This document shows positions 1 through 37,809 of a stretch of DNA of 37,809 nucleotides, piece after piece. This DNA comes from Candidatus Lambdaproteobacteria bacterium (lineage in GTDB: Bacteria > SAR324 > JACQKK01): contig JACQHH010000150.1 of assembly GCA_016199125.1 (NCBI GenBank), positions 1 through 37,809 of the forward strand. Direction: 5' to 3'. Position 1 is the first letter of the stretch; each line of letters opens with the position of its first letter. The notes under the pieces were generated by a model, which worked only from the letters and a program-made list of their open reading frames with translations, had not been told where the DNA came from and made no database searches. The translations under genes and the position numbers were made by a program.

Positions 1-555
1 AACAACGCCGGCTACACCTGGGACGCGGTCATTCAGAAGATGACCGAGGAGCAATGGGACGCCATGATGAACGTGCACGTGAAGGCGCCCTGGCGCATCC
101 TGCAGGCCGCGGCGGAGTTCATTCGCGTCAGGTCCAAGCAGGAAGCCGAGGCGGGCCGGGAGGTGATGCGCAAGGTGGTCAACATCTCCTCGGTCTCCGG
201 CACCCGCGGCAACGCCGGCCAGACCAACTACTCCGCGGGCAAGGCCGCCATCGTGGGCCTCACGAAAACCCTGGCCAAGGAATGGGGGCGCTACAAGGTC
301 AACGTGAACAGCGTCGCGTTCGGCTGGATCGATACGCGCCTCACCGAAGCCACGGACGAAAAGAAGCTGATCCAGGTCGAGGGCCGCGACATCCCCGTGG
401 GCGTCCCCGTGCAGAACATCGCCGCCATGAAGGCCATGATTCCCCTGGGCCGCGCGGGCACGCCCCAGGAAGCCGCCGGCTCCGTGCTGATGTTCTGCCT
501 GCCCTTCTCCGACTACGTCAGTGGCCAGTTGCTGGAAGTCACCGGCGGGATGTGA
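1..555 (+). CDS. SDR-family oxidoreductase, FabG-like (5' truncated)
   Basis: The frame is open from base 1, so the N-terminal part with the glycine-rich NAD(P)-binding turn lies outside the window. About 184 residues are visible. They start with the NNAG motif of classical short-chain dehydrogenases. The catalytic Ser lies in VNISSVSG, followed by the YSAGK active-site Tyr/Lys pair and a GWIDTRLT segment after the catalytic helix. The C-terminus (SGQLLEVTGGM) is typical of the FabG branch, which reduces 3-oxoacyl thioesters with NAD(P)H in the cytoplasm. A stretch of roughly 25 residues around the RDIPVGVP sequence is longer than in plain FabG, as seen in some bacterial homologues annotated as 3-oxoacyl-ACP reductase. 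Substrate is inferred only. The gene faces the response-regulator gene tail to tail, 135 bp away. I see no clear terminator between them. Confidence 0.85.
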   Translation, partial: NNAGYTWDAVIQKMTEEQWDAMMNVHVKAPWRILQAAAEFIRVRSKQEAEAGREVMRKVVNISSVSGTRGNAGQTNYSAGKAAIVGLTKTLAKEWGRYKVNVNSVAFGWIDTRLTEATDEKKLIQVEGRDIPVGVPVQNIAAMKAMIPLGRAGTPQEAAGSVLMFCLPFSDYVSGQLLEVTGGM

Positions 556-690
556 GATCGGGAACCTCCCGCGACGCGCCGTGCACACGCCGTAACGGAA
601 GCCGCAGCGGCTCGGGCGCGTTGCGCAGGCCCGCATGCTCAGCGGGGACAAGGCCTCGTGCGTGGGAGCGGCGTCATGATCCGCGCCCGG

Positions 691-2325
691 TCATGGGCCT
701 GTGTCGCCCCCCGTGCGTTCCGCCGATGGGGGGGGCGCCGACGTCGCCGCCTGCGCCCGGTTGGCACTCAAGGCCATCAGGATCGAGGTCAGCAGCTCGC
801 CCTGTGTAAACGGACCGGTGATGAAATTCGTCACCCCCAGTCGCGTCGCCTCGTCCAGCTCCTTTTGACCGGCGGCCATGCTTGTGAAGACCAGCGTGGG
901 GTGCAGGGCCGGCTGTTCACGGGCCAGGGCCGCGCGGATGTCCTTCCACCCGGGGTCTGTCAGGGCGCTGTCGTAGATCAGCACGTCGGCCTTGCGATGC
1001 CGCACCATGTGCAGCGCGCCCGGACCGGATGCGGCCACAGCCACGTTGTCCATGCCGCTGGAAACGAGATGGTGCTTGATCTGAAAGCGTGCGGCGCTGC
1101 TGGGATTGGCCACGACAAAGGATAATGGGCTCAATTCCTTGATGCCGTGCTTGAAGCGCTCGGCGCCGCCGCTGGGCAGCAGACATTCGATCTGCTCCAG
1201 CAGCGTGGACAGGTGGAATGGCTTGAGCACGTGACCGTTTACGCCGGCCTCCAGTGCGACTTTTACGTAGTTCAGATAGGCGGGCGTCGTCATCAGAATG
1301 AACACGCCATTGCGCGAGAGCTGGTCATGCTCGCGCAGCATGCGATGGAACTGGATGCCGTTGATCCCTTCGAGTTGCAACTCGGAGATCACGACATCGA
1401 CCCTTCCATGCACCTTGAAGTACGCCTCGGCCTCCAGGCCATCCGCCACGACGGAGCACCGGCTGAGGCCGATTTTGCGAAACCCGTCGGCCAACAGGCG
1501 TCGCACGCCGGCGTCGCCATCGACGATCAGGTAGGACAGCTTGAGCAGGTGCGGCGGCACTACAACGGGCGCCAGATTGGCCATGTCCTCGTGCAGCGCA
1601 ATGGCCGTTTCCGCCTGCTTGAGCTTGATCTTGGCGCGCAGCAGCTCGTTGATCTGCTGCATCGTCTTGCGCTTGAGGCTTTCCAGATTCTCCTCCACGG
1701 CGTGGTGCTGTTGATGGCGGTCAACTTCCTCGCGCACCATGCTGCGCAGCTCGGCGGAATTCCACGGCTTGTGCACGTAGCGATGGATCGTGCCGTCGTT
1801 GAAGGCGCGCACCGCGTCGGCAAGTTCCGTGTGTCCGGTGAGCAGGATGCGGCGCGTCTCCGGATGGGATGCCTTGGCCTTGGCGAGCAGCTCAAGTCCA
1901 CCCAGTTCCGGCATGATGTTGTCGGAAATCACGAGGGCGTACTCCTCCCGCTCAATCGCCTCGGCCGCCGTGCAGGAATTCGTGAATGCGTCGATGACGT
2001 ACGCCTCGTTCCGCAACTCCCGTTGCAGCGCGGTAACGATCTGTTCCTGGTCATCGACGATCAGGAGTCTGGGTTTCAAGTCGCCCAAGGATGCGCCGTC
2101 GTGATCCGTAGCCGTCTGGGCCGGCCGATCTTCCTCATTTTCATTCAGCACCTGCGTGCTCCGTCTGTTGGTGATGGTCTGACCTGGCGCCGTGCTGTCC
2201 GGCAGCACGAGGCCCCGCGGAGACAGGGGAACAGCATTGCTGCATCCCTCTGCCTGCGCCGGCCGCGACCGGACCCTTCCCGCGGGCTCTCCAAGGCCGG
2301 ATGAAATGTCCGGATCCTGCGCCAT
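691..2325 (-). CDS. Multi-receiver response regulator (three REC domains, no output domain)
   Basis: The product has 544 residues. After an 80-residue low-complexity N-terminus come three receiver domains, roughly 85-200, 263-383 and 401-518, joined by a helical and probably coiled-coil linker (200-250). REC1 is intact: acidic pair D91/D92, phospho-acceptor D135 in VISDNIMP, T163 and K186 (HKPW). REC2 keeps T346/T347 and K368 (LKPF), but the acceptor position is Glu (E315, VISELQL). REC3 has D452 (IYDSAL), but the conserved Lys is replaced (G504 in TGPF) and the acidic pocket is lost. No DNA-binding, GGDEF, EAL or HD domain follows, so it likely works as a phosphorelay node or by protein contact. 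It starts 6 bp after the stop of the hybrid kinase gene and must be co-transcribed with it. The ATG at 2325 has only a weak ribosome-binding site, and an internal start before REC1 is possible. Confidence 0.85.
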   Translation of the reverse strand: MAQDPDISSGLGEPAGRVRSRPAQAEGCSNAVPLSPRGLVLPDSTAPGQTITNRRSTQVLNENEEDRPAQTATDHDGASLGDLKPRLLIVDDQEQIVTALQRELRNEAYVIDAFTNSCTAAEAIEREEYALVISDNIMPELGGLELLAKAKASHPETRRILLTGHTELADAVRAFNDGTIHRYVHKPWNSAELRSMVREEVDRHQQHHAVEENLESLKRKTMQQINELLRAKIKLKQAETAIALHEDMANLAPVVVPPHLLKLSYLIVDGDAGVRRLLADGFRKIGLSRCSVVADGLEAEAYFKVHGRVDVVISELQLEGINGIQFHRMLREHDQLSRNGVFILMTTPAYLNYVKVALEAGVNGHVLKPFHLSTLLEQIECLLPSGGAERFKHGIKELSPLSFVVANPSSAARFQIKHHLVSSGMDNVAVAASGPGALHMVRHRKADVLIYDSALTDPGWKDIRAALAREQPALHPTLVFTSMAAGQKELDEATRLGVTNFITGPFTQGELLTSILMALSANRAQAATSAPPPSAERTGGDTGP

Positions 2326-2331
2326 GGCGCA

Positions 2332-5300
2332 TCACTCGTCCGCAGCGGCGGCGACCCGCAATGGCCCCAGCGCCCGACGCACGTGCTGCAACAGGGCTTG
2401 GTTGCTGAAAGGCTTTTGCAGGACCTGCGGAGCGTCGCCGTCTCCCTCGGGCGTTTCGCCCGTAAAGCTTTCCGAGTAACCCGTCATGAACAGCACCATG
2501 AGGTCGGGCCGCAGCTTCCGGAGCCGCTTCGCGAGCTCGCTTCCGCCCAGCACGGGCATGACCATGTCCGTCAACACCAGGTCGAATTTCCCGTCAAAAT
2601 CGCAGAAGATGGACTCTGCTTCTGCGCCGTTCGCGGCCGACACGATCTTGTATCCATGCGCTTCCAATGTGCGCTGAGCGGCGTGACGCACCAGCTCTTC
2701 GTCTTCGACCAGCAGAATCGTTTCAACGCCGCGCAACGCTTCGTATTTGGCATGCTGCTGGTTTTCGTCGGTGGCGCTCAGTTCGCGTCGAGGCAGCAGC
2801 ATGCGCAACGTGGTGCCCTTGTTGAGCTCGCTTTCCACGACAATGTCTCCACCCATCTGCTTGACGATCCCGTAGACCGTGGAAAGCCCCAGCCCCGTGC
2901 CCTTGCCCACGTCTTTTGTCGTGAAGAAGGGCTCGAAGACGTGTCGTCGAATCTCTTCGGACATGCCCGTCCCGTTGTCGCTCACGGCCAACATCACATA
3001 GTTCCCCGGCGCAAGGTCCCTGAAGGCGGAGGGCGTTTTTTCATCCACACGCACATTGGCGGTTTCCAGCTTCAGGACCCCTCCTTTGGGCATGGCGTCG
3101 CGGCTGTTGACAGCGAGATTCATCACGATCTGCTCGATCTGGCCTGGATCGGCGTAGACGTGCCCCAGGTCGGGCTCCAACCGGGTCTCCAGTTGAATGT
3201 TCTCGCCGATGACGCGTCCCAGCATCTTCTCCATCTGGGACATCAAGTCATTGAGGCGTACCGTCCGCATGTGCAGCAACTGCTTGCGGCTGAACGCCAG
3301 CAGCTGGCGCGTGAGCGCTGCGGAGCGTTCCACGGCGTCACGAATCACCATCACGTCCTGGATGGCCGGATGGCCTTCCGACAACGATTCCAGGACAAAC
3401 GAGCTGTAGCTGTTCATGACGGACAACATGTTGTTGAAGTCGTGGGCGATGCCGCCGGCCAGTTGGCCCACGGCCTCCATGCGTTGAGCCTGCAGCAGTT
3501 GCTCCTCCAGGGATTTGCGCAATGAAACGTCGCGCACAATGCCCTCGATGCGCACCAACCGCCCCTGGTCGTCGAACACCGGCATTCTGCGTTCTTCGAT
3601 CCACACCCAGTGCCCGTCGCGATGGCGCCACCGAATCGCGATCGGCAGCTCCGTGGTCTTGTCGCCTTGAAACCACATGGCGGCCTGGCGCTCGCGATCC
3701 TCCGGGTGCGTGATGCGCAACCAGAGGTCCGGGTCGGCGTAGTGCTCCTCCGCCGAATAGCCGGTGATCCGGGTCGCCACCGGAGAAACGAACTCGAATC
3801 CCCGAGTGGGAAGGATGCGATAGCTGAAGATCAGGTCCGGGGCGTTTTCCGCCAGCAGGCGAAAGCGGGTCTCGCTTGCGCGCAGCGCCTTTTCGGCAGC
3901 TTTGAATTCGCTGATATCCATGCGCAGCGACACCATGCCGCCTTCTGAGGTGCGCACGTCCCGCACCATGATCCAGCGCCCATTGGTCAGCGTCATTTCG
4001 GCCTGGGTCGTGGCCAGGGTCCTGAATTGTCCCAGACGCCGGGCGACGTAGTCCGCCTCGGTCGCGTCGGGATAATTCACATGCGGCGCGACGAGATGCA
4101 GGAGCTCTTCGAACGACAGCCCGACACGCAGATGTTCGCGCAGAGACGGGAAGATTTCGATGATTTGCTGGTTCCAGAGCTGGAGCCGCTCGTGCTTGTC
4201 AAAGAGGTAGAACCCGGCAAAGATGTGCTGCACGGCATCGTACAGGCGCGCGTGGGCCGCCGTGGCCTCGGCCTTGGCTTGGTCCAGGGCCGTGACGTCC
4301 TCGGCAAGGGCGACCAGGCCCGTGATGTTTCCGGCCTCGTCGCGCAGGGGCTCTTTGATCATGAGCACTGCGCGCGGCGTTCCGTCAGCGAACGTGAGAT
4401 GTTGCAGCTCGTTTTGCCGATCCAGCTCCCCGCTGAGAATGCGGCGATCCAGCTCGGCGATGTGCCGCCATTGCTTGGAATTACCCGCCAGCTCATCGAT
4501 GCGCTTGCCGATCATTTCCTCCACCGGCAACCCCATGACTTCCGCACCCTTGCGGTTGACGACGGTGTAGCGTCCCTGGGCGTCCTTGACCGTCAACGGC
4601 TGGGGAATCGTCTCGAAAACGGTGCGCAGCAGCCGCTGGTTCTCCTGCAGCGCCGATCGGGCCTCTTCCAGCCGGGTCACGTCCTCGCCGATGCCGATCA
4701 GTCCGCAGACAGCGCCGGTGTCGTCCAGGATTCGCTCTTTGATGATGCGCACGGAGCGCCATGTTCCATCGGTGCTTCTCAAGCGGAACACTTTGTCGAC
4801 GCGCGGCGTGGCGCCCGAAAGGAGCTGCTCGTCAAGCTCGGCCACCTGCTGCCATTCCGGCAGGTGCGCAAGCGCCGTCTGGGCGGGACGCCGCCCGCGC
4901 AAGGCCTCCGCATTCTCGCCCAACTGTCGGGCGACGTGACGGTTGACCATCAGGAATCGCCCATCGGCGTCCTTGACATAAACCAGGTAGGGCATGGCAT
5001 CGAATCCGGCCTTGAGAATGCGCTGACTCTCGCGCAGCGCCTCCTGGGCGCGCTCCAACGCGGTCACATCCTCGGACACGCCGACCAGGCCTCGAATCCG
5101 CCCCGACCCGTCCCGCAGGGGAATCTTGATCGTGCGCAAGCGTCGCACGGCTCCGCCTGGGTCATGCGCGTCATTCACGGAATCGACGCGGGCACAGCGG
5201 CCCTGCAAGATCGATTCGTCGCTGCGTCCTACCTGCTCCACTTCCTCGGGTGGGCGCGTCGTGAAGTCCTGGATGCGGAAGCCGATCACTCGCTCCAGGG

Positions 5301-7122
5301 ATGTGGCGTGGTGTTCCTGAAAACCCTGGTTGGCCATCAGATAGCACTGCTGTTCGTCTTTGACGTAGAGCAGATGGGGGATGGCATCGAATACCGCCTG
5401 CAGCAGGAGTTGGCCGTTGCGCAGCGCCTCCTCGGCGCGTTGCCGCTCCGTGATGTCGCGCATGATGCCGATCGCGCAGCCGTCGCCGTAGGGGGATGCG
5501 CTCGTCTCGACGAAGAACCTGGTGCCGTCTTTGCGACGCAGGGGCCTGACCCTGAGTTGCGGTTCCCCGGCCATGATCCTGGCCATGCGCAACGGCTCGG
5601 CGTTCAACGATTCGGGATCCACCAGGTCGGCGAAGCCCAAGGCCAGCAGCTCCTCGCTGGAGTAGCCGGTCATAGTGCAAAGACGCTTGTTGACCTGCAG
5701 AAAGCGACCCGTGCCGTCGCAAGTGAAGATTCCATCCACGGCCTGCACAAGCAGCTCCCGCAAGCTGGCGTTGGTGGCTGCCAACGCTTCCTCGTTGCGG
5801 TGGTACTCGGTCACGTCCAGGACGTTGACGACGGTTCCCCCGTCTGCCGACTTGCGATCCTGCACCAGCAACGTGCGCCCGTCGAGCAGCCGGACCTTGT
5901 GACTGCCCGTCACTTGGCCCGCCAGTTGGCGCATGCGCGCGGCCACGAAGGATTCCGTGTCCTCGCCCGTCGGCACGATGGATGCGGCCACGGCGCGCAC
6001 CAGTTCCTCGAACGGCAGCCCCCTGCGAACAATGGAGGCCAGTTGGGGAAACAGCTCGATGAGCTTGCCATTCCAGAGCTGCAGGCATTGCTCCGCATCG
6101 ACAGAGCAGACGGCCGCCGGAGAATTTTCCATGGCGTCCGCAAGCTGGCGATACGCCTGCATCAGTTCTCCCTCCGCGGCCTGGCGCTCTGACCCATCGA
6201 TATCACGCTGGCCAGTGGCCCACCTCGAGCCTGCCGTATCGTGCAGGTGCTGCAACGGGCACTTGACGCAAAGCGTGCGGCCCTCTGCATCGGCGTTGCG
6301 CAAGATCGTGTCTTGCGCCGGATCGTCATCCGGGGCGCCGCCAGGAAAGGCATACCCTGAACTCCACTGTGGCCATTCCGAGACAATTTCCTGCGGCCCC
6401 TGCAGACCGGGGTCAATCGGCGGGGACGATGATGAAGAACGTGCGGAGGAGGCCGGCGCAGCCACATGGGCCCGGTTTGCGGCCGGCAACGGGCCATCGC
6501 GGTCTTCCGCGCTTACAGCGGGAGGCACGACATCCAGCGCTCCCTGCGGCAGATCCTGCCGCGACGATTCGTCAAACCGGGATGGTGCGTCACCAGATGC
6601 GAACGCAAAGGGAAGGGTGTGCAAGGCAACAGTCTGCCCGGAAACGTTTCCGGCCCGTTTTGCACGCAGCCCCTCCAGCTCACGCCGGACGACATGCAGA
6701 AACAACTCGGTTTCCACATGGTCGATGACGTCGGCAATTCCGTGTCGCCTCGCTTGGACAGAGTCCTGAGCGTCGGCAGGGTCCGTCAGCAGCAGGATCG
6801 GAACATGGGGATCCTGAGCCCGCACCGCATTTGTCACGGATTGCAGATCAGGCCCACGCTTCTGCAACTTCACCAGGACAAATTCCGGGGCGTCTTCCAG
6901 CAGTGCCACCGCGAGATCGACGACACCGAAGGCCCGCCGGGGCGCTGCGTGCAACCCGCCGTCGCGCAGCAGCGCCTGACAGACCTCAAGCTGCACCGGG
7001 GTCAACCCGATGGCCAGCAGCGGGAAGCTGTCCGCAGGGCCGGTGGGTGGGCGGAAACCTGAGGAAGCATCTTGCAAGGTATGCATTGGAAAAATCCTCG
7101 GCATGGCGCTGTCCGGCGTCAT
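2332..7122 (-). CDS. Hybrid sensor histidine kinase with seven PAS domains
   Basis: This is a very large (1596 aa) soluble sensor kinase with no convincing membrane segment. Domains in order: a degenerate receiver-like domain (about 33-150, Lys85 at the usual Asp site); a linker with a CxxC-x3-HxH cluster (C285, C288, H292, H294); seven PAS repeats starting near residues 330, 455, 573, 706, 839, 961 and 1091. The first and sixth are of the type with an LQLWN core; several others share a YVKD core. Next come HisKA with H1227 (GGIAHDFNN), HATPase (N-box NLAVNSRDAM, G1 DNGTGM, G2 GKGTGLGLS) and a C-terminal receiver with D1519 (LTDMVMP) and a QKPF lysine. It should autophosphorylate H1227, pass the phosphate to D1519 and then probably to the downstream three-receiver protein. 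Cytoplasmic location suggests an intracellular cue such as redox, ligand or light. Starts at Met7 or Met13 are possible; GAGG precedes Met13. GC content is lower than in most of the window. Confidence 0.9.
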   Translation of the reverse strand: MTPDSAMPRIFPMHTLQDASSGFRPPTGPADSFPLLAIGLTPVQLEVCQALLRDGGLHAAPRRAFGVVDLAVALLEDAPEFVLVKLQKRGPDLQSVTNAVRAQDPHVPILLLTDPADAQDSVQARRHGIADVIDHVETELFLHVVRRELEGLRAKRAGNVSGQTVALHTLPFAFASGDAPSRFDESSRQDLPQGALDVVPPAVSAEDRDGPLPAANRAHVAAPASSARSSSSSPPIDPGLQGPQEIVSEWPQWSSGYAFPGGAPDDDPAQDTILRNADAEGRTLCVKCPLQHLHDTAGSRWATGQRDIDGSERQAAEGELMQAYRQLADAMENSPAAVCSVDAEQCLQLWNGKLIELFPQLASIVRRGLPFEELVRAVAASIVPTGEDTESFVAARMRQLAGQVTGSHKVRLLDGRTLLVQDRKSADGGTVVNVLDVTEYHRNEEALAATNASLRELLVQAVDGIFTCDGTGRFLQVNKRLCTMTGYSSEELLALGFADLVDPESLNAEPLRMARIMAGEPQLRVRPLRRKDGTRFFVETSASPYGDGCAIGIMRDITERQRAEEALRNGQLLLQAVFDAIPHLLYVKDEQQCYLMANQGFQEHHATSLERVIGFRIQDFTTRPPEEVEQVGRSDESILQGRCARVDSVNDAHDPGGAVRRLRTIKIPLRDGSGRIRGLVGVSEDVTALERAQEALRESQRILKAGFDAMPYLVYVKDADGRFLMVNRHVARQLGENAEALRGRRPAQTALAHLPEWQQVAELDEQLLSGATPRVDKVFRLRSTDGTWRSVRIIKERILDDTGAVCGLIGIGEDVTRLEEARSALQENQRLLRTVFETIPQPLTVKDAQGRYTVVNRKGAEVMGLPVEEMIGKRIDELAGNSKQWRHIAELDRRILSGELDRQNELQHLTFADGTPRAVLMIKEPLRDEAGNITGLVALAEDVTALDQAKAEATAAHARLYDAVQHIFAGFYLFDKHERLQLWNQQIIEIFPSLREHLRVGLSFEELLHLVAPHVNYPDATEADYVARRLGQFRTLATTQAEMTLTNGRWIMVRDVRTSEGGMVSLRMDISEFKAAEKALRASETRFRLLAENAPDLIFSYRILPTRGFEFVSPVATRITGYSAEEHYADPDLWLRITHPEDRERQAAMWFQGDKTTELPIAIRWRHRDGHWVWIEERRMPVFDDQGRLVRIEGIVRDVSLRKSLEEQLLQAQRMEAVGQLAGGIAHDFNNMLSVMNSYSSFVLESLSEGHPAIQDVMVIRDAVERSAALTRQLLAFSRKQLLHMRTVRLNDLMSQMEKMLGRVIGENIQLETRLEPDLGHVYADPGQIEQIVMNLAVNSRDAMPKGGVLKLETANVRVDEKTPSAFRDLAPGNYVMLAVSDNGTGMSEEIRRHVFEPFFTTKDVGKGTGLGLSTVYGIVKQMGGDIVVESELNKGTTLRMLLPRRELSATDENQQHAKYEALRGVETILLVEDEELVRHAAQRTLEAHGYKIVSAANGAEAESIFCDFDGKFDLVLTDMVMPVLGGSELAKRLRKLRPDLMVLFMTGYSESFTGETPEGDGDAPQVLQKPFSNQALLQHVRRALGPLRVAAAADE

Positions 7123-7591
7123 CGACCTGCATCGGTGTATCCGGCAAACTGCGCTGCACTCTCACACGAGCCAGCCGCAGGAATCGTCGGCTCTCGAAAA
7201 CAACTCGCTCCGTGATGACGACAGGGAGGCCGATCGAACTGGTGTTGTCCTTGGCATTCCCTGCCGCGGGCAGGCGCGGTTCCTCAGTCTAACAACGAAC
7301 CTTTTGCTGCGAAGGGTCCCTCGTCGAGGACGGATGCGTCGTTATTTCGGAAATCCAGTGCCGGGAGTTCATCACGGACTGAGAATCCGTCTCATGCAGA
7401 GCGGACAATCGGCGCGTAATCGGCAAAAGGCGGGCGAATTCGTTTGTCGCCAGCGCGGCGGCGACTGATGATTTGGGGTCGGACTTTCTCGCTCAGGGCG
7501 ATCCGATGACCGGAGGACCCTCAAGGCAGCCCAGGAATGACCTTGGGGCGGTGCAACAACCGCAGGAGGTTTACGTAAGTCATTGAAATAA
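7123..7591. other. 469-bp gene-free region between the kinase gene and tRNA-Ser
   Basis: No convincing reading frame or RNA fold was found. GC is clearly lower than in the flanks (33 of 60 bases by hand count at 7321-7380). It holds a candidate minus-strand promoter for the kinase gene at 7286-7294 and a short hairpin-like stretch around 7374-7390 without a T-run. No repeat of the tRNA 3' end was seen here. Confidence 0.5.
7286..7294 (-). promoter_or_regulatory. Candidate extended -10 promoter for the hybrid kinase operon
   Basis: Read on the minus strand, the sequence is TGTTAGACT, an extended -10 element of sigma-70 type (TGn followed by TAGACT). It lies about 165 nt upstream of the kinase start at 7122. 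The -35 region is poor, as is common when the TGn element is present. Assignment is by pattern only. Confidence 0.35.
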
Positions 7592-7678
7592 CGGAGAGGG
7601 TGGGAGTCGAACCCACGAGGGCGTTACCACCCTACCAGATTTCGAGTCTGGCGCCTTCGACCACTCGGCCACCTCTCC
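7592..7678 (-). tRNA. tRNA-Ser (anticodon CGA)
   Basis: Reading the minus strand from 7678, a 7-bp acceptor stem GGAGAGG pairs with CCTCTCC at the 3' side. The D-arm contains GCCGAGTGGTCGAAGGC. The anticodon stem CCAGA/TCTGG encloses loop CTCGAAA, giving anticodon CGA, which reads the serine codon UCG. A long variable arm (class II tRNA) follows, then the T-arm with GGTTCGACTCC. The discriminator base is G. The 3' CCA is not encoded: the next bases are TTATT. It lies between the slipin gene and the kinase gene, all on the same strand. Confidence 0.95.
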
Positions 7679-7805
7679 TGACGCTGCGCGGTGCCTGCTG
7701 CGGGCGCGGCAGATGTTGCGCGGTACACGGCGGGCCGTGAGGGCAGCCGCCCGGGGCGCGGATCGAGTGCGCAACGTTACACCGTAGCCTATTTTGCGTA
7801 GCGCG

Positions 7806-8564
7806 TCATTGGCCGGTATTCTTCTTGAGCTGCATGAGGTGGCTGATCATGTCGACGGGGATGGGCAGCACGGCCACGGTATGACCCGGGCCTTCCATCT
7901 CCAGGATGGTCTGCATGAAGCGCAACTGCACGGCCACCGGGTTGTCGGCCATCTGCCGTGCGGCCTTGACCAGGAATTCCGCGGCGGTCTCTTCGGCCTG
8001 GGCCATGATGATCTTGGCGCGCCGTTCGCGCTCGGCCTCGGCCTGCTTGGCGATGGAGCGGCGCATTTCCTGAGGCAGGTCCACGTCCTTCACCTCCACC
8101 TGGCTCACCTTGATGCCCCAGGGGTCGGTGTGGGTATCGAGGATTTCCTGCAGGCGGTGGTTGATGGCCTCGCGCTCGGAGAGCACCTCGTCCAGCTCCA
8201 CCTGGCCCACCACGGCGCGCAGGGTGGTCTGGGCAAGCTGGCTGGTGGCAAAAAGGTAGTCCTCCACCTCGATGATGGCCTTCATGGGGTCCACGACGCG
8301 AAAGTAATTTACCGCATTGACCTTGATGGACACGTTGTCCCGCGTGATGACGTCCTGGGGCGGGATGTCCAGCACCACGGTGCGCAGGTCCACGCGGCGC
8401 ATCTTGTCGATCAGCGGAATGAGCAGGATCAGCCCCGGGCCTTTGACGCCCACGGCCCGCCCCAGACGAAAGATCACGGCGCGCTGATATTCCGGCAGAA
8501 TGCGGATGGCGGCGTACAACAGGCCCAGCAGAATGATGATGACGACGGCAATGGTCGTAAGCAT
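7806..8564 (-). CDS. Slipin / SPFH-band-7 membrane protein
   Basis: The product has 252 residues. An N-terminal hydrophobic segment (about 3-22) anchors it, and the SPFH (stomatin/prohibitin) domain follows: [49 protein letters not shown] and [13 protein letters not shown] are hallmark stretches of bacterial slipins. A charged helical part ([16 protein letters not shown]) probably drives oligomerisation. Such proteins form membrane-associated ring assemblies and are partners of NfeD membrane proteases. The upstream neighbour is nfeD, whose stop is 14 bp away, so the two form the well-known NfeD-slipin operon. The ATG at 8564 is preceded by GGAG at a 7-nt spacing. The same reading frame is open far upstream, but that part is a shadow of nfeD. 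The biological substrate is unknown. Confidence 0.93.
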
Positions 8565-8578
8565 GAATGAACTCCGAT

Positions 8579-9913
8579 CTATGAGACGGGTTGTGCGCGG
8601 CCGGCGGCCGGCACTTTGGCCACGGTGAGCAGCAGGCCCTCCACGGCTTCCACCACCACTTCGTCGTCGGCCGCAAGGGGCTCCTGGGCGCGGGCGCGCC
8701 ACAACTCCCCATTGAGCAGCACCTGTCCCTCGTGGGGCGGGGCGATGGGGTGGCGCACGCGGCCCACACGGCCCACCAGGTTGTCCTGGGCCGAACGCGG
8801 GTGCATGCGCTGGCTCTTCACCAGCAGCCTGCCGATGACCAGCGCGGTCAGACCCACCACCCCCACGGCTGCGAAGATCATGGGCCGCGAGATGCGCAGG
8901 TCGGTCAGCGACTGGTCCAACAGGAACAGGGCGCCGATGAGCACGCAGGCCAGCCCGCCGATGCCGAGCACGCCGAAGCTGGGCACGAAGGCCTCCGCGA
9001 CCAGCAGGGCCACCCCCAGCAGCATCAGGGCCAGGGCGCCATAGCTGACCGGCAGGGTCTGCATGGCAATCAGCGCGATGAGCAGGCTCATGGCGCCCAG
9101 CACGCCGGGAAAGATCAGACCGGGGTTGGAAAATTCCATGTACAGGCCCACCAGCCCGATGATGAGCAGCAGGAACACCACGTTGGGATTGCTGACCACG
9201 GACATGAAGCTCTGCGAAATGCTCATGTCCTGCATCACGATGGGGCGACCGGCGGTTTGCAGCATCACCACCCGTTCGCGGGACATGCGCACCTCGCGGC
9301 CCTGGAGTTGCCGCATCAGGTCGCCCAGGTCTTCGGCGATGAGGTCGATCACCTTGAGTTCCAGCGCCTTGTCGGCAATGACCGATTTGGATTCGCGCAC
9401 GGCGGAGATGGCCCACTCCACGTTGCGCTGGCGCAGATGGGCCAGGGATTCGATGTAGGCCGCGGTGTCGTTGAGGATCTTCTCCCCCATGACCTTGTTG
9501 TCGTCTCCGCCGAAGATGGACACGGGGTGCGCCGCGCCGATGTGCGTGGCCGGGGCCATGGCCGCCACGTGGCTGGCCATGCTGATGATCGTCCCGGCCG
9601 ATGCGCCCCGCGCGCCGGAGGGGGCGATGTACACCACCACAGGCAGCGACGCATTGAGGATGTCCTGCACGATGTCGCGCGTGGCATCCAGCAGCCCGCC
9701 GGGCGTGTCGAGCTGGATCACTAGAACCTCGGCTTGCGTGGCCGCGGCGTGCTCCAGTGCAGTCTGCACGTAGCGCGCGGTGGCCGCGGTGATGGCCTGC
9801 TGCACGGTGATGACGTGGATGGCGCCCGGGGGCGGCTGCTCGACGGCTGCGATGCCGTGCAGCGTCAGCGCAACCGCCAGCGCGGCGAATATACCTGTGG
9901 TCTTGCGGATCAT
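8579..9913 (-). CDS. NfeD family membrane-bound serine protease (ClpP-class)
   Basis: The product has 444 residues from the ATG at 9913 (MIRKTTG), which gives a clear signal peptide of about 23 residues. A longer frame upstream looks untranslated. The ClpP-like protease domain (about 30-230) includes DTPGG, Ser105 in GASAGT as likely nucleophile and Lys145 in MGEK as likely general base, a Ser-Lys dyad spaced as in archaeal 1510-N proteases. Four or five transmembrane segments follow (about 235-375), and the C-terminal soluble OB-fold NfeD domain closes it ([13 protein letters not shown]... [13 protein letters not shown]). The active site should face the periplasm. It is thought to cleave hydrophobic stretches of its slipin partner, encoded immediately downstream. 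The gene upstream is a permease 145 bp away, so it may have its own promoter. Confidence 0.92.
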
Positions 9914-10058
9914 GGGACACCCGTGTCGCTCGGCCCGCCGGTGCGGCGGGCCCACAGTTCAGGGTACCAGCACTTGGCAGGCGCGGTCATCCGTGACATG
10001 CGCCGGGGCCCCACGCAGCGGGACGAGCGTCCCGGACAGGCCTCTGCGCCGTGGGGGT

Positions 10059-11168
10059 TCAGCCGGGGTATTTCGGCGCGCTTTCGGCCGTCTCGCGCGC
10101 CAGTCGGCCGCGAAACTCCAGGAAGCCCGTGACGAGGGTCGTGGCCAGCGAGGCCAGGGGAATGGCCAGGAACACACCCCAGAATCCCCACATGGCCCCG
10201 AACACGAACACGGCCAGCAGGATGTAGAAGGGCGGCATCTTCACCGCTTCGGCGAAGATGTAGGGCACCAGGACGTTGCCATCCAGGAACTGGATCACCG
10301 CATAGGCGATGATCAGCGTGCCGAAGTCCCAGGTGGCGCCCCACTGGATCAGTCCGAGGATGGTGATGGGCACCGCCACGGCGATCATGCCCACGTAGGG
10401 AATCAGCACGGAGAGCCCCGTGGCCAGTCCCATGAGGAACGCATACTTGAACCGGATCAGCAGGAACACCACCGTCGTGACGATGGTCACGATGATGATC
10501 TCCCACATCTTGCCGCGCACATAGTTGGCCAGCTTGGGCTCCAGCGCGTCCCACACGGCGTCCACCAGCTCCATGTCGTGCGGCAGCAGCCGGCGGAACT
10601 GGGCCACCATCTCCTCCTTGTCCAGCATGAGGAAGAACACCAGCAGCGGCACCAGCACCATGGTCACGGCCCAGCCGGTGGCTTGGCCGAACGCGGGCAG
10701 GCTGCCCTCCACGAATTGCTGCCCCCATTCCTGGATGCGGGTGCCGACCCAGTGCAGGATCTCCTCCTGCTGATTCTTGGGAAATGCGCGGAGCAGAATG
10801 CCGGCCTGCGCGTTTACCGCGGACTGAATCTGGGCAAAGATGGCCGGCCAGTTGCGCACGAGGTTGATGGTCTGCCGGGCGATGAGCTGCAGGGGGCCCA
10901 GGATGCCGCCCAGGTAGATCAACAGGAACAGCACGTAGATGCTCAGCGCCGCCCAGCGCCGCGCCCAGCCCCGCCGCCGGAGCTGATGCACTCCGCCTTC
11001 CAGGAAATAGGCCACCACCACGGAGATGATGAAGGGCAGCAGCGCCTGGCCCAACCACACCAGCAGCCCCGCGATGAGCAGCACGGCGGCCACCAGCGTG
11101 ATCACTCGCGGGTCGCGCAACGCGCGCCAGAGGCCGGTGTAGGAGGATTGTGGGCTGAGTATGGCCAT
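10059..11168 (-). CDS. AI-2E / PerM family transporter (UPF0118)
   Basis: The product has 369 residues with the start placed at the ATG at 11168 (MAILSPQS). The further upstream frame is Arg-rich and unlikely to be coding. It has about eight transmembrane segments: two near the N-terminus (30-70), one near 80-100 (LSIYVLFLLIYLGGILGPLQ), a soluble helical stretch, and a C-terminal block with the family signature PYVGMIAVAVPITILGLIQWG and FGAMWGFWGVFLAIPLASLATTL. Members export small molecules; TqsA is linked to autoinducer-2 export, while others act in Na+/H+ exchange or have unknown substrates. No substrate can be read from the sequence. It lies between scpA and nfeD on the same strand. Confidence 0.88.
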   Translation of the reverse strand: MAILSPQSSYTGLWRALRDPRVITLVAAVLLIAGLLVWLGQALLPFIISVVVAYFLEGGVHQLRRRGWARRWAALSIYVLFLLIYLGGILGPLQLIARQTINLVRNWPAIFAQIQSAVNAQAGILLRAFPKNQQEEILHWVGTRIQEWGQQFVEGSLPAFGQATGWAVTMVLVPLLVFFLMLDKEEMVAQFRRLLPHDMELVDAVWDALEPKLANYVRGKMWEIIIVTIVTTVVFLLIRFKYAFLMGLATGLSVLIPYVGMIAVAVPITILGLIQWGATWDFGTLIIAYAVIQFLDGNVLVPYIFAEAVKMPPFYILLAVFVFGAMWGFWGVFLAIPLASLATTLVTGFLEFRGRLARETAESAPKYPG

Positions 11169-11294
11169 GGTGTATGCCGTGCCGTGAAGCGGCAATTGGG
11201 CCGCTGGGCGGCAGCGCGGGCTCCTGCGGCGCCGGCTGCGGTGCTGGGTTGGCGCCTGCCTCACGCGTGAACGGGCAGGCGCCAGGCGTGGAAA

Positions 11295-12209
11295 CTATGG
11301 CAGGGGGCCGCCCTCGGGAGCGGCGCCGCCGGGAGCCTGCGGAGTCTGCGCCGCGTCCTCATCCACGGTCTCCTGGACCAGCGGCGGGTCTTCTCGGCCC
11401 AGCAGGCCATGCAGGACGCGGGTCACCAGTTGCGCGCCCTCGTTCTGGAACGCTTCGGTGGCCTCGCAGAAGATGTCGCCCAGCGGCGCGGCCTGCACGA
11501 TGCGGATGGCCTTCAGCCGCACCAACTCCAGGATGGAGATGAACGTGAGGATGATCTCCTCCCGCGAGGCGGGCAGCGCGAAGAGGTCGTGAAAATACAC
11601 GCTGTGCTGCGCGTGCAGCGTGTCCAGCAATTGCCGGATGCGATCCTCGATGCGCTGCCGCTCCGGGATCACGTGCAGCGCGGCCTGGGTTTCCGAGCGC
11701 GCCAGCACGCTGCGGAAGGCCTCCAGCAGACCGAAAAGCGTCACCTCCTCGAACACCAGCTCGCCCTCGGGCGCCGGCTCCTCTTCGGGCGGTGCGCTGC
11801 GGGGGAACACGTCGCGGCCCACCTGGTCCCGTTGCTGCAGATCGTGAGCGGCGGTCTTGATCTGCTGGTATTCCTGCAGCCGGCGCAGGAGCAGCTCTTC
11901 CAGGGATTCCGGGTCCAGCTCCTCGGCGTCGGCCAGTTCGCGGGGCAGCAGCTCGCGCGACTTGATCCAGATCAGGGTGGCGGCGATGGCCAGGAATTCC
12001 CCGGCGCGATCCAGGTCGAGCTGCTGCATCTGCTGCACGTAGGCCAAGTAGGGCTCCGTAATCTCGCTGAGGCGAAGCTGCTGGATGTCCAGCTTGCGCT
12101 GGCGCACCAGGTGCAGCAGCAGGTCCAGCGGCCCGTCAAATTGCTCCAGGTTCACGCGCAGCGGGTCGTAGCCCTCCACGGGCGCCCAGGACGTGTATTC
12201 TTCGCTCAT
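11295..12209 (-). CDS. scpA: Segregation and condensation protein A (ScpA)
   Basis: The product has 304 residues from the ATG at 12209 (MSEEYTSW). It is the kleisin subunit of the bacterial SMC-ScpAB condensin. The N-terminal part has the family core FDGPLDLLLHLVRQRKLDI, then EITEPYLAYV, AGEFLAIAATLIWIKSRELLP. An acidic linker (about 100-170) and a C-terminal winged-helix part (FHDLFALPASREEIILTFISILELVRLKAI) follow. The N-terminal helix contacts the SMC neck and the C-terminal domain the SMC cap; ScpB binds the middle. No scpB or smc lies nearby. In many proteobacteria scpA and scpB are neighbours, so scpB must be elsewhere or absent. A Pro/Ala/Gly-rich tail (about 280-304) is not part of the fold. 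The gene follows gspD by 106 bp. Confidence 0.93.
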   Translation of the reverse strand: MSEEYTSWAPVEGYDPLRVNLEQFDGPLDLLLHLVRQRKLDIQQLRLSEITEPYLAYVQQMQQLDLDRAGEFLAIAATLIWIKSRELLPRELADAEELDPESLEELLLRRLQEYQQIKTAAHDLQQRDQVGRDVFPRSAPPEEEPAPEGELVFEEVTLFGLLEAFRSVLARSETQAALHVIPERQRIEDRIRQLLDTLHAQHSVYFHDLFALPASREEIILTFISILELVRLKAIRIVQAAPLGDIFCEATEAFQNEGAQLVTRVLHGLLGREDPPLVQETVDEDAAQTPQAPGGAAPEGGPLP

Positions 12210-12315
12210 GCTCGTGCTTGCGTTTGGGGCGCATCCCCGCGGGTACGCGTGCCCCTGTTGTCTCTGGCCGGAAGCGCTCCGGCCCGTGCGACTCGTGCCG
12301 CCCCCGCACCGGCGG

Positions 12316-14352
12316 CTACTTGGCGGGCTGGGCCGCGCCCTGTTCCCCACCGCCCTGTTCCCCACCGGAAAGCGCGCCGTTCTCCGTCGCTTTCGATGCG
12401 GGACCTGAGTCCAGATTGAAGTCGCGCTTGAGCAGCGCCTCGGGATTCTGGCGGATGTTGCGCGTCTCTTCAAAGCGTCCGCGCACCGCGTCGGAGACCT
12501 CGCGCAGGGCCTCCTCGGTCTGGATGATGTGCGGGCGGATGAAGACGATCAGGTTGGTCTTGCGCAGCTCCTCGGCGCGCGCGCGGAAGAACCAGCCCAG
12601 CACCGGAATGTCGCCCAGGCAGGGCACTTTGGTTTCCGTCTCCACCTGCTGATCCTGGATCAGGCCGCCGATGGCCACGGTGGTGTTGTCGTCCACCAGC
12701 ACCTGGGTGTTGATGGAACGCTTGAGCGTGGTAATGGCCTGCTGGTCCGAGGTGACGGTGGCCTGGCGCGCGGCCACGCTGCTGGACTCCTGCTGGATGA
12801 TCAGGCGCACCTTGTCGCCGCCGGTAATTTGCGGCCGGATCTTGAGGATGACCCCGATGTCCTTGAACTCGAACTCGGTGGTCGTCTGCAGGTTGCTGTT
12901 GGTGACCACCTTGGCCGAAATGGGCACCACCTGGCTCACGTTGATCTCGGCTTCCTCGTTGTTCAGGGTGAGCAGTTGCGGATTGGCCAGGATGTTCAGA
13001 TCCTGATCCTGGCGCGTGGCCTGAATGAAGCCGCTGAAGGACACGAAGCTCTGCCCCTGGAACTGGATCTCGTTGCCCACAATGCCCACCACGGCCCCCG
13101 TGCCGCTGCTGAGGGCCGACGGCAGCGACTGCGGCTGGGCATTGGGAAAGCCCGCCCCCAGCACGCCGGAGCCCGTCTGCGAGGCCGCCTGCCAGCGCAC
13201 ACCAAGCTGCAGGCTCTTCTCCAGGCTGATTTCCATGATCAGCGCTTCGACGTAGACCTGCGGGCGCCGGATGTCGAGCTCGGCCACCATGCGCTGCATG
13301 GTCTCGATCACTTCCTGGGAGCCGAACACGATCAGCGAGTTGGTGGGCTTGTCGGCGGCCACGAACGTCTGGGGCGTGGACGCCTGGCCCTGGCCCTGGG
13401 CCTGCACCTTGGCCTGTCCGGTGGCGGTGGTGTCCTTCACGGTCTGCAGAATCTTGGCCAGCTCCTCGGCGTCGGCGTGCTGCAGGCGAAAGACCTTGAT
13501 CCCGGCATCCTCCACCACCCCCTGCACGTCCAGCGATTCGATCAGCGTGCGGTATTGGGCCACGGTCACCGGATCGGCCACCAGGATCAGGGAGTTGGTA
13601 CGCTCCTCGGCCACGATCTTCACGTCGTCCCCCCCGGGCTGCTGGGGTGTGCGGGCCGCGGAGCGGCCGGCGATGACCTTGGTGGTCAGCGACTTGAGAA
13701 TGGGCTCCAGCTTGCGCGCCGCGGCATACTTGAGCTTGATCACCACGAATTCCACGTCCCCCGGCTGGGTATCCAGCGCCCGCACGATCTCCATGATGCG
13801 GTTGATGTTCTCCTCGCTGTCGGACAGCACCAGCACGTTGGCAGGCGAATACACGGCCAGGGCCGCGGTCTTGGACATGATCGGCGCCAGCACGGCCTTG
13901 ATCTGGTTGGCGTCGGCGAAGCGCAGGGGAATGATCTGTGTGAGGAACTGGTTGCCGCCGGGCTCCTTCGGCTCTTCGCTGCGCGTGGGGCTGGGCAGGC
14001 GCGAGGCGTCCTTGGACTGCACCACCTGCACGACGGGGCTGCTCTCGTTCTTGATGGTCGTGTAGCCCTGCATGGCCAGCACGGTCTCGAAGATGCGGAA
14101 CGCATCGGCCCGGTTGAACTTGCGCGGCGAAATCAGGGTGATCTTACCCCGGATTTCCTTGTCGTCCCAGACAAAGGCAATGCCGAAGGCGCGCGACATG
14201 AGCTGCAGGAAGTTCGCAACGTCCACGTTGCGGAAGTTCATTTCGATCTGCTCGTCCTTGTCCGGCTTGAGCTGCTGGGCAAACAGCGGCGCGGCCGGAA
14301 TCAGGCACAGGCAAACCAGGAGCAGCAACGTTATCAGCCGACCACGTCCCAT
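12316..14352 (-). CDS. gspD: Type II secretion secretin GspD
   Basis: The product has 678 residues from the ATG at 14352 (MGRGRL), giving a clean signal peptide ending near LFAQQ. A TTG eight codons upstream is the other possible start. Domains: N0 (QIEMNFRNVDVANFLQLMSRA), then N1, N2 and N3 repeats with the typical IIPLRFADANQIKAVLAPIMS, VVIKLKYAAARKLEPILKSL and VFRLQHADAEELAKILQTV stretches. The secretin barrel has FVSFSGFIQA, EINVSQVVPI, EFKDIGVILKIRPQI and the VPCLGDIPVLGWFFRAR signature. It forms the outer-membrane pore through which folded exoproteins leave. No other gsp gene is in the window, although T2SS genes usually cluster. The C-terminus is a Gly/Gln/Glu-rich tail encoded partly by a 15-bp tandem duplication. 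There is no obvious S-domain for a pilotin. Confidence 0.92.
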   Translation of the reverse strand: MGRGRLITLLLLVCLCLIPAAPLFAQQLKPDKDEQIEMNFRNVDVANFLQLMSRAFGIAFVWDDKEIRGKITLISPRKFNRADAFRIFETVLAMQGYTTIKNESSPVVQVVQSKDASRLPSPTRSEEPKEPGGNQFLTQIIPLRFADANQIKAVLAPIMSKTAALAVYSPANVLVLSDSEENINRIMEIVRALDTQPGDVEFVVIKLKYAAARKLEPILKSLTTKVIAGRSAARTPQQPGGDDVKIVAEERTNSLILVADPVTVAQYRTLIESLDVQGVVEDAGIKVFRLQHADAEELAKILQTVKDTTATGQAKVQAQGQGQASTPQTFVAADKPTNSLIVFGSQEVIETMQRMVAELDIRRPQVYVEALIMEISLEKSLQLGVRWQAASQTGSGVLGAGFPNAQPQSLPSALSSGTGAVVGIVGNEIQFQGQSFVSFSGFIQATRQDQDLNILANPQLLTLNNEEAEINVSQVVPISAKVVTNSNLQTTTEFEFKDIGVILKIRPQITGGDKVRLIIQQESSSVAARQATVTSDQQAITTLKRSINTQVLVDDNTTVAIGGLIQDQQVETETKVPCLGDIPVLGWFFRARAEELRKTNLIVFIRPHIIQTEEALREVSDAVRGRFEETRNIRQNPEALLKRDFNLDSGPASKATENGALSGGEQGGGEQGAAQPAK
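12337..12366. repeat. 15-bp tandem duplication at the 3' end of gspD
   Basis: The unit GCCCTGTTCCCCACC occurs twice without spacing. On the coding (minus) strand it encodes a repeated Gly-Gly-Glu-Gln-Gly stretch in the disordered tail of GspD. Being in frame, copy-number change would not disrupt the protein. Confidence 0.85.
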
Positions 14353-14524
14353 GCGAAGCCGATGTCCTTTTTTCAATTCCGTTCAGCCGACCGGCTGCGT
14401 ACCGCGTTGGAAGGAGGTGCAGAATAGGGTTTCGTCCGGAACGATCCGCATTGGGAACAACCGTATCGCATTCCGAGGATGCAGGGCAAAGCATTCCCAA
14501 ACGCACGCGGTCGCCGCGCCAACG

Positions 14525-15244
14525 TCACGGATCGGCCCCCAGACCCCAATGAGGATGCTGCAGCAGCCAGGCCGCCAGCGCGAGATCGTCCCCATGTGTG
14601 ACTTTGATATTGCGCGCCTCGCCCGGCACGGTCGCCACCGCGCCGCCGGCCGCTTCCACGAACTGCGCATCGTCAGTGAAGGCGTTGGGCAGGGTCATGC
14701 CGCAGCGATAGGCCTCGTGCAGCGTGGCCCAGCGGAACGCCTGGGGCGTTTGCGTGCGCAGCAGCGCCGCGCGATCCACCACCTCGCTGCGTCCCTCGGC
14801 CCGCCGCCGCACCGTATCGGCCAGGGGAATGACAGGCACGGCGGCCTCGGCCGTTTCCAGGGCCGCCAGCAGCCGCGCCACGAGAGCCGGGGAGCAGCAG
14901 GGCCGGGCGCCGTCGTGCACCAGCACGGCCCACGGCGGGCGGCTCTCCAGCGCGTGCAGTCCGCGAAACACCGAATCGCGTCGTTCAGCCCCGCCCTCGA
15001 TCAGCGGGCGCAGCTTGGCCCACGCCTCGCGATGGGCGAAGCAGGCCTGCAACGCCGCCCGCTCGGCGGGGCGGCAGATCACGTGAATGGCCTCGATGGC
15101 CGGGAGCGCATGGAACAGGCGCACCGTGTGGCGGATCAGCGGCTCGCCGGCCAGGGGCGCGAGCACCTTGGAGCCGCTGCCGCCCATGCGGCGGCCGGCG
15201 CCCGCGGCGGGAATCAGCACGGCGATGCCGGGCGGCGCGTTCAC
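14525..15244 (-). CDS. ispD: 2-C-methyl-D-erythritol 4-phosphate cytidylyltransferase
   Basis: The product has 239 residues from a GTG at 15244, which is preceded by AGGAT at about 7 nt. It transfers CMP from CTP to MEP, the third step of the MEP isoprenoid pathway. The nucleotide-binding start is VLIPAAGAGRRMGGSGSK with Lys26 in the expected place. Further family motifs are VHDGARPC, the RTQTPQAFR segment and TDDA near the substrate site. The C-terminus has the GEARNIKVTHGDDLALA stretch common to IspD. The usual partner ispF is not next to it; instead gspD follows 172 bp downstream. The gene is divergent from moeA. The length matches the family. Confidence 0.93.
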   Translation of the reverse strand: MNAPPGIAVLIPAAGAGRRMGGSGSKVLAPLAGEPLIRHTVRLFHALPAIEAIHVICRPAERAALQACFAHREAWAKLRPLIEGGAERRDSVFRGLHALESRPPWAVLVHDGARPCCSPALVARLLAALETAEAAVPVIPLADTVRRRAEGRSEVVDRAALLRTQTPQAFRWATLHEAYRCGMTLPNAFTDDAQFVEAAGGAVATVPGEARNIKVTHGDDLALAAWLLQHPHWGLGADP

Positions 15245-15335
15245 GGGTGATCCTGGCCTCGCGAAGGGGGCGGCAGCACGGTCCAGGGGGCGGGTCGCCG
15301 GCTGTGGCGCCGTGGCAGCCCGCGCCGGCTGCGGC

Positions 15336-15365
15336 TTGACAGCAAAAAAGTACGGGCAGTACCCT
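15336..15365 (+). promoter_or_regulatory. Candidate sigma-70 promoter for moeA
   Basis: A perfect -35 box TTGACA (15336-15341) is followed 18 nt later by TACCCT (15360-15365), a weak -10. It lies about 60 nt upstream of the moeA start in the 179-bp region divergent from ispD. An A-tract follows the -35 box. Confidence 0.45.
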
Positions 15366-15423
15366 GCGATGCAGCCCGCCACCGCATCTTACCCGACTTT
15401 CCACAGACTGCCACGCTGGGTGC

Positions 15424-16650
15424 ATGATGGCCGACATCCGCATGCGGGGGTTTTCGCAGCGCACCACCGTGCACCAGTTTGAGGCGCTGATCCGCGAGCA
15501 TTGCCGGCCGCTGGGCACGGAGGAGGTGTCCATCGCCCAGGCCGGGAGGCGCGTGCTGGCCGAGCCGGTCGTCTCAGGCGTGGACGTGCCGGGCTTCGAG
15601 CGCTCGGCCATGGACGGCTATGCCCTGCGCAGCGAGGAGACCTTCGGTGCCGGGACCTACAATCCGCTACAGTTCCGCGTGATCGGCGAGGTCACGCCGG
15701 GGCGCACGTTTCCCGGCCGCGTGGGGCCCGGCGAGACGGTGCGCATCATGACCGGGGCGCCCCTGCCCGACGGGGCCGACGCGGTGCTGATGGCGGAATA
15801 CGCGGCCGAGCGCGACGGGGTGATGACCGCCAGCGATGCCGTCACCCCGCGCAAGAACGTGGGTCGCATCGGCGAGGATATCCGCGCAGGCAGCACGGTG
15901 CTGCCGGCCGGGCGCGTGCTGCGTCCGCAGGACCTGGGCGTGCTGGCCAGCATCGGTCAGGGGCGCGTGCGCGTGGTGCGCCGCTGCGGCGTGGCTCTGC
16001 TGATCACGGGCAACGAGCTGCTCAGGCCGGGCGAGCGTCCCCAGGGCGCCAGGATCGTGGATTCCAACAGCATCATGCTGGCCCAACTCATCGCCCGCGA
16101 CGGGGCGCAACTGGCGGCGACGCTGCACCTGGCCGATATCCGCGACGACATCCGCGCGGCGCTCAGCGACGCCCCGGGCGATCTGCTGGTCACCACCGGC
16201 GGCACATCCGTGGGCATCGAGGATCACGCGCCCACGCTCATCGCGGAGTTGGGCGAGCTGCTGGTGCACGGCGTGGCCATGCGACCCTCGGCCCCCAGCG
16301 GCTTCGGACTGGTCAAGGGGCGGCCGGTGTTCCTGCTGCCGGGCAACCCGGTTTCCTGCCTGGCGGCCTATGATTTCTTCGTGCGCCTGGGGGTGAACCT
16401 GCTGGGCGGACGGCCGGAGCCCTGGCCCTACCGCCCCGTGCGCTGCACGCTCACCTCGCGCATCGCCTCGCAGATCGGGCGGGTGGATTACGCCCGCGTG
16501 CGCGTGCGCGACGGGCAGGCGGAGCTGGTCGCCACCAGCGGCGCCTCCATCCTCTCCTCCACCAGCCAGGCGGACGGCTTTGTGGTGGTGGAGGAGGATT
16601 CCGAGGGCATCCCCGCGGGCGGCGAAGCGCAGGTGTGGCTCTACGACTAG
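15424..16650 (+). CDS. moeA: Molybdopterin molybdenumtransferase MoeA
   Basis: The product has 408 residues. It inserts molybdate into adenylated molybdopterin to give active Mo cofactor in the cytoplasm. Typical MoeA/gephyrin-E features run through it: VDVPGFERSAMDGYALR (domain III/I), RIMTGAPLPDGADAVLMAEY, the VGRIGEDI stretch, ITGNELLRPGE, the catalytic-core loop DLLVTTGGTSVGIEDH, and VFLLPGNPVSCLAAYDFFV. A C-terminal domain IV (about 330-408) follows. There are possible starts at Met1, Met2 and Met7. It is followed 129 bp later by a second MoeA-like gene carrying an extra domain, so the two form a paralogous pair with possibly different metal or partner preference. Confidence 0.93.
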   Translation: MMADIRMRGFSQRTTVHQFEALIREHCRPLGTEEVSIAQAGRRVLAEPVVSGVDVPGFERSAMDGYALRSEETFGAGTYNPLQFRVIGEVTPGRTFPGRVGPGETVRIMTGAPLPDGADAVLMAEYAAERDGVMTASDAVTPRKNVGRIGEDIRAGSTVLPAGRVLRPQDLGVLASIGQGRVRVVRRCGVALLITGNELLRPGERPQGARIVDSNSIMLAQLIARDGAQLAATLHLADIRDDIRAALSDAPGDLLVTTGGTSVGIEDHAPTLIAELGELLVHGVAMRPSAPSGFGLVKGRPVFLLPGNPVSCLAAYDFFVRLGVNLLGGRPEPWPYRPVRCTLTSRIASQIGRVDYARVRVRDGQAELVATSGASILSSTSQADGFVVVEEDSEGIPAGGEAQVWLYD

Positions 16651-16673
16651 ACTCTGCAGGCGTGCGCCCGCGC

Positions 16674-16682
16674 TGCTATACT
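16674..16682 (+). promoter_or_regulatory. Candidate extended -10 promoter upstream of the MoeA-PBP fusion gene
   Basis: The sequence TGCTATACT combines a TGn extension with a near-consensus -10 (TATACT). It lies about 100 nt upstream of the GTG start at 16780 in the gap after moeA. The -35 region is not recognisable. It may drive the fusion gene and kdsB. Confidence 0.45.
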
Positions 16683-16779
16683 GAATGCCGGGCCGTCGCA
16701 GGTGCGGGCCCTGATGGCGCATGCACCCTGGGCGCCTTGCGGGAGGGCGCGCGCGCAATTCGACACTGGAAACAACGCC

Positions 16780-18720
16780 GTGAAGCAGGAACAATTCCTC
16801 AACGTGCTGTCGGCGGAAGAGGCTGAGCGCGTGTTTCGCGAGGCCATCCGCCCGCGGCCCCTGGAGGCGCAGACCGTGCCGCTTGCCGAGGCTCTGGGGC
16901 GGATCTGCGCGGAGACCGTGGTCTCCACCATCGACGTGCCGTTCTTCGATCGCAGCAACCTGGACGGCTTTGCCGTGCGGGCCGAGGACACTTTCGGCGC
17001 CGAGGAGCAGGCGCCGCGCCTGCTGCGGCTCAACGAAGAGGTGCTGCACACCGGCGTGGCCCCCCGGCAGACGGTCGCCGCGGGCACGGCCACGGCCATC
17101 GCCACGGGCGGCGTGATGCCCCGCGGAGCCGATGCGGTGCTCATGGTGGAGCACACCCTGCCGGTCGAGGGAGGCATTCACGCGCTGCACGCCGTCGTGC
17201 CCGGCGAGGCGGTGAGCTTTGCCGGCACGGACATCGGCGCCGGCGAGACCGTGCTGCACCGGCGCACGCTGCTCACCTCCCGCGAAACGGGGGTGTTGGC
17301 GGCCATCGGCCGGGCGACCGTGGACGTGGTGCGGCGCCCCCGCGTGGCCATCCTGTCCACCGGCGACGAGATCATCGCCCCCGGCGCGCCCATGACCCTG
17401 GGGCGCATCTACGACTCCAACGCCACCATCATCGCCGATGCCGTGCGCGAGCTGGGCGCCGAGCCGGTGTCCCTGGGCATCGTGCCCGACGACGAGGCCC
17501 TGCTGGAGGCGCGTCTGCGCGAGGCGCTGCGTTGCGACGTGGTGCTGCTCTCCGGCGGCACCAGCAAGGGCGCCGGAGACCTGAACTACAAGGTCGTGCG
17601 GCGTCTGGGCGGCGGCGGCCCGGAGAGCCCCGGCATCCTGGTGCACGGCGTGGCCCTCAAGCCGGGCAAGCCCCTGTGCCTGGCCAAGCTGCACGGCAGG
17701 CCGGTGGCGATCCTGCCGGGCTTTCCCACTTCGGCCGTGTTCACTTTCCATGCCTTCGTCGCCCCGGTGCTGCGCCTGATGGCCGGCCAGCCCGAAGCCG
17801 CCGCGCACACCGTCGAGGCGCGCCTGCCCCTGCGCGTGAACTCGGAGAAGGGGCGCACCGAGTTCCTGCTGGTGAACCTGGTGGAGTCCGACCACGGCTA
17901 CGCCGCCTATCCCATGGGCAAGGGCAGCGGCTCGGTCACGGCCTTCTCCAAAGCCGACGGCTTCATCGCCATCGGCCGCAACACGGAGCTGCTGGAGGAG
18001 GGCAGCCGCCTGCCCGTGACGCTGATCGGCGCGGCGCTGGCCCCGGCGGACCTTGTTGTCATCGGCAGCCAGTGCGTGGGCCTGGAGCACTTGCTGAGCC
18101 TGATGAGCGAGGCGGGCTGGCGCGTGAAATCCATCGCCGTGGGCAGCCAGGGCGGCTTGCTGGCGGCCAAACGCGGCGAGTGCGACGTGGCCGGCATGCA
18201 CCTGCTGGACGAGCGCACCGGAGAATACAACCGGCCCTTCCTGGACGAGACGCTGGAGCTGCTGCCGGGCTACGGGCGCAAGCAGGGGCTGGTGTTCCGC
18301 CGCGACGACCCGCGCTTCTCCGCAGCGGCCGGCGCGGGCCATGCGCAGGCGCTGCGCGCGGCGCTGGCGCACCCGGACTGCCTGATGATCAACCGCAACC
18401 GGGGCAGCGGCACACGCGTGCTCATCGACAAGCTGCTGGCCGGCGCCAAGCCCCCGGGCTACCTGGTGGAAGCCAAGTCGCACAATGCCGTGGCCGCCGC
18501 AGTGGCCCAGGGCCGGGCCGACTGGGGGGTGGCCATCTCCCAGGTGGCCCAGGGACTGGGGCTGGGCTTCCTGCCCATCGTGGATGAATCCTACGACTTT
18601 GCCCTGCCCCGCGCCCGCGCCCAGCGGCCCGCGGTGCGGGCCTTTGCCGAGCTGCTGCGCGATGCGCGGGCTCGCGCCGGGCTGCGTGCGCTGGGCATGA
18701 GCCTGCCGGAGACCCCGTGA
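16780..18720 (+). CDS. MoeA-like molybdopterin biosynthesis protein fused to a PBP-like domain
   Basis: The product has 646 residues from the GTG at 16780 (KQEQFLNVLSAEEAERVF follows it; GGAAAC lies about 9 nt upstream). Residues 1-410 form a MoeA unit: IDVPFFDRSNLDGFAVR, IATGGVMPRGADAVLMVEH, SFAGTDIGAGETV, ILSTGDEII, the VVLLSGGTSKGAGD loop and ILPGFPTSAVFTFHAF. Residues about 425-640 form a periplasmic-binding-protein-like domain of the kind found behind MoeA or ModE-type proteins (SQCVGLEHLLSLMSEAGWRV, CDVAGMHLLDE, NRNRGSGTRVLID, SHNAVAAAVAQGRADWGVAI). With no signal peptide it must act in the cytoplasm, perhaps sensing or presenting molybdate, tungstate or a cofactor intermediate; that is inference. 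Its stop overlaps the GTG of kdsB by 4 bp, so translation is probably coupled. Confidence 0.9.
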   Translation: MKQEQFLNVLSAEEAERVFREAIRPRPLEAQTVPLAEALGRICAETVVSTIDVPFFDRSNLDGFAVRAEDTFGAEEQAPRLLRLNEEVLHTGVAPRQTVAAGTATAIATGGVMPRGADAVLMVEHTLPVEGGIHALHAVVPGEAVSFAGTDIGAGETVLHRRTLLTSRETGVLAAIGRATVDVVRRPRVAILSTGDEIIAPGAPMTLGRIYDSNATIIADAVRELGAEPVSLGIVPDDEALLEARLREALRCDVVLLSGGTSKGAGDLNYKVVRRLGGGGPESPGILVHGVALKPGKPLCLAKLHGRPVAILPGFPTSAVFTFHAFVAPVLRLMAGQPEAAAHTVEARLPLRVNSEKGRTEFLLVNLVESDHGYAAYPMGKGSGSVTAFSKADGFIAIGRNTELLEEGSRLPVTLIGAALAPADLVVIGSQCVGLEHLLSLMSEAGWRVKSIAVGSQGGLLAAKRGECDVAGMHLLDERTGEYNRPFLDETLELLPGYGRKQGLVFRRDDPRFSAAAGAGHAQALRAALAHPDCLMINRNRGSGTRVLIDKLLAGAKPPGYLVEAKSHNAVAAAVAQGRADWGVAISQVAQGLGLGFLPIVDESYDFALPRARAQRPAVRAFAELLRDARARAGLRALGMSLPETP

Positions 18721-19481
18721 GCGCGGCGCCGACGACGCCTGACGACGGCGTGCTCGCGGTGATTCCGGCGCGCTGGGGCTCCACGCGCTTTCCGGGCAAG
18801 CCCCTGGCGCTCATCGCCGGGCGGCCCATGATTCAGCACGTGGTGGAGCGCGTGCGCCGCACCCCCTCGCTGGCCGACGTCCTGGTGGCCACGGACGACC
18901 GGCGCATCCTGGAGACGGTGCAGGGCTTCGGCGGACGCGCCATGCTCACCGGGGAGCACCCCACAGGCACCGACCGCATCGCCGAGGTGGCCCGCCGCGA
19001 GCGCGAGGCGGGCCGCCGCTGGGCCTGGGTGCTGAACGTGCAGGGCGACGAGCCGCTGATTGACCCGGGCGATCTGGAAACGCTGATCCGGGGTTTGCGC
19101 GCCCAGCCTGAGGGAATGCTCGGCACGCTGATCGTCCCCTTTGTCTCCGACGAGGAGTTCCGCTCCCCCAACGAGGCCAAAGTGGCGCTGGATGCGCGTG
19201 GCCGGGCGCTGTACTTTTCGCGGGCCCCCATCCCCTACTTGCGCCAACCGGGCGCACCGCGTTGGCGGCACGTGGGCGTGTACCTGTACCGGGCCGACTT
19301 TCTGGCCACCTTTGCCGCCCTGTCGCGCACGCCGCTGAGCGAATCGGAACAGCTCGAGCAGTTGCGGGCCCTGGAGCACGGCTATCCCATCCACTGTTTT
19401 CAGGCGCGCTCGCGCTCGGTGAGCGTGGACGCGCCGGAGGACGTTGCCCGGGCTGAGGCGGCGCTGCGGGAGGCTTATTGA
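18717..19481 (+). CDS. kdsB: 3-deoxy-manno-octulosonate cytidylyltransferase (CMP-KDO synthetase)
   Basis: The product has 254 residues. It activates KDO with CTP to CMP-KDO for inner-core LPS assembly. Diagnostic motifs are AVIPARWGSTRFPGKPL (residues 14-30), VVATDDRRI-type nucleotide loop, TGTDRIAEVA, VLNVQGDEPLIDP, YFSRAPIPY and the HVGVYLYRADFL stretch. The C-terminus has LEQLRALEHGYPI, as in the family. It begins with GTG inside the stop of the MoeA fusion (GTGA overlap), an unusual pairing of cofactor and LPS genes. The remaining KDO genes follow after a 114-bp gap. An N-terminal extension of about ten residues precedes the conserved core. Confidence 0.95.
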   Translation: MSAAPTTPDDGVLAVIPARWGSTRFPGKPLALIAGRPMIQHVVERVRRTPSLADVLVATDDRRILETVQGFGGRAMLTGEHPTGTDRIAEVARREREAGRRWAWVLNVQGDEPLIDPGDLETLIRGLRAQPEGMLGTLIVPFVSDEEFRSPNEAKVALDARGRALYFSRAPIPYLRQPGAPRWRHVGVYLYRADFLATFAALSRTPLSESEQLEQLRALEHGYPIHCFQARSRSVSVDAPEDVARAEAALREAY

Positions 19482-19529
19482 CCATCGCCGCGGGCCGGCG
19501 CGCGCATTTCCCATCCGGAAAAATTCGCA

Positions 19530-19535
19530 TATACT
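19530..19535 (+). promoter_or_regulatory. Candidate -10 box upstream of the transaldolase-kdsA-kdsD genes
   Basis: TATACT lies 60 nt upstream of the ATG at 19596 in an AT-richer pocket (GAAAAATTCGCATATACT). No clear -35 box is seen. It would give the transaldolase and the two following KDO genes their own transcript. Confidence 0.4.
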
Positions 19536-19595
19536 GGCGGCTGATCCGTTCACCTCGCGGCGTCCCTCGCGCCGCCAACGCACAGGAAGTTGCAC

Positions 19596-20528
19596 ATGCT
19601 TCGACCGTGGGAAATCAGTCCCGGCATCCGCAAACGCCGCACCGGTCTGCCGGAAACCAATCCCACGCCCAAGGGCAAGAAGCTGCGCCACCCGGCGCCG
19701 CACGCGGCGGGTATCTTCGGCGACTCGGCGGACATGCGCGAAATCCGGCCGCTCAAGGAAGCCGGTATCATCAACGGCGTGACCACCAACCCCACCCTGC
19801 TCAAGCGGGCCGGGGCCGATTCGCGCAAGGCGGCGGGCCGCATCATGCGCGAGATCGCCGAGTTCATGGCGCCCGATCCGGTGTTCCTGGAGACTACGGA
19901 AACCGAGCGCTCCAAGATGATCGCCGAGGCGGCACAGCTCGCGGCCTTCGGCGACAACGTGGTCATCAAGGTGCCCGTGGGCGGCTACCGCTCCCTGCAG
20001 GAAGGACTCAGCGGTTTCACCGGCATCGAAATCATTCACGAGCTGTGGAACCGCGACATCAAGACCCTGGCCACGCTGGTCTTTAATTCGTCCCAGGCCT
20101 TCTGGGCGGCCAATGCCGGCGCAACCTACATCTGCCCGTTCCTGGGACGCCTGGCCGACCACATGTACAAGCACGACCACCCCGAGCGCACGCCCGGCAA
20201 TTCCCTGTATTTCATGGTGGATCACAAGGTGCCGGCCGGCGGGACGGACCGGGTGGAGAATACGCCCTACGTGGCCGTTGACGGTGAGCGCAAGGATGCC
20301 GGCGTGCGCCTGATCAACGAGATCGTGACCATCTACAACAACTATGGCATCGAAACGGAAATCCTCGCCGCCTCCCTGCGCAATGCGGTGCAGGTCATGG
20401 AATGCCTGGTCGCCGGCGCGGACATCATCACGGTGCCGGCCAACATCCTCATGGGCGTCGCGGACCACAGCCTCTCCGACGCCGGCATGGAGGCTTTCAT
20501 CGCCGACACTAAGGTGTTCGACAAGTAA
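19596..20528 (+). CDS. Transaldolase-family protein in the KDO cluster
   Basis: The product has 310 residues from the ATG at 19596, with AGGAAG 7 nt upstream. The (beta/alpha)8 fold of the TalB/FSA family is shown by FGDSADMREI (D43), GVTTNPTLLK (N65), and Lys125 in NVVIKVPV as the probable Schiff-base lysine, followed by LATLVFNSSQAFWAANAGATYICPFLGRL. It is longer than fructose-6-phosphate aldolase (about 220 aa). The extra length comes from a 40-residue N-terminal extension and an insert of about 45 residues after CPFLGRL (DHMYKHDHPERTP... DGERKDAG). Transaldolases move a dihydroxyacetone unit between sugar phosphates. The position between kdsB and kdsA suggests a link to pentose-phosphate supply for arabinose-5-P, but this is inference. 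Exact substrate cannot be read from the sequence. Confidence 0.82.
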   Translation: MLRPWEISPGIRKRRTGLPETNPTPKGKKLRHPAPHAAGIFGDSADMREIRPLKEAGIINGVTTNPTLLKRAGADSRKAAGRIMREIAEFMAPDPVFLETTETERSKMIAEAAQLAAFGDNVVIKVPVGGYRSLQEGLSGFTGIEIIHELWNRDIKTLATLVFNSSQAFWAANAGATYICPFLGRLADHMYKHDHPERTPGNSLYFMVDHKVPAGGTDRVENTPYVAVDGERKDAGVRLINEIVTIYNNYGIETEILAASLRNAVQVMECLVAGADIITVPANILMGVADHSLSDAGMEAFIADTKVFDK

Positions 20529-20600
20529 CGTGCCGGTGCAACGGGGAGGGGTTCACCGCACGGGCCTCCCCGCGCGTTTCCTCTCATCCACGCGTGACCC

Positions 20601-21440
20601 ATGGAAATCAAGCTCAACGACTCGGTGACCTGGGACGGCAACCGGTTCCTGCTCATGGCGGGCAACTGCATCCTGGAAGACAAGGAAACGTCCTTCCGCA
20701 CAGCCGAATTCCTGCGCAACCTGGCCAGGGAGCTGGACGTCGAGCTGATCTACAAATCCAGCTACAAGAAGGACAACCGCTCCTCCGCGGACTACTACAC
20801 GGGCCTGGGCATGGACAAGTCCATGCGCCTGTTCCAGGACATCCAGCGCGAGTTCGGCCTGCCCATCGTCTCGGACGTGCACTACCCTACGGAGCTGGCC
20901 GAAGGCGTGGCGGAGGTAGTGGACGTGCTGCAGGTGCCGGCCTACCTGGCCATGCAGACCGAGCTGGTGCTGGCCATCGCCGAGGTGGGCAAGCCCATCA
21001 ACCTCAAGAAAGCGCAGTTTCTGCACCCGGAGGAAATGGGCAAGGTGGTGGCCAAGGTGGAATCGGTGGGCAATAAGAACATCCTGCTCACCGAGCGTGG
21101 CACCTGCTTCGGCTACCGCGACCTGGTCGTCGATCCGCGCGCGTTCCACATCATGAAGGAAACCGGCTATCCGGTGATCTTCGACGCGGGCCATTCGGTG
21201 CGCAAGTATGGGGTGCCCAGTTCCGATCCGCGCGGGGGTGCCAAGCATTTCCTCAAGGTGCTCATGAGCGCCTCGGCCGGGGCCGACCTGGCCGGGTTGT
21301 TCGTGGAGGTGCACCCCGATCCACCAAGCGCCAAGTGCGATGCCGCCAGCCAGCTCAGCTTCGTCGAAGCCGAGGCGCTGATCACGCGCTATTTCCAGAT
21401 TGCCAAGTATGTGCGCTCGCTGGATGACGGCGCCGCCTGA
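20601..21440 (+). CDS. kdsA: 3-deoxy-8-phosphooctulonate synthase
   Basis: The product has 279 residues. It condenses arabinose-5-phosphate with PEP to KDO-8-phosphate. Family stretches are YKSSYKKDNRSS, PIVSDVHYPTEL, VLQVPAYLAMQTELVLAIA, LTERGTCFGYRDLVVDPRAF, FDAGHSV and GLFVEVHPDPPSAKCDAASQL. Near the N-terminus the sequence is LLMAGNCILED: Cys23 occupies the position that is Cys in metal-dependent KDO8P synthases and Asn in the E. coli enzyme. With the His in DAGHS, the Glu in VEVHPD and the Asp in KCDAAS this gives a full metal-site set, so a metallo-type enzyme is likely. The gene follows the transaldolase by 72 bp and precedes kdsD. Confidence 0.95.
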   Translation: MEIKLNDSVTWDGNRFLLMAGNCILEDKETSFRTAEFLRNLARELDVELIYKSSYKKDNRSSADYYTGLGMDKSMRLFQDIQREFGLPIVSDVHYPTELAEGVAEVVDVLQVPAYLAMQTELVLAIAEVGKPINLKKAQFLHPEEMGKVVAKVESVGNKNILLTERGTCFGYRDLVVDPRAFHIMKETGYPVIFDAGHSVRKYGVPSSDPRGGAKHFLKVLMSASAGADLAGLFVEVHPDPPSAKCDAASQLSFVEAEALITRYFQIAKYVRSLDDGAA

Positions 21441-21542
21441 GCCTTGTGCGCCGGCACGTCGGGCCTCGACCGCGCCACGCCCCGGTGCGCCGTGCCGGCC
21501 TGCGGCGGGCGCCGCGCACCGTCAACCGTCGAGCCGCCACCC

Positions 21543-22529
21543 ATGAGCCCCCTGTCTTCCGAAGAGATCATCGGCGAGGCCCGCCGCGCCCTGGACGTCG
21601 AAATCCGGGGCCTGCAGGGCCTGCAACCGCGCCTGGACGCCTCCTTCGTGGCGGCCGTGCGCGAAATGTTCGCCTGCAAGGGGCGCATCGTCGTCGCCGG
21701 AATGGGCAAGAGCGGTCATATCGGCACCAAGATCGCCGCCACACTGGCCAGCACGGGCACGCCGGCGCTGTTCCTGCACCCGGGCGAGGCCATTCACGGC
21801 GACCTGGGCATGGTCACGCCGCAGGACTTGGCGCTCGTGCTCTCCAACTCGGGCCACACGGAGGAGGTGCTGCGCCTGCTGGGGCCGCTGCGCCGCATGG
21901 GCGTCAAGGTCATCGCCATGACGGGCAATGTTCAGTCGGAGCTGGCCAAGCGCGCCGATCTGCACCTGGACGTGGGCGTGGCGCAGGAGGCCTGCCCCCT
22001 GGGGCTGGCTCCCACGGCCAGCACCACGGCGGCCCTGGCCATGGGCGACACGCTGGCCGTGTGCCTGTTGCGCCTGCGCAATTTCAAGGCCGAGGACTAT
22101 GCGCTGTTCCACCCGGGCGGCAGCCTGGGCAAGAAGCTGATGACCGTGGTGGCGGACATCATGGAGACCGGAGACAAGGTGCCCGTGGTGCCCCACGACA
22201 TGCTGCTACGCGACGTGATCCCCGTGCTGCAGGACAAGCACTATGGCGTCACCTGCGTGGTCGATGGGGCGGGCCGGCTGGCGGGCAGCTTTTCCATGGG
22301 CGATCTGACCCGGCTGCATCTCCAGCAGGCCGATCTGGCGTTCCTGGCACAGGCCATCGAGCGGCACATGCATGCCGACCCCAAGGCCGTGGCGCCCGAC
22401 CTGCTGGCCGCGCGGGCGCTGCACATCATGGAAACCCACCATATCCGCGCCCTGTTCGTGGTGGACGAAGGGCACCGGCCCGTCGGCATCATCGGCCTCT
22501 ACGAGACGCTGCGCGCCGTGGACTACTGA
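21543..22529 (+). CDS. kdsD: Arabinose-5-phosphate isomerase
   Basis: The product has 328 residues, the same length as E. coli KdsD. It interconverts ribulose-5-P and arabinose-5-P, the first dedicated step to KDO. The N-terminal SIS domain shows VVAGMGKSGHIGTKIAATLASTGTPALFLHPGEAIHGDLG and SNSGHTEEVLRLL, then ASTTAALAMGDTLAVCLL and FHPGGSLGKKL. Two CBS repeats follow (about 205-328: VPVVPHDMLLRDVIPVLQDKHYGVTCVVD and the final HHIRALFVVDEGHRPVGIIGLYETLRA). The start is the ATG at 21543 (MSPLSSEE); an open frame further upstream is not conserved. It is the last gene of the cluster. kdsC and lpt genes, which often follow kdsD, are not present. Confidence 0.95.
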   Translation: MSPLSSEEIIGEARRALDVEIRGLQGLQPRLDASFVAAVREMFACKGRIVVAGMGKSGHIGTKIAATLASTGTPALFLHPGEAIHGDLGMVTPQDLALVLSNSGHTEEVLRLLGPLRRMGVKVIAMTGNVQSELAKRADLHLDVGVAQEACPLGLAPTASTTAALAMGDTLAVCLLRLRNFKAEDYALFHPGGSLGKKLMTVVADIMETGDKVPVVPHDMLLRDVIPVLQDKHYGVTCVVDGAGRLAGSFSMGDLTRLHLQQADLAFLAQAIERHMHADPKAVAPDLLAARALHIMETHHIRALFVVDEGHRPVGIIGLYETLRAVDY

Positions 22530-22737
22530 GCGCCCACGCCGTTAAGATGTGCCAGGAGGCGCAGCCCGCGGCCCCGGATGCAGCCCGGCCGGCGGCAGCG
22601 ACGCCAGGGCGCGGCGAATTTGCGCCCGCGGAGGCGGGACTCGTTCGGCTCTGCGATGGCGATGGCCGGACGCTCGCATCGCGCTGCGCGCGAAGGAGCT
22701 GAGCCGGGACTGCGCTGCGGCTGGAACGAGGGACAGC

Positions 22738-23211
22738 CTAGCGTGCGCCGGACACCGGGTTGATGCCGATGGGGGAGCCTTTGGCCTGCAACGCCAGCAC
22801 CAGGAAGCGCATGCCGTAGCGCTCGTCCTCGAATCGGCAATGCACGCGATACCGCACCTCCAGGAAGTCCGGGTCGGTCTCCACCATTTCGCAGCCCAGC
22901 ACCCGCGCCTCAATGGTCAGCAGCCCCTCCAGGGAGATGCTCACCACCCTGCCGATCTCGAATGACGACTCGGAATAGAACGACATGCCCCCTGCCGACA
23001 TGTCCAGGATCTGGTAGCGGGTGGGCTCGTGCACCAGGATCGGACGTGAAATAAGGTTGATCCGCGGGAATCTGCGCTTTTCGGCTGCTCCCGTCGCCTG
23101 GCTCAGATCCCCGCGCTGCCTTGCATCCGCCAGCAGCGCCTCGTAGTCGTCCTGCCAGCCGGGGGGCTGGTCTTGGTCGTCGTTGGACGCCATGGTCTGC
23201 TTCTGTCGCAT
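22738..23211 (-). CDS. PilZ-domain protein (probable c-di-GMP receptor)
   Basis: The product is 157 residues from 23211; Met7 (23193) is an alternative start. A polar N-terminus of about 44 residues precedes one PilZ domain. The c-di-GMP-binding signature is complete: RRFPR (R46 and R50 of the RxxxR motif) and DMSAGG (D70, S72, G75 of the [D/N]xSxxG motif). No other domain is attached. Such single-domain receptors pass c-di-GMP levels to pili, flagella or polysaccharide machinery by protein contact. No GGDEF or EAL gene is in the window. It is convergent with kdsD (208 bp gap holding no clear terminator) and lies upstream of nothing on its own strand. Confidence 0.9.
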   Translation of the reverse strand: MRQKQTMASNDDQDQPPGWQDDYEALLADARQRGDLSQATGAAEKRRFPRINLISRPILVHEPTRYQILDMSAGGMSFYSESSFEIGRVVSISLEGLLTIEARVLGCEMVETDPDFLEVRYRVHCRFEDERYGMRFLVLALQAKGSPIGINPVSGAR

Positions 23212-23357
23212 GAGTCAAGTCAGGGGCAGGCCGCGGATTTCAGCCGCATGGGTCAGACCTGCAACTGCCCGGAAACGGCCCTTGCTGCCGGGCCGCGGCA
23301 CGGCGCCCGCGGAAGCCACCGATGCCCATCACTGTAGCCTATCCTGCCTCCGGCGGG

Positions 23358-24338
23358 CTAATCCACCTTGAGAACGATCTTGCCGAAGTTGCGATTGGCG
23401 TCCATGGCCGCGTGAGCCGCCGCCGCTTCGGCCAGCGGCAACACCGTATCGATCACCGGCTTGATGCGCCCCGCGGCCAGCTCCGGCAGCCACCGTTCGC
23501 GGAAGCGGCGCGTGATGTCGCGCTTGTCCTGCAGGGGCCGGCTGCGCATGACGGAGCCCTTGATCTGCAGGCGCTTGGTCATCACCTGCGCCAGGTTCAC
23601 CTCAATCTTGTTGCCGCCCATCAGCGCCACGAGGATCAGGCGTCCGCCGGGGCGGAGCACGTCCAGGTTGCGCTGGAAATAGCTGGCCGCCAGGAAATCC
23701 TCCACCACATCCACGCCGGCACCCTGCGTCAGGCGCTTGATCTCCTCGGCGAAGTCGTGGGTTTTGTAATTGATGCCGGCTTCGGCGCCCAGCGCCATGG
23801 CCTTGGCGATCTTTTCAGGGGACCCCGCGGTGAAATAGACCTTGGCGCCGATGTGGCGGGCCATCTGGATGCCGGCCGTGCCCACGCCGCTGCCGCCTGC
23901 ATGGATCAGGATCGACTCGCCGGGCTTCAGCTCGCCCAGCACGAAGATGGTCTCGTTGGCGGTGAAGAACACCTCCGGGACCGCGGCGGCCTGCTCGTAG
24001 CTCCAGCCGTCGGGGATGGTCATGGCCATCTCCTTGTCGATCAGCGCGTATTGCGCATATCCGCCGCCGCCCACCAACCCGAACACCCGCTGGCCCTTCT
24101 TGAACCCACTCACGCCGGGGCCCCAGCCTGCGACGTCCCCAGCCAGCTCCAGCCCCAACAGCTCCGACTCGCCGGGCGGCGGCGGATACTGCCCCAGGCG
24201 CTGCAGGGTATCGGCTCGGTTCAACGCGCTGGCGCGCACGCGCACCAGCACCTGGTCGGGGCCGGGTGTCGGGTCGGGCACGTCGGCCAGGGCCAGCACC
24301 TCCGGCCCACCGAAGCCTTTGAGCGTGATGCCTTTCAT
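23358..24338 (-). CDS. NAD(P)H-quinone oxidoreductase-like protein (PIG3-type zinc-less MDR)
   Basis: The product has 326 residues with a good ribosome-binding site (GGAG, 8 nt). It belongs to the medium-chain dehydrogenase/reductase superfamily, quinone oxidoreductase branch: no catalytic-zinc Cys/His set. It has the ALNRADTLQRLGQYPPPPGESELLGLELAG stretch typical of PIG3-like enzymes, FGLVGGGGYAQYALID, and the Rossmann motif LIHAGGSGVGTAGIQMA. The C-terminus (GKIVLKVD) is also typical. The reaction is NADPH-dependent reduction of quinones or enones, likely protective; the physiological substrate is unknown. It is followed downstream by the pilZ gene (146 bp) and preceded by the TauE-family gene (73 bp) on the same strand. 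Confidence 0.9.
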   Translation of the reverse strand: MKGITLKGFGGPEVLALADVPDPTPGPDQVLVRVRASALNRADTLQRLGQYPPPPGESELLGLELAGDVAGWGPGVSGFKKGQRVFGLVGGGGYAQYALIDKEMAMTIPDGWSYEQAAAVPEVFFTANETIFVLGELKPGESILIHAGGSGVGTAGIQMARHIGAKVYFTAGSPEKIAKAMALGAEAGINYKTHDFAEEIKRLTQGAGVDVVEDFLAASYFQRNLDVLRPGGRLILVALMGGNKIEVNLAQVMTKRLQIKGSVMRSRPLQDKRDITRRFRERWLPELAAGRIKPVIDTVLPLAEAAAAHAAMDANRNFGKIVLKVD

Positions 24339-24411
24339 GGTTTTCTCCGTTGATTGGCGTGCGCTGGGGTGCGGATGTCCTGCGCGCCCTCTGCGGGCGG
24401 TTCAGCATGGC

Positions 24412-25152
24412 CTACAGCAGCGCTTTGAGCAACCCGTCCCAGAGCATGAGCTTGAGGGCCAGCGCCGCCAGCGTGCCCTTGAACAGCAGGCGGAAGGCGC
24501 GCTCGCTGAAGCGCACCAGGATCGACTTGCCGAAATAGCTGCCCAGGATCACCGCCGGCGCCAGCAGCAACATGAGGGGCAGATGCGCCACCACATCGAA
24601 GCCGAAGGCGGTAAAGGCGGCGATCTTCATCAGGTGCATGGCCGCGGTCATGACGGCCATTGTGCCGTTGATGCCCTCCTTGGTCAGGTCGCGCCGATCC
24701 AGGAAGGGAGCAACCAGCACGCCCACGACGCCCACAGTGGAGCCCAGGATGCCCACGCCCAGGCCCAGCAGCAGAAAAAACCAGCGCGGATATTCGCGAC
24801 CTTTCAGGAAGGGCACCTCGCGCGAGACCAGCGTCGCCAGCACGAACAGCCCGATCAGCACGAAGATGGCCCGCTCGGAGATGCCGCCGAACAACCAGCG
24901 TCCCAGCACCGCCCCCAGGGGCAGCAACACCAGGTAGGGCACAGCCAGCGGCCAGGCCACCCAGCGGCGCAGCAGCACCACCCGCGAGGAATTGGCCACG
25001 AGCTGCAGCATGCCGTGGAACGGAATGGCGCTGCCCGGCGGCATGAACAGCAGCACCACGGCGATGAGCATGGCCCCGCCGCCGAAGCCGACCATGGCCG
25101 AGATCGCGGAGGTCGCGAACACGACGCCCGTCAATGTGGCCCATTCAATCAC
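24412..25152 (-). CDS. TauE/SafE family sulfite exporter-like permease
   Basis: The product has 246 residues from a GTG at 25152, preceded by GAGGAC at about 10 nt; a TTG eight codons upstream has no ribosome-binding site. It is very hydrophobic, with about seven to eight transmembrane segments. The family start is TGVVFATSAISAMVGFGGGAMLIAVVLLFMPPG, and the half-repeat GILGSTVGVVGVLVAPFL returns in the second half. Members move anions such as sulfite, sulfoacetate or other organosulfur compounds across the inner membrane. The substrate here is unknown. The C-terminus runs to MLWDGLLKALL. It appears to be the first gene of a three-gene minus-strand row with the quinone reductase and pilZ. Confidence 0.88.
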   Translation of the reverse strand: MIEWATLTGVVFATSAISAMVGFGGGAMLIAVVLLFMPPGSAIPFHGMLQLVANSSRVVLLRRWVAWPLAVPYLVLLPLGAVLGRWLFGGISERAIFVLIGLFVLATLVSREVPFLKGREYPRWFFLLLGLGVGILGSTVGVVGVLVAPFLDRRDLTKEGINGTMAVMTAAMHLMKIAAFTAFGFDVVAHLPLMLLLAPAVILGSYFGKSILVRFSERAFRLLFKGTLAALALKLMLWDGLLKALL

Positions 25153-25584
25153 GGTGCGCGCGTCCTCGTGAGCCAAGCTGCCGGGGAGCGATCTCCTCCG
25201 CGCTGGGATGTCATATCATCGGGGCCCGCCGCGTTGCCGCCGGAGCACTGGGAGCTCCGCTGCGACGCGGCATCCTGGGCCGGCCCGCCCGCCAGGGCTC
25301 CGGCAAAGACCCGATCTTGCCGCATCGGCCCACGCCGCACAAGCCCGACGGCAGGCGGCGGGGCTCCGCCGCGGCGTATGCCCGGCCGGCGTTCGGGCTC
25401 GCGCCGGGAGCACGCCCGCACGGATTCATTCTGGCTGACCCATCCCCCGTATGCTTGGCGCCATGTGACAGAATCGTGACTCCGGTTGTGCTAGACTGGC
25501 GGCCATGTCGTGCACCATGCGCCGGGCTGCCGCAATCGTTTCCGGTCCCCGGAGTGCACTCAATTTTGCGGGAGCTTGTGGACG
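25153..25584. other. 432-bp gene-free divergent region
   Basis: This lies between the TauE-family gene (minus) and the small membrane-protein gene (plus). Open frames cross it, but they are Arg/Pro/Ala-rich GC artefacts without homology I recognise. It holds one candidate promoter at 25489-25497. No RNA fold, repeat or terminator was seen. Confidence 0.5.
25489..25497 (+). promoter_or_regulatory. Candidate extended -10 promoter upstream of the small membrane protein and hemW
   Basis: TGCTAGACT, an extended -10 of the TGn plus TAGACT form, lies about 90 nt upstream of the ATG at 25585. GTGACA at 25465-25470 resembles a -35 box, but the spacing of 21 nt is too long for a standard promoter. Confidence 0.4.
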
Positions 25585-25974
25585 ATGAGGCTGCAACTGA
25601 CCGTGTTCTCCATCCTGCTGGCGGTGGCGTTGCTGATTCACCTGCTGATGGCGCCTCCGCGCACCCGCGGCCGGTATTTCGCCGTGCCGGGCGCCGATGA
25701 TACGCCTGCCGCGCGGCTGAAGCAGGCCTGCCTGGATGCGCTGCCGGTGTATGTGTTGCTGGCGGCCGTCGCGCTGCTGATGATCGACTTCGGCAAGCCT
25801 GATCGCCTGCCGCAATGGACCGGCTGGGCCATCGTGGCGCTGCAAGGGCTGCGCGGCGTCGTGCAATATCTGCGCGCGCGGATGACCGCACATTGGATCG
25901 CTGCGCTGATCTACCTGGGCCTGGTCTACCTGTGGGTTTACCAGCTACCCCTCTTCGACCGCCTGCCCTACTAG
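25585..25974 (+). CDS. Small four-helix membrane protein, MAPEG-like
   Basis: The product has 129 residues, starting at the ATG at 25585 (MRLQLTV). Four hydrophobic helices are visible: about 1-22, 52-72, 82-98 and 103-123. The loop after helix 1 ends in RLKQACLDALPVYVLLAAVALLM, which resembles the RxxxNxxExxP pattern of MAPEG proteins but with Gln-Ala-Cys-Leu-Asp in place of the Asn and Glu. The LQGLRGVVQYLRA segment could match the MAPEG helix 3. I am not sure of the family. It lies 56 bp before hemW on the same strand and may share its promoter. No function is proposed. Confidence 0.65.
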   Translation: MRLQLTVFSILLAVALLIHLLMAPPRTRGRYFAVPGADDTPAARLKQACLDALPVYVLLAAVALLMIDFGKPDRLPQWTGWAIVALQGLRGVVQYLRARMTAHWIAALIYLGLVYLWVYQLPLFDRLPY

Positions 25975-26030
25975 GACGCGGTTCGCCGGCCCGCGGGTGC
26001 GGTTCCTGCGCGGCCGGCCCAGGCCGGCTC

Positions 26031-27185
26031 ATGTCGCCCATGACCATTCCGGCCCTCTACCTGCACATTCCGTTCTGCCACACCATCTGTCCGTTCTGCG
26101 CCTTCGCGGTACACGGTGAGCATGCCGCCCTGCACGCGGATTACCTGTCCGCGCTGGAGGCCGAGCTGGCGCTGCGCGCGGAAGTGTACGCCGGCTCCGC
26201 CGGGCCGGCGGCCTCCGTCTACATCGGCGGCGGCACGCCCTCCACGCTGACGCTCGGCGAGGTGCAGCGCCTGCTGAAGGTGCTGCGGAGGCTGTTTCCC
26301 CTGGATGACACGGCGGAGGTGGCCTTCGAGCTGAACCCCGAGGATGCCGGCGTGGATTACCTGGCCGGCCTGCGGGCGCTGGGGGTGAACCGGGTGAGCC
26401 TGGGCGTGCAGAGCGTGGACGACGCGACCCTGCGAGCCCTGGGGCGCGGACACGGCGCCGCGCAGAGCCGCTTGGCCCTCGCCGCCGCGCGTCAGGCCGG
26501 GCTGGAGAACGTGAACGTGGATCTGCTGCTGGGCATGCCCGGCGTGGGCGCGGCGGCCTTCCGAGCCGACGTGGCCTGGATGCTGCGCGAGCGGCCCGCG
26601 CACGTGTCGGTGTATGCCCTGGACATCGAGCCGGGCACCCTCTTTGCGCGCCGTCCGGCGCTTGCCGCCTCCGTGGAGCAGGGCCGCGACGACCAGGCCG
26701 CGCGCATGCTCTGGGCCGCGGAGTCGCTGACCCGCGCGGGCTACCGGCACTACGAGGTGTCCAACTACTGTCTGCCGGGCCGGGAGGGGCGGCAGAACCT
26801 GCTGGTGTGGGACGGGGCCAACTACCTGGGCTTCGGCGTGGGAGCCCATTCCTACGTGGACGGGCACCGCTGGTGGAACGTGCGGCACATTCGCGCCTAC
26901 CAGCGCGCCCTGTTCCGCGGGCAGGCGCCCGTGGCGCGCGACGAGCGGCCCAACGCGGCGCAGCGCGCCAACGAAGAGTTGATGCTGTGTCTGCGGCGGG
27001 ATAGCGGGCTGCACCCGCTGGACTGGGCACGGCAGCATGGGCAGCCATGGTCGGCCGGCCGCCGGCGGCTGGTCGAGCGCCTGGTGGCCGAGGGCAAGGC
27101 CCGCTGGAACGCCGACGGCCGCCTGTGTCTGACGGAACCGGGCCTGTTGCTGGCCGATGCCATCACGGCCGAGCTGATGGTCTAG
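26031..27185 (+). CDS. hemW: Radical SAM heme chaperone HemW
   Basis: The product has 384 residues. ATGs at 26031 and 26040 are both possible; neither has a strong ribosome-binding site. The radical SAM cluster motif is C16-x3-C20-x2-C23 in YLHIPFCHTICPFCAF. Further motifs are VYIGGGTPSTL, the FELNPED stretch, VNRVSLGVQSVDD, NVDLLLGMPG and the SVYALDIEPGT segment. The later YEVSNYCLPGREGRQNLLVWDGANYLGFGVGAHS is characteristic of HemW rather than of true coproporphyrinogen dehydrogenase HemN, which has a longer N-terminus. HemW binds heme and delivers it to target proteins. The usual neighbour (rdgB, non-canonical purine NTPase) is absent; the gene is convergent with a UPF0182 gene. Confidence 0.9.
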   Translation: MSPMTIPALYLHIPFCHTICPFCAFAVHGEHAALHADYLSALEAELALRAEVYAGSAGPAASVYIGGGTPSTLTLGEVQRLLKVLRRLFPLDDTAEVAFELNPEDAGVDYLAGLRALGVNRVSLGVQSVDDATLRALGRGHGAAQSRLALAAARQAGLENVNVDLLLGMPGVGAAAFRADVAWMLRERPAHVSVYALDIEPGTLFARRPALAASVEQGRDDQAARMLWAAESLTRAGYRHYEVSNYCLPGREGRQNLLVWDGANYLGFGVGAHSYVDGHRWWNVRHIRAYQRALFRGQAPVARDERPNAAQRANEELMLCLRRDSGLHPLDWARQHGQPWSAGRRRLVERLVAEGKARWNADGRLCLTEPGLLLADAITAELMV

Positions 27186-27317
27186 TTGCCATGCCGGGGC
27201 GCGGCGATTCCGCTGCTTCCGCTGGGGCGCGGATGGTGCGCTGGCCCGCGGTCAGGCGGTCGGCGCCGCGCGCCGGGCCCATCCGGCCAGCACCGCGCTG
27301 CGCCGACAGGCGCGGGG

Positions 27318-30053
27318 CTAGGGCTTGCGCGTTTGCAGCTCGCGCAGCGTCTTGCCCAGTTCCTCGAGCTCCCGTCCGAAGCGCGACCAGTCGCCCTCGC
27401 GCGAGGCCCGCTGCATGGCCTCATAGTGCTGCATGGCACGTGCCGAGCCGGACTCCACGCCCATCGGCGAGGCGGAGCTCATCTCCGTAGCCCGCTGCTG
27501 CGCCGCGGCGCGTGTCGCGGAGGTCTCCGTGGGGCGGCCGTCGCTGCCGAAAATCTTGCGCAGGGCATCGTCCAGATCCAGGCCCATGGCGATGCTGTTC
27601 TGATAGCCCACGATGACCCGCTTCAGCTCGGGAATGCGCCCGTCCTCGGCCCGCAGGTACAGGGGCTGGATGTAGACCAGCGAATTCTCGATGGGAATCA
27701 CCAGCAGCGTGCCGCGAATCACGTTGGAACCGCTCTGGTCCCACAGCGTGATCTGCTGCGAGACCTGCGGATCCTGGTTGATGCGCGCCGCCATCTGCTT
27801 GGGACCGAAGATCAGCTTCTGCTTGGGAAAGGCGTAGACCACCAGCTTGCCGTAGTGGTCCCCGTCGCTGCGGCCCACCATCCACGCCGCCATGTTGTCC
27901 TTGAGGCGGGGCGTGAAGGGCAGCATGAGGATGAATTCCTCCTTGGCCTCCTCGGGCAGCCGCATCACGGTATAGTAGGGCTCCATGCGCTTCTGCTCGA
28001 TCACCGGCACCTCCCACTGGTCCTCCTTGTTGTAGAAGGTGTTCACATCGCGCATGTGATAGGTGGCGTACATCTGCGTCTGGATGTTGAAGAAGTCGGG
28101 CGGGTGGCGCAGATGGGCGCGCAGGCCCGCCGGCATCTCGGACAACGCGTGAATCAATCCTGGGAAGATGCGCTGGTACGCCTGGGCGATGGGGTCGGTC
28201 GGTCCCACCAGGTAGAAGCGGATGCTGCCGTCATACGCGTCCACCACCGCCTTGACCGGGTTGCGGATGTAGTTGCCCACGTCCTGCACCGCTTCCGAGT
28301 AGGGGTAGCGCGAGGAGGTGGTGTAGCCGTCCATGATCCACATCAGCTTGCCCGCGTGGATCACCATGTAGGGATCCTGGTCGAACTTGAAGAACGGGGC
28401 GATCATGGTCACGCGCTTGAAGATGTTGCGGAAGAGCATCACGCGGGTCTGGTCGGTGAAATCCTCCGCCAGCAGCACCTTGATGTCGCGGAAATAGGCG
28501 GCGAACAGCAGGCGCCTCCACAGGCTGCCCATGGGCACGCCCCCGTCGCCCTCGTAGTCGCTGAAGATGTTCAGGTCGCCCTCGGGATAGTTGAACTCTT
28601 TCTGCCGCGTGCGCACGAACACGTAGTCGTTGTCGATCTCGCCGTAGTAGATTTCGGGACGGGTGATGCTCAACTCGGGCTTGACGGTGCGTGGCGGCAG
28701 GTCCTGCACGAACAATGCGGGCAGGCCCTGCTCGTTGACGCGGTTCACCGGGCCCATGGTCAGCCCGTAGCCGTGGGTGAAGGTCAGCCGCTCGTTGACC
28801 CAGGTGCGGCTGGGCAGCGAACGCGAGCTGAGCTCCCGCGGCGAAAGCATGGTCTGACGCAGCTCGCCGTCGATCATGTAGCGGTCATTGTCCACCGACA
28901 CGAACTCATAGTAGGTGCGGATTTCCTGGATCTGCGAGAAGGTGTCCAGCAGCGGCTCGTGATCCCACAGGCGCACGTTGTGCACCGTGGCCCGGTTGTT
29001 GGTGATGTCCTGCGTGGTCAGCTCGGTGTCGCGGGCCAGCGTGCGCTCCTCCACCGTGTCCAGTCCGAACGCGCGGTTGGTGGCCTCGATGTGGAAGCCC
29101 AGGAAGGGCCGCTCCTTTTCCAGCTCGTTGGGGGCCACGATGAAGCGTTGCAGCACGGTGGTATAGATGTTGGCCCCGATCCACACCACCAGCATCAGCG
29201 CCACGCCGCCCAGCAGGAACCGATAGCGCTGGCGCAGCAGGGCATAGACCACGATGAAGGCCGCGACCACCGCCGCCACCGATTTCAGCGCCAGCATGGG
29301 CAGGGCGCCGTTGATCTCGGCATAGCCGGGTCCGGTGAACAGCCCGCCGGGCTGGTGCAGCAGCTCGAAGCGCTGGAGGTACACGCCGACAGCCAGGTCG
29401 AGCAGCAGCAGCGCGGCCAGCACCGCCACGTGGCGCCGGGCGTTGGCCGAGAAGCTGGCCAGATTGATCGTGCGCGCCGGGCCGATATCCGGGCGGTCGG
29501 CCTGCATCTTGAGGAAGTACAGCAGCCCTACGGCGAAGAGAGCCAGGATGCCCAGGGACCACGCGAAGGACTGCACCTGATCGATGAATGGCAGGCGGAA
29601 CACGTAGAAGCCGATGTCCTTGCCAAAGATGGGCTCGACGGCGCCGAAGCTGCCGCCATTGAGGAACAGCAGCCAGCTTTCCCAGCCGTTGGAGCCGGAA
29701 AAGCCCGCCAGGGCACCGATGGCCAGACTGCCCAGCAATCCCACGCGCTTGATGGTGCGCGGAGTGAGCAACTGGCCCATGGGCGTGTGTTGCAGTTCCG
29801 CCGGCAGATAGCGCGCGGGGTCGCCCAACTCGCGGACGGCCACCATCACGTTGATGGCCAGAAACACGAAGGATGCCGCACCGGCGACCAGACCCAAAGC
29901 CAGCTTTGTGCCGATGGTGACCGCAAACACTTGGCCATAATCCTGGGTGTGGAACCAGATGTACTCCACGATCAGTTCGATGCTGCTGGATGCAACGTAA
30001 AACAGCACCAGCAACAGGCCGAGCAGAATCCAAATTGAGTTTCTTGCCGACAT
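27318..30053 (-). CDS. UPF0182 family large membrane protein
   Basis: The product has 911 residues. The N-terminal third carries about seven transmembrane helices (for example 8-30, 45-75, 110-130, 160-185, 210-235, 255-275 and 285-305). The rest is a large soluble domain likely outside the membrane, with stretches that recur in UPF0182 proteins: ATNRAFGLDTVEER, NVRLWDHEPLLDTFSQIQEIRTYYEF, YGLTMGPVNRVNEQGLP, PEIYYGEIDNDYVFVRT, GSLWRRLLFAAYF, YMVIHAGKLMWIMDGYTTSSRYPYSE and MRLPEEAKEEFILMLPFTPRLKDNMAAWM. A charged helical tail (about 820-911) follows a Gly/Ala/Ser-rich linker. The ATG at 30053 has GGGGAT just upstream. The role of this family is unknown. It is divergent from the DNA methyltransferase gene and convergent with hemW. 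Confidence 0.9.
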   Translation of the reverse strand: MSARNSIWILLGLLLVLFYVASSSIELIVEYIWFHTQDYGQVFAVTIGTKLALGLVAGAASFVFLAINVMVAVRELGDPARYLPAELQHTPMGQLLTPRTIKRVGLLGSLAIGALAGFSGSNGWESWLLFLNGGSFGAVEPIFGKDIGFYVFRLPFIDQVQSFAWSLGILALFAVGLLYFLKMQADRPDIGPARTINLASFSANARRHVAVLAALLLLDLAVGVYLQRFELLHQPGGLFTGPGYAEINGALPMLALKSVAAVVAAFIVVYALLRQRYRFLLGGVALMLVVWIGANIYTTVLQRFIVAPNELEKERPFLGFHIEATNRAFGLDTVEERTLARDTELTTQDITNNRATVHNVRLWDHEPLLDTFSQIQEIRTYYEFVSVDNDRYMIDGELRQTMLSPRELSSRSLPSRTWVNERLTFTHGYGLTMGPVNRVNEQGLPALFVQDLPPRTVKPELSITRPEIYYGEIDNDYVFVRTRQKEFNYPEGDLNIFSDYEGDGGVPMGSLWRRLLFAAYFRDIKVLLAEDFTDQTRVMLFRNIFKRVTMIAPFFKFDQDPYMVIHAGKLMWIMDGYTTSSRYPYSEAVQDVGNYIRNPVKAVVDAYDGSIRFYLVGPTDPIAQAYQRIFPGLIHALSEMPAGLRAHLRHPPDFFNIQTQMYATYHMRDVNTFYNKEDQWEVPVIEQKRMEPYYTVMRLPEEAKEEFILMLPFTPRLKDNMAAWMVGRSDGDHYGKLVVYAFPKQKLIFGPKQMAARINQDPQVSQQITLWDQSGSNVIRGTLLVIPIENSLVYIQPLYLRAEDGRIPELKRVIVGYQNSIAMGLDLDDALRKIFGSDGRPTETSATRAAAQQRATEMSSASPMGVESGSARAMQHYEAMQRASREGDWSRFGRELEELGKTLRELQTRKP

Positions 30054-30331
30054 GTGATCCCCATGCTGAAAGGTTTAACTTGGTATACTACCGTCGGGTC
30101 CTGGGAAGCTCAAGGAACAGTCGGGAATGCGGCCGCGCTGCGCGGAGCGATGTTGCGTGGAGATCGGCCCTGCGCGCACTGTTGCGTCGAAATCGAGCCG
30201 CTGATTCCGCGTCGCATGGGCCGCATGCGGAATGCGCGGAATGACGCGCCGGTGCCGCTTGGCCGCATGCGTCGGGATGCGACGCCGCCGCGAGCCCCCG
30301 CCCGGCGGCCAGCGATGCGGGCCCGCATGCA
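30054..30331. other. Divergent region with repeated CCGCATGC octamers
   Basis: This gap between the UPF0182 gene and the methyltransferase gene extends to 30358 if the GTG start of the methyltransferase is used. It contains CCGCATGC at 30221-30228 and 30263-30270, with a third copy at 30323-30330. The first two sit in a longer shared 11-mer GGCCGCATGCG and are 42 bp apart. No gene or terminator was found. Confidence 0.55.
30081..30089 (+). promoter_or_regulatory. Candidate extended -10 promoter in the UPF0182/methyltransferase divergent region
   Basis: TGGTATACT fits an extended -10. On the plus strand it would give a leader of about 240 nt before the methyltransferase. Because GTATAC is palindromic, the same site could instead serve the UPF0182 gene on the minus strand, 30 nt from its start. 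Confidence 0.35.
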
Positions 30332-32140
30332 ATGGCACAGCGTGGCGATGAGGTGGGCGTGACCCTCAACGAGGCGGACAAGGCGCGCATCATGGCGCTG
30401 CTGGCGGCGGACAAGGCGTTGCCGCCGGCGGACCGCGCGTTGCTGTTTCCGACGGCCTCCGGCCCCGAGCTGACCTGGGCCGGCAAGCCCGGCATGGTGC
30501 CGCGCCCCGCGGTCCGGCTGCGCCTGGTGGAGCGCGTGAGTCCGGCCGGAGAGTCGCTGCGCGCGCCGGAGGCGAGGTCCGGCCGGGAAGCCCCGGCGTC
30601 GCAGGGGGAGCAGGCAGACAGGGAGGCCCTGGGCGGCGCGACCCGGCAGCCTGCCCCGCACCCTTGGCGCAACCTGCTGGTGCAGGGTGACAACCACGCC
30701 CTGCTGGCGGCGCTGCTCAAGGGGTCGCTGCGCCGCGCGATCGAGGCGGCCGGCGGACTCAAGCTGGTCTATATCGACCCGCCCTTCGATGCGGGGGCGG
30801 ATTTCTCCTTGCGCCGGCGGATCGGCGGGGACGACGGTCAGCCCGCCACCGCCCTGGCCCAGGCGGCCTATCGCGACCGTTGGGGCGACGGCGCGGCCTC
30901 GTATCTGTCCATGATGTTGGTCCGTCTGCGGCTGATCCACGAGCTGCTCGCGGACGCCGGCAGCCTCTATGTCCATTGCGACTGGCGGGTCAACGCCGCG
31001 CTGCGCCTGCTGCTGGAGGAGACCTTCGGGCGCGAGCGCTTTGTCAACGAGATTGTCTGGCACTACTACAACAAGTACTCCGCCGGAGCCCGGCATTTGC
31101 CGCGGGCTCACGATTCCATCCTGGTGTTTTCCAAGACGGGACGGCACACCTTCAATCCCCTGCGGGTGCCGCGGGAGGCGCCGCGGCGGCAGCTCGTGCG
31201 GGAAAACGTGGCAGGGGTGCTTAAGAATGCGCGCGATGCGGCGGGGCGCTTGCGCTACCGCCTGGTGAGCGACAAGAAGGGTGACGATGTGTGGCGGCTG
31301 CCGCAACTGCAGCCCGCATCGAGCCAGTGGAGCGGTTTCCAGACGCAGAAGCATCATGCGCTGCTGGAGCGCATCGTGCTCATGGGCAGCGATGCGGGAG
31401 ACCTGGTGGCCGACTTTTTCTGCGGTTCGGGCACCACGCTGGCGGTGGCGCAGGCCCTGGGGCGTCGCTGGTTGGGCTGCGACCTGAGCCCCCAGGCCGT
31501 GCAACTCACCCGCAAGCGACTGATCTTCGGCATGGCTGGCGCCAGCGAAACCACGCACGCGCCGCGCTTCGATGTGCTCATGGTGGAACCCGACGTCCGG
31601 GTCGCGGCGGGGCCCACACCGGCTCCCGAGCCACCGCCCGCGTCCGACCTGCCCCCACTGCGGCTGACGCTGCGCACGGGCCTGCATCGTCACGCCCTGC
31701 GCGTCTCCATCGCCGGCATCAGCGTGACCGATTCGCCGCCGGTGCCCGCCTCGGCGCCGGCCCCGGGTCAGGAGCTGCTGCTGGTGCGCGATGGCGGCTT
31801 GCGGCGCATCGCGCGCACGCGACATGGCGCCCTGGCCGAGCAGACATTGACCGCGCGCTGGTCGGACTGGCTGGATGCATGGAGCGTGGACTTCGGCGCC
31901 GCCGGCGGGGAGCCCGCCTCGCCCGCGCCCGATGCGCGCATGCAGCCCGCCGCTGTGGACGCCCCGCCCGGCGAGCCCTTCCGCGGGGACTGGCATGCCG
32001 CGCGCTCGTACAAGCGCCGGGCCCTGCCGTTGCGCAGCGCCGTGTACGTCTACCCTGGGCCCCGGCGCTACCGCCTGCGGGTCAGGGCCTGGGACGTGCT
32101 GGGCCGGGAAATTACAGAAGCGCTGGAGGTGGAGGTCTAG
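30332..32140 (+). CDS. Orphan site-specific adenine DNA methyltransferase (type III Mod-like)
   Basis: The product has 602 residues from the ATG at 30332. A GTG at 30359 (VTLNEADKARIMALL) preceded by AGGTG is a good alternative. Motif IV is YIDPPF (D149-F152) and comes before the SAM-binding motif I FFCGSGTT (362-369), the order of the beta class of N6-adenine methyltransferases. NLLVQGDNHALLAALL and QKHHALLERIVLMGSDAGDLVADFF also match Mod proteins. An Arg/Ala-rich linker (about 50-105) and a C-terminal domain of about 180 residues (from about 420, ending RVRAWDVLGREITEALEVEV) are added. It should methylate adenine in a specific site. No restriction or helicase subunit is near, so it looks solitary. 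The exact target is not readable. Confidence 0.88.
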   Translation: MAQRGDEVGVTLNEADKARIMALLAADKALPPADRALLFPTASGPELTWAGKPGMVPRPAVRLRLVERVSPAGESLRAPEARSGREAPASQGEQADREALGGATRQPAPHPWRNLLVQGDNHALLAALLKGSLRRAIEAAGGLKLVYIDPPFDAGADFSLRRRIGGDDGQPATALAQAAYRDRWGDGAASYLSMMLVRLRLIHELLADAGSLYVHCDWRVNAALRLLLEETFGRERFVNEIVWHYYNKYSAGARHLPRAHDSILVFSKTGRHTFNPLRVPREAPRRQLVRENVAGVLKNARDAAGRLRYRLVSDKKGDDVWRLPQLQPASSQWSGFQTQKHHALLERIVLMGSDAGDLVADFFCGSGTTLAVAQALGRRWLGCDLSPQAVQLTRKRLIFGMAGASETTHAPRFDVLMVEPDVRVAAGPTPAPEPPPASDLPPLRLTLRTGLHRHALRVSIAGISVTDSPPVPASAPAPGQELLLVRDGGLRRIARTRHGALAEQTLTARWSDWLDAWSVDFGAAGGEPASPAPDARMQPAAVDAPPGEPFRGDWHAARSYKRRALPLRSAVYVYPGPRRYRLRVRAWDVLGREITEALEVEV

Positions 32141-32185
32141 CAGGCAGGCGTCTGGCGCAACGAGAACGTGTCGGCCCGCTCCGTC

Positions 32186-32779
32186 CTACGCCAGCGCCTC
32201 GATAGCCTGCGCTCCGCAAAGCGTGAGGAAATACTCGTGCAGGCGCGTGTCGCTGCCGAGTTCGGGATGGAACGTGGTCAGCAGGTGCCGCCCGGCGCGC
32301 AGGGCGATGGGATGGGCGTCGTACTCGCCCAGCACCAGCGCCTTTGGACTCCAGCGTTCCACCCGCGGGGCGCGGATGAAGACGCACTCCTGGTCGAAGG
32401 GGGGCTGACCCGGCAGGCGCAGGGGCAGGCAGGCGATAAAGCTCTCGTTCTGGCGGCCGTATGCGTTGCGCCGCAGCGTGGCCTCGATCATGCCGAAGCT
32501 CTCCTGCGTGGGGTGGGTCACCGTGGAGGCCATGAGGATCGACCCGGCGCACACGCCCCACACGCTGCGCGCCTGGGCGAAGTCGGCCAGCGGCTGCCAC
32601 AGGCCGTAATGATGGATCAGGTTGAGCATGGTCGAGCTTTCGCCGCCGGGCATGATCAACCCGTCGCAGGCGGCCAGCTCGTCGGCACGCCGCACCGGCA
32701 CGCCGGCCTCCCCCAGCCGCTCCAGCAGACGCAGATGCGGCGTCACGGCCCCTTGCAGGGCCAGGATTCCGATGCGCAT
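32186..32779 (-). CDS. pdxT: Pyridoxal 5'-phosphate synthase glutaminase subunit PdxT
   Basis: The product has 197 residues. It is a class I glutamine amidotransferase that releases ammonia from glutamine for PdxS. Motifs are IGILALQGAVTPHLRLLE, GLIMPGGESSTM (residues 41-51), the nucleophile elbow WGVCAGSILMA with Cys77, and the catalytic His171/Glu173 in TFHPELGSD. The N-terminal and oxyanion loops are those of the PdxT family. Its start is 2 bp after the pdxS stop, so both are translated from one mRNA. It ends close to the converging methyltransferase gene (45 bp). PdxT occurs with PdxS as a 12:12 complex making PLP directly from glutamine, ribose-5-P and glyceraldehyde-3-P. Confidence 0.95.
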   Translation of the reverse strand: MRIGILALQGAVTPHLRLLERLGEAGVPVRRADELAACDGLIMPGGESSTMLNLIHHYGLWQPLADFAQARSVWGVCAGSILMASTVTHPTQESFGMIEATLRRNAYGRQNESFIACLPLRLPGQPPFDQECVFIRAPRVERWSPKALVLGEYDAHPIALRAGRHLLTTFHPELGSDTRLHEYFLTLCGAQAIEALA

Positions 32780-32781
32780 CG

Positions 32782-33660
32782 CTACCAGCCCCGTGCGGCG
32801 AGCTTCTGCTCCTCGGCCAGCTCGTTGCGCGCGATGCCCAGCATGGGCGCGCCCAGACCCTTGGAGACGGCCAGCACCTCCTCCGGCTTGTCGTAGAACG
32901 TGACGGCCTTGACGATGGCCGCGGCCCGCTTGGCCGGGTTGTCGGACTTGAAGATGCCCGAGCCGACGAACACCGCCTCTGCACCCAGTTGCACCAGCAG
33001 CGAAGCGTCGGCCGGCGTGGCCACGCCGCCGGCGGCAAAGTTGGGTACGGGCAATTTGCCGTTCGCGTGCACGTAGCGCACCAGCTCATAGGGCGCGCCC
33101 AGGCGCTTGGCCTCGGCCATCAGCTCCATCTCGCTGAGCTGGGTGATGGTGCGGATCTCGCGCGTGATCTGGCGGATGTGCCGCACGGCCTCGATTACGT
33201 CTCCTGTGCCCGCTTCGCCCTTGGTGCGGATCAGCGCGGCGCCCTCGCCGATGCGCCGCAGCGCCTCGCCCAGGTTGACGGCCCCGCACACGAAGGGCGT
33301 CTTGAAGGCGAACTTGTCCACGTGGTTGGCGTCGTCGGCAGGGGTGAGCACCTCGCTCTCGTCGATGTAGTCCACGCCCAACGCTTGCAGCACCTGCGCC
33401 TCGGCGAAGTGGCCGATGCGGCACTTGGCCATCACGGGGATGTTCACCGTGCGCATGATCTTCTCGATCATGGCCGGATCGGACATGCGTGCCACGCCGC
33501 CGTCGCGGCGAATGTCAGAGGGCACGCGCTCCAGCGCCATCACGGAGGTGGCCCCGGCGTCCTCGGCGATCTTGGCCTGGTCGGCGTCCACCACGTCCAT
33601 GATCACGCCCCCTTTCAGCATCTCCGCCAGTCCCACCTTCAGGCGTAATTTGTCGTCCAT
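32782..33660 (-). CDS. pdxS: Pyridoxal 5'-phosphate synthase synthase subunit PdxS
   Basis: The product has 292 residues, the usual length. Signature stretches: [48 protein letters not shown] with the substrate-binding lysine, the [14 protein letters not shown] segment, [11 protein letters not shown] with the second lysine and the C-terminal [33 protein letters not shown]. It makes PLP by the DXP-independent route. The ATG at 33660 has AGGAG 7 nt upstream. pdxT follows by 2 bp. The gene for a MocR-family regulator ends 136 bp upstream on the same strand. PdxS/PdxT is typical of Gram-positive bacteria, archaea and plants and less common in proteobacteria, which normally use PdxA/PdxJ. Confidence 0.96.
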
Positions 33661-33796
33661 CGTCGTGCTCCTCGTTGAGTGCCCCCGCGCCGCCCGCCAA
33701 CGAGGCGGGACGGGCCGAAAGCCAATGGTAAAGCCTGTGGCGGCCCGGCGGCCGCCGTGACATGTCCTGCCCCCGCCCGTTGCCGGCAGGGGATCG

Positions 33797-35338
33797 TCAG
33801 TGCATGGCCTGGTATTCTCCGTCGGCCGTGCGGGGCAGGGGCTTGCGCAGCGTGCGCCGCAGCTCCCGCCCGATGATCTCGATGCCGCTGCGCAGCCGTG
33901 CCTCGCTCTCGTGGGAGGTGCAGAGGCGGAAGCCGTTGCGCCCGCCGCGCATGGATTGGTAGAGCCCCGCGGGCGAGACGAGCACGCCCTGCTCGCTGAG
34001 CCGCTGGGAAAGCTGATCGGCGTCGATATGCGCCGGCAGGTCCACCCACACGCACAGGCCCCCGGCCGGCTCGGCGAAGCTCACGTCTTCCGGCAGCGCG
34101 GCGCGGAGCATCTCCGCGGCCTGGGCCGCCCGCCGGCGATAGAAATCGCCCACGGCCTGCACGTGCTCGTCGTAATGCCCGCGCTCCATGAATTCGGCGA
34201 TGGCCCCCTGGAGAATCAGCGAATGGGACAGGTCGGTCATCTCCTTGAGTTCAGTCAGCCGCCGCAGCACCGGGGCCGGCCCCGCCACGTAGCCCGCGCG
34301 CACCGCCGGCACCATGGTCTTGCTGAACGTGTTGAGGTGCATCACGTGCCCGGTCCGCTCCAGGGCCGCCAGCGCGGGGAACGCGCCCGGCCGGGCGTGC
34401 AGCTCCGCGCCGGTGGCGTCCTCGACCAGCACGCTGCCGGTGCGGTGTACCATTTCCAGCAGCGCCTCGCGTTCGGCCACGGTGTAGGAATATGTGGTGG
34501 GGTTCTGGAAATTGGGCACGGCATAGAACAGCTTGGGCAGCCGGCCCAGCAGACCCTCCAGCTCGCGGAAGTCCAGCCCTCCCCGCTCGATCTCGTAGGG
34601 CAGCAGGCGTGCGCCGTTGACCGTGAAGATCTTCAGCGCGATGGAGTACATGGGCGACTCCACGACCACCGCATCGCCCGGATCGAGCAGGGCCCGCGCC
34701 ACCAGGTCGATGCCCTGCTGGCTGCCGCTGGTGATGAGTATCTCCGCCGGCCCCACCGGAATGCCCTGGGCCCGCAGGCGCATGCTGATGTGCTCACGCA
34801 GGGGCAGGTAGCCCGCGGGCGCGCCGTAGTTGAGCAACTGCCCCGGCATGCGCCGCAGCACCGTGTTCAGGCATTGGCGGAAGCGCTCGACCGGAAACAG
34901 GCCCGTGTACGGGCGCAACTGCAGCAGGTTGATCGCGCCCTGCGGCTGATGCGGGCCGTGGTTGCGGTGCAGGGCCTCCATGCGCCGGGAGAGCCGCCGC
35001 TCCCAGTCGCCCGCGTCGAACGCAGGCCCGGCCACCACGTCGGCGTGCGGCGGCACCTGCAGCGCAGGCAGCGGGCGGCCGGCGGGGCGGGTCACCACGC
35101 TGCCGCCGCCATAGCGGGTGTGCACATAGCCGCGCTGCCCCAACTCCTGAATGGCCTTGGCCATCGTGTTGCGGTTGACCCCCAGATGTTGCGCCAGGGC
35201 GCGGATGGACGGCAAACGCGTGGCGACCGGCAGCTCGCCGGCGTCGACCAGGCGCATCGTCCCTAGGACAATCTGGTCCGTGATGGACTTTGTCCTATCC
35301 GCGACAAGACCCGAAAACCGCGCAACGTCGGCGTGCAT
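33797..35338 (-). CDS. MocR-family transcriptional regulator (GntR-type HTH plus aminotransferase-like domain), PdxR candidate
   Basis: The product is 513 residues with the start put at the ATG at 35338; an in-frame ATG at 35485 (MIRFVCEL) is another option. The N-terminal winged helix (about 15-85) has [31 protein letters not shown] of the GntR family. A fold-type I aminotransferase-like domain follows (about 115-505), with [59 protein letters not shown] and Lys340 in NTFSKTMVP, the probable PLP-binding lysine. MocR proteins are regulators whose PLP domain senses a vitamer or amine. The gene is directly upstream of pdxS on the same strand, so a PdxR-like role in PLP control is likely. PdxR genes are often divergent from pdxST; here they are not. 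Confidence 0.9.
35264..35297. promoter_or_regulatory. Putative operator inside the start of the MocR gene (TAGGACAA inverted repeat)
   Basis: TAGGACAA at 35264-35271 and TTGTCCTA at 35290-35297 are perfect reverse complements with an 18-bp spacer. If the MocR start at 35338 is right, this pair lies within its first codons. The same octamer recurs upstream around 35448. Confidence 0.45.
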
Positions 35339-35417
35339 GCCGTCTGACCGGAATTGATGTTTGATAACAACCCGCGGTGCGTTGAAAGCGACCTTTGCAG
35401 GCAATACCTCCTGAAAT

Positions 35418-35460
35418 ACTTGTCCCTCGGTATTCTCGCCGGCGCAATAGGACAAGTCAA
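35418..35460 (-). promoter_or_regulatory. Candidate MocR promoter overlapped by a TTGTCC/GGACAA inverted repeat
   Basis: On the minus strand the -35 TTGACT (35460-35455) and -10 GAGAAT (35437-35432) are spaced 17 bp. ACTTGTCC (35418-35425) and GGACAAGT (35450-35457) are an exact 8-bp inverted repeat with a 24-bp spacer; one arm overlaps the -35 box and the other lies near the expected start of transcription. This layout fits autoregulation. Confidence 0.55.
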
Positions 35461-35691
35461 TTAATTCGCAGACAAACCGGATCATGCGGCATGGCCCAGC
35501 GGAGGCGCGCATTGTCGCCGCGGCGGCCGCCGGCCGCGCAACACCCACGCTTACGCGCCCCCTGCGCGCCGCTGCGGCTGGGTCGGGGCTCGGGCGCATC
35601 TCGTCCTGCGCGCGGCGTGTTGCGTGCGCCCGTTTCGTTGCTGGCCACCAGCATGGCGCAACCCCCGGGCACGAATCCCCAGACGAATTCA

Positions 35692-35700
35692 TGCTACACT
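35692..35700 (+). promoter_or_regulatory. Candidate extended -10 promoter for the O-antigen genes
   Basis: TGCTACACT, of the TGn plus TACACT form, lies 124 nt upstream of the ATG at 35824. No good -35 box is visible. Confidence 0.4.
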
Positions 35701-35823
35701 CTGCCCTGGCTGCAAGCGGTGCGTAGAGCCGTCTGCCGTACCGTCCGCGTGCCCGCCGCTGTATCGATGTGCCGCGCGGGCAGGCCGTGTTGCTCCCCAC
35801 CCCCGACTGACGCGATCGAGCCC

Positions 35824-36813
35824 ATGCCGACAATTCTGGTCACCGGGGCCAATGGATTCGTTGGCCGGCGAATGTGTCCCGCGCTGCTTGCGCAGGGGCA
35901 TGTGGTGCGCCGGGGGCTGCGCGCCGCGCCGGCCGCCTCGGCGTCCCTGGCCCCGGGCGAACAGGCCGTGGTCGTGGGGGACATCGGGCCCGAGACCGAC
36001 TGGCGGGCCGCCCTGGACGGGGTGGAGCGGGTGCTGCACCTGGCCGGGCGCGCACATGTCATGCGCGATACGGCGGCCGATCCCGCCGAGGCCTTTCACC
36101 GGGTCAACACGCTGGGGACTCAGCGTCTGATGCAGGCGGCCGGTGAGGCGGGCGTGCGACGTCTGGTGTTCGTGAGCACCATCCACGTCAATGGGCAGAC
36201 CTCGGGCGAGCAGCCGTTCCGCGAGGCCGATGCGCCCCACCCGGTGGGGCCCTATGCACAATCCAAATGGGAGGCAGAGCAGATCGTCCGCGACGCCGGC
36301 GCCCGGCATGGCCTGGAGACGGTCGTCGTGCGGCCGCCGCTGGTCTATGGCCCAGGCGTGAAGGGCAATTTTCTGCGCCTGCTCTCGTGGGTGGCGCGGG
36401 GCGTGCCGCTGCCCCTGGCCGCCCTCGCCGGACGGCGCAGCCTGGTGGCGCTGGACAACCTGGTCGACCTGCTGGCGTGCTGCCTGAGCCATCCTGCGGC
36501 GGCGGGAGAGCTGTTTCTGGCCGCGGATGGCGAGGACCTGACCACGCCGGAGCTGATCCGCCGCATTGCCGCCTGCATGGGCCAATCCCCACGGCTGTTC
36601 CCGTTTCCACCCGCGGGCCTGGCCCTGGCCGCGCGCCTTGCCGGCGCCACAGGCGCCTGGCAGCGCCTGTCCCAGCCGCTGCAGGTCTCGGCCGCGCACA
36701 ATCGCGCCCGGCTACAGCGCCGCGAGCCACTGAGCGTGGATGAGGGCCTGCTGCAGACGGTGTGCTGGTTCCAGGCGCACCGCGCGGCCGAAACGGATGG
36801 CGGCGCGTCCTGA
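35824..36813 (+). CDS. NAD-dependent sugar epimerase/reductase, WbpV-like
   Basis: The product is 329 residues from the ATG at 35824 ([14 protein letters not shown]). It is an extended SDR with a GxxGxxG nucleotide-binding turn, the [37 protein letters not shown] stretch, [11 protein letters not shown], active-site YAQSK (Tyr-x3-Lys), [20 protein letters not shown] and [13 protein letters not shown]. This pattern matches UDP-sugar C4 epimerases/reductases such as WbpV, which forms UDP-QuiNAc or a related sugar for O-antigen repeat units. The next gene encodes an initiating sugar-phosphate transferase, the same pairing as WbpV and WbpL in Pseudomonas. Exact product sugar is not certain. Confidence 0.88.
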
Positions 36814-37011
36814 CCGGATTTGCCCTGCCCGCCAGGACACCGGGCCGCCGGAGTCGGCCCGGCGTGGCTGGTCGCCAAAATGCATGTTGACTCGGAGGGG
36901 CGTGCGCACCATGGTCGCGCGGCCAGGCGTGCGGCATCGCGCTGCCAGCCCGGCGCAGCGGATCGCCGTGTGGCGCGCGACGACCGACTTGCCTTGCGGA
37001 GAACGGATGCC

Positions 37012-37809
37012 ATGACGATGCTGGCCATGGGCGGGTTGACGCTGGTGCTGACGCTGGCCGCGACGCGGCGGCTGCTGCAGCCGGGCACCTGGTTCTACAT
37101 CGTGGATCATCCGGGCGAACGGTCGCTGCACGCGAGCCCCACTCCGCGCACGGGAGGCGTGGCCATGTTGGGCGCGCTGCTCGTGGCCTGGGGAGTGGGC
37201 ATGCTGGCCGATGTGCCGCTGCTGGCCAATCCCGCCGCCCTGGGAGGCTTCGTGCTCATCGCGGGCGTATCCGTGCTGGACGACGTACGCGGCCTGCACC
37301 AGCTTACGCGTCTCATCGTGCACGTCGTGGCCGCCACGCTGCTGGTGGCGGGAGGGTATGCCGTGCGCGCGCTGGAGCTGCCCGGAACCTCCGTGTTGTC
37401 CCTGGGCCCCCTGGGCCCGCCGCTGACCGTGCTGGCGGTGGTGTGGCTCTGCAACCTGTACAATTTCATGGACGGCATGGACGGCCTGGCCGGAGGCATG
37501 GGGCTGATCGGTTTCGCGACGTTGGCGTGGCTGGGCTGGCGGGGCGGCCACGGGGCCTTCGCCATGACGGCGCTGCTGCTGGCATCGGCCAACCTGGGCT
37601 TTCTGGCGTTCAACTTTCCCCCGGCGCGCATCTTCATGGGTGATGCGGGTGCTGTGCCCATGGGCTTCGCCGCCGCCACGCTGGCGCTGTGGGGCGTGCG
37701 CGAAGGGTACTTCGCGTGGTGGGCGCCGTTGCTCATCTTTTCGCCCTTCGTAGTGGACGCCACGGTGACGCTGATCGGACGCGCGCTGCGGCGCGAGCGT
37801 GTGTGGCGC
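37012..37809 (+). CDS. WecA/WbpL-like polyprenyl-phosphate sugar-1-phosphate transferase (3' truncated)
   Basis: The frame is open to the window edge: 266 residues visible from the ATG at 37012, with a full family length of about 340. It is a polytopic inner-membrane enzyme that moves a HexNAc-1-phosphate from UDP-sugar to undecaprenyl phosphate, the first step of O-antigen assembly. Visible motifs are HPGERSLHASPTPRTGG (31-49), LDDVRGLHQL with D90/D91, NLYNFMDGMDGLAGG (148-162) with the catalytic Asp residues, and FPPARIFMGDAGAVPMGF. At least seven hydrophobic segments are visible. Later conserved HIS motifs lie beyond the window. It follows the epimerase by 198 bp. The Met at 37018 is an alternative start. 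Confidence 0.9.
   Translation, partial: MTMLAMGGLTLVLTLAATRRLLQPGTWFYIVDHPGERSLHASPTPRTGGVAMLGALLVAWGVGMLADVPLLANPAALGGFVLIAGVSVLDDVRGLHQLTRLIVHVVAATLLVAGGYAVRALELPGTSVLSLGPLGPPLTVLAVVWLCNLYNFMDGMDGLAGGMGLIGFATLAWLGWRGGHGAFAMTALLLASANLGFLAFNFPPARIFMGDAGAVPMGFAAATLALWGVREGYFAWWAPLLIFSPFVVDATVTLIGRALRRERVWR

Follow-up and report, generated by a model that had tools for sequence, protein, structure and literature searches.

A hybrid histidine kinase (HK) and a regulator with three receivers and no output domain (RR) are encoded side by side in the 37,809-nucleotide stretch of DNA analysed here (the window). Our computational analysis shows that, of the three receivers of RR, only the first (REC1) keeps a complete active site, that the pairing with a kinase is conserved in other genomes, and that REC1 belongs to a clade that includes receivers of GGDEF and cyclase regulators. 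We read the two genes, with middling confidence, as a cognate two-component pair in which phosphate would pass directly from H1227 of HK to REC1, the signal would be relayed through a coiled coil, and the second and third receivers (REC2 and REC3) would form an output acting by protein contact. The window is contig C120 of genome G000 (2.98 Mb in 238 contigs, 73.5% complete), and two of its minus-strand open reading frames, of 1596 and 544 residues, coincide with those of the original prediction (Table 1).

Table 1. Features of the HK/RR locus (window positions)
Feature	Position	Strand	Basis and remarks
Hybrid histidine kinase HK	2332-7122	-	ORF, Pfam, hydropathy; predicted soluble, 1596 aa
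HK N-terminal pseudo-receiver (aa 33-150)	6673-7026	-	hhalign, sequence
Decayed eighth PAS / Ala-Ser-Pro-rich linker (~aa 186-310)	6193-6567	-	Paralog comparison, coding score
PAS1 (aa 324-442, PAS_7 type)	5797-6153	-	PAS profile
PAS2 (aa 451-562)	5437-5772	-	Pfam, PAS profile
PAS3 (aa 571-691), YVKD trio	5050-5412	-	PAS profile, PAS tree
PAS4 (aa 700-820), YVKD trio	4663-5025	-	PAS profile, PAS tree
PAS5 (aa 829-948), YVKD trio	4279-4638	-	Pfam, PAS profile, PAS tree
PAS6 (aa 957-1075), groups with PAS1	3898-4254	-	PAS profile, PAS tree
PAS7 (aa 1084-1204, PAS_3 type)	3511-3873	-	Pfam, PAS profile
HisKA, H-box LAGGIAHDFNN, H1227 (codon 3442-3444)	3280-3468	-	Pfam (E=0.0012), H-box
HATPase_c with N, G1, F and G2 boxes	2785-3150	-	Pfam, sequence boxes
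HK C-terminal canonical receiver (HK-REC), D1519	2377-2718	-	Pfam, active-site residues
Three-receiver regulator RR	691-2325	-	544 aa from ATG 2325; probably 486 aa from GTG 2151
Likely ribosome-binding site GGAG (2162-2159) and GTG start (2151-2149)	2149-2162	-	Sequence, codon usage, homologue starts
REC1, canonical, phospho-acceptor D135 (D77 from GTG)	1708-2070	-	Alignment, AlphaFold2, active-site residues
Long helix joining REC1 to REC2	1576-1758	-	AlphaFold2
REC2 pseudo-receiver, Glu315 at Asp position, Thr and Lys kept	1168-1542	-	Alignment, active-site residues
REC3 pseudo-receiver, motif D-V-x-x-Y-x-x-x-L-x-D-P-x-W	760-1128	-	Pfam third stretch, hhalign, alignment

Pfam, a PAS profile built from HK itself and profile-profile comparison together support the predicted layout of the kinase, namely an N-terminal pseudo-receiver, seven PAS domains, HisKA, HATPase and a true receiver. 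Pfam finds PAS families, HisKA (under the gathering score), HATPase and a single C-terminal Response_reg, and both the H-box and the HATPase boxes expected of a kinase are present. The N-terminal receiver has no Pfam match; in hhalign it reaches 96.5% against receivers versus 0.2% against PAS domains. It lacks the acidic pair, carries Lys at the Asp position and has no Lys on strand 5, while a single-sequence fold of residues 1-325 (pLDDT 39) was uninformative. HK is predicted to be soluble, as had been claimed, having no membrane segment and a largest 19-residue hydropathy mean of 1.49.

The genome encodes a paralog of HK (L051:8122-12762, minus strand, contig C7) that is 49% identical over the whole length and has eight intact PAS domains. 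Its extra PAS (E=2.7e-13) aligns with the Ala/Ser/Pro-rich stretch of HK, where codon usage is poor and the remaining PAS homology weak. The paralog has no receiver partner beside it, and adjoins a cytochrome c gene and ATP-synthase-like alpha and gamma genes. The view that the PAS repeats sharing a YVKD core arose by internal duplication stands for PAS3, PAS4 and PAS5, a triplication whose copies are 37-39% identical when aligned to each other, but these duplications are not recent. Each of the three is closer to its paralog counterpart (48-55% identity) and pairs with it in the PAS tree, where all together form one clade (98/94), so the duplications are older than the paralog split and a very recent origin is ruled out. 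PAS1 and PAS6 likewise group together with their paralog counterparts. An eight-PAS kinase was found in G008 and large PAS kinases also in G001 and G009; since such kinases are common in the taxonomic family, the seven-PAS kinase is, on its own, unexceptional. Another hybrid kinase of the N-terminal receiver/PAS/HisKA/receiver type (L052:3213-6107, minus strand, contig C234 of G000) is 51% identical to the catalytic part of HK, and its gene overlaps a CheB methylesterase gene (6107-6886, minus strand).

RR consists, as predicted, of three receivers without an output domain, and so has the composition of a stand-alone multi-receiver regulator (at least two receivers, no output): Pfam finds three Response_reg stretches and nothing else, and REC3 reaches 98.3% against receivers in hhalign. 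We rejected the possibility of a missed output domain because a convergent FabG-like gene leaves no room downstream and the five homologues end shortly after REC3. The start of the gene is more likely GTG 2151 than ATG 2325, judging from codon usage, which scores -0.31 bits per codon over the first 58 residues versus +0.41 over the remainder, from the homologues, four of four of which begin just before REC1, and from the GGAG 7 nt upstream of the GTG. The gap between HK and RR is therefore probably 180 bp and not the 6 bp originally proposed from the first ATG. Two-component genes that share a strand and lie less than 200 bp apart are in most cases partners (PMC3018481), and 180 bp still falls inside that distance. 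AlphaFold2 predicts a helix at residues 132-192 (numbered from the GTG), within a block of pLDDT at least 87 that extends up to about residue 190. The AlphaFold2 prediction left out the relatives found by whole-genome searches, and the model is confident only for REC1 and the helix; REC2 is of low confidence and domain placement is unreliable, and we make no structural claim for REC2 or REC3.

Receivers lacking one or more of the DD/D/T/K residues are defined as pseudo-receivers (PMC12632262), and REC2, REC3 and the N-terminal receiver of HK all miss key residues. In REC2 a Glu replaces the Asp and the second acidic residue is missing; in receivers without the aspartate, Glu and Asn are its most frequent substitutes (PMC4395418). 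REC3 has neither the acidic pair nor the Lys. Two of the five receiver-like domains had been predicted to be fully functional, and this count is right, the domains with complete active sites being HK-REC (E1473 D1474/D1519/T/K1570) and REC1 (D91 D92/D135/T163/K186), the latter thus having the DD/D/T/K site of a partner receiver.

A search of 383 genomes, whose coarse first step makes absences provisional, found homologues covering all three receivers in five, all of one class: one in the taxonomic family of the window genome and four in another family. The proteins share 27-32% identity. In all five REC1 is canonical and an output domain is absent. The Asp position of REC2 holds E, N, E, E and D, and none of the five has a full active site in REC3, where the motif given in Table 1 is conserved. 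A scan of named genomes gave no match with the single RR protein, and with the RR alignment gave only matches that each covered a single receiver; a plasmid scan found only receivers of HD-GYP proteins and others. In five of five genomes the neighbour of RR is a PAS kinase of the N-terminal-receiver type, so that the co-located pair described in the window is kept in four others, with the kinase 3-4 nt away in G041 and G043, 152 nt in G051, 6 or 180 nt in the window, and divergent in G048. The adjoining kinases belong to different subfamilies, with different H-boxes (AHDFNN in the window, AHEINN in G041 and G043, SHELRT in G048 and G051), which suggests that the pairing outlived an exchange of kinase. 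Judged by eye, the kinases of the four other genomes seem to have an intact N-terminal receiver; a C-terminal one was detected in none of them. The pair of kinase and RR lies near V/A-type ATPase genes in both G041 and G043 (L039:12993-18426 and L040:12835-14769).

In a tree of 60 receivers, REC1 of the five RR proteins clusters (98/90) with the receivers of two regulators encoded on contig C45 of G001 (L042:12936-14027 and 14289-15338), one of them a REC-GGDEF protein and the other a REC-class III cyclase; branch order inside the clade is weakly supported. The G001 genome belongs to a sister genus, and the two genes lie just downstream of a hybrid kinase with an N-terminal receiver and PAS domains that is 43-45% identical to the catalytic part of HK. 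When the receiver of the G001 REC-GGDEF protein was searched back in G000, the best match was REC1 (112.8 bits), the next receiver-only match scoring 49. A profile of REC1 plus the helix gave 220-262 bits for the five RR proteins and the two G001 regulators, and at most 156 elsewhere. The NCBIfam model nearest to REC1, although far under its cut-off, is that of a c-di-GMP phosphodiesterase regulator of the NosR family. REC-GGDEF genes also adjoin RR in G048 and G051, and GGDEF and class III cyclase regulators are the sole recurrent association in the relatives. In G000 itself only two GGDEF proteins were found, neither of them close to the pair. The probable origin of RR is a receiver-plus-coil lineage with GGDEF or cyclase outputs elsewhere, the enzyme having been replaced by two pseudo-receivers. 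That this lineage exchanged a GGDEF or class III cyclase domain for two pseudo-receivers as the output of RR, and kept them through changes of partner kinase, is a tentative proposal that we hold with low confidence, and the enzymes of G001 could instead reflect a parallel fusion and not the ancestral state. Given the outputs found elsewhere in the lineage, the likeliest target of RR would lie in cyclic-nucleotide signalling. No link was found to the flagellar, pilus or PilZ-type target originally suggested, the pair being flanked by the FabG-like gene, on the downstream side of RR, and an SPFH/NfeD operon. The SPFH/Band-7 and NfeD genes (7806-9955, minus strand) lie upstream of HK, about 680 bp away, and farther along the window a MoeA-PBP-like domain fusion (16702-18720, plus strand) directly follows a second moeA (15424-16650).

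In the cognate-pair reading, the seven PAS domains of HK, perhaps together with its pseudo-receiver, would sense cytoplasmic signals and so set the autophosphorylation of H1227. From there the phosphoryl group would pass within HK to D1519, which may act as a sink or brake, and directly to D135 of REC1, which would control a coiled-coil dimer; REC2 and REC3, not normally phosphorylatable, would form the surface on which a target protein docks. Against this reading, no GGDEF or cyclase gene adjoins the pair within the window, the homologues number only five at low identity, and REC2 of G048 keeps its Asp and might be phosphorylated there. The phosphorelay of the original prediction has no local support, there being no Hpt domain in HK, RR or the flanking proteins scanned. 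A four-step relay like that of CckA and ChpT, from H1227 to D1519, to an Hpt encoded elsewhere and on to D135, seems to us unlikely. It would make use of HK's own canonical receiver, CckA is the closest NCBIfam model to the catalytic part and receiver of HK (433 bits), and G000 has three Hpt domains. However, that model has a cut-off of 1000 bits and so does not class HK as a CckA; the Hpt domains sit inside two large proteins elsewhere (contigs C44 and C118); a ChpT-type HPTransfase (PF10090) was not found in the 73.5%-complete genome in a scan whose Caulobacter control was positive; and, as the kinases of the four other genomes showed no C-terminal receiver, the family as a whole does not share a relay through such a domain. 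With no Hpt near the locus and no HPTransfase found in the incomplete genome, direct transfer from H1227 to REC1 would be the simpler route.

RR might alternatively work as a phosphate sink or as a scaffold that inhibits the kinase, with REC1 competing for phosphoryl groups with other receivers, such as those of REC-GGDEF proteins, and REC2 and REC3 binding the kinase with no target further downstream. The lack of an output domain throughout the family and the REC-GGDEF neighbours in G048 and G051 would fit, but a sink would have no use for a second and third receiver that are degenerate, with a motif conserved in REC3, and in the window, G041 and G043 no REC-GGDEF gene lies beside RR; we consider this improbable. 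We give very little credence to the idea that the pair is a decaying remnant drifting towards pseudogenes, in which HK lost a PAS domain and the active site of its N-terminal receiver, and RR those of REC2 and REC3. The decayed PAS with its poor coding score and the degenerate receivers would agree with it, but the frames are open over their full length, the kinase boxes and two receivers are intact, and residues specific to REC3 are kept in genera that otherwise differ. Moreover, the degeneracy of REC2 and REC3 is common to all five genomes, and would thus be old and maintained.

Among known systems, Caulobacter PleD (REC-REC-GGDEF) also has tandem receivers on one chain, the second being a pseudo-receiver that acts as an adaptor in dimerisation. 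PleD is the best Foldseek match of the RR model (E=1.4e-10) and by this comparison is the nearest solved multi-receiver structure; the whole-chain TM is only 0.23, owing to the unreliable placement of domains in the model. RR differs in having no GGDEF domain, a third, degenerate receiver and a long helix that joins REC1 to REC2. The absence of an output domain is shared with stand-alone multi-receiver regulators such as FrzZ, which is made of receivers only, and the three-receiver regulators in P2CS; RR is set apart from these by the degeneracy of two of its three receivers, its own REC3 motif and its constant kinase neighbour. Such three-receiver regulators are already known and rare: among proteins without a transmitter, the 2010 P2CS census counted 301 with two receivers and 14 with three, the latter out of about 22,000 (PMC3018481). 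The G001 regulators share with RR the REC1 clade and a related neighbouring kinase, and have an enzymatic output where RR has REC2 and REC3. HK resembles CckA in its PAS, HisKA (HDFNN), HATPase and receiver domains and departs from it, beyond the score, in being soluble and in having seven PAS domains and a pseudo-receiver. ShkA and other hybrid kinases likewise include a degenerate receiver; that of ShkA, which binds c-di-GMP (PMC7010744), is placed after the catalytic domain and before the receiver, whereas that of HK is N-terminal.

In the literature we searched, the RR family seems to be undescribed, as do its conserved association with a neighbouring kinase and its relationship to regulators that bear enzymes. 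Pseudo-receivers are common and their mechanism in bacteria is unsettled (PMC12632262). RR combines degenerate receivers and a normal one in a single chain, beside a kinase, and its sister proteins carry enzymes in the same place; together, RR and these enzymes allow a direct test of what pseudo-receivers do in bacteria.
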